A stretch of 64,000 bases of DNA from assembly GCA_025201345.1 (NCBI GenBank), contig JAIXMG010000017.1, positions 620,001 through 684,000 of the forward strand. The letters run 5' to 3'. The DNA comes from Thamnidium elegans. Lineage: Eukaryota; Mucoromycota; Mucoromycetes; Mucorales; Mucoraceae. Made by a program: the position numbers and the translations under genes. Below are positions 1 through 64,000 of the stretch, in pieces. How positions within the stretch are numbered: position 1 is the stretch's first letter; every line of letters starts with the position of its first letter. The notes beneath the pieces were generated by a model. That model was not told the origin of the DNA and searched no databases. It saw only the letters and a program-made list of their open reading frames with translations.

Positions 1-23
1 ATTTTTATATATGTGTATTTTTA

Positions 24-576
24 ATGTCTGTACGTATAGATTTTCCTCCTGCAACTACAACAGCTAATTCATCAACTACTACTTCTTCATCTACAAATTC
101 AAATACAATGTCACCACGTAAGAAATCTAGTGATGATTACCGGCCTTACATGTTGGATAATACATCTGCAACTGCATCTGATATTCAAAGACATTATTAT
201 CAGCAACATATGAAAGAAAATGAACGAAAGAAGTCAGCAAGTTCAAGTGGTAGTCATAAAAAGAGAGAAAATGGAAAGGTAAGAATTATTTGTACAACAT
301 TTATACATGCATACACATTCTAAAATTTATATTATATAGGATCAATTGTTACATTTAAAATGCAAGTAATGCAGCACAAAAAGTAAACGATTCAAAATAA
401 TAGAAATTAACCTTTTCTTTATTATTATTATGTAGTGGATCAAAACTTTGAGCGTATGGATGGTATTGTAAATCCTGATTATTACAAATCAATTTCACCT
501 GCTCCACCTTCCATCATTTCTACTTTGAATAGCACAGTAAATAATTCAGCATATGATACTTTAGTAAGTAATCAAT

Positions 577-607
<31 letters not shown>

Positions 608-3600
608 TTGCAGTAGTATTAATAAAACAATAGGGTTACGATTTAGAATCTTGGGCTCCACCTGATAGTTGGGGTGTACAACCTCCTTCTATCATATCTG
701 GAACAACTGTCGCCTTAAATGAAGAAGATCATACAGACTTTGAAGACTATCAAATTGATGTACAGGAAAAGTGGGATATACCAAAAAAGAATGTACGTAT
801 TTAAATATTATACATGCTTTTTAATTATTAATATAATATATCAGGCAAATATCAAAATTTATCGTCAAGATAAAACCTACAATACCCTTCATATACCTCT
901 TAATTCTACTACAATGGAAGTATTAAAAAAACTGGCTACAAAGTATTTCATGTCTGATATAACAAAGCAAAATCTTGTCATGAAGAGGCATAACGTTGGT
1001 AAAGTGGTTATTATATTTCAATCATTACCATTTTCTAAATATCTTTTATATCATTAGAGCGTATTTTGGGTTTGACAGAGCGTCCACTACAAATACAAAA
1101 ATTATTACAAGAACAAATGGGTTATATGGATCAAGACAAGATTGATGATAGTACTTATCTTGTTCGATTTCAAATGGTACCTATTGCAGCACAAGCATTA
1201 AATGATGAAAAAGATGTTGGCCCACACGTTGATCTTCAAACAAGATCGTTACCTACAATTCCTATTTGCCTTTACAAGCATGCTTCACTTATCCTTTCTC
1301 TTGATATATCAAAAAACCTTCAAATTGAATTACCCTTGGATTTTGTTCAAATGTGTGATAGTTTACAACAACTTTGGTTAGCTAATAATGAATATACGAG
1401 TTTACCTCCCGCTACAAGATACATCTCTTCATTAGAACATTTAAATATATCTGGTAATCGATTGCAAGATTTAGATCATGCTCATTTACATGAAATTTCT
1501 GGTCTTCGTACTTTACGGGCTATTAACAACCGACTGGAATCTATACCTGATTCTTTTGCAACATGCTTTCCTTATTTGACAACATTATTTATTTCAAATA
1601 ACTCTTTTACAAAATTCCCTATAGTAATTTGTGATATTGTTAGTTTGGCTTATCTTGATATTAGTTTTAACAAGATTCAAATGTTTCCAGAAGAAATTGG
1701 TCAATTGAAAAATTTGATCGGATTATTTGCTATTGCGAATAGAATTACTGGATCTTTACCTGCTAGTTTTGCTAATTTAACAAAGTTACAAGAATTAGAT
1801 ATTAGGCAAAATCTTATTACTGATCTTGATGTAGTATCACATTTACCTAAACTAGAAATATTATTGGTGGATTATAATTCAACAAGCATTGTCAACTTTG
1901 AAATCAAAAGCTTAAAACAACTCAAAATGTACAAAAATCACTTAACTCAATTTAATTTAACCAGTGTATTAGGTGGTGGAAACTATTTATCTGAACTTAA
2001 TTTATCTTGTTGTAAATTATCGAGTTTACCAGAAGAATTATTTACAAACACCCAGGGTCTGGAACGTCTGGTGTTGGATAGTAATACATTAAACGCTATA
2101 CCTTCAAGTATTGGTGCATTACAACGTTTAGTTAAATTATCTATTCAAAACAACAATTTAGAAGCTTTACCTTCTGAAATTGGTAAATTGTCTGAACTCA
2201 AGGCACTGGATGCCCAAAAGAACAATTTAAAATCTTTACCTAAAGAAATATGGTTATGCGCTTCTTTACAAACACTCAATTGTTCTTCAAATTTACTGGA
2301 ATCTTTTCCTGATCCGTTGACTACTTTAACTTCTCCTTCAACTCCTCTTTCTTCTGCAAATACTACTGATTTAGAAATTATTTGTGATCAAGATGATGTT
2401 GATGATTTAATGACAATGTTACCAAATACTTTAAATGCAGGTCAAGGTGTTATTAAACGTTTAGATCGTTTATTAGATTATAATAATCCAAAATCTACTA
2501 CCACTACCACTACCACTACTACTACTGCTTTTAATTCTGCAAGCTCACCTGTAACTCCTAATGCACCAAATAATAATACCCAAGATCATTCTTCTGCAAC
2601 AACTCCAAACTTTAATCCTCCAAGTTTCTTTGCTAGTCCTCGTAATCACCCTCCTCCTCTGTCTTTATCTTTACGTCAATTATTCTTGGGTGATAATAGA
2701 TTAAATGATGATATATGGGCTCCTCTATCTCTATTCCTTGAACTTCGTACCTTAAATCTATCCTTCAACGATCTTTATGAAGTGCCTCCTGATGGTTTAT
2801 GCCATCAACATTTATACGAACTTTATCTCTCTGGTAATCAACTAACTTCTCTTCCTGCTGATGATATCGAAAAATTACAATATATACGTGTATTAGCTGT
2901 CAATGGCAATAAATTACAAACTTTACCTGCTGAAATTGGTAAACTTCGTAAATTACTTGTATTAGATGTTGGTAACAATGTATTGAAATACAATATCGCT
3001 AATTGGCCTTATGACTGGAATTGGAATTGGAATTTGGGCTTAAAGTATTTGAATTTATCTGGAAACAAACGTTTAGAAATTCAAAAAATGCATCCAGATC
3101 CAAATAATCCAAAAGATAAAGACTTGTCTGATTTTAGTGCTTTAACTAGATTACGTATGTTGGGTTTAATGGATATTACCATCTTGGGGGTTTCTGTGCC
3201 TGAAGAATTTCATGATCGTCGTGTACGTACTTCTCCCTCTGAAGTCAATAGTATGGCTTATGGTGTTGCTGATTGGTTAGGTCCTAGTGATCATTTATCT
3301 ACTTGGGATCTTGTTATGCCTCGATTTAGATCTAAAGAAGACGAGTGTATCTTTGCATTGTTTGATGGTTCCAAGCATCCAAAATCTGGTTGCAGATTAA
3401 CCAAACAGTTAAACGATACATTGACCGCTCAATTTACGAAAGAATTGGGTGCAATTAAATCTGATGATACAATTGTCTCTGCTGTTCGTCGTGTCTTTTT
3501 AGGTTTGGAACAAAGTCTAGGTACTTCATCTTATATTACAGACAAGGATTCAGGTGCATCAGCAGTTGTATGTTATATATCTGGTTCAAAGCTTTATGTC

Positions 3601-5552
3601 GCTAACGTAGGTGATGCACTTGCAGTCATCTCAAGAAATAATGGTCAAGCCTTTGAAATCACACAAAAACATATTCCTTTAAACCCAAGTGAAGTATCTC
3701 GTATTCGTGCTGCTGGTGGTCACGTTTCTAATTCGGGTTTGCTAAACAATGAATTAAATGTTTCTAGAAGCTTTGGCCACTTTCATTTGATCCCTGTTGT
3801 CAATTGTAATCCTTTTGTTTCTACTATTGAGCTGGCCGAAAATGACGAATTTGTGATTATGGCGTCACGTGGTCTTTGGGATAAAATGACATATCAAACC
3901 GCTGTTGATGTTGCACGTACAGAAAAGGATGATTTAATGGCTGCTGCTCAAAAGCTTCGTGATTTTGCTATTACGTATGGTGCTACAGATAATTTAATGG
4001 TCATGGTGATTGGTGTTGGTGATTTATTCGATAAACGTGATAAACGTTTTAGAAATAATCGTGGTAATAATGGTCCCGGACGTAGTGCTGGTGCTACAGA
4101 TACTACTGAAGATGGATCGATTGTCAAGAGTAAACGTAGAGGAAAAGAAGAAGTACCTGGTGATTCAACCTTAGCTCGTCTTGAAAGAGAAGTAGCTCCT
4201 CCTGTCAGTCAATTAGCGCTGGTTTTTACTGATATTAAATCATCTACTCAGTTCTGGGAAACCCAACCTGAAAATATGCGATCTGCTATCAAGATTCATG
4301 ATGCAATTATGCGTCGTACATTACGTAGTGTTGGAGGTTATGAAGTCAAGACAGAAGGTGATGCATTTATGGTATGTTTCAAGAATATTACTGCTGCTCT
4401 CTTGTGGTGTTTTACTGTTCAATTGCAATTATTGGAAGCTGATTGGCCGGCAGGTATTATTGATACAGAAGAAGGTCGTGAAATTGAACAAGATAATGTC
4501 TTAATTTATAAGGGTCTCTCTGTACGTATGGGTATTCATTGGGGTACACCTGTATTTGAACGTAATCCAATTACGCAACGTATGGACTACTTTGGTCCTG
4601 TCGTCAATAAGGCAAGTCGTATCTGTAACGCTGCTGATGGCGGTCAAATTTGTGTTTCATCTGATGTAATTGCTGCTTTACGAAATTTCCCTAGCATGTT
4701 TGATGAAGATGCTGAACATTTATTGAATAACCCTACCGAGTCCAATGACTCCTTCTCTGGAAGTTTCCCTGTCAGTCGTGATCTTTTACAATTAAAACAA
4801 TTAGGTTTCCATGTTGTTGAATTGGGAGAGAGACGATTAAAGGGTTTAGAAACTCCAGAGACATTGAGTTTAGTTTACTCAAAGCAATTGTTGGGTCGTA
4901 TTGAGCTGGATAAGAGTGAAATTATTGCTGTTTCTTCTAATGCTGTAACAACGCCTATTTCTCCAAAACCTAATTCTGGCGCTTCTCCAAATAGCGGTGA
5001 TACTGTTGTTGCTGCTCATGCTGGTTCTACTGATTATTTGACTGCTCGCGCTGGTTTATCTGGAAGAAAGACGGTGCGTACCATTGACCCTAATTTGGTT
5101 TGTGCTATGAGTAATTTGGCTATTCGTCTTGAACGATTGACTTCTGGTAATGTATTATCGCAAGGTATGGCAGGTAGCTCCATTCATCGTCAATATACCC
5201 TGAATGATGACGAAAGTATATCTACTACAGTTAGTACTGCTCCTTCCGGCTTAGGGGTAATGTTGGATCGACATATTCGAGAGGACGCAAATGATGAAGA
5301 GTTAATAATAATGATGGAAAATTGTGTTGCCAGAGTAGAGGTAAATTTAGATACACATTTTTTTTTTATAGTAGACATTAATACTAACTTTTTTTTTTTC
5401 CTTCTTCCTAGAATGCTGTATCTTCATTGTATTTACAAAAGATGGGTAGCTTTGCTACTGTCTTGGAAAAATTAGGAGATGCAGTGGATATGGATCCCAT
5501 GCATATCATCAAAGCATTACAAATGTTTGCTGAAGCTAGTTCTATGATTTAA
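24..5552 (+). CDS. CYR1: Fungal adenylate cyclase (RA-LRR-PP2C-cyclase), 5' end uncertain
   Basis: Makes cAMP from ATP downstream of Ras. Exons read with confidence: 634-792, 845-998, 1058-5340, 5412-5552; the Ser/Thr-rich 5' exons (about 24-280 and 430-565) are less certain and the true start may lie upstream. Domains in order: Ras-association domain (845-1100, IYRQDKTYNTLHIPL), about 20 leucine-rich repeats (1.26-3.15 kb) broken by a Ser/Thr/Asn-rich insert near 2.3-2.65 kb, a PP2C-like domain (3.3-4.03 kb), and a class III cyclase catalytic domain (4.2-4.9 kb). Both metal-binding aspartates of the cyclase are visible, in FTDIKSST and KTEGDAFM. The short C-terminal exon ends in helical sequence where fungal cyclases bind CAP/Srv2. 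The 1.4-kb LRR and cyclase part lies in one unbroken exon and shows no lesion. Domain order matches yeast Cyr1 and Neurospora CR-1; the identification is firm, only the N terminus is open. Confidence 0.93.
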
Positions 5553-5778
5553 ATTCGTGTATACTATTAATATAGTTTTTCCCTTTTATTGTCGTTGTAA
5601 ATAAAAAGCATGGTATTATATTTACTGGAATTTCGTGAAATTTTATTTTTTTGTTTGAGGGAAATTATATACGTATTTTCTCAAAGAGATTGCTACCTCT
5701 ATAAATATGCTAGACACTTCATGATAATTTTGATGCTTTTATTAGAATAATAATAAAAAAAAAAAATAATAAAAAAAA

Positions 5779-6755
5779 CTAATATTTTGTTGGGCTATCT
5801 TTAGCGTCTATAACTGCTTGACACCGTCTGCCCATGCTGGCTACCAGACGCTGGGCAAACTCGGTGTCAAGCCTTCGCCATTCTTCTTCTAAAGCAGCCC
5901 TCAGATCGTTCATATTATTAATAGAGGCCCTTCTCTTTTCGATGAGAGTCTCTAGAGAGTGCCATATATACTCAATGAGGCTCAAATCAGGACTTTGAGC
6001 AGGCCAGTACTCAAAGCCTCTGATCTGGTAGGTCTCTTTCCACCATTGAGCATATTGACCAGTGTGGCAGGTAGAACCATCCTCTTGGAACAGGAAGGGC
6101 CTTCCGGTCTTCTCTATCATATTTTTGTACCAAGGATGAAATTTCCCCGCCAAAGTATTGATATAAGAGTCTTGATTCGTATTGCCATCTATGATAGCAA
6201 TTGGACCAAAACCCCTACCCAAAAAACAGTCCAAATCATAATACCACCGCCACCCCATTTCTGAGTTTGGTCGCAGTGCTCCTCCTTGTACCTTTCTCCA
6301 GACTTGCGAAGTACTCTACGTCCGCGGAAGTTGCTATTGACGAAGAAACGAGATTCATCAGACCAAATAACGTTGTTCCATTGTTCGTCGGTCCAATTTA
6401 CTCGTTCTTGAGCTCAACACAGTCTAGCCTCCTTGTGTTTTGGAGTAATTTTTGGCTTAGATGCTTCCCGAAAAGAATGAAAATCTAAACGCTTGACAGC
6501 AGCGACTAGCGTGCCTCTTCAAACGTTGATGTCTATGCGGGTAAGTTCCGTCTGCAGATCTTTGTAAGAAGCAAAAGGATCCCTTCTTATCGCGTCTCTT
6601 AAAAATCTTTCTGACCCACCTTCTATTATTAAAGTTAGTCCAAATACTTTGGCTGGTATAGGAGTATCTCTTTTGTCAATACAATTTACAACGGACTGCA
6701 CAGAATTTACTGGCATATCGACAACCTGAGCGATGGAAATCAAAGTAAGTCCCAA
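5779..6755 (-). mobile_element. Decayed Tc1/mariner-family transposase
   Basis: Minus-strand remnant of a DDE transposase. The C-terminal half (6258 to 5779) reads openly and has the second and third catalytic motifs, QEDGSTCHTG and WPAQSPDLSLIEYIW, with D-to-E spacing of about 35 residues. The first aspartate lies in IWSDESRFF, near 6345, in another frame. The N-terminal part (6755 to 6519) keeps a helix-turn-helix-like segment and ends in a stop directly before the next block, and another stop follows near 6415. At least one frameshift (about 6255) and two in-frame stops mean it cannot encode active transposase. I could not find matching terminal inverted repeats on either side. Confidence 0.85.
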
Positions 6756-7287
6756 TATTTTCCGTCTTCTCGCTTATTATATGGTCCACAGATGTATTTA
6801 ACAGAATTTGAAGTTGACAAGTTGAGTTTACTAATAAGATGAATGTGTAAAATAAATATCTTTATTGTAAAAAAGGTTAGGAAATAATGATTTACGAAAC
6901 TCCAGTCGACGGAGTTGTATAAGCAGGGATTGATCATCTAAAACAAGTTAAGCTCAGCTTTATTACATCATAATTCATATTTCGCTAATATTACTGATAT
7001 ACTACTACCTAAATCATTAGAAAAGAAAAAAAAGGGGGGGGGGTTGTTTGTATTAATTTTTAAATATACTCTGTATATTTGTAAGTGCACCTACGAAAAA
7101 CAGAGACAAGGTTATTTAAATTAAAAAAATTCGAAATCAGACGAAAAACACCAGTAAAAAATACATGTAAGTTTTTTGATTGGATAAAGACTTTGTCGTG
7201 ACTTGTCTACAGTGCAAAAAGTTTTAGTATTTCATTCACTAAATACAACTTTTTTTTTGTTCTTCTTCTTTTTCTTTCATAACCAAA
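6756..7287. other. Intergenic, RCC1 upstream region
   Basis: No gene seen. Holds the outer flank of the transposon remnant, an A8/G10 homopolymer at about 7024-7043, and pyrimidine-rich sequence just before the RCC1 start, as is usual for fungal promoters and leaders. Confidence 0.5.
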
Positions 7288-8797
7288 ATGACAAACAAAA
7301 CAGGTAAGTAAAAAAAAAAAACTCTAATTTACTCTATTCTTATCAAATTGAAAGGATAGACGAGAAAATAACACGAGATATAAACGAAAAACTCTTTCTT
7401 AGGCCTTAAAAGACAAAACACAGACATTGAAATGGCAGATGCACCTTCTACTACCATTACTAAGCGGTCTGCTAGTATTGAAAACTCTCAAACTAAAAGA
7501 GCCAAGCATGATGTTAACAGCATTGTAAAAGCACCTACAACAGTCGGTAATGTATTTGTATTTGGTACAGGCGATACTGGCCAACTTGGTTTAGGGGAGG
7601 ATATGTTGGAACGTAAAAGACCTATGCCTCTCAAGGTTCTTGACGATCAAAATATTATCGACGTTGTTAGTGGTGGTATGCATTCTATTGCTATTACTAA
7701 GGAAGGAAAGGTAAAAAAAAAAATAAGATAAATTTCTGTTTTTTTTAAAAAATTAATCGAACCATTTTTTTCTACTATTATAGCTTTGGTCTTGGGGTTG
7801 TAACGATCAACGTGCTTTAGGTAGATCTGGAGAAGAATATTTACCTGGTAAGGTAGAAAATATGGATAATATCAAGATCGTTAAGGTTGCCTGTTGTGAT
7901 TCTGTTACTATGGCACTTTCTGACGAGGGACAACTCTATTGTTGGGGTACTTATCGTTGTGCTGAAGGTCCTCTTGGTTTCTCTCGTGAGAAGGCTGTTC
8001 AAGATGTTCCCGCTTTGTTCGAACCTTTTTCTAAACATGTTATTGTCGATATTGCTGCTGGTACTGATCATTGTTTAGCTTTAACAAAGGATGGCCGTGT
8101 ATATGTTTGGGGTAATGGACAGCAATTCCAATTGGGCCGTCGTATTATTGAACGCCATTTGATTAATGGTCTTCGTCCTGAAGCATTGAACCTGAAGAAT
8201 ATTAAAGTTATTGGAACCGGTTCGTATCACTCTTTTGCTGTCGATGCCGACAATAAGATTTATGTTTGGGGACTTAACAACTTCCAACAATGTGGCCTTG
8301 CAGATGAAGATAATGACCCCGCGCCTAATGTCATTACAAAGCCAACTATAATTAAATCTCTTCAAGGTAAAGGAATCATTAAGGCAGTTCAAGGTGGTGA
8401 GCATCACTCAATTGTCTTAATGGAGGATGGTTCTGTATATACTTTTGGACGTGCAGATTCAGACCAATTAGGTTTACCTGCCGAACTTATTGAACGGGTT
8501 CAAACTCGTGAAAAGGACGCTAATGCTTCTTCATTTAAAAAAGCTGTTGGTATTCCTACTAAAGTACCAAACTTGACCAAGGTTACTGAAATTGCCACTG
8601 GTACTAATCACATTGTTGTTACTACCGAATCGGGTAAGGCTTATACTTGGGGTTTTGGCGAATGTTACGCCTTAGGTAACGGCTCTAGTGATGATGAGCC
8701 AATTCCTAATGAATTGACTGGTCAAAAATTGGAAGGACATAAGGTAATTCGTGTTTCCGCTGGTGCTCAACATTCTATGGTACTTGCCACTATTTAA
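7288..8797 (+). CDS. RCC1, guanine nucleotide exchange factor for Ran
   Basis: Chromatin-bound exchange factor that loads GTP on Ran, setting nuclear transport direction and spindle assembly. Exons 7288-7303, 7403-7710 and 7784-8797 join in frame to 445 residues, the usual size for fungal RCC1 (Pim1/Prp20). I chose the ATG at 7288 because a 5-codon first exon splices in frame (MTNKTGLKRQNTDIEMAD); the downstream ATG at 7432 is the alternative. The basic N-terminal tail (KRSASIENSQTKRAKHD) suits DNA or importin binding. Seven blade repeats follow, each with the GxG..GQLG / AxGxxHS pattern, for example FGTGDTGQLGLG and VSAGAQHSMVLAT at the end. The neighbour on the 3' side is convergent Gtr2, about 170 bp away. 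Confidence 0.93.
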
Positions 8798-8967
8798 AAT
8801 ACATTATACACCACCATTTATTACACACGCACACACACTCGCTCATTATACATTAACTTTTCTCTCCCTTTTTTTTTCATTTTTATGCACAGTACCCCTC
8901 TTTTTTTGCCTCTTTTTTTCTAAATTTTTGTACGATAAAAAAAAAAAAATAGTAAACTATTACATAT

Positions 8968-10591
8968 TTATTGTTGGGTATTTCTTTTCCTTGAAAATTC
9001 AAAGACTTCAGTTACAGCCTCTTTAAAACATTGAAAATTGTAATCGATTAAACCATGCTTTTCAAAATTATCTTGACGTAAAAGACATATCAGTACTAAA
9101 AGTCTGTTTACCTCTCTCATATAAAGAACATCGCCATTATCCAACTTGATTAAACTAGAAGCTTCTGAATCTGATGAATGTGTATTTTGTTCTTGATTTT
9201 GATGGTCTATTAATCTACGTTCAAGGCTATCAGAATCAGGATGTAATTGGTTTTCATGATTGTCAAGAGAAATGGGTGTTTGTTGACCATCTAAAGCATC
9301 CCCTCCAATATGATCAGGTGTTTGAGCCAGAGATAAATCATTAGGGCTACTTCCTTGAGCGCTATATATAATTATATATATAAACGTCATATCATCGCTA
9401 TATATATACATATATATAATCCACTTACCCATATATACATTCGACATCAATACAAACATCAATCATATCAGAACATAATTCATAAGATTGCATATCAACA
9501 GGTGAACTATCCGTCGCAATATAAATCTTGGTTAAAGTATCAAATAAATACGCTTTATCAATACCAGAATTCTATAAGTTCATGTTAGAATATATATATT
9601 TTGAAGTAACACTATGTAAACTTTACCGAGCATAAAACATTGAGTAAGTTTTCTAAAGTAGGTAACTCTCGAATCAATTTTTGGATAATTTTACTAAATG
9701 CTTCATAAATAGAGTTATCATAAATACTGGTAAGATAATAAGTCAAGTGAATATATTCCATTTGTGCATCAGCTAAAGCATCTCCCATTCTTTGTTGAAC
9801 ATCGCGTTGAGTATCTAAATAGTTGTAAGTTTATATTTTGCAGTATAATATTCTATACCTTACCAATCTTGTAATCGTCTGATAATCCATCTACCTTATG
9901 AATCAAAACTTCAAAAGTAATACTAGGATTGACGGCATACGCACTAGTGACAGTTGTAAATAACCGGTGCAAAGCATCATTATAATCATCTTGCGCATCA
10001 ATAACAAAAATCAATGCACCGACAGTACCGAATATGTCTTGAGGGTCATAAGCTAACTCGTCAAAGAAGTCAACTTGTCCAGGAAAATCCCATATCTGAA
10101 AATCAATAAAGGATCGACTATATAATTTTGAAAATTAAAAAAATGAGAAAAAGAACATGGTTAACACACGTAGGAGAGTCAGTTGTATTTACGTAATGTC
10201 TTCTTTTTGAATTTTTGTTGTGCTTTCCAAGTATAACGTGTCATTTGGTGGCATCTTACCGAAAACAACACGTTGAATACTAGACTTGCCACTTCTATAT
10301 TTTCATAAAAGGTATTAGTAAATAGAACAGTATAATTTTCTTTGTTTCTGTCTACCTTTGAAGACCCATTAACAAAATGCGAGGTTTATCAGATAATACT
10401 TGATCATCTATGGTGTCTCTATAAATGTTTGTTAATTTTAAAAAACAAGTAAAAAGAAGTCGAAAGATATTATTTACGTTGCAAAGTCAGAGTCATTGTT
10501 TGTACTTTGATAATAATCCTATAATATTTACTTTGTTAGCCCTCCTCCTTTTTTTTTTTTCTTATTTGAGTTTATATAAACGTACGTCCAT
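8968..10591 (-). CDS. GTR2: Rag GTPase RagC/Gtr2, TORC1 activator subunit
   Basis: Partner of RagA/Gtr1 in the heterodimer that recruits TORC1 to the vacuole when amino acids are plentiful. A chain of about eight minus-strand exons joins in frame: a 6-nt first exon (10591-10586), then [70 protein letters not shown], and the [12 protein letters not shown] base-recognition block. The P-loop (G1) is GLQRSGKS and the switch II motif is DFPGQ. The C-terminal roadblock domain ends with [20 protein letters not shown] (about 9040-8980), typical of RagC/Gtr2 rather than RagA. A polar Ser/Asp/Gln-rich insert sits near 9130-9360. The tiny first exon makes the start less certain than the rest. Confidence 0.9.
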
Positions 10592-10983
10592 GATGTTTGT
10601 GAGCTAAAGAAACCAGAAAATGTTTCTGGCTGTATCCCAACCCAAGGCCTCGAAAAATTACAGTGGGTCTCACTGACGGGGTTTAAATAAAAAGTACCTA
10701 AAGTATTTTGTAGAGTGGGTCTCAAGCGAATGAGACCTGATTTTATCCAATTATATGGCTTTAAATATCTTAGCTGGATAAGTAAACCTTTCATATTTGA
10801 AATTAATGAGCGTTTTTTTTTTTACAGAATGTCTTAAGAAACAGACTGAGGCGAGACATGTAAAATCTTATTTAGGTGATACATGTAATATTTTATTTAG
10901 GCCATACATAAACTAAAAAAAAAACTATAAAAAGAGAATAAAACTAAAGCATTAAAATATTATCTTTATAAAAAAAATATAAA
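10592..10983. other. Intergenic with possible transposon debris
   Basis: No convincing gene. An 88-codon open stretch on the minus strand (10794-10528) overlaps the Gtr2 start and resembles nothing known to me. A 10-nt word, agtgggtctc, occurs twice (about 10659 and 10714), suggesting a small repeat. Poly-A/T runs occur at 10811-10824 and 10915-10924. Confidence 0.4.
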
Positions 10984-11594
10984 ATGAACGATAACATTGT
11001 CCCTAATCCTGATTAACAGCATGATATTGAAAGTAATATTGCTATCGAAAGAAACAAACAAATGATCATACGGGAACAACGTATGCATCGTCCAGTCAAC
11101 GCTAAAAATGCATATACTCTTAAACAGAAAGAGTGGAAGGTAAGATACAGAACAATACATAAATTATTATTGTTTATTCATTTTTTTTTAAAAAAAAACA
11201 GGATTGGTGTACTGAACAAAAGTTTTTGGACGGTTCGATAGTAATCGACGAAAAACTTTCCTATTTCTTGAGAGAATTCGTTGTTAAACGTAGTAGAAAA
11301 TACAAGAAGAATAAAGACGATGCTAGTATTATTCCTCTGGGTCGAGAATCAATTATCGGTTATGTAAAAGCTGTAATGGATTTGTACAATAGTCGGCATT
11401 CGTTTGGTACCAATAACAACCCAAAAGCAAGAATACCGGTAGTTACTGCGTTTCTTGAAACACTGGCGAAGAAGGAGACAAAAAGAAAGAGAAATGAGTT
11501 TGAAGACTTAAGAAGTCAACTTTACAAAAGTCACCACTACATAAAGTATCAGTTGATCATATTCGTCCCAAAAATGATCAACGACAAACTCTAG
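10984..11594 (+). pseudogene. Crypton/Ndc10-type tyrosine recombinase fragment
   Basis: Reads as the N-terminal DNA-binding part of Crypton-like tyrosine recombinases, common in Mucorales genomes. The first exon runs from RPVNAKNAYTLKQKEWK to a gtaaga donor at 11140. After a short intron the second exon (about 11203-11594) gives DWCTEQKFLDGSIVIDEKLS, YFLREFVVKRSRKYKKNK, GYVKAVMDLYNSRHSF and ARIPVVTAFLETLAKKETKR. The frame has a stop 10 codons after the ATG at 10984 and closes at 11594 with no catalytic recombinase domain following, so this is a relic. The family assignment is from memory of the motif pattern and is moderately sure. Confidence 0.55.
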
Positions 11595-13326
11595 ATGTTT
11601 ATATAATGAACCAAGCATTGGTCAAATACACTGTAAATTTCATCAACTTATAGGACGATCTTAAACGGCTTAATAATTTATTAAATAACCTGTTACGTGT
11701 ACTCTTAAGAATTCACTTGGCTCCTATTCGTAAAAAAAAAAAATCAAAGAGAGAGAAATTAAAGTGCAACAAAGATTTAACTAAGACTGATTATCCAAGT
11801 ATACCAAAAAAAGAATATCAGTCTGATACATAAGTTAAGAAATAATCGAAGAAGCCTTTTTAAGAATTAAATTAAAAGAAGAGACAAATTTATCAAGACT
11901 ATGCAAATGCTCCCAAATGGCTTAAGAGAGCAGAAAGATATGATGAATGTATTAAGACTTATAGCGAGGTTTTAAAAGAAGAGATTCGTATACTTTTAAT
12001 ATTTATTTTGAAAATGTCTTTCGAACATAATCCAGCTTCTACTAATGATTTGCTGCTATTAGAAGATGAAAGATCTCTTAAAAATACGGCAAAGTTGGAT
12101 ATAAAACAAGTAAATGTTCGAAATTACATCATTTCTATTGGCTAATTAATTTGTTTGATAGTAAATACCCTCACAGTATTTTTTTTTAGTTGTATTTTTT
12201 CGGGATAATTATACATATATCTAATGATAAAAATGAGAAGCTATATGAAAGTAGACAATAAATATATCATTGTTTTTTTTCTTTAGGTTTTAAAATAGGT
12301 ATGGTTAAACAGTGGTGCCAAATTGAGCATCTATAATAAAGGAACAAACAATAGTAAAACTGTCAATACATAAACGTTAAAGTAAATGTTTTCGTATGAC
12401 TCAAAGCGTTCAATTCCTTTGTTGGTACAGCTTCTCATTTTTATTACGGGATCTGCAGTTATCCCAAAAAAAAAAAAAAAAAAAAAAAAAAAACTGAATT
12501 ATCCATCACTATACTGGATAATTTATTCCATTGATTAACACTCATGGAAAGTCAATTTAATGATACCTTGAGATCGCTTACAATATAGCTAAAAAGGCTT
12601 CCTCGTATAATTAGATTGTCATTTTTAAAGGTGTCAGAAGTATCTGATTAAGCAGTAACTGGTATTTCAGGGTAACATAAAAATACTTTAAATAAACTGG
12701 TATCTTACTAGTCGGCCCACCCGTTATGCATATCCTTACTTTCTTGTTATCTTTATCGAATGTAAGGCTATTTTGGAGTATAATTTTAATTCTTGAACCA
12801 CCAATAATGTTTTTATTCAACCAAGAGAAAAATGTAACTGTTGCAATAGACTTTTAAAATAACACTAAGTATGAGCTATTTTCACGTATGTCGGGTGTAG
12901 CCAATTACATTATATAATGAGCGAAACTCTACAGGTTAAAAAATTACACCCGAGGTATAATGATCCAGCGCAAACGATATAAATATTCAGATTAAATGCA
13001 GTAAAAAAATAAATAAAAAAAAACTCATTAATCCTTGGCAATATAATTACCTAGTTACTACTCTCATTGTTTTCAATATTCTTGATGGTGCTATGTTGCT
13101 AGTAAGATTGTATAACATTGCTTCCCTTCATATAAAATTTCTCTATTTGAACCAAGAAGATCGTTTCAGTTTTCAATCAATTGTAGGTTCCAGTTCCGAT
13201 TATCTAGTAACTATCCAAGACTTTTATAAATAAGAGCCGCCAAGATTCTATAAATACCGATCATCTAAGGATTTTTTCTTTTTATTTTCTTCCTTTTCTT
13301 TTATTTTTGGAGAACCAGATAGTACT
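11595..13326. other. Long intergenic stretch, worn sequence
   Basis: No gene I can support. Up to about 12.1 kb there are short lysine-rich open fragments, possibly the eroded remainder of the element at 10984. A 29-nt poly-A run lies at about 12465-12493. The last 60 bases before 13327 are strongly pyrimidine-rich, as expected for the promoter or leader of the RTA1-like gene. Confidence 0.4.
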
Positions 13327-14247
13327 ATGGAGCCTGGTAATGCAATAGATTATTTTCATTACACACCCAGCAAATCACTTGCCATCATGAGTGTCGTGAC
13401 ATATGTCTTATTGGCTATATATTTAGTAGGTCGAATATATACATCCCATAGTGCCAGTTTTATGTATATACTACCTGTTGTATCTTTTATACAGGCTACT
13501 GGTTTTTTATACAGAATCTTTTGCATAGATTCTACAACAATAGCAAAGTATATTATTATGAATTTGTTTCTGATTATTCCACCCTATGTATTACCTTTAG
13601 TTAACTACATGGCTCTTGGAAAGTTTATCCGCGCATCAAATATTCAAACAAACCGCTTTTTTTTAAATCCCACCTTTGTTACTTGGTTCTTCTTTGTAGT
13701 TAACATTTTTACATTTTGGGTACAAAGAATCTATAACGATGGTGACATGAACTCTGAAGCTGTGAAACTTGGTGTCGTTTATATCTTGTTAGACCTTTGT
13801 GTATATTCTATATTATCTACTTGCTTTATCTTTGTCGCGACTTATGTTTATCAAAATCCCAAGTACGTCTGTCAATCCCAAAATCAGCCAGATGGCAAAG
13901 GAAAGTTTTTCTTTGCTATATATGCAACATCTTTATTGCAGTTTATTCGTACAATATACTCTTCTTGTAAATATGCTACTGGATTAGATGGTTATATCGC
14001 GAGTTCCGAATGGGCTTTCTATATATTTGATGCGCTTCCTATAATGTTAGGTTTTACAACTTACTGTATATTATTCTTAGGTGACTATCTCCCTAAAGAA
14101 GATCATTCAAATCATAGATACGATCAATTATCCATATTTGATAATACGGATGAAGAAGATTCCGATATGTATCCTAATGGTGGCAAACACGTTGCTGTTT
14201 TTAATAATGTTCAAAGTGTGAACTATAGCATTGGGTTAGATCCTTAA
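13327..14247 (+). CDS. RTA1-like seven-transmembrane protein
   Basis: Single-exon gene of 306 residues for a fungal RTA1/RTM1-family membrane protein; family members in yeast (RTA1, RSB1, PUG1) affect resistance to azoles or sphingoid bases or lipid and haem movement. The start YFHYTPSKSLAIMSVVTYV fits the family N terminus. Seven hydrophobic segments alternate with short loops. The family's C-terminal block is present as a diverged IRTIYSSCKYATGLDGYIAS followed by EWAFYIFDALPIMLGF. A polar acidic tail of about 50 residues follows. Its substrate cannot be read from sequence. It stands alone with more than 1 kb of empty sequence on both sides and is not disrupted. Confidence 0.85.
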   Translation: MEPGNAIDYFHYTPSKSLAIMSVVTYVLLAIYLVGRIYTSHSASFMYILPVVSFIQATGFLYRIFCIDSTTIAKYIIMNLFLIIPPYVLPLVNYMALGKFIRASNIQTNRFFLNPTFVTWFFFVVNIFTFWVQRIYNDGDMNSEAVKLGVVYILLDLCVYSILSTCFIFVATYVYQNPKYVCQSQNQPDGKGKFFFAIYATSLLQFIRTIYSSCKYATGLDGYIASSEWAFYIFDALPIMLGFTTYCILFLGDYLPKEDHSNHRYDQLSIFDNTDEEDSDMYPNGGKHVAVFNNVQSVNYSIGLDP

Positions 14248-14274
14248 CTCATATATGCAATATATTCTCATTTT

Positions 14275-14330
<56 letters not shown>
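14275..14330. repeat. (TAG)n microsatellite
   Basis: About 18 uninterrupted TAG units lying 28 bases after the stop codon of the RTA1-like gene, probably inside its 3' untranslated region. Likely length-polymorphic. Confidence 0.97.
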
Positions 14331-16030
14331 ACTGTAGTATATGCAATTTTCCTATCCTTCAAAATATAACTTTTCCATCCTCAATATATATAAACATCTA
14401 CCCATACAGTCGTGTTTAAAATAAAATGTTATCAGCTAGTTGTTTTGAAATTCGTAATTTTTACTCCTGTTCATACAGCTATTTTCATTTTTTGTTGTTG
14501 TTCTTCATGTAACGTACGTGGCCTTTTGCACAAGGTAGATATATCCTTTTCACTGTTTTTTTTTGATGATATGTATAGCCTTGTTTTTTTTATTTATCTT
14601 TAAAGAAAACACCAGTGCTTATATCTTGCAATTATTTCTATTGCAAGTAGACCTGTGAGCTTGTGACTTTGATATATAAACTATGTTTTTAAGAAAAAAC
14701 GGGGAAAGTAACCCCGAAAAAAAAGAATGGCAAGCCCCGATAAACCTATAGCGAGGGAGGATGACGCATCACGACCGTGTGTCGCCCGTCTAGCTTCTAC
14801 TGAAATGCACTCTTCATTGTAACAAACAAATGTACCATTTACAGGTTTTGTTTTTGCTCCGGAAGCGGCAATTGTAGTTCTAGTAGGATGGAATAATTTT
14901 CTGAAACAAAAACACAGGTCTGAATGGAATTGTGTTCATTTGTTATACACACAGAAGTATAAAGACTATGCTTTTTTTTTGTTTCCATGGACTTCCTTAT
15001 CTTGTATGACCTTTGATAGTCGATCCTATCCCGTATACCCTATCACCGACAAATATTATCAGAATAGACTTACTACCAGAAGTAACATAATTACGCTCTT
15101 TTGAACAAAGTCTATCTACATATTTTCTATTTTATAACTCGTATGTTCTTCTTCACTTTATTTGTTTTTAATAGTAGTAAAATTCTCGAAGTCTTGCACT
15201 CGCTTATTTTCGTTTCTTGTAAAAGGCTTCGACTTCATTAGCGTTGATACAGCTTAGGATAAAAAGTGGTAAAGTTTGGAAAGGATTATTAAAAGTGTAT
15301 AAAACAACAGATAATATGAAAGTAATAAAAGTAGTGAGCACCAGATTATTAGCTGTCAACTTAGAAAGACTTCTAGATTATTTATTTATTTATGAAAAGC
15401 GATATTCAACAACGAGTCTTCAAGAAAGTATAGTCAAGCAAAGTATAATTTACAATGGGACTTATATCAGTTCAAAGAGTATGGGGAATATAAATAGATT
15501 CACAAAGAATAAAAGAAATGAAGTTTACTTAGACTTATGGTAATGAAATATCTGCAATTAATCCTAAATCTGTTGTTCTCCAAGAAATGTATTAAAACAA
15601 ATGGGAGTCAATCAGTGAGAAATTATAGAGGGATATTTAAGAAAACCAAGTGGTGAAGTTACTAAACTTATTTTACCAAGAACTTTCGTTTCATTTTATT
15701 AAATAAAAAGAAAGGTATTTATATATAAATTAATAATTTGTGTTACCCTTATTTTTAAAAGAGCGTAACAAGGTTTCTGGAATGCGACAGTTTTTTTTTT
15801 TTTGTTCTTTTTATTTCTTTGTAACCGCTCCCTTACTTTTCTTTGTCTACTACAGTAATAGATATCTTTTGAGTAAGCCTTAAAAGTAGTAGGTAGGTTT
15901 AATTAAGACGCGTATTCGATGCTACTAGGCTCTAAATATTTTTTTCATAAGAGAATATCATCCATCGAAATCAGAACTTACTCGAACTTTTTTCATGTCA
16001 AAAAAAAGAGCTAAATATAGTATTTTTCAA
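14331..16030. other. Intergenic with a GC-richer island
   Basis: No certain gene. At 14699-14716 a perfect short hairpin (cgggg ... ccccg) opens a GC-richer island (about 14699-14800) that stands out from the AT-rich surroundings; it may be an old repeat or a structured RNA. A 99-codon open frame at 15244-15543 (+) is Lys/Leu/Tyr-rich, has no recognisable motif and I do not call it a gene. Poly-T runs occur at 14971-14979 and 15791-15802. Confidence 0.4.
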
Positions 16031-16600
16031 TTAAGTTGCTGTTTCACGACAAACTATAGAATTTCCTTCGAAGTCGTAAAGGGCCATGGGACATCGAAGG
16101 CTTTGTGAACTAAACACCGAAAATAAAGAGGGAGCATCGATCTTAAAGCAATGTAAAACACTTGGTTGAGGTGAGTGTAGTAGTGATACGCAAGATTTTT
16201 CATATCCTGTACGCTGCATCATATCACTGACCATCAATAAAGATGAAAATAAATACGCTACGTTATTCCACTTCAATTTTTGGGAATATACGGCATTAGG
16301 AAGTTTGTCACTAAAACAACGTACTTGAATTTATTTTCTTGTGAATGTAAGACGTGAAATATCATTGAGTTCCACAGCTGTAATTTATTCGCGTGGTATT
16401 TGAAAATAGCTTGGCGTATGGTGGATCCTAGTATAGCTAAGAGTCTTCTTGTTATATCCGTATCCAATTCGCTTGCCAATTCATTTTCTTTTTCAATGGC
16501 TCTTTCGGCTACTTTAGGATTTAGAATCTCAAGAACTTCTAATTCTATGTCATCATTAGGATCTATATTGGAAGAAAAATTAGTAGCGGCAGCTCTCTAA
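16031..16600 (-). pseudogene. Decayed unknown ORF, one frameshift
   Basis: Two overlapping minus-strand frames read on from each other if one base is allowed for near 16310. The upstream half has an acidic start (NDDIELEVLEILNPK) then ASELDTDITRRLLAILGST and LQLWNSMIFHVLHSQENK; the downstream half continues KLKWNNVAYLFSSLLMVSDM to CRETAT. It looks like a once-coding, helix-rich protein and could be a transposon-derived gene. I recognise no family. No good start codon or promoter is evident. Confidence 0.35.
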
Positions 16601-17073
16601 AATATAATTTAAAAGTATGAGTATTAATGATAATACACAATAAAATTACTTTTTTAGAAGTGATGCCTGAATGTTCGTATAAAAACGATTGTTTTAAAAA
16701 GGATAACGGACGAACAATGATGGGTTATAATAATTTAAATAGTTCTTGAACTCACCCAAGCTATTGTACAGAAAAATATACTGTATATATTTTTCAAGCA
16801 TTAAATTCTATTAAAAACTTTATTGTTATCAATTAAAATAGTACAGAGCTATGTATTAAAATGACACATAGTTAATTATTTTATATGATTTATTTCATTA
16901 TATTCTCTCTATCATTTCGATTCTTATTATTTTTGCTTATGAATAATATTGGTAAATAATATACTCTTGAAGACTAGAAGCTTTCATATAATTTCTTCGT
17001 AAATTAAATAAACACATCTCGAAAATAGTTGAAGATTTCCTGTTTATATATTTAGTAGTTTTGTTAAATTGTA

Positions 17074-17207
17074 TTCCACCCTGAAATCGAATAGTGGTAA
17101 TAGTGGTGTTAAAGCGGGGGGGGGGGACTGAAGACCTCTTGGAGAAATCCACCCTTAAATAGAACCTACCCTTAAATCGAACACCTTTAAATAGAGCCGC
17201 TACTGTA
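17074..17207 (-). mobile_element. MITE copy, truncated at its inner end
   Basis: Reverse-oriented, diverged copy of the complete element at 55936-56111. Read on the minus strand from 17207 it begins tacagtagcggctctattt, keeps the repeated tttaagggt words, the poly-C run and the cgctttaacaccactattac core, then stops matching near 17074 without the second terminal repeat. The match runs for most of the element's length with scattered substitutions and small indels. Confidence 0.85.
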
Positions 17208-17824
17208 TAGAGTGATATAAGTAAGTATATAAATATGAAAAGAATAAAAAAGTCGTATTTTGCGAAGTAAACAAATCATGCAAAAAAAAAAGGGGGGGGG
17301 GAAGTAGTACATTTCTTTAGGGCTTTGGAAGCAGACGTTGGAACAAGTTTTAGTATATTGCTATATTACTTTAAAATACTTTGGTCTCTCACTATTACCT
17401 TACCACAGTTTCTATCCAATACCACCCGTAAAGTTAGAAAAATATTTTTAGCTTAATAAACTATTTAAACTTAATAAACCTTCTTAACTAAATAAAACAT
17501 TTTTCCTCTATCTTTGGAGCTGTATTCTTTTACTTCTCAAGTAAATAAGAAAATACGCTGTTAGGCATGACAAAAATAATAACGTGATAAAAACACTTGA
17601 AAAAATGCATTTGTATGAATACGTTTTTCCTTTTCTTTTTGATTAAAAAAAAAGAATATCGTTTAACTTTTTTTTATTATTTAGGTTCATTGTTTGCAAG
17701 TCTTAGTAAAAGAATGGGTATATCAGTTGTACATTGATTACAGTTAGAATCGTCTTCAGTCTTATATGAAGAAGGTTCTTCTCTTCAAAGCAATATTTCT
17801 GTATATTTAACGAACTAGCTGTTT

Positions 17825-17960
17825 GGCGCTTAGTATGCTTTTGTAGGCCAGCCCTTTGGGTAGGTTGTACTGGAAAGGACCTTCCGGGAGAGCTACTACC
17901 GAACCTTCATTGTGCTGAGGTCAAGGGATCACAGAGGTGTGCATAGGGCAGCTCAGATTT
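17825..17960. other. GC-richer island of unknown nature
   Basis: A block of about 130 bases much richer in G and C than its surroundings, with several short self-complementary words (cttccgggag, ggtaggttgtac). It does not match the conserved cores of U1, U2, U4, U5, U6, SRP RNA or tRNA that I can recall. It could be a repeat fragment or a structured RNA. No open frame explains it. Confidence 0.25.
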
Positions 17961-18255
17961 TTTTTTTGTATGTATAAATTTGTGTTTTTGAGTTCCAGAA
18001 AAAGTAATTAAAAAAAGGGGAGTAGGTGGACTAGAGTTCTATGATTAAACATTCCGTTTTTACTCGGTTGAGATATCATTGGTCTCGTCTATCGAAATGA
18101 TTATTGCCTCTCAAATTTCGTTTCGAAACCTAGCATTCGGTTTTATTCCACCGCTATGTGACTTGATCTCTTACGCGCTTTAACAAAACTTGGGTATATT
18201 ATAAAAAAAAGTTTTATTCCCCTTAAGGAAATATAATTATTTTCAAAGCTACATA

Positions 18256-19083
18256 ATGTCAACAGCTGTAAGTTCAAGGTTATTCAATATTGTATATGCT
18301 AATTCCTAAAATTAGAACGAGCAATCACAACTAATGGAACGGCCCGAGTGGTACACAAAGGCTCAAGATTACTGGAATGGAGTTACTCCTACAGTTGATG
18401 GCATGTTGGGAGGATTTGCTGTAGTAGATCCTGTTGATGTCAAGGGTTCGCTTGATTTTGTTGATGAATTTGTACATGGTAAAAAGGGAACGAACAATGT
18501 AATGGTAAAGAAACCTGTCCTTACCGATGGATATGCTTGTGATTGTGGAGCAGGTATTGGGCGAGTTACCAAAAATTTCTTATTGCAAGTGCCATTTAAA
18601 AAGGTGGATCTTGTTGAGCAAGCACCTTCATTTTGTGAACAAGCCAAGAAGGAATATTTAGCTAAGGAAATTCAAGAAGGACGCGTAGGTCAAGTTATTT
18701 GTCAAGGTCTTCAAAGTTTTACACCCGAGGAAGGAAAATATGATTTAATTTGGTGTCAGTGGGTATTGGGACATTTGACGGACGGTAAATATACATGTAA
18801 AAAAAATAAATAAGTAATATTAAATTTTTGATATGTAGAGCATTTGGTTGAATTCTTTAAACGATGTGCTAAAGGCTTAAAAGTCAATGGATTAATTGGT
18901 GTCAAGGAAAATAATGCATCGGGTGAAGCATTGATCGATGATGAAGATAGTAGTGTAACCAGACCTAATGATGAATTAAAAAGGTTATTCAAGGAAGCAG
19001 GTTTAACACTAATTAAAGAAGAAGTTCAAAGAGGACTTCCTCAAGGTTTATTTGCAGTTAGAATGTATATGTTGAAGAAATAA
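18256..19083 (+). CDS. Protein N-terminal methyltransferase 1 (NTMT1/Tae1)
   Basis: SAM-dependent enzyme that methylates the alpha-amino group of proteins with an X-Pro-Lys start, such as ribosomal proteins and RCC1. Exons 18256-18267, 18316-18784 and 18839-19083 join in frame to 241 residues, close to human NTMT1 and yeast Tae1. Visible family features: WYTKAQDYWNGVTPTVDGML at the N terminus, the SAM-binding motif I DCGAGIGRVTKNFL, motif post I VDLVEQAPSF, the IWCQWVLGHLTD active-site block and GVKENN. The 4-codon first exon (MSTA) is short but in frame; the ATG at 18334 inside exon 2 is an alternative. Its stop (19081-19083) is one base from the stop of the opposite-strand ABC gene. RCC1, a known substrate class, is encoded 10 kb upstream, probably by chance. 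Confidence 0.92.
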
Positions 19084-19084
19084 A

Positions 19085-19902
19085 CTATTTATTATTCATT
19101 TCTATTGTTGTTGTTGAGCTATTTGTATCACCATTCTCATTGTCATTAATAGAAGAATTCTGAGATTTTGATAGTGTGAGGGTATGTGTAGCTACTCGTT
19201 GTTGTTGCCTTGGATCATGTGTAATCCAAATACAGGTCTTTGATTTTAAATATTTCTCAACCAATTCAACTGATTCAGGATCCAGTGCAGAAGTAGGTTC
19301 TATGTAAACCCCCCCCAATGAATTTAAGTTAAATGTAATAAACCAAAATATAATAATTACCATCTAATAATAAAACATCAGGATTTAAAGCAACTGCGAT
19401 AGCTAATGCTACTCTTTGCATTTCTCCACCAGATAAGTTTTCCCATTTTTCTTCAAAATGGCTTCGCGATAAATTCCATTTTAAACCAATATCTACGGGA
19501 TCGTCAGTTTGTTTATGTTTTTGACTCGCATACCTCTTCACCATTTTAAAGAAATCAAGTGGTGTACCAGGATGAACAGAAGGTCTTTGCGGTACGTACA
19601 TCACACGAGACCTCCAAACTGGTACTGTATAATCTTTGACATCTTTATCATATAAAGTAGAATAACCTCTTTCATATGGAATTAGTTCTGCAATACATTT
19701 TAATAAAGTCGTTTTACTTGAAATTAAAACAGGATTAATGTTGTACTACATACAAAGCCAAGTTTGAATTAAGTTACCCAACTCCACTTGGTCCGCTCAT
19801 AACAAGTATATCCCCTTCTTCTAGTTCAAAACTAATATCTCTAAATAGCCACCTTCCATCGGGCAATTGCATTGATATATCATGTGCTTGGAATAAAGCC
19901 AT
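19085..19902 (-). CDS. Bacterial-type ABC ATPase, FetA/STAR1-like, lone nucleotide-binding domain
   Basis: Three exons (19902-19778, 19716-19361, 19299-19085) join in frame to 231 residues: one complete ABC nucleotide-binding domain and nothing else. Walker A is SGPSGVGKTTLLK (split by intron 1), Q-loop MYVPQRPSVHPGTP, signature LSGGEMQRVALAIA, Walker B DVLLLDEPTSALD (split by intron 2), H-loop WITHD. The Q-loop sequence and 230-residue size resemble bacterial FetA (iron export, paired with the FetB permease) and plant STAR1 (aluminium tolerance, paired with STAR2) rather than fungal full-length transporters. No permease lies in this window, so a partner should be encoded elsewhere. The Ser/Asn-rich tail after the H-loop is not seen in the bacterial proteins. 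The family call is from motif memory; the substrate is unknown. Confidence 0.85.
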
Positions 19903-20112
19903 TTTAATTTAATTTCAAAATCGAAAGAAAAAGAAAAAAAGACTATCGCCATTTTTATTCTTTGAAAATGTTATATACTCCACCCGTTTTAGCTGTCACA
20001 CACCTTTATTAAGTTTTTTTTTTTTGTGATGACACTGGATGTACAATTATCCGTAATCTTTTCTGCAATAGGATTTAAAAAATAAAAATGCACTTTTTTT
20101 TTTTTTACAAAC
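19903..20112. promoter_or_regulatory. Shared divergent promoter region
   Basis: The 210 bases between the divergently transcribed ABC ATPase gene (-) and the BRCC36 gene (+) must hold both start regions. Long A/T runs occur at 20015-20025 and 20093-20106. No specific factor site can be claimed. Confidence 0.5.
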
Positions 20113-20274
20113 ATGTTGGGTCAAGTAAATCTTCCTGCAACCTTATATCGACTTATTCTTTCTCATGCCTACTCTACTGAAAAGGTAATCATAAAAAAAA
20201 AGAAAAAGAATCTTAGCAATGACTCATTTTATACATTAGGAAGAGATTATTGGCATGCTGATTGGATACTGGGA

Positions 20275-20312
<38 letters not shown>

Positions 20313-21372
20313 ATACAAAAGTTTCAGGATGAGTAAACCTTACTTTCATTTTAGACCGTATCTAGTAACAATCCGTATATTAGCACTAAAACTGTAGCGC
20401 AAATAGAATATATTTCATTTTTAAGTAGGTCTGATAAGCGTAAGGATCGTGTAGAGATTGCGTCAGAAAGTCTACATTTAGCTGTAGAAGAAGCCGAAGA
20501 ATTCAGTAAACACACTGGGAAAGATATGATGGTGATAGGATGGGTAAAATTTAAGTAATCAATGTAGTTGTATATAATCTAATGATATATATAGTATCAT
20601 AGTCATCCGCATATAACTGTATTACCGTCACATGTTGGTAAATATAAAGCAAATTAAACGTAAATTTATTACATGTCATTTAAGTATTCTCCCCGTATGT
20701 AGATATAAGAACACAGTTGACACAACAGATGATGGATGAAAATTTTGTTGGGATAATTGTATCATGCTTTAATGGTGGTGCTGACAACGTATGTTATATA
20801 AAAATGTTTAAGTATACATGCATACTTATACTTATATGTCATTTAGATTGAAAAAGTTCAAATTACCTGCTTCCAATCCAAAGCAGATGCATTAACAACT
20901 ACACCGAAAAAGGTCAACGTGCCACTTATAATTTCACCTATAGAAAACGATAAATATGCAGGAGAATTATATTGGAAGTTACCAGATCATTTACACGAGG
21001 AATACAAAAAAGAATATACCGCATCAATAAATTGTATTAAATACGATTTAAGATTTATTAAAGGCGATAAACCACAAAAATCACTTCCTAATGCCATGAC
21101 TGAATTATATAATGCTGGTATTTATGGACAATTAACTACGAATTTAATTGACAACATGATTTTACCTGCGACGCATACATTAGATTTAAAAGCAATTGCG
21201 CTAGATAAAGAGGTACTTTATACAACTATATACTAACTAGAATCATACTAAGTTCATTTATTAGATTCAGGCTCTGAAAGCTAAAATGCTGTCAATGCAA
21301 CATTTAAACACGTCATTACCTAATACACACTACGATAATGATTTAATAAAATTACAAGATCATGACGAATGA
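20113..21372 (+). CDS. BRCC36-like JAMM deubiquitinase
   Basis: Zinc metalloprotease that cuts Lys63-linked ubiquitin in the BRCA1-A and BRISC complexes of animals and plants. Exons join in frame: MLGQVNLPATLYRLILSHAY; EEIIGMLIGYWE with the catalytic-site glutamate; the BRCC36 hallmark SRSDKRKDRVEIASESL; VIGW then YHSHPHITVLPSHVD across an intron, the exact JAMM motif HxHx7SxxD; MMDENFVGIIVSCFNGGADN; and a helical C terminus ending at 21372. The SDKRKDRVEI and SHPHITV-PSHVD blocks separate it from Rpn11, Csn5 and AMSH. The second intron holds a 31-nt poly-A run (about 20279-20310). BRCC36 is absent from well-studied yeasts, so its presence with all metal ligands intact is noteworthy. The KIAA0157/Abraxas-type partner is not in the window. 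Confidence 0.92.
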
Positions 21373-21398
21373 TAATTATTATTTTATTCTTTTCTCTC

Positions 21399-23729
21399 AT
21401 GGATTTTATTTCTGAACAAGAGTGCGATAACATCGTATTGAAAATTGCTTGGAAAGCATTTATTAAGACGAATTTCAGAAAAAAACAGAAAGTTTTAATA
21501 TTTCTACTTATTTAGGAATGCTGCCAATTTAAACAAAATAAAAAGAATACCGTTAAAGCGTAACACTATTTTACTATATGATGTGCCCAAGCTATGGTAA
21601 ATCTCTTTAGTTAGCATATAAGTATATGCGTATATATGACAAGTTTATCAATACTAGTGAATTGCTTGACCACTATCAGACATCTATTTCACTTAAAGTG
21701 AAGGCAAAGTTATTATTTGGCGTATCAAAAATCTTACAACAACAATCCTTCTTTTTATATGGTCGGTATATACATATAAATAACGAATAATATATACTTA
21801 GATAAAACCCTTACTTTTTATAGACGATTCAGTTCGATTATATCAAAGATTACAATCGCATTTTAGGGTTGATGTTAACCTTAAACATCCGTTTACTAGG
21901 TATCATAAGCTCAAATAATCAGGTGTTGACGCTCAGCTTATAACCTCTTTTTAAAACGAAAATAGTAAAAGGTCAATTACACTTCTTGATACTGATGATT
22001 TAATAGAATTTCAACATTCCAGTACATTATTTTCAGATTTGGTAAAGTAATGCTGGGGGGGGGGAGAATATATCTAGTAATGTAAGAGAACTAAATAACA
22101 AGAGTGTAGTTTGGCTCGCTAATAGAATTCAACATTGAACAAGAAGAGTGCTCTATATTACAGATGTCTGATACTATTTCTATTGATTTACCAGAGAACC
22201 AATTTGACTTTGCTGAATTGTTGATAAATTCATCACAAGATAACGTTGACTTCATACTTAACCAACATCCTATAATAAACCCAATTCATCAACCATTCGA
22301 TTTTATTAATATGTATGATGACATACCACAAGGTACAGAAAGAGGTGTAGAACATAACCCAAATGAATTTACTGAATACGATAGTAATATGTAAGTTTAT
22401 TTATTTTTTTCAGTTAAAATACTAAACTAATAATATCAAAGGGATTACGTCGACAATGGTGTTGATTTAAACGCAGAAGATATTTACCCTAGCGTCTTTG
22501 ATCTTCCAAATTTATCTCATTCAACCGCTTTAAGCGAGGTAATATATATATATATCGTTTTTTTTAATATAAAATAAAATACTTTTAGGCTTCCGCAAGA
22601 TCACCAAGTAGCGGTAATAATAATAACATTAATAATGTACATAATGCTCTACCTGCTCTTATCCCAGAAGAAACAGAAGAAGCAAGTATTAATACAGAAA
22701 GATGCGCCGATCTGGAAAGGATTGGATCTCTATCACCTTTGATAAATAGAGCACGTATTGTAAGAAGGATGATGTTGGAGCATGTTGAAAATACAGTTAT
22801 ACCATGGGAACGTTATACAACAGAGAATATCATTAATACAGAAAGGCCCAAATGTGACAAAGCAATAGTCCAAAGAAACCTTCGATCTCCTTCTATCATA
22901 TTTAACCCATTTCAAAAAAACCGTACGGAATTAATGGGAAAAGAATCACCATTTCTTAATATTGAAGATATTAGAAACCGATTTTTTCTTTCACGCATTT
23001 CAGAACAAGTATTTGAAAAAAAAGGGCTCATGTGTATAACTTATTAAACTATTTTACCTTATTAGTTAAATACGGAATTTTCCAGGAAGCGTATAGAGAA
23101 ATCGAGACGTGCAGATCATCGTCAAAGATCCTATTCATCTTCTGGTAGCGGTGTTCATTTACGTTCATCTTCGGGTAAAAAAATAAAATACAGTAAAATT
23201 ATATCGCATCTAATCCTATTCTCCTCCCGATTTACTGGGTATATAGATCTCACAATTACGCCTGATATGCAAAGTCTCCATTTAGGTGATATGGACTTGT
23301 AAGAATAAAAGGACCTTTTTTTATATTATTTACGTATCTCTGATTTTAAAAAATTAGACACGATGCAAGATATGCTCAAGGTACATCTTTCTTCGATATG
23401 AATGATGACGGTGACTACGATTATGAGCCAAACGGTAAGTAGGCTTCATTTCATTTAAATTTTTATTAACCTAAGAAAAAAAAAAAGATGAAGAAGGATA
23501 CCAAACCAGATTATCCGACGAAGAACCGTGTCGAAATGCTTTACAGTAAGGGAGAAAAAATAGGCATCAAAAAGAAGAGAAGTTAATTACACTTTTATGA
23601 CTTTTAGAGAAATAAGATTATTCTTACCTGAAGGTAGCGAAAAGATTCAGTTGGATGATTTGTTCCAATTAAAAAACCGATCTGGAATATCACAATTATT
23701 CTACTATACACTAGGTATAATAGAGAAAG

Positions 23730-23761
<32 letters not shown>

Positions 23762-23872
23762 GAAAAAAGAAAAGTATATTTATTAAGATTTATGGTAGAA
23801 CTTGCTTCAAAAAAGATAATATACGCAAACCAAATCGAACCTTACGGTCCTATTGAAATTCAATTCGCTTAA
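21399..23872 (+). CDS. Kleisin, Rec8/Rad21 type cohesin subunit
   Basis: Closes the SMC1-SMC3 cohesin ring. The N-terminal kleisin domain is seen in three exons: VLKIAWKAFIKTNFRKKQK (about 21430-21490), RNTILLYDVPKLC then ELLDHYQTSISLKVKAKLLF, and GVSKILQQQSFFLYD with DSVRLYQRLQSHF. The middle is a long acidic linker with internal exons all joining in frame (for example 22164-22393, 22442-22539 and 22590-23034). The C-terminal winged helix is EIRLFLPEGSEKIQLDDLFQ ... LLRFMVELASKKIIYANQIE, ending PYGPIEIQFA. The KLCELL and ILQQQSFFLYDD wording looks closer to Rec8 (meiotic) than to mitotic Rad21, but this is a judgement by eye. The start is uncertain: the ATG at 21399 is only 26 bases past the BRCC36 stop, and the first intron (about 21491-21557) uses a less usual donor (gtttta). 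Confidence 0.72.
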
Positions 23873-24578
23873 AAAATTATATACGTAACTTAAAGATAAT
23901 GAGAGAAAGAGAGAGAGAAAAGTGCTAGAAAGACATAAACATGCAATAATAAAAAGTAATATAATGTAATAGCGTAATTGAGTATTTTTTTTTTTTTTTT
24001 TTTTTTTTTCAAAAAGCATATACAATAAAAAAGAAAAATAATAGTAACTTGTAGTATGTGTAATTAGATGTTAAAAGATAGTATATAAATGCTTGCCTAT
24101 AAATCTCGGTAGCGGCGATTACCAGATGCTTTCATGACTTATATTTATGATGGAACTGTGTTTATATTCTCCTTCTGCGCGTAAATGATTCTAGTAATAA
24201 TCCAAGTTCTCGGGAAGAGTATGAACAGATACAATTATCAAATAAGAAATTTAATGGTCGGTACATTTTTAGTAGCGGAGGAAGTAAAGGAAAGGTAGAA
24301 CTTTATGTAATACATCAATTTATGTTTCGTCCAAACAGGTCAATTAGGTTACTAGTTAGGTGATCAGTAATTCAAATTTGTGGCGACATGCACCGAAAAT
24401 CTGCGTATACCTTCGAATTACCTATACACGTAATACTAGGTAGTAAAAAGAAAAAGTAGACGTAACTACCGATAAAAAAAAATGGCACTTTCACAGAAAA
24501 GATATTAAATTTGGGTATCAAACAGAGAACAATAAAAACATATTTTTTATTAGTATTATTATTACATTGTACATTTTA
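23873..24578. other. Intergenic
   Basis: Between the 3' ends of the kleisin gene (+) and the TMEM94-like gene (-). Contains a (GA)n-like stretch at 23899-23920 and a 27-nt poly-T run at 23983-24009. I see no gene or RNA. Confidence 0.5.
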
Positions 24579-27013
24579 TTACAAAGGTGAATGCATACCA
24601 AGCTAAGAAACAAAATAAAAAACAAAAGTGTTACTATTGAATGAAGGTAAAATAAATAAATAGTACATTACCTTTGTACTGAATTCAAGCTTAGATCTCT
24701 TTTGAAACCGTGTAAACTCCTTATTATCGTGCATCTTGACTAGTTCTTGTACAGGTATTAATACAATTGGCCACGCAAAAGCTAAAAAATACACAAACCA
24801 AGGAATTTTAGATAATTCAAATGGTCCATGAGCAAGCGAAACGGCACAGAAACAGAATTGCAAGATAACACTCAAAAAAAATGCACCAATCCAAATTTTA
24901 TTTCTAAAAGGTACAAATTCAATAAGTGATGATGTACGATGAAGGAAAGACGGTGATATACATGCTACACATTAAATATTAGTAATTAATTTTGGTTATT
25001 ATAATCGCATTAACATTCACTCACCAAGGTACCATACAAAGGATACTAACATGGCGTTTTGAGCATATGTTACAGCCCATTGCTCTTCCAATGTCCAATG
25101 ATACCACCCTTTCATTCCAAACCTACCAAAAGCTTCTGATATGTTAATACTCAACGAATAAATTAAAGTCCTAATAAAGAGAGATAAAAAAAAAAAATTA
25201 GTAATAAAGAATCTCGGATATATATACAATATAATAAATAATACGTACATAGAATAAATAGCGACAGACATAACAATGACTAAAATAAATCGAAGTATAA
25301 AATAACACATAAATCTCCAAAAATCAGTAAGGTGTTCAATATTCTTCCCAGGCATCAATAACATGATACCATCTTCGTGCGGGGTGAAAAGCATGGACAT
25401 GGATAAAATGGGTAAAATAATCCATAATATCCACAGAATTTGGTACCCCGTGAAAATAGGCGGTAATAATAAACAGAAACTTAACAGTAACATCAATGAC
25501 ATGGACATACAACCAGCAGCATAAAAAGAGAATCCCATACGAACACATCCCAATAATCTTCGCGCATCACGGATTAATTGTGTCACAGCATATAAACTTG
25601 TTTCGTATTGCATGAATAGCCCGCATGGTAAACTACATAAAGAAGCTCCCACAGCTAGAGGTGGTTGACGATCATTCGTAGATAAACGTCCTTTACTTTG
25701 AGCACGTGTATGCATAGGTTCCATGGCAATACTAACATCAGACTAGAATAAAGTATATTAGTATATAGAATATGTAATGAAATAAAAAAAAAATTCTCTG
25801 CCTTACCAATGCAAATGATTCAGTGTTTTTGGTATTTAATGCGTTACCAATACAACACACAACTTCACCATTTTCTTGAAAGATGCGAATCATCTCTTTC
25901 ATAGCACGTGGTGTACACTCTGCAAATAAAGATACATGTAATGGAATATCATCCACATCCTCCAAATGAGGTCTAATTTCATCGATACCGCGTGGTAATT
26001 GAGCCTTAATATCATGTGTTTGAAGGTATCCGTTCCCACAATTTTCATCATCAGGGTTAGATAATAAAATACAACTATTCCAGTCAGTTTCTAACCCAAG
26101 ACGTTCAGCAAAGGCCTTAGATTCCCTTTCAGCCGTTGTTGAAAAGTAAACAAATCGAATACCAGCAAGACCTAAATCCTCAATAAAATCAACTACATTT
26201 TGTTTGGGTTGATGACACATGGCAGTCATACCAAGGAAAATTTGGCCCTTGACTACTTCCTTGTAAAATGTTGCTTCTTCTTGTTCATTAACAGGTTCAT
26301 CATCCTCAAATGAGTAATCACTGGATCCAGTATCTGAGGATACAGTACCACTGGAAGGTAAAGTAGAAGTACGTTTACTGGAGCGTTCTACTTTGATTAT
26401 TTCGTTTGCTGGTCGTTTCCCATTTTGCTTATTTCTCGAAGATGCAGGAATGGATTCAGTCGAATCACTACTATCAGAGCTATCAGAGCTAGGTGGTTTA
26501 TAAGGTAAAACAACAAATGCACAACCAGGATCTTCATCTTCGTCATCGGAGGGGTTTAAAAACGGAATACGACCATCATTTACAGTGTTGATAGGGCGAT
26601 AAGCATAAGCAATACATTGCATATCATGCACAAGTGCATTTTGAAAGAAATCGTTAATTTTTTTTTCCATCTAAAAAAAAAAGTTAGTAGTTTTTTCTTG
26701 AGAAGTTAATATCATTCACTTACAGTTTCACTCATGGTTTGTAAAGAGTTGCCATCCCAATAATCAGAACATTTATCCATAACAAGCGAAGGATGACCGT
26801 CTGTAAGTAGCTGGTAGCTTCCAGAAGATCGCTCTTCAAAAACAGTAGATAGTGCATTAGGTACTTCAAATTGGTAATATTTACTGTATTTGAATCTAGG
26901 TGTATTCAAAATTTCGTGATATGGAGCAAATGTATATATCTCAGCTCTAAGCGCAAATGATTGTAACGCTTCTTCTCTAAATCCAACACATTTACCTAAC
27001 CTACAAAGGCACG

Positions 27014-27049
<36 letters not shown>

Positions 27050-29907
27050 TTTATTAATACCAAGAGTATTCCCTTTTTTTTTTTTTGTAGAAAAAAAAAA
27101 AAAACGAAGCATACTTACATTGTCTTGCTGGTGCTGTTTTACCATATACATGCAGCTTAGATCGTCTACGATGATATTCTGATCTTTTACGACTTTGAAT
27201 TACACCACAGTTTGTATTAAGCATAAAGTTTAAACCAAGAGGTTTTAAACATCTACAAATAGACATTTTAGTATCTAGTGTGGAGTTCTTTCGTTTTTTA
27301 ATTTACGGTAAATATTGTTCCCAATCTTGATCTTCGAATTTTAATCCAGTAGGTTCATCAGAGTCCTCTTCGACATCTAAATAGGTAATGTCTTCTTCGT
27401 TATTAGGAAACATTAATTGTTCTACTGTTGGAAAGGGCTACATAAAAAAGGTTAGTTTTTTTATTTTATTTTATAAAATTCCCTTTTTTTCGCTTACGTT
27501 TGCAATCGTTCCCTCTCTGTCTAAACAACAAATAACGGTTGTACTTCCAAGTGATTCCAATAAGTTTGTTGATCTTGTTAACGATAATCGATCCCACTTT
27601 GTTAATAAAGATAAAAATCTATCCCAAACAGCATCTAACAGAAAAAAAAATGTCGATTAGATAGACAAGTCTAAAAGCTCATTATAAAAATATTTACTTG
27701 GACTTAGTTCGAGATCTTTTGTAGGAGGAGGAGCTTCAGCATCGAATTCGTCTACTTCATCATCATCCTCATACTCTGTTTTAGATATTTGTAGAGCTTC
27801 AAACAGAATGAGTAGTTGTGCATTACCGAAACTTCTAGCAATGATCCACATGCTCGGTATACATAAAGGTAACAAGGGAATAATAGCGTAGATGGACATG
27901 GTAAATACTTCTTCTACTAGTTGGTCGACAGGAAAATGGTTGATCAGCGTACTATGAAGCCCATATCTCAAAAAATTAACGACTAGAGCAATACCGAGTA
28001 CAATCCAAATGATATATCGATAGAATATGCGAATAATGACATGACTTTCATTATACATGACAGTATCGGGTCGCTTTTGATTTAATGCTCTACGCATGTT
28101 TTTTTCTAATGGTGATTCTAATAAAACAAATTGATGTCTTCCTCTTGATCTCATATACTCTTCCATTAAACCAGAAGGTGGTGGAATTCCAAAGAAGGAC
28201 GGTTTAAATGTTTGGTCTTTAGCGATATAATATTCCTTTGTATTTAATGGTGGTTCACTTTTGCTAGAAGAATCACTGCTGCTAGATCCATGACGTTTTT
28301 TAGTTGATTCGTTTTCTTGATCTGTGTTAGAATGATGCGTTTTATGAATATATTTCATGCGTCCAGGAGCAATATCGCCATATAGCATTTCTACTATATC
28401 GCCTTCTACTAATAAATTAACGGGGAAAATACGCACAACACCATCACGCACAACTTTAGCTACAGACATGGAGGGTATAAACGGGATTTTTGTATCCTGT
28501 ACCATGTTCATTCCACTTCGTTCTAATGCACCAATAATAGTAGCAGCTCGATCTGTCATTTCTCTATAAGCCAACACTTGTTCTCGATAAAATATGTATC
28601 CATTCCATACTGTCATTGTTATTAATAAAATGGCTTCTACTAATAAACCTGTAATACGAAACTGGTACGGATTACTTTTGAAATATCCAACGATATAAAA
28701 TGATAGTAATGTTAAACCTGATAATGTACTGAGGAACATGGCAGGGTTAACAATAACCATACGAAAATCTATTAATTTAATATTAATATATATATATCTA
28801 CTTTGCACAACACATACGTATACGTATAAATTTACCAATGGTTTTATCTATTCTCGTTCTTTCTTCATCTAGAATGTGGTTGGCTAAATACAGCAATTTG
28901 CTAATACACACATAAAAAATTAATACGGATAGAATTGGAAATTTATACAGTTTTTTTTCTTTTTCTTTTTTGCTTTACCTCAGTGCTTCTTCGCTAGATA
29001 ATCCAGGATGCCTATTCGATTGTAAACTTTCTCTTCTACTCCAAGAATGAGATTGTAGATTGGATTGTAATACGCGTTGTGTTCTCTTGTGTAATCTACG
29101 TGGAATTGACCTTCTTCTAAATCGCTCATTTTCATCATGTCTATTATGTCGATAACTCCTTTCATTATGTCTCAACATACGTTCACGATCTCCTCGTGGC
29201 ATTTCATCTACTAAATCATCATCTTCTTCTGTATAAACTGTTACCATGGCTTTATTATCAGCTAGAAGATCTTTTCTTCGATGATGTCTGTGTCGACGTC
29301 TTCTCTCTTTATGTATCGAGCCTGGTTTACGAGAAATTTCTTCTTGTTCTAAATCATCGTCTCCGTCATTTTCTGCAGCGGATAAATCAGTTTCTTCAGG
29401 TTGAGAGTGAGTAGGTTCCATTAAATGAAGATGAGAAGGAGGTAACATGAGACGACTATTAGAAGCAGAATCTGCGTCTGATTCACGTCTACTACCAGGT
29501 GTATAACAAAATGCATAATCGCTTTCTGATTCGTCGTCTCCAGAACGTAATAAATGAGCGAAACCATTCTTTTCGAGACGACGAGGTATAGAACCACCGT
29601 GGTCAATAACTACTTGAGCAGAAACACTAGAACCTGAACTACTACTGCTGCTGCTGCTGCTGTGAGAGGAATCACTATTATTGTCATCACCACCTTCACT
29701 AGTTCGTTTGTTGCGGTGGTGATGTTTTGATTTTTTGGTAGTAGTAGTAGCAGTAGGTTCATTATTCACGTCTAATAAAAAAAAAGTCGTACCTTGGTCA
29801 TCGGTAACCGGTTCAACAGGTAATATATTTAATGGTGTTTCCGAATTAGTAGAAGTGACAGAATTATGCGAAGAACCAGAAACGGTACGTCGCATATCGT
29901 CAGCCAT
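24579..29907 (-). CDS. TMEM94-like P-type ATPase homologue with degenerate catalytic motif
   Basis: Long multi-exon membrane protein matching animal TMEM94 (reported as an ER magnesium uptake protein, ERMA). The start is MADDMRRTVSG at 29907; an in-frame extension to 30009 exists but adds an odd Phe-rich string. A long polar, Ser/Arg/Asp-rich N-terminal region comes first (29907-28980). Next is a first membrane pair (28760-28600: LSGLTLLSFYIVGYFK, AILLITMTVWNGYIFY), then an actuator-like part (VVRDGVVRIFPVNLLVEGDI, MLYGDIAPGR). The phosphorylation site equivalent is TVICCLDREGTIA (27540-27500), not DKTGT. The nucleotide-domain region includes CSDYWDGNSLQTMSETVSE, AYAYRPIN and LAGIRFVYFSTTAERESKAF; then AKLPRGIDEIRPHLE-type blocks and ECTPRAMKEMIRIFQENGEV. 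A C-terminal bundle of membrane segments follows, and the last short exon ends STK-LGMHSPL, as in TMEM94. All junctions I tested were in frame. Confidence 0.9.
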
Positions 29908-30501
29908 AATAATTAGTATTACGGAGAGTAAAAGATATACAGATTGTAACAACAACAAAAAAACAAAAAAAAACAAAAAAAAGAGACATGTAATAGTTCG
30001 GACAAACAAATAAGTAGAAACAATAAAGGACTAAATATTATTGGATAATAATATTTATAATACAAGAGTTAATTGAGATAATAAAATAGAATAATGTTTA
30101 TTTGTAAAGAGAGAGGAGAGTATTTATACTGAATAGTAACAATATTCCAGATCCCAAAAAGGAAATAAAAAAATGTTAGCTTTAAAATTCTCTACTACCG
30201 AAGTATTCAAACCGCATATGCGGCGAAGCACAACCTGGCGCACCACCGCTTTTAAGCGTGTGTTTTTCAGATGGCCAGGGGCGAAAAAGGTATTTATTGT
30301 TAACATTTAGAAAAAGGAGGAAAATTTTGTTTTAAATTTTTTTTTTTTTGTCATTGTGTGTGTCCAGTAGGAACCATTCCGATCATCAAGAGCATCAAAA
30401 GTATAACAAGGAAGCCTCTTACGTTCTTCTTCTTCGTGATGTTTTTTTTCGTTTTCTTTTACCCATTTTTAGTTAAAAATATGGATAATATATAAAAAAA
30501 A

Positions 30502-30683
30502 CGGTTTTCTTAGGGACCACCGCAAAAATTCTTTCGGATCACCGGTCTGTACATAGGGAAGCTTAGGATTTATACAAAAAAAAAAAGAAGCTTAGGATCG
30601 GGTAACCGGTGGTCCGAAAGCAGTATCCCTAAGTACACACCGGTGGTCCGAAAGAATTTTTGTGGTGGTCCCTAAGAAAACCG
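30502..30683. mobile_element. Foldback MITE with 45-bp terminal inverted repeats
   Basis: The left arm (30502-30546, starting cggttttcttagggaccacc) is the reverse complement of the right arm (30639-30683, ending ggtccctaagaaaaccg) with only two mismatches in 45. The centre carries a third partial copy of the inner arm (accggtggtccgaaag at 30605) and a duplicated word gaagcttaggat (30559 and 30588). Flanks are ataaaaaaaa and ataaaaaaa, which could be a 9-bp target duplication of the Mutator type, but such simple sequence is weak proof. There is no coding capacity. Confidence 0.88.
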
Positions 30684-31644
30684 ATAAAAAAACACGTCCT
30701 AAAAAAACCTAAGTTATTATTTATCATTTTATTTTATCTATCTTTGTGTTGTATGTATAAGCAAGTGTACCCTTTCCGAGGGAGGTACAAAATAGTTCAG
30801 TATTGCTAATGTGTGTTCTTTAACAAAACACTATGGCTAAATACCTTTAGTTTCTTTTTTTATGGCAATGTAATTAAACAGCATACAACACCAAGGCTTT
30901 TTTAACCCAGTTTGCTCATCAGTTTTTTTTTTTTTTTTTTTTTTAACAAAACCCCCTTGGAAAAACTGGATCTGATGGGTAAAAAAAAAAATTTGCTCTC
31001 ACGGATAACGAGATTTGGAATAAACAAAAAAATACTTCTTTTTACAGCTTTAAAATACAATAGTGATGAATAGAATATACGTAAAATAAAACAACAATAT
31101 AAGGAGTAAATTATGAGTTCAGTTTATTATAAAGTGCAAAAAAAAACAATATAGCTTATTACATATAAAATAAAAAGGGTTGATAGGTATATCAATAAAA
31201 AAATTAAACTGTCTTATAATATAAAGAAAGAAGTGATATATAAATTAAGAATGATAGATACAAATATAAATAAACAGGTCAAACTACATTCAAAACAATA
31301 ATAGATAAGCGAGGCAACAGTGTATTATAAAAAAAAAAAAAAAAAAAAAAAAAGATCGTATAAAACTAGTAAGTATAAGTTTGAATACATGTGTATAAAT
31401 AAAAGAAGCATTCTTACCATAATAATAGACACACAAATAGAAACCTAGTAAAATAGAGATAATGTTAATAGAGGTGATGACTACGGAAAATATTAAGCAA
31501 CCATACCACTTCTTATATATATCCTTGTATTAAACCGGTCAAAATATTAAATGGGTATAAAGCTTACACGGTGTCATTTTTTTACCCTCCCCCAGTTGGA
31601 CTTGCTAGATTAATTAAAATAAGAAATAAAGACTTTTATCTTTA

Positions 31645-31672
31645 TTTTTCCACGATAAATATCGTGGAAAAA
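31645..31672. repeat. Perfect 12-bp inverted repeat (hairpin)
   Basis: Arms tttttccacgat and atcgtggaaaaa flank a 4-base aaat spacer. It lies about 120 bases before the first readable exon of the Fanzor gene. It could be a terminator-like or regulatory hairpin, or part of the element carrying the gene. Confidence 0.8.
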
Positions 31673-31792
31673 ACATTCAAACCAGATTGATAGCTTACAT
31701 CATTATCAATGACTAATGTAAAATATACAAACTAAACAATAAAGTAAAAGCCTTTATATAAATTGGATATGATGTAAAAGACACTAATATAG

Positions 31793-34654
31793 TTTATTCT
31801 AAATTGAAAGAGCCATTCAAAATCTACAAAGTAATTACGTGTATAAGGTAACTATCGAATATAAAAAACATCTAACACAATGTTATATCTAGCAACTTTT
31901 TCGAACTACTGCAGAGGAATTCACAATATTAATAACAAGAGATGCTATGCATTTTGTTACTTTTCTTGTGCGTAATTGGGTAGCTTCAGGCTAAAATCTT
32001 GCTAATTTCCCTAATATTACTACGCCAATTTTATGGACTCACTCATATAGGCTGATGGCTATACGAATAATCTAAATTCTAGAATCAGAGTAAGTTTTAC
32101 TTGTTATTGTTATAGGTCACATACAAACTATAAACTATATATTTACTTTTATTTAATAGCCCGCACCTCTTTTAACGCAATCATTGATACGGTTTAATAT
32201 TTTTTGGGTTGACCCTAATACGAAAGGTAAATTTCACAGCTTCCGGTGTATTATAAAAGCTGACTACTTCTAACTATTAACTATTAACTAGAAAATTTAT
32301 ATGATATATCTATCCTTGACGATCTACATATTCTCTATTGCCGCGACTTATACGACAACAATGATATAAAGTAAAGTATATAGTTATTTAACATGAATTT
32401 TGATCAGATCTAAATAATAAATATATCTGTTAACTAGATGTTATTGTACATTTATCTCGCAATGTAAAATATATCTTAAAAAAAGTTTTCAGAGGTTTTT
32501 ACTTGGACTACAAACACGAAAAAAATCATAAAAAAATTAATCAGGATAAGCTTAGTAAGTACCTATACGTACTATTGACGCGTATGAAGCATTTGCATTA
32601 ACACATCTATACATCATTAAAGATAGCATTTCTTGCAATTGACAGTACTACACAAAATAAAAGTGCAGACGATATCATTAAGTATATCAAAGAGAAAGAA
32701 GAAGAAGTAGATAACTTAGTTATCGAATTATTCAAGTAAGTGATTAATATTTTTTTTTTTATATTACGAAAACCCATGTTTCAATAACTTATTTTATTAT
32801 ATTCAGCAAATTCCAAAAAATATACAAAGAATGCTTTACTTTAAATAACAATATCTTATCCTTTGATGATCTTTGTGATTATGACACAATCAAGAAAAAT
32901 AACTACTCTGCGCTTTTCGTGAAATTCAGTTGTAGAATGTTAGGTTTTGTTGATCATTTTAACATAGAAAAAATCAAAAAGATAGAACATACTCCCTATG
33001 CACAGTCATTCCGTTGGTAATATATCAGTTATACATATGATAGCACAACCATTATTTATAATTATTTTTATATTATAATAAATTTCCCATTAAGTGGTAC
33101 TACTTCTATTTACCATCTATTCAAAAAGGCCCATAGCTTAGGTTACCCTGTTCCGGACTCATTGTATCTAGATGAATCAAAAGTAACATTAAATAATATT
33201 AGCTGGAAAATTATTTCTACTAAAAACATATATATATATTGTATTACATAATAGACATCTTTAAAAGGAGTTCGTTCTTTCGATGACAACATTTATTTTG
33301 GAGAAAACGAAAGTAAATTGTGGGAATCTTTTTTCAAGTTAAATTGTGTACCAAAAAAGAGGAAAAAAAACACGCCTAGTAAGATATTCATAATTATGAT
33401 TCACTTTTTCTTAGAACTGATAATTTTTGGTTTCGCAATAAACTACGTACTTGATAAACTCAATGACATTTTTTTCGATTGTGGCTTCATGACCCATGGA
33501 CATATGATCGCGACACATTTTTATGCTTTCAGAAGAGGTACTTTAACGTTGTTTAAATCGCTTTTTATACAAACTACTTATTTGAACCGAAATATATAGA
33601 ATTGTTATCTTCCGATAAAAACGAAATTAAAGTATTAAAAAGAAACGCAAATTTGTCTTCTATGAATAAAGGGGTATATACGTTTGATAAAGAACCTACT
33701 GGACTTTCTCTTTCGGAAAAGGATGCAGTGAGAATTGATCCCGGTAAGTCTTTGGCCCCTTGATAAATATATGTATAATTTACTCCAGTCTTTATACTTA
33801 GGAGTGAGGGATTTGATAATGGGAGTGCGATCTTCAGATAGTACGAAATCTTTTAGCATATCAAACAAAACATATAGGTAACCGATATAACTATACATAT
33901 GAATATATATGTATATATTGTACTAAAATAACTCATCCTTATTTGAAAAGCTTACAGAGTGGCGTAGAAAAGTCGAGCTGAAAAATAGAGAGGATGGTAA
34001 CATACAACAAACATACAATCTATTAAAAGGTTTAAAGACTGCAAATCTACAAGAATATTTCATGTACTTAATATCTGTAACATCTACGCATAAAAGTAAA
34101 TATTATTGATATTAAACATTAAACAATATGACATTTAATTTTTTTTTATGATGCATAGGGTTTTTTATTTCATGTCTCATTTTAGACATAGAGAAACGAA
34201 GGGGTATTTGTATTCAAATAGAAAAATGGCTTTAGACTACATCTCAAACGTTGTAGCAAATCAAACTTGTAGTAATGAACCCTTTTCTTTAACCCGCCGT
34301 TCAACAAAGGTTAAAAGAAGAAAAAGGAGGAAGAGGTTTAGAGCTAAGCAGCCCTTTATCCCGTCCGAAAAGCGGTCAATCATATCTTATGGAAATGCTA
34401 GCTTACAAGGTACTACGAAAACGTATACCCCTGTCCCAGTGAAGGTAATAATGAATTATATGATGTATATACCTCTTTATAACTTTTTTTTATATCAATA
34501 AATAGAAGACTATAACCGCAATTTCAAGGAGATCATTAGTTATACTGGTAGATAAATTCCGGACATCTGTAACTTGTTCAAGGTGCCACAGCACTTCGGA
34601 AAAGAAATATAGACGGTAAGTCTACTTATTTTTTGACAGTTCCAGACACTAATT

Positions 34655-34716
<62 letters not shown>

Positions 34717-35005
34717 GCAGACAAAAAGAAGGCGAAGAACATTACAAATATTTAAGTACGTCTAACTCCCCTAATAATTATTTACATGTACTAATATCAT
34801 TTAACGCATAGTATACCGTTTAAAAGTTTTCCCAACTTGTTTAGATGGTAAAAAGATTTGGCACAGAGACGTAAACGCTGCCATAAACAATGAAGGTATC
34901 ATGATGGACTATATCAATTCTCAATATGATATTAAATCGAGACATCCGTCACTATACCGCGGTACACCACCAGCTGTAATTATAACTACAGCCACCAGCT
35001 CCTAG
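31793..35005 (+). CDS. Fanzor (TnpB-like RNA-guided nuclease family), multi-exon
   Basis: Eukaryotic relatives of IS200/605 TnpB; several Fanzors are proven RNA-guided DNA nucleases. Readable exons: 31793-31830, 31893-31979, about 32043-32091, 32159-32225, 32290-32368, then (after less certain small exons) to 32735, 32807-33016, 33095-33182, 33255-33378, 33415-33537, 33600-33743, 33802-33877, about 33958-34097, 34159-34444, 34506-34615, 34721-34755, 34812-35005. The family motif D...[TS][TS]xx(zinc finger)...RD is met: RuvC-I aspartate in DAVRIDPG-VRDLIMGVR, FRTSVTCSRC, and IWHRDVNAAINNEGIMMDYI. Odd points: VDKFRTS has Lys where relatives have Glu; the second zinc pair is reduced to TCLDG; and exon 33958-34097 does not fit the phase of its neighbours by GT-AG splicing. 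It is either slightly decayed or has sequence errors. The start exon was not found. Confidence 0.82.
34652..34715. repeat. Poly-T tract of about 63 bases
   Basis: Long thymine run directly upstream of the ggcag acceptor of a Fanzor intron. It may act as an extended polypyrimidine tract; its length is probably variable or imprecise in the assembly. Confidence 0.9.
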
Positions 35006-36145
35006 TCGAGCCTAATTGGAATATCTTTCTATGTTTTTTTTGAAGTGTTTTAGGATTGTCCGCTTACTTAACATTCAAAAATAAAAAGGGTTTAACATGC
35101 GTAATGATTGTTTTTTACCGCTGAAATACATATATAAAATATGTGCTGTATATCAATGATATCACTTGATGTAGTGCAATATATATATATATATATATAG
35201 GTACGCACCCGAGGGTTCAACATAAATTATAACGTCTTTTTTATTTCAAATTTAACCAAACAAGTGATAGTTAGTGCGTAGATCTTTTATATTTTTAGTA
35301 ATAGTAGTGGTTACAACGCAATACGATAAGCACAGAATGAGGGCTAGACTTAATTATAAAAGGTCTGAAAGCGTAAAAGAGACACAAAACTCGGCTTCCA
35401 GTTGCGATGTCGTACTAAAAGTCAATTTTTACGTGTGTTTATTATAGGTTGTCAACTTGGAGAAAAAGTCTATTTTCGGCACTTAATATACATTCTGTAT
35501 TGCAATAAGAACTGGCTTTTGTGCCTGATAAAAAAAAAGGAATCTGGAACCAAACGAGTTTTTGAGAAATACAAGATTATCGGTGCATAAATTCATATAT
35601 AATATAGTTATGAACTTCTAAACTATCTTTTTTACATACGAAATTGACATTTCCTTGATTAATACACGGATATTAGCATTAAGTATGAAGCTTGCTAATT
35701 AATTACGGAAAAGAAAATGAAAGGGAAGATATTTATACTTTCAGGTACGATTTATCCTGCTGTCGATTGCTGACATATAGCAAAAAAAAAAAAAAAAAAA
35801 AAAAAGTCGGGCTTTTAGCCATAATCTAATATTTGCATGTAAAGACTGAAACAGCGTAACAGTATTTTATTCCCCGCCCATTACAAGATGAAATACCTTT
35901 ACAAAAAAAAAAAAAAAAAAGGCCATCCTATCCATTTGAAAGTTGTTATACTTTCTTTTTTTAATAAAGATCACGTGTAGTATTCAAAATAGGTCAAGCA
36001 CAAGTAGTACCACTGTAATAAGTAATCTTATCTTTTCTTCTTTTTTACTCCTTACTACGTGACTATTTGTTTCCCGGGGCAAATTTTAATATTTTTTCCC
36101 TTTTTCTTTTTTCATATATTTTTTTTCTTTTTTCTGAATCAGTAC

Positions 36146-36176
<31 letters not shown>

Positions 36177-36190
36177 GAATTCGTTTTTCA
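35006..36190. other. Intergenic between Fanzor and Zds genes
   Basis: No gene seen. A (TA)n run lies at 35180-35200, and poly-A runs at 35781-35804, 35903-35920 and 36147-36173. A 62-codon open frame at 35402-35590 has no recognisable features. The last 120 bases are pyrimidine-rich promoter-like sequence for the Zds gene. Confidence 0.45.
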
Positions 36191-37975
36191 ATGGATGAGA
36201 CATTAAAAGCAGATCGACAATATCCAGATTATGACATGTACGCAGCGTTAATATTGTCTAACCTGTTGGATAATGAACAAGATGTAAAAGACCAAAAAGT
36301 GCAACTAGAACGACAACAAATGGAAGGAAAAGTACAAGAACCAACAATACAAGAAGAAGAAGAAGAAGAAGAAGAAGAAGATACAAATGATGTTATATGG
36401 TAATAATATATAATGTGTAATTAAATAAATAACTAGTGATTAATGTGATTATTCTAATAGGGTTCCTGCTGATAAACATCCTCAAATAGCACCAACTGAA
36501 TTTGCTAATTTTATAAAAACTCATGGGACTAAATCACCTATTAAAAGTGGTCGATTAGACCGTAGAAAATCGATATTATCACAATCTTTATCAGTGAAAA
36601 ATACACAACAACAACGACCACAACAGCAACAAGAAGAAGAAGATGATGATGATGATGAAGAAGCAGATTTAAATCGAACACTTTCAGAAAAAAAGAGAAA
36701 TTTCTTAAAGAAAGTAATGACCGATAACGTAAATTTAAAAGGTAAGCAATGTTACATTTTTACGAAAAAAAAAAAAAACACGAGTTCTAAAATATAATAT
36801 AAAAAAAAAAAGAAGCAGCAAATATATTTGATCGTAATTCGCCTTCAGTTGATGAATCACTTATTATTGCACCAAAATCAGATAAATCTTTACTTAGACG
36901 ATCAGCATTTTCTGCAAGAGGTAGAAGTAGAAAAACAGAAGACGGACAACAAATGAAGAGACGCTCTGTTTCACAAAGAAAACCAAGTAGTGAGAATATT
37001 AAGAATGAATCATGGGACAAGAAATCTGGCATAGATTTATTTGATCAACCAGTAAATATGAGTGAATGGATTGATTTAGGTAGTGTAAGTTTAGAGTCTG
37101 ATAATTCTCAGAGAGGTATCATTTCTCGTGTGCATGATGCGGAGTCACAACTTCGATCTACAACAACGACTGCACAGGATCAAACAGTAAAAGATGTTAT
37201 ACCGAAACAAGTATTAGTCATTGTGAAAGAAGAACCAAAGCGTCCAAGTATGATTCGATCGCCGACTGAAACAACAACCACCGGTGTGGTTACAACGACA
37301 AAGCCAGAAAAGAGATCGTCGTGGTTAAGTGGATTATTTCAACCTAATAATAATAATAATGTTCATAAAAAACCAATCAATAACAATACGTCATCACTAT
37401 CTAGTTTAGCAACATTATTTACTCGTTCATTATCGATGAAATCTAATTTATCTAATATATCAAACAATCATAACACTAAGGCATCAACAATTCATATAAC
37501 AAATAATAATAATAATACATCAATACCTCCACCACCACCACAACAACAAGAAAATAAAAAATCCAGCAGGCTGGAAGAACGTACTTTTTTTAATTCAAAC
37601 AGGTTACCACTTCATGTTGAAAGAGCAATTTATAGATTATCACATATGAAATTAGCTGACCCAAGAAGACCACTACAACAGCAAGTATTAATATCGAATT
37701 TAATGTTTTGGTATTTATCAATTCAACAAAATGATTTTCAACAAGAAAAGGTACCACTAGTAACACAACCTACTAATAATACTCAACAACAACAACAACA
37801 AACTAAAAAAATTGGTAACAAAATGTCTAGATTAATTTATTCTGCTAAAAAAAGAAAAAACGATTCAAAAAAATCAACCAATAATAATGTACAGTTTAGT
37901 TTAACACCTACACCAAGTCATCATCAACAACAATTTGAAGAAGATGATGTCCCTTTAAGTCATTACCAAACTTAA
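36191..37975 (+). CDS. Zds-domain protein (Zds1/Zds2-like)
   Basis: Exons 36191-36399, 36461-36741 and 36813-37975 join in frame to 550 residues. The N-terminal part has the conserved WVPADKHPQIAPTEFANFIK stretch of Zds proteins. The middle is low complexity, with acidic (EEEEEEEEED), Gln, Asn and Thr runs. Near the C terminus is the Zds_C block: LPLHVERAIYRLSHMKLADP then RRPLQQQVLISNLMFWYLSI. In yeast, Zds1/2 bind the PP2A regulatory subunit Cdc55 and steer mitotic entry and exit, polarity and stress signalling. A basic segment (KMSRLIYSAKKRKNDSKKS) follows the domain. Directly downstream, 119 bases away on the same strand, is a PPZ-type phosphatase gene. Confidence 0.85.
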
Positions 37976-38094
37976 AAATAAAACCGGACATTGAAAAACT
38001 ATTGTAATTTCTTTTCGTTTTTTTTTTCTATTTAGTTCTTTTTCTCTTTTATATACATAATACACATATATATACATTTGTTTTCTAAACTAAT

Positions 38095-39621
38095 ATGGGA
38101 AATAATGTATCAACTAAAAAAGGCTTAAAAAAAGAAAAAAAGAGAAAAAGTGCGCCCATAACACCTCGTATTGAAATTGATAATGAAAATTCAAATAACA
38201 CTGCTCACTCTGTAAATTCCATTTTATTGACTTCAAAAAATAACAATAATAATAATACCATGGATACACTAGCTCAGTTAAATCCAGACTATCCGTTGCC
38301 AAGCAATAACGAAAAAAATGACCCATTTCAAGGAAAAGTAGAAAATCCTCAACAACATAAATTGTTAGCTACATCAGATTTTTGGCCTCCTCAAGAACCT
38401 AATAATAGCGAAGACAATAATAATCAACTTACTGTTGGTTCCATAAATCAACTTACTGTAAATTCTATTTCAAGTGATTATTCATCTACTACAAATATAG
38501 ATGACTATATTCAAAGATTATTAGAAGCAGGTTATGCTTCAAAAGTATCAAAACAATTATGCTTAAAGCCTTCTGAAGTGACAGCTATCTGTCGAGCTGC
38601 TATGGATATATTTCTAAGTCAACCTGTATTGTAATATGTCAATGGTTCCAAATAGAAATAATTGTACTAAACCTAAACCTAATTTTATCCTAGTCCTTAT
38701 TAGAACTTTCTCCACCTGTCAAGGTTGTTGGTGATACTCATGGTCAATATACTGATTTAATTCGTCTATTTGAAATGGGTGGGTTTCCTCCTAGTTCAAA
38801 TTATCTGTTTTTAGGTGATTATGTTGATCGCGGTAAACAAAGCTTAGAAAATATCTTGCTACTATTCTGCTACAAGATTAAATACCCAGAGAATTTTTTC
38901 TTATTAAGAGGTAACCACGAGTGCGCCAATGTAACAAAAGGTGAGTTTATAAATAATTTTAATATTACAGTTACTAATATCGTATATCCAGTATATGGCT
39001 TTTATGATGAATGTAAACGTAGACTTAGCCCTAAAATGTGGAGAACTTTTGTTGATGTATTTAACACTTTACCTATCGCTGCTTTAGTTGCAGGTAAAAT
39101 ATTTTGTGTTCATGGCGGTTTGTCTCCTTCTTTACAAAATATGGATGAAATTCGTAGTATTCAAAGACCAACCGATGTGCCTGATTATGGCTTATTAAAT
39201 GATTTATTATGGTCTGATCCCGCTGATGTTGAAGATTGGGAAGATAATGAAAGAGGTGTATCTTATGTATTTGGTAAAAAAGTTATCAATGAATTTTTGT
39301 CAAAATTTGATTTGGATCTAGTTTGTCGAGCACACATGGTAATTACTATTTTCCCTGGGGGGGGTTTTTTTTTATTTATTCAGTTAAAGTAACACAAAAC
39401 AATCTCATATTTAATAGGTTGTAGAAGATGGATACGAATTCTTTGCTGATAGATCTCTTGTTACTGTATTTTCTGCTCCTAATTATTGTGGTGAATTCGA
39501 TAATTTTGGCGCTATTATGAGTGTAAATGAAGAATTATTATGTAGTTTTGAATTATTGACTCCTGCTGATCATCCGTTAGCAAAAGAAAGACTTCGACAA
39601 AATAAAAACAATAAAAATTAA
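38095..39621 (+). CDS. Ser/Thr protein phosphatase, PPZ type
   Basis: Exons 38095-38625, 38694-38940, 38992-39338 and 39418-39621 join in frame to 442 residues. The N-terminal 130 residues are Asn/Ser/Lys-rich and begin MGNNVSTKK, a likely N-myristoylation site as in yeast Ppz1. The catalytic domain starts [20 protein letters not shown] and has every metallophosphatase motif: [21 protein letters not shown], then [38 protein letters not shown]. The wording [19 protein letters not shown] is typical of PPZ rather than PP1. GDTHGQY has Thr where most relatives have Val or Ile (GDxHG is intact). In yeast Ppz1 controls K+ uptake, salt tolerance and cell-wall signalling and is inhibited by Hal3, which is not in this window. 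Confidence 0.92.
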
Positions 39622-39866
39622 AAAAAAAATTGATTACGTCACAACTTGGAGTAAAAATTCCTTTTTTCTCTCTTGGTTTTAATAAGCTCTTGGAGCGGGG
39701 GAACATGGGTTGTGTAAGTTGAATTTTAATCCAATTATATTTTTTTATTTTTTAAGCTGGTCCTGTTTATCACTAAAAAGTAATATTTATTTTTTCTGCC
39801 CCCTTCTCTTTTTTTTTTCTTTTTTTCGCAACTTAAACCCCCCACTCCAAAACATATTAATTCAAC

Positions 39867-42314
39867 ATGTTGCGCGTCATTAACAAGACTAGCGTAGCAG
39901 CACGTACAGCTCAACAAGCCATTCTTAAAACTGGCGGTAAAAAGAAAAAAAAACATAGACCCCGTCCTTTTGTTTATTTACTTTTATTTTTTTGTTACTA
40001 TAGTACGTGCATTTGCTGCATCGACTCATGTCAAAGAAGAAGTCGAAGTTTTCATTGACGGTAAATCTGTCATGGTTGAGCAAGGTTCTACCGTCATTCA
40101 AGCTTGCGAAAAGGCTGGTGCTGATGTAAATATATATAAAATACTTTTTTTTTTCTTTTCGTAGTGATTTAACAATATTTCAATTAAATTAGATTCCTCG
40201 TTTTTGTTATCATGGTACAGCATAAAATACACACACACACACACACACATACACACACAAAATACAACTTCAATTATACTCACCATTATTTTTATTTTTT
40301 TTAAAAAAAAAACCAATTATTATATATAGAACGTCTTGCAGTTGCTGGTAACTGTCGTATGTGTCTTGTTGAAGTAGAACGTGCACCTAAGCCAGTTGCT
40401 TCTTGTGCTTACCCTGTCATGCCTGGTATGAAAGTCAAGACTGACAGTCCTTTAGTTCATAAGGCCCGTGAAGGCGTTATGGAATTTTTACTTTACAACC
40501 ATCCTTTAGATTGTCCAATTTGTGATCAAGGTGGTGAATGTGATTTACAAGATCAAAGTATGCGTTACGGTTCTGACCGTGGTAGATTTTCTGAACCTAT
40601 GGGTAAACGTTCTGTCGAAGACAAGAACTTTGGTCCTCTTATTAACACTGAAATGACTCGTTGTATTCAATGTACTCGTTGTGTTCGTTTTGCTAACGAT
40701 ATTGCTGGTGCTACTGAGTTAGGTACCAGTGGAAGAGGTAATGAGATGCAAATTTCAACTTATATTGAAAAGACTATCGACTCCGAAATGTCTGGTAACG
40801 TCATTGATCTTTGTCCCGTTGGTGCCTTAACTTCAAAGCCTTACAATATGAAGGCCAGACCTTGGGAATTAAAGAAATATGAGACTATTGATGTATCTGA
40901 TGCTATTGGTTCCAACATTCGTCTTGATACTCGTGGTGTTGAAGTTATGCGTATTCTTCCTCGTTTGAATGAAGATGTCAATGAAGAATGGATTTCTGAT
41001 AAAACTCGTTTCTTCTATGATGGTCTCAAGGTACAACGCTTAACCACTCCTTTAATCCGTGATGGTGATCGTTTCGTTCCTTCTTCTTGGGAAGCTGCTC
41101 TTAAGCGTGTTGGTCATGAATTAGCTAATACCCAAGGTAATGCTGCCAAGGCTGTTGCTGGTCATCTTGCTGATGCCGAATCTATGGTTGCCCTTAAGGA
41201 TCTTTTCAACCGTTTAGGTTCTGACAATTTAGCTATTGATGCTCCTAATGGTTCTAAGCCTCTTGCTATTAATGCTGATTTCCGTGCTAATTATACTTTG
41301 AATTCTACTATTGCTGGTGCTGAGGAAGCTGATGTTGTCTTGTTGGTTGGTACTAACCCTCGTCATGAAGCTCCCATCTTAAACACACGTCTTCGTAAGG
41401 CTTATGTTCATAAGGGTCAAGACCTTGGTTTAATTGGTCAAGCTGATGACTTAAACTATGAATACGCTCATATTGGTGAAAGCTCCAAGGACATTGAAAA
41501 GATTTTGGATGGTTCTCATCCTTTCTCTAAGCGTCTTGCTGAAGCCAAGAAGCCTATGATCATTGTTGGTTCTAGTGTTATTGAAAACTCCAAGGATAGT
41601 GAATATTTATTATCCAAGGTTGCTGAATTATCAGAGAAATTCAACAAAACTTTATTCCAAGATGGATGGAACGGTATGAATATTTTACAACGTGCTGCTA
41701 GTAGAACCGCCGCTTATGAAGTTGGTTTTGTTCCTACTAGTACTGAAGCTTCTTCTACACCCGTTAAGTTCTTGTATCTTTTGAACGCTGATGAAGTTTC
41801 TGCTTCTGATATCCCCAAGGATGCTTTCGTTGTTTATCAAGGACATCATGGTGATGTTGGTGCACAATATGCCGATGTTATTTTGCCTGGTTCTGCTTTC
41901 ACTGAAAAGAATGCTACTTATGTTAATACTGAAGGTCGTACTCAAATTACTCGTGCTGGTGTTAACCCTCCTGCTGCTGCTCGTGAAGATTGGAAGATTA
42001 TTCGTGCTTTATCCGAAGTTACTGGTCATACCCTCCCCTATGATGATCTTTCTTCAGTTCGTTCTCGTCTTTCCGATATCAGTCCTGCATTGACTCGCTA
42101 CGATGTTATTGAACAACCTTCCATTACTCAACTTGGTTTAGCCACCCAACGTAAATCTAATGTTACCAGTACTGGTGAAGTCTTGTCCTCTGTCATCAAG
42201 AACTTCTATCGTACTGATCCCATCTCTCGTGCTTCCAGTACTATGGCCAAGTGTACCAAGGCTTGGGTTGCTGGTAAAGATGTTGAAGCTGAACTTGATA
42301 GTGTAGCTGCTTAG
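39867..42314 (+). CDS. Complex I 75-78 kDa Fe-S subunit (NDUFS1/nuo-78)
   Basis: Largest subunit of mitochondrial NADH:ubiquinone oxidoreductase, carrying three Fe-S clusters of the electron input arm. Exons 39867-39936, 40004-40125, 40193-40214 (22 nt) and 40330-42314 join in frame to 732 residues, the family size. The N terminus (MLRVINKTSVAARTAQQAIL) is a mitochondrial presequence. Cluster ligands visible: IPRFCYHE, GNCRMCLVEVE (2Fe-2S), HPLDCPICDQGGECDLQD, and RCIQCTRCVRF with VIDLCPVGALTSKP (4Fe-4S). The molybdopterin-oxidoreductase-like fold follows. Introns cluster in the first 500 bases, and the rest is one highly expressed-looking exon with strongly biased codon choice. It shows that this fungus has respiratory complex I. 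Confidence 0.96.
40229..40257. repeat. (CA)n microsatellite in an intron
   Basis: About a dozen AC/CA units in the third intron of the complex I subunit gene. Confidence 0.9.
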
Positions 42315-44316
42315 AATTATTATTTTTTTTTCCTCTGCTAAAAAAAAATCTCCCATTTTCCTTTTTAAATATTAACAATAAAAAAATAAGTATAATTATT
42401 AAAATATTGAATGGTTTTTATATTATTTTATTTCGTATTTGCATAATGCTTTTATTTTTTTGATGATGATAGGATTTCCCTGCACTTTGAATTTCTGCAT
42501 ATACGAAATACACCACATCAGATAACATTTCGTTTACAGCAGCAACTACAAAAAAAGGAATGTGTAATATGTATAACTTTTTGTCGGCTATATCTTCGAT
42601 TGAAGCTAATGTAAGCCCAATATTGCAAGTGGATGATAAGGTTAAGTAAAATAGGAATTGTGTTTGAGTTTAAAAATAGGGGTCGCTGTGTTTAGAACAA
42701 AATATACAGAATATAATAACAAAAGATGATAAACTCTAAGGCTGGACCCGAGAGAAGTATTCTTTATAATTATTTATTAAATAAATATCTATATATATAC
42801 ATATATAATGATGATCCAGTACCTTGTTTACTTGTATGCGTTGTATAATCATAACTATCAAGTATTATATCAAAGGCTAAACCAAACGAGCCAAACATAT
42901 TATATTCTGTTGTAAAAGAAACAGTAAGTTTTATTAAAAATATTGCAGATAGATTATTAAAAGGACAAAAACGTTAAGGTAATATTTACATTTAATGTGA
43001 ATTAGGGTAGACATTCTCTTTCTCTTTTTAAGACGCCTTCTCCTTTTTTATTACGACCCTTTCTTTTAAATGTAAACCTTTGATAGCCGATATTACTTTT
43101 AACTCTCTAGTTCTTTCTTAACGTCTACTTTCAACCACTCTTTTTTTTTCTATTTACATGTTTTATGACAAATATGATAAAAGAATATTTGGTATGATTG
43201 TAAAGTTAGTATTACATTTAAAAGCAATTCCAGTTGCTACTGATTACATACTGGAACAAAAAGCTTGAATTATAACTTCTAAGTAGTATGTCGAGAGGTC
43301 GAAATCAATATTGGCACGCAAGTAGTTATCGTTTAAAATATATTACTAGATTTTGATGTCTAGTTTTAAAAGAAGGCGGCTACTTTTTTAATGGCAGTTT
43401 ATTATTATTAGGGCACTATGCATCCTACAGGTAGTTCAAGTGAAATCAACTAATAATAAGTTTTAGACTCAACAAACACCAAATAATCGTGCACAAAAAA
43501 GTGGAAGTAGTCAAGACGACAAAGAGTCCTTTAAATTTGACAAACCAGGAGAAGCGGGATGGACGGTATTGAAAAACAGGTGTAGTTCTTCAAACAGTAA
43601 TATGCGTATAGAACAAATAGTAATAAGTAAACTTGGATTCATGTCCTTAACAAAATCAAAAAAAAAAAATTGTATTCGAAACCGTTTTGAACAATATAAA
43701 ATCATACGATACCCAAAACACATTACATTAATGTCATAATAATAATGTTATACATAACAGTGAGCTTATTATATTATATACCAATCTATTGGATATAGAT
43801 GCAGGTTTTTTTTTTTTTTTTTTTTTAGCCCTTATGAATACCCATGTAAGAATTGTATTTTTTTTTAATGCTACGATATGTCGATTTCTCTGATGCAAAA
43901 TAAAATGCTCATTTTTACTTTAAGCCATTTTATGCCAGAATGTACTATATACTCACATAATGCTAGCTTTCATTATAATAATAAAAAAAAAAAATCGGTC
44001 TTCTTAAATGTACATGTGTACACAATTAATAAAATCATAAACCTGTTTAAACTTTGAAAGAATCGTCATAAAACAAATTGATTAACAACATTTATTTTAA
44101 GACGTTTATTTTAAACACAAATTATGGTATCAGTCGCTTGTATGTATATCAAAAAGGCTTGTCTAGCGAAAGAATATGTTTATTTTTCTAAAAGATAATA
44201 TTTTTATTTTTCTAAAAGATAATATTTTTATAATATTATTCAAAGTTTGCCTTCTGGTCGAGTTTTGGGGTTTCGTCGGCAATTACACCTATATCATGTT
44301 ACTATGGTAAGCTCCT

Positions 44317-44353
<37 letters not shown>

Positions 44354-45466
44354 CTTATCGTTAGCATACCTACATTGATTTGTTTCACTGGTAACTTGAT
44401 ATTGGCCTCCTAGGAGTGACATAGTGACCGAATCTAAAAAAAAAAAAAAAAAAATGCTCTGCTCGACCTCCGTTCACTTGTAGTTAAGAATAATATTATT
44501 ATTATCAACGGGGGTATTAGAATAAATTGCTAAAAAAGCGACTAAAGAAAAACTGTGAAAGGTTCCATTTATTCTTACTTTTTCTTCTTTTTAATACAAT
44601 ACATCTTATAATGATCGAGTCCTTCATATTCTTTATCTGTATGTAAACCTCTATCATACGCTTTACTCATAACTTCTTTTTGGATAGTTAACAAGGGGTA
44701 TATACTCAGTATTGTTATTATCTATATGCTAGTAGTGCATAATCAGACACCGTAGATCACCTGCCTCACAGCACTACGTAGCTTAACCAGAATTTAATTT
44801 TTATTATTATTGAAGAGTAAATTTTGGGTTTATTTTATATCAATTATGGTGATAAACTCCAAATAGAGAACATGTTTTATTTTTATTTTTAGCTGAAAGA
44901 AATGACACTTTTTATTTTTATTTTTATTATTATAGCATGATATGTTTTATTAAAGCATATTTGTCATAATGCTTGATCAGGTAATACATAAACCCCCACA
45001 AAGAATATATATATATATATATATATATCTTTTATAGTGTACGAATGACATGGGTACTGATAAAAATAGGTCAGCATGGAATTTAACAATGATTGAAACC
45101 CTTTTTAATGACATGACTGTCGTTGTTGTACACAGACCCAAAGTCTCCTGACGAAAGAGGAGACAGTACAAGAAAGGAAAAAAGTCAAAAGTTAAGCTTG
45201 TTATAGATACGATACAAGTGATTCAGATGAGACAAAGTAATAAAAAAAAATGGGGCTTAGTATTTTCTGGTACATGATCAAAAAAGAAAAAAAAATTGAC
45301 CACAAAAATAAAGCGACGGTTATTTTGAATGACCTTCAAGGGTTCAGTTGTTATTTATATTATATACAAAACTTGTTTCATTAGAAAGTAAAAATATGAG
45401 AGGCAAATGTTTATTTGTTCAATCTATATCCGGTAATGGGGTATAATAAATACAAAAATAGGTATA
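42315..45466. other. Long intergenic region
   Basis: About 3.1 kb without a supportable gene. Holds poly-T at 43806-43827, a tandem direct repeat at about 44178-44233 (a 27-base unit containing tttttctaaaagataatatt, twice), (CT)n at 44321-44350, poly-A at 44436-44453, (TA)n at 45006-45028, a short inverted pair gtagtgc/gcactac (about 44732 and 44770), and degraded open fragments near 43480-43740 (Ser/Gln/Asn/Asp-rich) that may be transposon remains. Confidence 0.45.
44321..44350. repeat. (CT)n microsatellite
   Basis: About 15 CT units in intergenic sequence. Confidence 0.95.
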
Positions 45467-46261
45467 TTAAACTCTACACCGAAGAGTGATTTTTAAAAGT
45501 CCTGACCATTTTGTTCGCATGGCCGCTAAATGTTGTTCATTTGATATAATGGTATCTGCAGAGTCAGAACATAGAATAGATGAGGCGGAAGAGTAGCGTG
45601 CATTTTCACAATAGGAAAATGATAAATATTCTACTGGTAAAATGATATTAAGCAAAGAGAATTTTTTAATGACTTGTATACGAAGTTGATCTAGTGATAT
45701 ATTTCTATTGGCACGAATGACGATAATATTCTGATAATCATAAACTATTTTAAACTTGATATCATCTTCTTCGGAAGATAAAAGGCTTGTAGGAGGTGAT
45801 GGTAGTGATGTATAAAAAGATTGTTGTGTAGTATTAATAGTAGTAGACGGTTTTAAAGAAAATACTCTTTTTAGTGTACTCATGGAATAGTTACTTGTCT
45901 TTACTGAGGAAAAAAATGATACAAACAAATCAGAACAAGTAATATTTGTTGCAAGTAAAAGTAGTTGATTACAAAAGGTTTCTATTTCTAATTGTCTATC
46001 TATATACTTTTGATTACTCTTCTTTAAAAGCTGAAATTCTTTCTTGATTATTGTTAAACTCTTTTTAATATTGTAATGATTATGTATATCTCGAAAAAAT
46101 CGAACGAAATTAGAATAAGTATACCTCATTTCAACCAACTGATTTGTATACCATTCAATTTTAATAGGATACCATGTAACTGTATTATTTTGTCTTTGAT
46201 AAGGTTGAACAAATAATCCAACTATAGGGCATATAGTAGTATGTGGATAAATACTAGTCAT
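45467..46261 (-). CDS. PX-PB1 domain protein (Bem1-like, without SH3)
   Basis: Single-exon gene of 264 residues. Residues about 1-120 resemble a PX phosphoinositide-binding domain: VTWYPIKIEWYTNQLVEMRY leads into the degenerate RRYxDF motif as RYTYSNF, and NQKYIDRQLEIETFCNQLLL is the usual C-terminal helix. A Ser/Thr/Pro linker (TTINTTQQSFYTSLPSPP) follows, then a PB1 domain at about 170-264: FKIVYDYQNIIVIRANRNIS ... HLAAMRTKWSGLLKITLRCR. PX followed by PB1 is the C-terminal half of Bem1/Scd2, the Cdc42 polarity scaffold, and is also found in Nox regulators; the two SH3 domains of Bem1 are absent here. A good start lies at 46261 with no room for upstream exons before the divergent neighbour. 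Function is inferred from domain order. Confidence 0.72.
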   Translation of the reverse strand: MTSIYPHTTICPIVGLFVQPYQRQNNTVTWYPIKIEWYTNQLVEMRYTYSNFVRFFRDIHNHYNIKKSLTIIKKEFQLLKKSNQKYIDRQLEIETFCNQLLLLATNITCSDLFVSFFSSVKTSNYSMSTLKRVFSLKPSTTINTTQQSFYTSLPSPPTSLLSSEEDDIKFKIVYDYQNIIVIRANRNISLDQLRIQVIKKFSLLNIILPVEYLSFSYCENARYSSASSILCSDSADTIISNEQHLAAMRTKWSGLLKITLRCRV

Positions 46262-46309
46262 ACTTCAATAAGTATATATATATATATATGCTATATGTAA
46301 AATAGAAAG

Positions 46310-46343
<34 letters not shown>

Positions 46344-46427
46344 GGACAAATACATTTTGTCTAGAATATTATATATAATGTGTTAATTTAAACTCCTTTT
46401 TTTTTCTTCCTTTTTATTATTTTAAGC
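46262..46427. promoter_or_regulatory. Divergent promoter with (AG)n and (TA)n tracts
   Basis: The 166 bases shared by the PX-PB1 gene (-) and the unrecognised gene at 46428 (+). It contains a (TA)n run at 46272-46290 and an (AG)n run at about 46312-46340, then a pyrimidine-rich leader. Confidence 0.55.
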
Positions 46428-48430
46428 ATGTTTAATGGTGCAAGATCAGAACAAGAAACTTGGAATAGTTGTGTTAAAACTATTTTAGGTCTATTAGGTT
46501 AGATATATACATATATATATATATACTTCTTTTTCGAGTTTTATACTTATTTACGCTTTTATAATATACATAGAGGATAGTCTTTTTAACGGTATCGTGC
46601 CTAGTACAAAAATAGACTTTCAGGCTTCAAATGAATATTTAAAGAATAACGCGAGCACGGGTAAACAACAACAATAACAACAACAACAACAACATATTCG
46701 CTCTCTTTCTCTCTTACTAAATATATATATATACTATGATTAGAAACTTTATCTACGCCACAATCACCTAGTAGTCATACAATGAAGCGAAAACGCAGTT
46801 TTTCTGACTCGGCACAAGATCGCAAACAACAAAAATTATCAAGTAATTTAGCTAATGACATTGCGCGTAGTTTATCCGTATCGATGGAAGACGATGTTGA
46901 CATGTCAAGCCATCCCGTCAATGTTTACTGTAAGCCTATCGATCAAGAAAATCCGGTGCCTACATTACGACGTATATCGTTAAGTGGTACCATGAACCAT
47001 TCTTCTTCTTCCTTGTCACAGTGGTTAGAAAAGCAAGCGCAAGTCAACCACATGTCAGTGGCAGAGTTTAAGAGCTTATTTCGCGAAAAACAAAAATTGT
47101 TACGACAGCATTTAGAGTTATTACAAGTACCCAACCAACCATTTGATTCAATACGTGAGCACTTGTCAAAAGTCTTGCGTTTAGCGGATGACTTGAGCGG
47201 TGATCATACAATTCCTTTTAGTGTATGTATGAATTTTTTATGCGTGTTTAAAATATTAAGATTTTTTATCTAATTATAGGAAATCTTTCCGGAATGGACA
47301 CTTTATGAAAGCCGAATCAGCAAATTAGCAACCTATGTACAGGTAAATATACATATAAAACATAAATAGAGTTACGTTATCCATTATCTAAACCTGTTGA
47401 TGTAGTCAATAGAAGATATGAGCTTCTCAGTTAGTAATATGATACCACAAACTAATGATTTACTACAAGATATCAAAGGACTTCAAACTACGCTGGATAT
47501 TAAAATGGCCTTATATGGTGATGCATTACTTCAAAATGGCCTCGAATGGAGAGCCATGGGAATGCCTGTAGATGATCAATTATTAAACGCTACAAAACAG
47601 TGGGTTCATAACCTATGTGTCGGTGTATTAGATGCGTTAGATAAAGAATGTAAAAAAGCACAACAGCAAGCTCAAAATATACAAGATCTTATCCATTTAC
47701 CTATTGGTGAAAAGGTATATATATATATATACACATATGAACAATATTTAAATATTTATGACTTATTTTTTTTTTCAGTTGATGGCATCTATTTTAACTG
47801 GTCTCGAATTTATATCAGAAGCATCGACATTTATTGGTTTTACCTCTCAAAAACTAGTGTACGATTGTCGTATATTGGCAACAATTTATGGACAGTGGGT
47901 CTCAGAAAGCCTTGAACGTATTCAGGATAAACCTCGAGATAAAAAAAATGCGCCGAAAAGAATTGATATTCGATATATGCAACTGATGGACAATATGACG
48001 CGCATCATATCATCTTTATATACCTTGAGTGAGTTGGAAATGCGATACCGTGATATTTCTCACTTATCAAAAGTATCCACAGAAGATTTATCCGCTATTT
48101 TAGTTGAAGTCACTTTAAGAGCTATAAGTATTATTGAAATGGAACGAAAAAATGCATCTACTTTGGTAAATAGTAAAATTGCTGGCAATATTATGACCAA
48201 TCCACAAACTACTTTTATATACATGGGTGAATCTCTACTAAATTTTGCTAATAAAGTCATTGAATTAGCTGGTAGAGAATGGACAGATGGTGGTAGAATA
48301 AAGGTAATACATATATTTTTATATGTAATATAATATAATATAATATAACGGAGCATATTAACCATTGATGTATTTTAGGCCTTACATACTTATCTAAAAG
48401 ATTTAGAAAATTCACTTGAATCATCTTGAT
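46428..48430 (+). CDS. Conserved-looking helical protein, function unknown
   Basis: About 600 residues from at least six exons that join in frame: 46428-46497 (MFNGARSEQETWNSCVKTIL), a short exon near 46574 (EDSLFNGIVPSTKIDFQASN), 46743-47222, 47280-47342, one from about 47408 to 47714, 47779-48303, and a last one ending TYLKDLENSLESS. A basic patch (MKRKRSFSDSAQDRKQQKLS) could be a nuclear signal. A Ser-rich stretch and then long amphipathic helices follow (WLEKQAQVNHMSVAEFKSLF, LLQVPNQPFDSIREHLSKVL, ELEMRYRDISHL). I recognise no domain. Clean splicing and biased codon use argue that it is a real gene. It might be a scaffold or coiled-coil regulator, but nothing in the neighbours fixes a role. 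Confidence 0.72.
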
Positions 48431-48532
48431 TGTAAATAATAAAAGCATGTATATTATGAACATATATAACTTTATTGTATTAATGCCAGAGTGAACAGAT
48501 ATACATTTATTGCAGCTATTTCTACACCTTTA

Positions 48533-49663
48533 TTACTTGAACTTTTGGAATAATTGTGTAGCGCTTACAATATCAACATTTCCGCCAGAAAGAACAATAC
48601 CGATTCGTTTAACACCGTCTCTCTTTATGACCTCTTGGAACACCTTGTTATAAAGTATAACAGCTAAACTAACTGAAGAACTGGCTTCAGTACATAATTT
48701 CATACGACCCCATATAATTTCCATAGCATTAATAATTTCTTTTTCGGATACAGTAAACACATCATCCACGTTGTTATGGATCTCTGAATAAGCAATTTCT
48801 CCCAAGTTGGTCAATAAACCTTCTGCTACAGATTTAGCAACATCGTTTTTTACAAGCTCCTTATTCTTGAACGAGCGGTAACAGTCATCGACGGCTTCAG
48901 GTTCGGCGGCGTATACTTTAATATTAGGGTTCAAAGCTTTTGCAGCAATTGAGCAACCTGTCAGCATACCACCGCCGCCAACGGGTACAATAATAGCATC
49001 TAAACCCTCGACTTGAGAGAGTAGTTCTAGTGCAATGGTACCTTGACCAGCAATCACATTTGGGTTGTTATGAGAGCTAATGAAAGTAGCACCCGTCTCT
49101 TGCATCACATCATATGCCTATTTTATACATCACACATAAACAAACATAAGGTTTGGGAACTTTTTCTTTTCTAAAAAAAATAACAATAATGATAAACTTA
49201 CAGTTTTCTCGCGGTTAACTTGATTTGGCTCACATTCAATAACAGTCGCACCATAGCCTTTGGCTGCAGATTTTTTAATAATCGGTGTAGTGTTTGGCAT
49301 GACAACGTAGGCTTTTACGCCTCTAATTTTGGCAGCTAATGCGAGGGCTTGAGCATGATTACCGGAAGAGTGCGTGACTACACCACGCTCTGCCTCTTCA
49401 TCACTTAATAAAGCGATAGCGTTGCTGGCTCCTCTATATTTGAATGCTTTTTTTTATTTTATTTAGCATTGGGGCCTATAATTTATTTTTTTAAACTTAC
49501 AACCGGTTTTTTGAAACATTTCACATTTAAAGAATAATTCAACTTGTGCATCTGGTTTAGAAGCGAGTTTGTTGAGTGTTGCGTTGGTATGTACAGGCGT
49601 GCGATGTACCTTGATAGACTCAGCGGCTTGTAATATATTATTAAGTGAAATTTGGATTGTCAT
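48533..49663 (-). CDS. Serine racemase / hydroxyaspartate dehydratase-like PLP enzyme
   Basis: Fold-type II pyridoxal-phosphate enzyme. Exons 49663-49501, 49446-49202 and 49117-48533 join in frame to 330 residues, the size of mammalian serine racemase and yeast Sry1 (L-threo-3-hydroxyaspartate ammonia-lyase). The PLP lysine is in GSFKYRGASN, formed across the first intron. SSGNHAQALALAAK holds the phosphate-side Asn loop, VPVGGGGMLTG is the Gly-rich phosphate cup, and GIVLSGGNVD is the C-terminal motif. There is no ACT regulatory domain, so it is not biosynthetic threonine deaminase. Which of racemase, serine dehydratase or hydroxyaspartate dehydratase activity dominates cannot be told from the motifs. 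Confidence 0.92.
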
Positions 49664-50051
49664 TATAATTATTACTTTGTAATATTTATTAAAGAAAAAG
49701 AAAGAAAGAAAAAAATAAGGGTTGTATAAAATACACTTTTATTTACAACTGGTATGTTAGGTGTTGTCGTCCTACAAAAAAAAAAAAAAAAAGAGACTTG
49801 ATATGTAGGTGAATTATAGCCAAGTGACGGACATCAGGGTATAGTCAGAAGAGTGTATAAACAAAGGGTGGTTTCTGTTTATTTATCGAAGTGTCACAAT
49901 AATTTACAGTCAATCTGATGATGCATAGTTGTACATGAGTGTTTATAAGTTTAAGGTTTTTACTTTCTGTAAATGTATATCACGCCTTTTCAATGTTACT
50001 TTACGTCATGATATATTTAAAACATTGGCCATTTAAAGAAAGTTACGGATA

Positions 50052-50083
<32 letters not shown>

Positions 50084-50641
50084 CGTCAATGCAAAATACA
50101 TAAGACCTCAATAACGCGAATTTAAATGTATACTAAAAAAAAAAAAATAATAATTTGACAATATAACTATGTGTATTCTCTTTTTAAAGTATCGTATTTT
50201 GTTTAACGTTAACTGCTGGTTTATTGAATTCGGATATAATATTATTTTGGATACGTTGATTTGGATCGCTGTCCTATTTATAATTATTTCAAATAAACGT
50301 TATTTCTATATTCTGGTATAAACAATAATGCGACTGATATTTGCATCGGACATTATAAAGTTTACTACACACTCGGCCAAAACCAAAATTCTTAATATGG
50401 TTAGCATGAAGTTTGTCGGGATAGAAACAGTCAACTTCAATGATAGAATGCAGGTAGTTTGTAAACATGCAATGTAATTAAAGGCTTTGCAAACACTACA
50501 TATTTCTCCCTTTTTAAATAGATTGATTTAACTAGTAATTTATTATGAATAGTCAAAGATCTACTTATATTTAATCAATTTGATTAGGAGAGATCGCTAA
50601 TGATCTTTTAAAATTACATAGGCGAGTTTTGATATGTTGGT
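49664..50641. other. Intergenic
   Basis: No gene seen. Poly-A at 49773-49792, poly-T at 50057-50083, poly-A at 50135-50148. At 50366-50382 lies a 17-nt word, tacacactcggccaaaa, also found at 55409, possibly a transposon end. Confidence 0.45.
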
Positions 50642-52117
50642 TTAAGCGGGTGGTAAAAAGCTGGAAAATAAAACAATCCCAATTAAACCATAGAGTACGA
50701 AATATGTAAGCACAATATTAGCCAAACCAAATTTGCTTTCATTTAAACCCTTTATCCATAAATCACCTACGTACCAGTATAAAGGAGGTAACGAAGTAAA
50801 GAAACGAATAATGACTTGAATATGCATATTAGTGACGACGTAAAGTAACAAAAAAGTCCAGAGGTACATATAAACCGATAACGTGGGGCTAGTATAAGTT
50901 TGATCTGATACAATCTGCTTTCTCTTTACGACTATACCCAAAGATAAAAATCTAGACGCATCAGACTGGATATACGTCTTTAATCCTAGTATACTTAGTA
51001 AAATAACAGGCGCGGCTAAAACAAAGTTGGGTATTTGTTTTAATTCGTAGTAAGTAAGAAATCCATTATTCCTATGAGTAATTATAATTAGTATTTGAAT
51101 ATATCATTTTTATATATTTATTTACCAGTATTCTTTTTGAACAAAAGAGTAGACTAAAGGAATTTTTTCTGTACACCAGGGTCTATCTAGCAAACAAAAC
51201 AGATTATAAGCATAATATTGAAACGAAATTAATCCAGAGAATGTAATCAATGTATAAAAAATGGATCTTATAAGTCCTACTATAAAATTCTTTTTCCATC
51301 CTTTTTTTTATTAGATTCGTGTATAATAATAACAAATATTTTATTACCTTGCGTTGAATAAAACGAATCCAGATTAAATCATAGAAAAAGAATCCAACAT
51401 AGACAATAGCATTAGATCGAACAGCCGAGGTAAATCCCCATACTACTGCAGCACTCAAGTACTTTTTTTCTGCTGCCCATCTCATACCTGTAAAACTCAT
51501 CAATGCAAAAATAGATTCTGTATAAAATGATGACATAAACATGGCTGGTGGTGATAAACAAAAAGCAATAGATGATACATAGGCTAATTTTTGGTTTATT
51601 GGTAACAATGCAAGCGTTAACCTGTTTTTTGTAAGTATACATAAGAAAGGACGCATTTCGTTACATATTATCACTTACTTGTATAAAGCGCCCGCTGCTA
51701 ATACAAATGACGCATTGGCAATAGTTACACCAGACAAAAGTAAAGTATATTTAATTCCTAAAATTGACTGCAATGGTAAAAATACTTTTTTTTTTTTTTC
51801 ATATACAGGTTAACCAAAAAAGACAAGGTGAAAGTTTTCTTTTTTTGTTATTTACCTGTATTTGATAATACTCTAGCCAACAAAGGCATTAAAGGGAAGA
51901 ATGCGGTTTCTTGCTCATACACATATCCGTATTCAGCAATATGTAAAAAATAAAGTGCATCCCATCGTAAAAAAACATTGAGTAGATGATGTGAATTTGT
52001 CTCGAGCTGAATCTCTGCAGAAGAATCGTAACTACCTGTAAACAAATAACTGACAAAGGCTAAAGCTATTGTAATTAAACGCGACGCAATAGCCACCGAA
52101 TATACTTTTTTCAACAT
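50642..52117 (-). CDS. GPI18: GPI mannosyltransferase 2 (PIG-V/Gpi18)
   Basis: ER membrane enzyme that adds the second mannose to the GPI anchor precursor using dolichol-phosphate-mannose. Exons include 52117-51857, 51784-51679, one from 51621 and two or three downstream to 50642; the first junctions tested are in frame. The N-terminal luminal motif is clear: LNVFLRWDALYFLHIAEYGY then QETAFFPLMPLLARV. Further family blocks are LAYVSSIAFCLSPPAMFMSS, FYTESIFALMSFTGMRWAAE and VWGFTSAVRSNAIVYVGFF. The C-terminal exon (50941-50642) gives further hydrophobic segments ending FSSFLPPA. At about 430 residues the length suits fungal Gpi18. The aspartate of RWDALYF is the conserved acidic residue in the first loop. 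Confidence 0.9.
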
Positions 52118-52152
52118 GTAAAGAAAAACAAGTTTGGACTCTGGGGTAATTT

Positions 52153-52186
<34 letters not shown>

Positions 52187-52948
52187 GAGATAATTAAGCG
52201 GTCACTTGAATGTCTGCCTTTGCTTTTCTACACCCTTTTTGTTATAGAAAACAAAAGTCAACTGTTTTTCTATACAAGTTTGTTGAATGTGTCATATATT
52301 ATAAAGCTCTTTTAGTTAATTCAGAAAATGAGATTTATTTTAATATAATTTGACTGAGGGCAAAAAGTCTCAATCTTGGTATTTTATCCGCTGAACATAT
52401 TGATGCATATGATGTCTTCTTTACTAACTTATAATGAGGGAAATAAACCCATTCGTGACCTTCTAACAAGATATTAAAAATATTGACATATTAAACAAAA
52501 AACTTTTTAGAGATATCATATATATGAACGATCTGATACAGAAAGATAACGGTTTTAAAAAATTAAGAATTATTATAGATATAAGCAAAAGGTTTATTCC
52601 TAGCAATTCCACAAAGTTTCAATTTACAGTCAGGTCTTTCTTCGCGATAGATAAATTATATGAAAGTTATATACAACTAACATTAAACCGAGTAGCAATT
52701 AGATCTGTTTGGGTGATAAAGAAGATCAGGAATCAATTGTCATTCAAGGCGAGAATAATCCCTATTCCCAATATATGTAAAAAGAGAAAATGGGGTTTTT
52801 AACGTATTTACCCAAGTGACCACTTACCTGGGTTTACAATTAGCCCACTAAAAAAAATCTGACTAATTCGGTAATAGGGCTTGCGGGGTTCCATGGCGTC
52901 TTTTTTTTCTTCTCTTTTAGCTTACTTACACTATTATTTTTTTGAGTC
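52118..52948. other. Intergenic, divergent promoters of GPI18 and MIP
   Basis: Contains a 30-nt poly-T run at 52154-52184. A 92-codon open frame at 52524-52802 (+), Lys/Ile/Arg-rich, has no recognisable motif and is not called a gene. A pyrimidine-rich leader (52901-52945) precedes the MIP start. Confidence 0.45.
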
Positions 52949-55406
52949 ATGTCAATGTTGGCTCTTAAAAATTTACGTAGAGGCATACCTGTTCGTTACA
53001 GTTTACTTAAACAAACAAGTTGCTTACTCTATTCTAAGCGATTAAACCACTCAACCATTCAACGTACAGTTATTGAACCAACCGAAAAAGATGACTTTAT
53101 TCGCAAGATCTTTGACGATAGTTCAGTCTGGAGAATACAATCCAAAACTATGAAATCTCCCGCTCACTCTGTAGGCTTATTCGAAAACCCTCATTTTACT
53201 GATATTCATGGTATCGAGTATGCTACTCAACAAGCCATTCAACGTGCACAAATTATTGTTGAACGTATCTGTAATGCACCTGAAAACGGACCTGAAGAAA
53301 TGAGTCGAATCGTAAAAAATTTAGATCGATTATCTGATACCCTTTGTAGTGTAATTGATATGGCTGAATTCATAAGAAACGCTCACCCAGATGAAGTGAT
53401 TATGGAGGCTGCTAATAAAGCATATAGTGATTTATGCTCGTATATGAATACGTTGAATACTGATACTCGGATTCACAACGTAAGTGATGTATATATATAT
53501 ATATATATGCTATAATTATTCTTTAATATTTTTTATTTTATTGTAGGTATTATCACAAGTATTGGCAGATAAATCAATTGTGGATAGATTTAGTCCTGAC
53601 GAATATGCAGCTGCCGTTGTATTTTTAAGAGACTTTGAAAAGTCTGGCATTCATTTACCTAATAAACAACGAGCAGAATTTGTCGAATTATCTGACCAAA
53701 TCATTCATATTGGACGTGAGTTTATTCAAATGAACCCTAGAGCTATTCATAAAGTAAAGATCAATCCATCTGATTTAGCTGGTGTTGGACCTTCTGTCAT
53801 TCGCAATGTTATGAATAGAGATGGATATGCTTATGTACAAACTGATTCTACTGAATGCCAAATGATTTTAAAGTACGCTAAAAATGAGCATGTACGAAAA
53901 CAAGTATATGAATCAATGAATTCTGCTACCAAGGAAAGTATCATGACACTGGAAGAATTAATGATGACAAGAGCTAATTTGGCTACTCTTGTGGGCCGAG
54001 AATCGTATGCTGAATTACAGTTGCAAGATAAGATGGCTAAAAATCCAAGTAAGTAGTTGTTATGTATATATATATATATTTAAGATCCTTATTCTGTATT
54101 ACTACTAGATAATGTGGATGCATTTTTAAGAACTCTTTTAAGACATCAAGAGCCAACATTTAAAAATGATATCAACTTGTTATTAAAAACGAAGCAACAG
54201 GTTCTGCAACTCAATTCAACATCCAGTTTAAATGCATGGGATCGTGATTATTATATGCAAATTTATAGCGCTAGTCAATCTTCACCTATTAATTCACCCT
54301 ATTTTTCTGCTGGTTCTGTCATTCAAGGGCTTTCTCGATTATTTAAACACTTGTATGGTGTTGAATTTGAACATGCGCCATTAAAACAAGGAGAGAAATG
54401 GCACGATCAAGTGCGTAAACTAGACGTTGTATGTGAAAATGAAGGAAAGATTGGTACAATTTATTGTGATTTATTCTCTAGGTTTGGAAAGACAACAAAT
54501 GCAGCACATTATACTATTCGTACATCTAGACGCGTTGATGATGATGATGCAGAAAATGATATTAAATATGCTTTCTCTGGGAGACCTGTTGATCCGTCTA
54601 ATTTCTTACCTGCTATTCAACCACCTGCTGAACCAATTCATGGAAAAGATGGTTTATATCAATTACCTGTAATTGCATTAACTTGTGATTTCTCATATAG
54701 TTCGACAGGTCAACCTACCTTATTATCTATGTTTGAAGTAGAAACATTATTTCACGAAATGGGCCATGCTATGCATTCTATGCTTGGGCGTACAGATTTT
54801 CATAATGTTGCTGGTACGAGATGTGCATCAGATTTTGTAGAATTACCATCTATTTTGATGGAACATTTTGTTTGGCACCCAAAAGTGCTTCCATTATTTG
54901 CTAATACAAATGGTGGTAAACAAGCAACACCTGAAGCAGTGAAAGCATTTTTAAAACAACGCAAAAGATTTAGTGGTATTGAAGTAAATAGTCAAATTTT
55001 AATGGCTCTAGTAGATCAACAATATCATTCTTCCAAAGTAAATGAACCTGGTTTCTCTAGTGTTACTGAATGGTATAAACTTCAAGACCAAGTAGGATTA
55101 TTCCCAAGTGTACCAGGTACTATGTGGCCTGTACAATTTGGTCACTTGTTTGGTTATGGTTCAAATTATTATTCTTACTTATTTGATAGAACACTTGCAA
55201 GAAGAGTTTGGGAAACTAGTTTTAAATCCAACCCATTAGATAGAGAAAAAGGACAAGCACTTCGAGATAATTTATTAAAGTGGGGCGGTGCACGTGATCC
55301 TTGGAAATGTGTTGCTGATGTATTAGGTGGCGAAGATGGTGAAAAGATTGTTCATGGTGATGAAGAAGCAATGAGAACTGTAGGTGATTGGGGAATTGAT
55401 GTGTAA
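52949..55406 (+). CDS. OCT1: Mitochondrial intermediate peptidase (Oct1/MIP)
   Basis: M3-family zinc metallopeptidase of the mitochondrial matrix that removes octapeptides from precursors already cut by MPP. Exons 52949-53479, 53547-54048 and 54109-55406 join in frame to 776 residues, the family size. The N terminus (MSMLALKNLRRGIPVRYSLL) is a mitochondrial presequence. The catalytic motif is LFHEMGHAMHSMLGRT, with the downstream FVELPSILMEHF carrying the third zinc ligand. FGHLFGYGSNYYSYLFDR and WGGARDPWKCVADVLGGEDG are typical of the C-terminal part. Nothing looks damaged. The stop codon at 55404-55406 is followed after two bases by a 17-nt putative transposon-end word. Confidence 0.95.
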
Positions 55407-56980
55407 CTTACACACTCGGCCAAAAAGAACCCAAAACAAAATTTCATAATGCAAAAATAAATTAAAAAAATCCGGCACAGGAATCTTCATATTTGATGAT
55501 TAGAGTACTTTGGTACATATAATATGAACAATTACCGATAAAGACTGTAAGAAACTATGCTGTTAAGATGTTATACTTAACTTGTATCATATATAGTTAT
55601 TTACATATGATGTTTAAACTAAAATCATCTTATCTTAATGAGTGTTTGTTTTTAATGTTATTTCAGTTACAGATAAATCTTACAGAGATGTAACTGTCAA
55701 AGCTGTACATTCTAGTGAACAATGTATAAGCTTTTTGTTATTAATGAATACATCGTTTCTCCTGTTATCTGATATATCGTTTATGATACATGTAATTGTT
55801 TTTCAAATTCACTTAACAATGTATTCCAAAGAAGCGAAGAAGCAAAATATACAGTGTTGAAAGAAAAAGTAGAACAGAAACTAGCCGTTAATAATAATGT
55901 TTTCTCTTTTAGTCCCATGTTGACATTTTTATTGTTACAGTAGCGGCTCTATTTAAGGGTGTTCGATTTAAGGGTAGGCTCTATTTAAGGGTGGATTTCT
56001 CCAGGACACCTTCTTCCGTCCCCCGCTTTAACACCACTATTACCGCTTATAATCGATTTAAGGGTGATTTCCTGAGAATTTCGGTCACCCTTAAATAGAG
56101 CCGCTACTGTATGACTTTTTTTTTTAGCAACCTTACCTACGTGTTCAGACTGTAACGGGAGAGATCATGCCTTAAAATATAATAATCAGTGTAGTTTGTA
56201 TCAAATGTGTAAGTATAAAATCGTGTATATGTACATATAGCTGTATTTCATAAGACTAAAGGCAGAACACACTAACGGTACATTTAAGATGTAACAAAAA
56301 AGAAACAAAAACGCAGCCAGAAAGACTACAAAAAAGATAAAGCCACCGGTATAAATATACGTTCGGCTTCTGAAGCTGCGGGCGAATCTTCAACTGCTCT
56401 TCTTCCGGTAATCCAGAACAAACCGCAAACAAACATTGGACGAGTTTTTGAATGCAAAATTTGAAAGAGAAGTGGAAAAATTCTTTAAAAAAAGTATACT
56501 TGAAATCAGTAATCAGAGATGAATATACCGCCAAATTCAGCAATAGAATAATTTCCCTGAGTTATTATATAAGAAACGTTATTCCATGCTCAGATATTTG
56601 TAATGCGTATGGCTTTAAGTTGCAAATCTTGTAGAATACTTTAGGATAGAGACATCAATGCTTCCTTGAATATGCTTAGCATATCTCGTTCAGTGTGGAG
56701 AAGTAACAGAAGATTTGATGTTTTCTGTTGTCAGAAATTGCAGTAAGAACAGTGTTTCTTCCTTTTTGGAAGATTTAGATATTCTACATGGTAAAGTATT
56801 TGAGAAAAGTATTATTTGAAAGAGGCTTCAAAAGCTTACTTCGCATTTTTTGTAACATAAATGTCCTAGTGTGTGTAATGGATGATGACTGCATAAAATA
56901 AAGTTCCATTTAGTGCTATTTTTATTATTTTTTTAAATTTTTTATTTATTTATCTTTTTTGTCTCCATAACACGTATAAA
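55407..56980. other. Intergenic, decayed transposon-like sequence around a MITE
   Basis: Holds the intact MITE (55936-56111). Just after it, at 56126-56205, a reading frame gives PTCSDCNGRDHALKYNNQC, a C2HC zinc-knuckle pattern seen in several mobile-element proteins; the following frames are broken. A 72-codon frame at 55642-55860 and a 60-codon frame at 56452-56634 are lysine- or serine-rich scraps. I see no intact gene. The TBC1D5 promoter lies at the right edge. Confidence 0.45.
55936..56111. mobile_element. Complete MITE with perfect 26-bp terminal inverted repeats
   Basis: Left repeat 55936-55961 (tacagtagcggctctattt...) and right repeat 56086-56111 (...aaatagagccgctactgta) are exact reverse complements over 26 bases. 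The element begins and ends with TA, and cagt follows the TA, as in Tc1/mariner elements that duplicate a TA target. The interior has the word tttaagggt several times in both orientations. It is 176 bp with no coding capacity. A truncated, inverted copy lies at 17074-17207. Confidence 0.93.
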
Positions 56981-59900
56981 ATGGCAAGTGCATTAGAAAC
57001 AAGAAGGTAAAGACATTTTGTTTTGTTTTTTAATGCAGTAAATAATAAGTCATCAAATACATAAAGGAAAGCATGGGATGTACTATTCAGTGATCCTAAT
57101 TTATCTTTGAATTCACTTCGACACCGAGCTATAGCAGGCACAGTATGTCAAACGGGATTACGTTCAGTCTGTTGGAAGGTAACATAATAAAGAAAGAAAG
57201 AAAGAAAGAAAGGGAACTAAAATAGAATGATAGATATTTCTCGGACATCTTCCTACTCTAGAAGTCTCTACTTGGCCCTCTATACAGTTACAAGAGCGCC
57301 AACGTTATACGGACTTGAAACGAAAGTATATTGATGAACCTGCAGAAAAAATGAATAAGAAGGGAGAAGAAGACCTTACAGATAATAATCCACTTGCATT
57401 GAATGAAAGTGTAAAGTATATTATACTACGTTATATTTTTTTTTCTAATTTTTGTTTTTGTTGTAGAATCCGTGGCAACAGTTCTTTGCGGACTCGGAAA
57501 TTCGTAAAGTTATTCGACAAGATGTGGAACGCACGTAAGTTTTTTTTTTATTATTATTGTATTTATTTATTCCAAAATATTAAAAGAGAAAGTCAATAGA
57601 TTTCCTGATGTCGACTTCTTTCGACAAAATGATGTTCAGCAGCGTTTAACCGACATTTTATTTATTTACTGCAAGTTAAATCGCGAAGTGTCTTATCGAC
57701 AAGGTATGCATGAGTTGCTTGCCCCGTTTTATTGGATTATTGCTTTGGAAAGTCTAGATACTGCAAATATTGATTATGATCCTACAGAGTAAAGTATATT
57801 TCCCCCTTCACTCCTTTTCCTCCGCCCAGAATGCATTTATTCATTGTTTCTTTTAATTAGTCCCGCTACAAAGTTAATGACTCAGGTTTTAGACTCAGCC
57901 TTCGTGGAGCATGATGCATACATTTTGTTTGATAAACTGATGATTTATGGTAAGTCTTGGTATGAATTTAATGACGACGTACCGAGCCGCAAAGCTCAAA
58001 CAAATACAAAGGTAAATATTATATATACGTTTTTGCGTACAAATATATACTTACTTTATACTTTAGCCTGATTCCTTGTCTGATAATATACCCAAACCTA
58101 CTGACGTAAGTTTTTCTAAATTTTTTTTCTTTGTTACTAATACTAGTACTTCTAACAGAGCGCTAGATTAAATCCAATTGTAATGACATGTCATCGTATT
58201 CATCATCAATATCTTCGTACGGTTGACCCACTCTTGTACAAGCATTTGGAGAACTTTGGTATTGAACCTCAGCTCTATGGCATGTAAGTGTATAATGAAT
58301 ATAACAAATATAATGCATTTACTTATACATTAGTTTCTTTTTAAGTCGTTGGGTTCGTCTATTGTTTGGTCGAGAATTTGATATTTATGAACTTTTGAAG
58401 CTTTGGGATGCCATCTTTGCTCAAGATCCAACACTCAAAATTGTTGATTATATTTGTCTAGTTATATTATTAAGAATGAGAGATCAATGTAAGGTTTTTG
58501 TTTTGTTTTGTTTTGTTTCCATGTTTATAGACTAAAAATATATTTTTCTAGTGCTTGCGAAAGACTATGCAGAATGCTTAAGTCTATTAATGAGACCTCC
58601 TCAAATTACAAAACCAGCATCACTCGTAGAACAAGCAAAACATTTACAAGAAAATCTATCTCAAGATGTTACCTTACAAATATTACAACAAAATGACGTT
58701 CGAGCGGGAAAAGAACCTCGTACTTCTTTAACTGATGGTGTAATTGAATTACCTCCTCAAGTCAATTATACAAAGCGTACACTTCAACACAGAAGTTCTC
58801 AAGGATCTAATCTCGATAGCAGTTTCTCTCGAATTACAAGTGGAATGATGAAAAACCCTCAAATGAGGGACTTTAATAAAGCTCTTGCTGGTGTCATGGG
58901 AAGTGTACAGGTAAAACACACGCACACACACATTTACTTCGCTCCCTTTTTTTTAAACCTTTCTTAATAGAAAAATGTAAATACTTTTGGTGAAAATGTT
59001 TTAGGACGAAATGAAGGCTTAGGGTCAAGAAGATCAACTGTATCATCTGAATTCCCATCGGGTATAGATCGTGTTGCTACTGGTTATAAACAAGAGCGTA
59101 TTACACCTGTTTCCAAGACTGAGGACCGTTCAGTAGCGAAATTACAAGCTGTTAATCGACAAATGGGTGATATGATGGCCAAGTGTATTTCCATGCTGGA
59201 AAATGAGATATTTTCTCCTTTACCAAAAAGCCCTTCAATCAAATTCAGAATAGATAAAGCTGAAAAAAATGATACCAAGCCTAATTCTACAGATGATTCT
59301 GTAGAAAAGGAACAAGACATAAAAGAAGATGACGATGTTGTAGAATACGAAGGGAGCGAGTCTTCGGTTATTCTTAATGATGAGGATGTTCAAATGAAAG
59401 AAGAAGAAGAAGGAGTAAATCAAGTTAAGCCAAATGTAGAGGAGCCAAAAGCACCTGTACAAAACGAAGCATCTATGATTATGGCACTTGCTGGTATTAA
59501 ACATATTCGTGACGTTTTACTTGGAAAACAACAATTCGATTCTAGTGCTATTAATATCAAATTAAACGAACAAACAACTCCAGAGGCTAATCACAGAAGT
59601 GACGACTGGAAATGGGATTTAGTAGACCACAAGGAAGCGGTATTAACCTCTTCTGTTCCCACATTCAACGAGTATTCTCAACCTACAAGAAGACCTGTCT
59701 TTATTCCTCAAACTTCTTCATCCATTATATCGAATGACATGGATTCCAGCCATGCTAAAGATAAACCTCTGCCACCCATCATAGACACTCTTCAAGTTGA
59801 TCCTACTGTTTTATCGGCCGAGCCTAAACTTTATTCTAAGCCAGCGGCTTACATTCCTACTAACCCTACACCACCAAAGCAACCCGTCAAGTACCGTATT

Positions 59901-60191
59901 GAAGACTTGCTCTCTGACCCTGAGCTTCAATTATCTAGTCCAAAGGCAGCTAATAATACCAAATTCAAATGGATGTTGTTCAGTGAAGTAGAAAACGTGA
60001 ATTCTTTAAGTCATAGTAATAGTGATTTATTTAAGTCTAATCAAGTACCTCGTATGTCTCCTAGAAAACACAGTAGTTTCATCATTAACAAAGCAACAAC
60101 TGTCATTGATCAAACAGGTGAAAATTCTGTCGATCCTCTAGACGCAAAGAATGTTGATAACAGAAAAATTTACGATTACGACATGTTTTAA
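56981..60191 (+). CDS. TBC1D5-like RabGAP
   Basis: TBC-domain GTPase activator; animal TBC1D5 acts on Rab7 with retromer. Exons start 56981-57006 and 57067-57178 (KAWDVLFSDPNLSLNSLRHR, GLRSVCWK). Next come a Lys/Glu-rich exon, NPWQQFFADSEIRKV-type sequence, the arginine-finger motif IRQDVERTFPDVDFF (split by an intron), LTDILFIYCKLNREVSYRQG with the glutamine-finger YRQGM, HELLAPFYWIIALE, and LDSAFVEHDAYILFDKLM. The block RIHHQYLRTVDPLLYKHLEN then RWVRLLFGREFDIYELLKLW is characteristic of TBC1D5. A long Ser/Pro/Glu-rich C terminus follows (about 58560-60191), including a 342-codon final exon. Both catalytic fingers are present, so GAP activity is expected. The gene is convergent with TUL1, 239 bases away. 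Confidence 0.9.
57188..57211. repeat. (AAAG)n microsatellite in an intron
   Basis: Six AAAG units in the second intron of the TBC1D5-like gene. Confidence 0.9.
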
Positions 60192-60430
60192 AAAACTCTA
60201 TTTTTTTTTTAATAAAAAAAAAACGTTGATATATTTTCATATGTATATCATTCACATAGGGGGATATTATGCCAAAAAAAGTTGAGTATCTGTAATGCAA
60301 CTTATTAAACGAAACAAGAATATGAAAAACGAATGGCATGCAAAGCAAAATAAAAATAAAAAATAAAAAAAAGAAGGCGGGGAATACAGGATGAATAAGA
60401 GAATAAACGTATGATATAAAACAAAAACTA

Positions 60431-62283
60431 TTAACAAGCAGGAAGATAAGCTCTGCAAACAGGACATTCTAATTTGATTCGCATCCACTATTATATACTG
60501 GACGGTTAGCTGCGCGTATATATATATATAGATATATATATGTATATATAAAGAACTTACTCTCTCAAGGCATTCAGTATGGAACATGTGGTGACAAGGT
60601 GTCATCATGTATGTAGTTCTCGATAATACATTCAATCCTGTATGTTTACTGGCACTTGTATCTATTGGTAACATACAAATAGCGCAGTCTCTAGACTGAA
60701 GATTTGATTTAGTATCAGCATCTTCATCCCCATTTGGTAAAGTTTCTTCATCATCCGTAGAAAATATTGGGTGATAATTATAGGTTTGAGGTAAGTACTA
60801 GAGAGCAATTTTTTAGCCTTAAAAAAAAAGAGAGAGATAATGTAAAAACTTACCTTTGACGGTACAAAGAATCGCGGACCAAAGGCATCTTGAAGAAGTA
60901 AAATAACTACTTGCAACGCAATATAACCTACTAATAACCAAACCCAAGGTGTTGTTTCATGTCCAATTATATTGTCAGGACAGCCATAAAAATATAATGG
61001 TACAGATAAGCGAGTTATACTCATAACAAAAATGTAACGATGACTCAACGGGTGTCTACAACCTCTAAATACATTTCGCACAATCTGAGGTACCCAGAAT
61101 GAATAAAATATAAATCCAAGCGTACTTACAATTATATTCTGGACAAAAGCAGATCTGGTAACAGATTGATAGAACAAAAATAATCCCAACAGTAATACAG
61201 CATCTGTAAAAAAAAATTAGTATAGTACCAATAATCATAATTTAAGTAAATATTTACATAATCTATAATAAAGAAATGTTATATCACGTTGAGGGTTTGA
61301 TTCTTCATTTGTATTTGGTCTTCTAACATTAGCAATTGGTAATATATTTTCGGTATCAGGTGAACGATTACCATTACCAAGTTCAGGAATAGGTGAAGGT
61401 GGTGTACTCGGTCGAATAGACTCAGGTCTTTGAATTCTCCATACTACGAGTAGGTAACGCATTCCGAAAATTGATACCAATACAAAAGTGAAAAATGCAG
61501 TAGTTGCAAATGGTATAAATACATTTTCGATTACTACACCAGTAGTCAAATATAATAAACATTGATATCCATCCATAACTGCCTGCATAGCAATTGTCCA
61601 ATAAGAAACATTTGAAACACTCTATTGTAAAAATAAATTATGTTAGATAATTGATAAAAGTAATATAAAAAAACATACAGAAGGTGTTGGAGTGTGTTCC
61701 ATTTGATGGATTAACGAAAATATTTGGATCACTGCAATAACACTAGCAATACCTGCATAAGTAACAGCCTTACTGTAATATTTTTCAATCTTGATACCAG
61801 GTTGTTTACTACTAGATAATAAAAACCAACAATTAGGAGAAAACATTTCCGAAGAAAGTAAAAGTGGAGGAGGACTAATGGTAGAAGCACCTTGAGGGAA
61901 TTCCAATTCTGTAATTTAAAATAAAAAAAATGAGCATGAATATAGTTGTATTTAAACAGCAAGAAAAATACCTCTTTCATAGTCAAGTAATTCTGACATT
62001 TTGATATTAGAAGGAACAGGATGAAGCTGTGCAAAAATTTGAAAGTTACACGAAAATGGTGCAGAATTCGAACGATCTTCATAGTGGTTAATTTAAGCAC
62101 AAAAGAGATATGCGATATAAATTTACCTGATTCGCCGTCTGTTGGTTGCCAATCCCAGTACTTTTCCCTTTCTACTTCACCCATTCTTTTATCAAGCTGT
62201 TCGTCAATTATTAGTCTTGTAGATTCAAGGGTCTCATTTGTTGGTAACATGTGTAATAAATCTTCGAGTGGAATTGATTTACT

Positions 62284-62315
<32 letters not shown>

Positions 62316-63160
62316 TTGTTAAATATTACGCAATAATAATAATCATATATACATTTACCCATCAGGAACTACCATTAAATAAAGTGACCCGTTACTTAAA
62401 AAGTGAACACCTCCTGCCAGCAGTAAGGCTCCATAATCACTTTTCTCGTGATCTTTTATTCGAATGTATCCCTATTATAGTTACTTCAACACATATGCAA
62501 TAACAATAACAACAACAAAAAATTACCTCTATATAGTTTATATCTTCATTATTTGTTGACATTGCTTTCAAATTAATAGAAAATAAACCAGGTCCATCAA
62601 ACTTAAAATTACTTCTCGCTTCTTCTATTTCAGTCTTGTTTACTGTACGTGGAATACTAATATTGTGGTTTTCCCATTGACCTTTTTTTTTAAAAAAAAA
62701 AAAGCATAATATAATCAATAAACACGTGTTATATGGTATGATATATATATATATTTTTCAAGTAATACCTCTGAATATACCAGTGATATTATGATAATAG
62801 TGTGATGTAGGAGATTCTTGAATAGACCTTAAATTTTTTAATGGAGTCAAAACTGAAGTTGGTAAAGGCTTTTATATAAAACGTTAGCGACCACACTTTA
62901 TCCTTCTTTTTTATTATTATTGTAATTACATGAGTAACGTTAACGCCAAAAGTCATGTTATTTAATATTTCCTTTTCCTGCTTTAATTCTTCAAGTAAAT
63001 CAGCCTTCGTCGGCTTTCCATTTCTAACAGAACTATCGTCTGAAAAGTTAAAGAATAGCAGAGAAAAGAGAAATAATAGCATGTAAAAACTGGAACGATT
63101 CATTTGGTTTCGTTGTGCAGCTCCTTGTTGATCATTTTCTGGTGCTGTCGTAGTTTCCAT
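60431..63160 (-). CDS. TUL1: Transmembrane RING E3 ligase TUL1 (Dsc complex)
   Basis: Golgi/endosome membrane ubiquitin ligase of the Dsc complex, which removes misplaced membrane proteins and in some fungi activates SREBP. The start is METTTAPENDQQG at 63160. A signal anchor comes first (FYMLLFLFSLLFFNF), then a luminal region with glycosylation-like sites (NNMTFGVNVTHV, YHNITGIFRGQWENHNISIP) and an EDLLHML / DEQLDKRMGEVEREKYWDWQ stretch. At least seven hydrophobic segments follow (for example VTYAGIASVIAVIQIFSLI, FIPFATTAFFTFVLVSIFGM, IIVSTLGFIFYSFWVPQIV, WVWLLVGYIALQVVILLLQD). The C-terminal RING-H2 is CAICMLPI ... MMTPCHHMFHTECLERWM, then ECPVCRAYLPAC at the very end. The last RING exons are interrupted by an intron with a (TA)n run. 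Topology and end position match yeast Tul1. Confidence 0.92.
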
Positions 63161-63348
63161 CCCTGTTTTTTTTTTTTTTTTTTGTTTAAACAAAAAAGAA
63201 ATCAAAGCAAAACAAAATGTTTTATTTTTACATTTTTTTTAAGCGGAGTCTACGATGAGATGTCGTCATGGAAACACATAAAAAAAACTAGTTTTGTGTT
63301 TTTCTCTTTTTCATTTTTTTCATCTTTTTCTTAAAAATAAAATAAAGT
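63161..63348. promoter_or_regulatory. Divergent promoter of TUL1 and the BAR-protein gene
   Basis: 188 bases between the start codons of the two divergent genes, with a 19-nt poly-T run near 63164 and T-rich sequence before 63349. No defined sites are claimed. Confidence 0.5.
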
Positions 63349-64000
63349 ATGTCTATGACTGATAACGTAACTCCCATTAAAATTGCTGTTGCATCTGTTG
63401 AAGAGCCAATAATCACCGATAGCTTAATTGAACAAGCTCCCCAGATAGAAAAGATGAATCATGGACAAACCCCCGAACCTGTCAATAAACCTATCTTACA
63501 AGATGAACAAGAACCTGTTTTCGGTAATACAATCCCTTCCATTTCTACTGAAAGGATACACTCTCATGATAGCAACACTCCTGCCTTTTTCGAAACAACT
63601 TTGGATGGTTTAGCTTCTATTTCATCAAAATTCAATCCTATTGCCCAAAAAATTGGCAAGGGAGTAGGTCGACTGAGACAGGTATTTGCTTAAAAAAAAG
63701 AAAAAAAAATAGTCGCTTATACTTTTTTAATAAAACATAGTATGCCGAAGAAAAAATTGGTACCGCAGAAGATATTACTGACCTGCCTCAAGAATACAAG
63801 GACTTAGAAAAGGTATAATTTTAGGTCTACAAAAATTCGCTTTTGATGCAATAAATTAATATACGTATTTCTTTTTTCTTTTTTTTTATGTAACAGCATG
63901 TTGACTTACTTACCCAACTTCATCTTAATTTTCTTAAAGTAGCTAAAACATACAACACACCTGCCTATGATTATCCGGCCCAATTTCAAGAATCATTAAT
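63349..64000 (+). CDS. GVP36-like BAR-domain protein, cut by the window end
   Basis: Exons 63349-63681, 63741-63812 and 63897 onward join in frame. An acidic, unstructured N terminus (about 75 residues, ending with SNTPAFFETTLDGLASISSK) precedes the start of a BAR-like domain: FNPIAQKIGKGVGRLRQ, YAEEKIGTAEDITDLPQEYK, HVDLLTQLHLNFLKVAKTYN, TPAYDYPAQFQESL. The GTAEDITDLPQEYKDLEK wording matches fungal Gvp36, a Golgi-vesicle BAR protein that bends membranes in endocytosis and vacuole traffic. The 3' part lies outside the window, so length and tail are unknown. Confidence 0.85.

Follow-up and report, generated by a model that had tools for sequence, protein, structure and literature searches.

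The Fanzor locus studied here is a 5'-truncated, broken and likely inactive copy, and its family has likely spread through the Thamnidium elegans genome as cargo of MULE-type transposons. The window, meaning the whole stretch of 64,000 nucleotides that we analyzed (G000:C9:620001-684000), belongs to a genome of 34.1 Mb in 64 contigs. A preliminary description of its letters had proposed a multi-exon gene for a eukaryotic TnpB-type RNA-guided nuclease at 31793-35005. The exon chain with RIDPG, FRTSVTC and HRDVNAA on which that proposal was built is present in the translation, and profile searches bore out the family. Its stop codon was placed correctly, but the repeat that holds the chain runs from 31803 to 35061.

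Family assignment and homologues

The joined exon translation, with X at the breaks, matched the TNB domain PF07282 with 33.6 bits (cut-off 26.3), and among the PDB structures it matched SpuFz1 (E = 4.4e-4). A profile built from four relatives matched SpuFz1 (E = 0.003) and PpFz1 of Parasitella parasitica, a genus of the Mucorales (E = 0.018). With a wider profile of 47 rows, the SpuFz1 match was weaker (E = 0.032) and an unrelated cytochrome scored better (E = 0.0036). SpuFz1 and PpFz1 were the Fanzors matched among solved structures, and both are Fanzor1. By sequence similarity, we assign the window protein family to Fanzor; the membership of the window copy itself is based on family homology, as its motif is not intact. 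AlphaFold models of the homologue P0002 had pLDDT values of 35.9 (4 sequences) and 49.7 (47 sequences) and were too poor for use, so the RuvC fold of the family is a prediction from sequence.

Part of the window copy has been annotated as a gene. The public protein P0001 (BDF21DRAFT_423619, 210 aa) is 100% identical to the query over 61% of its length, corresponds to a frame that is open, with splicing, over 34148-35005, and matched PF07282 with 31.8 bits. The homologue search gave a set of 80 hits, 34 of which were aligned in A2 and 47 in A3. An earlier protein search had given five hits. One of these, P0004, was left out of alignment A1 because it resembles a gene model joined across MULE and Fanzor parts: this T. 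elegans protein (INT48_004711) joins a MULE N-terminal module to a Fanzor zinc ribbon and RuvC-III. It is probably a gene model drawn over a deletion derivative, and would be of interest if truly an expressed fusion.

Scans of the window for Rfam families (gathering threshold) and tRNAs gave no matches. Inverted repeats in window positions 26000-42000 numbered 368 pairs, and the 25 longest were poly-A/T pairs plus one unrelated near-palindrome. A MITE-like near-palindromic repeat with 58-nt arms (93%) lies at 30502-30683; it also adjoins a Fanzor fragment in L036.

The window copy belongs to a dispersed repeat

The search of the genome with its own protein gave 78 exon-level matches. Beyond the poly-T run, 14 of the 17 other loci compared have DNA in common with the window copy; L016 and L037 share none with it, and L021 matches in the poly-T only. 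Because of this common DNA and the identity with P0001, the exon chain is not a chance arrangement. The alignments of L018, L023, L025 and L032 all begin exactly at window position 31803, and the shared right end, GTTTTAGGAYTGYCC, occupies 35047-35061 (Table 1). In L023, L032 and sister copy D, a start exon with an ATG and the basic stretch KNKRKK lies left of the position equivalent to 31803. The left part of L023, used as a query against the window, recovered no start exon there; its two matches, 28 and 45 bases long, lie elsewhere. From this we conclude that the window copy is truncated at its 5' end.

Table 1 Features of the window copy (window coordinates)
Feature	Position	Strand	Basis
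5'-truncated copy of a Fanzor-carrying MULE-type element	31803..35061	+	DNA similarity, 14 of 17 other loci
Remnants of the Fanzor N-terminal half, start exon missing	31803..33742	+	Translation; exon boundaries predicted
RuvC-I exon; RIDPG Asp codon 33737-33739	33557..33743	+	Aligned to IDPNKRD of SpuFz1
Exon VRDLIMGVRSSDSTKSFSISNKTY	33802..33877	+	Translation, sister copies; splice sites predicted
Exon EWRRKVELKNRE..., with window-private deletions of 10 bp (after 33963) and 1 bp (near 34091)	33957..34095	+	Five sister copies
Exon HFRHRETKGY...SYGNASLQG	34160..34444	+	Translation, sister copies, homologue alignment
Exon with VDKFRTSVTCSRC; catalytic Glu to Lys, codon 34554-34556; first zinc Cys pair 34575-34586	34506..34615	+	
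Run of 60 T within an intron; about ten T in sister copies	34656..34715	+	
Short exon QKEGEEHYKYL	34722..34753	+	Translation, P0001; splice sites predicted
Last exon: second zinc pair CxxC to FxxC (Phe codon 34829-34831)	34812..35005	+	
Last exon: HRDVNAA (Asp 34868-34870), stop 35003-35005	34812..35005	+	
Right end, candidate omega-RNA region; 16-nt deletion near 35033	35006..35061	+	Putative RNA role
Flank directly 3' of the right end; putative guide site of an intact copy	35062..35085	+	

By reading, sister copy D has stops in the start exon and a 12-nt gap over TSVTC, E has a stop before HRD, F a changed zinc Cys, G a changed RD Asp and H a large gap; E and G keep all four zinc Cys. None of the family copies compared is intact, and none of them combines a complete Fanzor with both ends. 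PF07282 also hit 21 further places in the genome, 19 of them over the cut-off and with open frames of up to 270 aa, none of which is the window copy. Eight of these loci (L001-L008) were compared with window positions 29001-38000 and have no DNA in common with them.

Lesions and neutral decay

The preliminary description had called the exons almost all in frame. The chain is there, but set against the five sister copies (D, E, F, G and H) it bears the 10-bp and 1-bp deletions, and there is a break near 33555. This break (within 33539-33600) is common to the window, D and E, and is either an unplaced intron or a defect that predates the spread of the family. Relative to the sister copies, the 16 nt missing from the right end include one arm of the terminal hairpin.

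A G-to-A change at 34554 turned VDEFRTS into VDKFRTS. The RuvC active site of the window copy is Asp-Lys-Asp and not the Asp-Glu-Asp that had been named as support for a nuclease. At the Glu column, 30 of the 34 aligned proteins have a residue; 29 have Glu, and Lys occurs only in P0001, the window's own protein. The first and last catalytic Asp vary in some relatives (Asp in 16 of 20 and 23 of 26, respectively). The family Glu of VDEFRTS aligns with the SpuFz1 Glu in LLDEYKTS, and E541 is named in the SpuFz1 catalytic site (PMC10432273); we read the two, from the alignment, as the same residue. The third zinc Cys is Phe in the window copy, a change that is not unique, as the copy on C17 (P0070) has it likewise. 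Of the Bao-Jurka motif D-X(125-275)-[TS][TS]-X-X-[C4 zinc finger]-X(5-50)-RD, the window copy has the D, the TS about 190 residues on (hand count) and the RD, and keeps three of the four zinc Cys.

Differences at codon positions 1/2/3 were 19/15/15 between the window copy and D, 23/16/15 between the window copy and E, and 15/14/16 between D and E. We take these as the clean pairs because the rows of F, G and H contain some misaligned letters at truncated ends. The largest third-position share over 12 pairs was 30 of 74 (D and F), and 16 of the 19 window-private substitutions are nonsynonymous. The lack of a third-position excess points to neutral decay and thus to a pseudogene. Together with the truncation, the frameshifts, the Glu-to-Lys change and the damaged right end, this pattern tells against the working nuclease that had been proposed. 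The window copy is an ordinary transposon pseudogene, predicted to be inactive.

The left end of the family links it to MULE elements

An intact left end, 5'-CGATTTACTTATTTCC, is found in three elements, A (C27:313k), B (C27:36k) and C (C17:231k); in each, an ORF separates it from the Fanzor start. The same left end and ORF occur at C34:810k (L053) and C64:528k (L054), where they continue into a MULE catalytic region. L054, with two frames set together with X, matched PF10551 with 37.1 bits (cut-off 27.6); a single frame of L053, taken by itself, stayed under this cut-off with 18.4 bits. Distant homologues of the left ORF adjoin MULE matches at C23:413k, C23:1k and C3:570k. From the catalytic regions of L053 and L054 and these neighboring matches, we conclude that the left ORF is a homologue of the N-terminal portion of MULE transposases. 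Pieces of it gave only sub-threshold matches in Pfam, the best to WRKY. Of the transposase, nothing beyond this N-terminal homologue is left in the Fanzor copies that have a left end.

A genome-wide MULE search found none within the window; its closest match on the contig, C9:613218, lies to the left of it. For transposases of the MULE type, this agrees with the earlier observation that no transposase is adjacent. The observation carries no weight for the idea of a stand-alone or domesticated copy, because the left end of the window copy is lost and the copies that keep theirs carry part of a MULE transposase.

MULE target duplications are 8-11 bp long, and MULEs usually have terminal inverted repeats. 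Element A is flanked by the duplication TGTTTTTA (8 bp, or 9 counting the preceding C) and element C by GTTTCAAT (8 bp). Copy B has no target duplication, and none was found in the flanking DNA examined for L053 and L054. Eight bases left of L052 recur once, inside L052 itself, and we did not count them as a target duplication. By eye, the left CGATTTACTTATTTCC and right GTTTTAGGACTGYCC ends are not inverted copies of each other, i.e., terminal inverted repeats are absent.

The locus G000:C7:517k (L037/L055) holds another Fanzor lineage (P0051), which keeps the Glu and is 33% identical where it matches. This related element carries its Fanzor inside a MULE remnant flanked by the 11-bp repeat TTCGAGTAAAT, and its left flank also has GTGAC. 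Other left ends, CGATTTACTTATTTCGCC or a close variant followed by TTCGAATAA or TTCGAATAG, occur at L081, L082, L084 and L086, which perhaps represent a further MULE-like family.

TGAC precedes many insertions

We compared the left flanks of nine of the 12 elements with the left module; L049, D and C64:262k were left out, as they have no left terminus. TGAC stands at -15 to -12, exactly 11 bp from the element, in five of the nine flanks (A, B, C, L053 and L055). L057 has CGAC in place of TGAC, and the position lacks the motif in the remaining three (L052, L054 and L058). Five identical 4-mers in one column of the last 40 bases occurred in none of 5000 first-order Markov control sets, and the 5-mer GTGAC, present in four of the nine flanks, was equalled by 1 of 5000. 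The motif was picked after the flanks had been seen, and the control covers any word in any column of the 40-base stretch.

TGAC lies directly 5' of a duplication of up to 11 bp; we did not see it at the right end of either A or C. Because it also precedes the MULE element L053, the motif most likely reflects the transposase. Its position is also where a Fanzor TAM would be expected, and TGAC may serve as one. In SpuFz1 elements, a conserved CA upstream of the left end matches the start of the CATA TAM (PMC10432273).

Right end and deletion derivatives

A pattern search for the right end allowing up to three mismatches found 37 places, against 26 for a reversed control. Ten of the 12 places with at most two mismatches are at loci with Fanzor matches, the window copy included. 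At C11:538k (L079), the family right-end sequence stands with no listed Fanzor match nearby, and this locus is perhaps a further ghost derivative; the match at C18:416k looks like chance. None of the 37 places is at the MULE elements C34:810k and C64:528k or at C45:672k, which argues against a simple one-transposase picture.

The predicted right-end hairpin was more stable than the mean of letter shuffles in copies C (-27.5 vs -19.2) and E (-27.7 vs -17.9), and no better than shuffles in D (-15.0 vs -14.3). Covariation support was not seen by eye, since the hairpin arms seem to be either conserved letter for letter or disrupted by mismatches.

A, B and L049 have lost the RuvC region as far as the first zinc pair; left-module sequence is retained in them, and so are the last exon and the right end. 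Their breakpoints are nearly the same (32019-32021 and 34692-34708). As B and L049 have the same junction letters in different flanks, the deletion derivative has likely itself spread. These derivatives resemble the ghost loci of Spizellomyces, which are described as omega-RNA loci without the protein (PMC10432273).

Explanation and alternatives

In an intact element of this family, the MULE transposase, probably acting in trans, would recognize the ends and place the element immediately 3' of a TGAC-type motif. The right end could then be transcribed into a guide RNA, with the flanking DNA as the guide. The Fanzor would cut the empty site, where TGAC stands directly 5' of the guide-matching sequence, and repair from a sister copy after the cut would retain the element. 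The window copy is most likely capable of none of these steps. A bolder version, which we consider possible and on balance improbable, holds that a MULE had its catalytic half replaced by an RNA-guided nuclease and that the TGAC insertion motif is the Fanzor TAM, so that every insertion would automatically come with a guide directing the cut to its own empty site. If true, this would be a eukaryotic self-homing system on a DDE transposon and not on an HUH transposase or a serine recombinase.

It is unlikely that the Fanzor elements were moved by some other machinery and that the MULE piece is a captured passenger and not the driver, although terminal inverted repeats are missing by eye, the right end does not occur at the MULE elements, the target duplications are 8-9 bp here as against 11 bp in the related element, and unclassified Mucor Fanzor elements lacking terminal inverted repeats are among those described by Bao and Jurka (PMC3627910). 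Not only the ORF but the left terminus itself is common to elements that encode a MULE catalytic domain, and other Fanzor1 elements of Mucorales are described as appearing to be MuDr, with 9-bp target duplications (PMC3627910); both observations favor the MULE as driver. We reject the view that the window holds a stand-alone or domesticated gene, kept by the host as an RNA-guided nuclease, and give it next to no credence. The Fanzor motifs, the many introns, the lack of a MULE match in the window and the partial annotation as P0001 would suit such a gene. It would nevertheless have to function with its start exon missing, two private frame-breaking deletions, a lost catalytic Glu, a zinc Cys replaced by Phe and no third-position excess. 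Its introns, which had been taken as a sign of long residence in the host genome, recur as the same intron-like stretches in dispersed sister copies; they are therefore element-borne and uninformative on domestication.

Two further proposals would leave some function to the broken copy. As a ghost locus, it would have a dead protein and a right end that still supplies guide RNA to other Fanzors. Omega-RNA loci without protein are described in Spizellomyces (PMC10432273), and the derivatives A, B and L049 keep their right ends, but the window copy has lost 16 nt of its own, one hairpin arm included, and there is no intact Fanzor of the family among the copies compared for it to serve; we regard this as very unlikely. 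Still less probable, and in our view extremely so, is a separate role for the 210-aa C-terminal fragment P0001, such as regulation through binding to the right-end RNA: its frame is open with splicing and is annotated, yet the fragment lacks the catalytic Glu and one zinc Cys, and the private substitutions are mostly nonsynonymous.

We thus favor a decayed copy of a Fanzor likely carried by MULE-type elements. A multi-exon fungal Fanzor need not be domesticated, since introns can be the element's own. Should TGAC both mark the site of MULE insertion and be required by the Fanzor as TAM, the nuclease would serve a DDE transposon for retention or homing, and the reason for the pick-up of Fanzors by DNA transposons would become directly testable in this family.

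Comparison with known systems

In the one literature library searched, we found no report of a Fanzor in Thamnidium and, by title, nothing on Fanzor together with MULE. One genome study, T. elegans included, lists MuLE among the transposons of all the Mucorales that it sequenced (PMC7928374). The homologues from Rhizopus, Choanephora and Helicostylum (P0002-P0080) belong by sequence to the same protein family, and many have DxG, VDEFRTS and RDxNAA. By eye, many of them also have a zinc-ribbon insertion of some tens of residues, which is lacking in the T. elegans family of the window.

PpFz1 is a Fanzor1 from Mucorales, as the T. elegans family putatively is, and its weak profile match covers IDEFRTS and RuvC-III; it also has a cyclophilin-binding FRI domain (PMC11423790). 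The likeness to SpuFz1 comprises the D-E-D triad in family relatives, the TNB zinc ribbon, multi-copy elements, deletion derivatives that keep their ends and a conserved motif preceding the left end. According to PMC10432273, the genes in SpuFz1 elements are full length and the elements carry inverted repeats of 30 nt, unlike the T. elegans copies; the SpuFz1 Glu stands against Lys in the window copy. A guide RNA and a TAM (CATA) have been shown for SpuFz1 (PMC10432273), whereas in the T. elegans family both are putative.

The closest parallel on the element side is already known: MuDr-type Fanzor1 elements of Mucorales, in the description of PMC3627910. ROr-4, PBl-3 and MCi-4, from Rhizopus, Phycomyces and Mucor, appear to be MuDr and are described there as lacking a transposase and as having terminal inverted repeats and 9-bp target duplications. 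They share with the T. elegans family the Mucorales hosts, the Fanzor protein, the MULE/MuDr link without a complete transposase and a similar duplication length. As far as our searches go, the T. elegans family is new, as are its retained transposase module and its TGAC insertion motif. Compared with the elements as described in PMC3627910, it has no terminal inverted repeats that we could see, keeps an N-terminal portion of the transposase ahead of the Fanzor gene, and has TGAC at many of its insertion sites.
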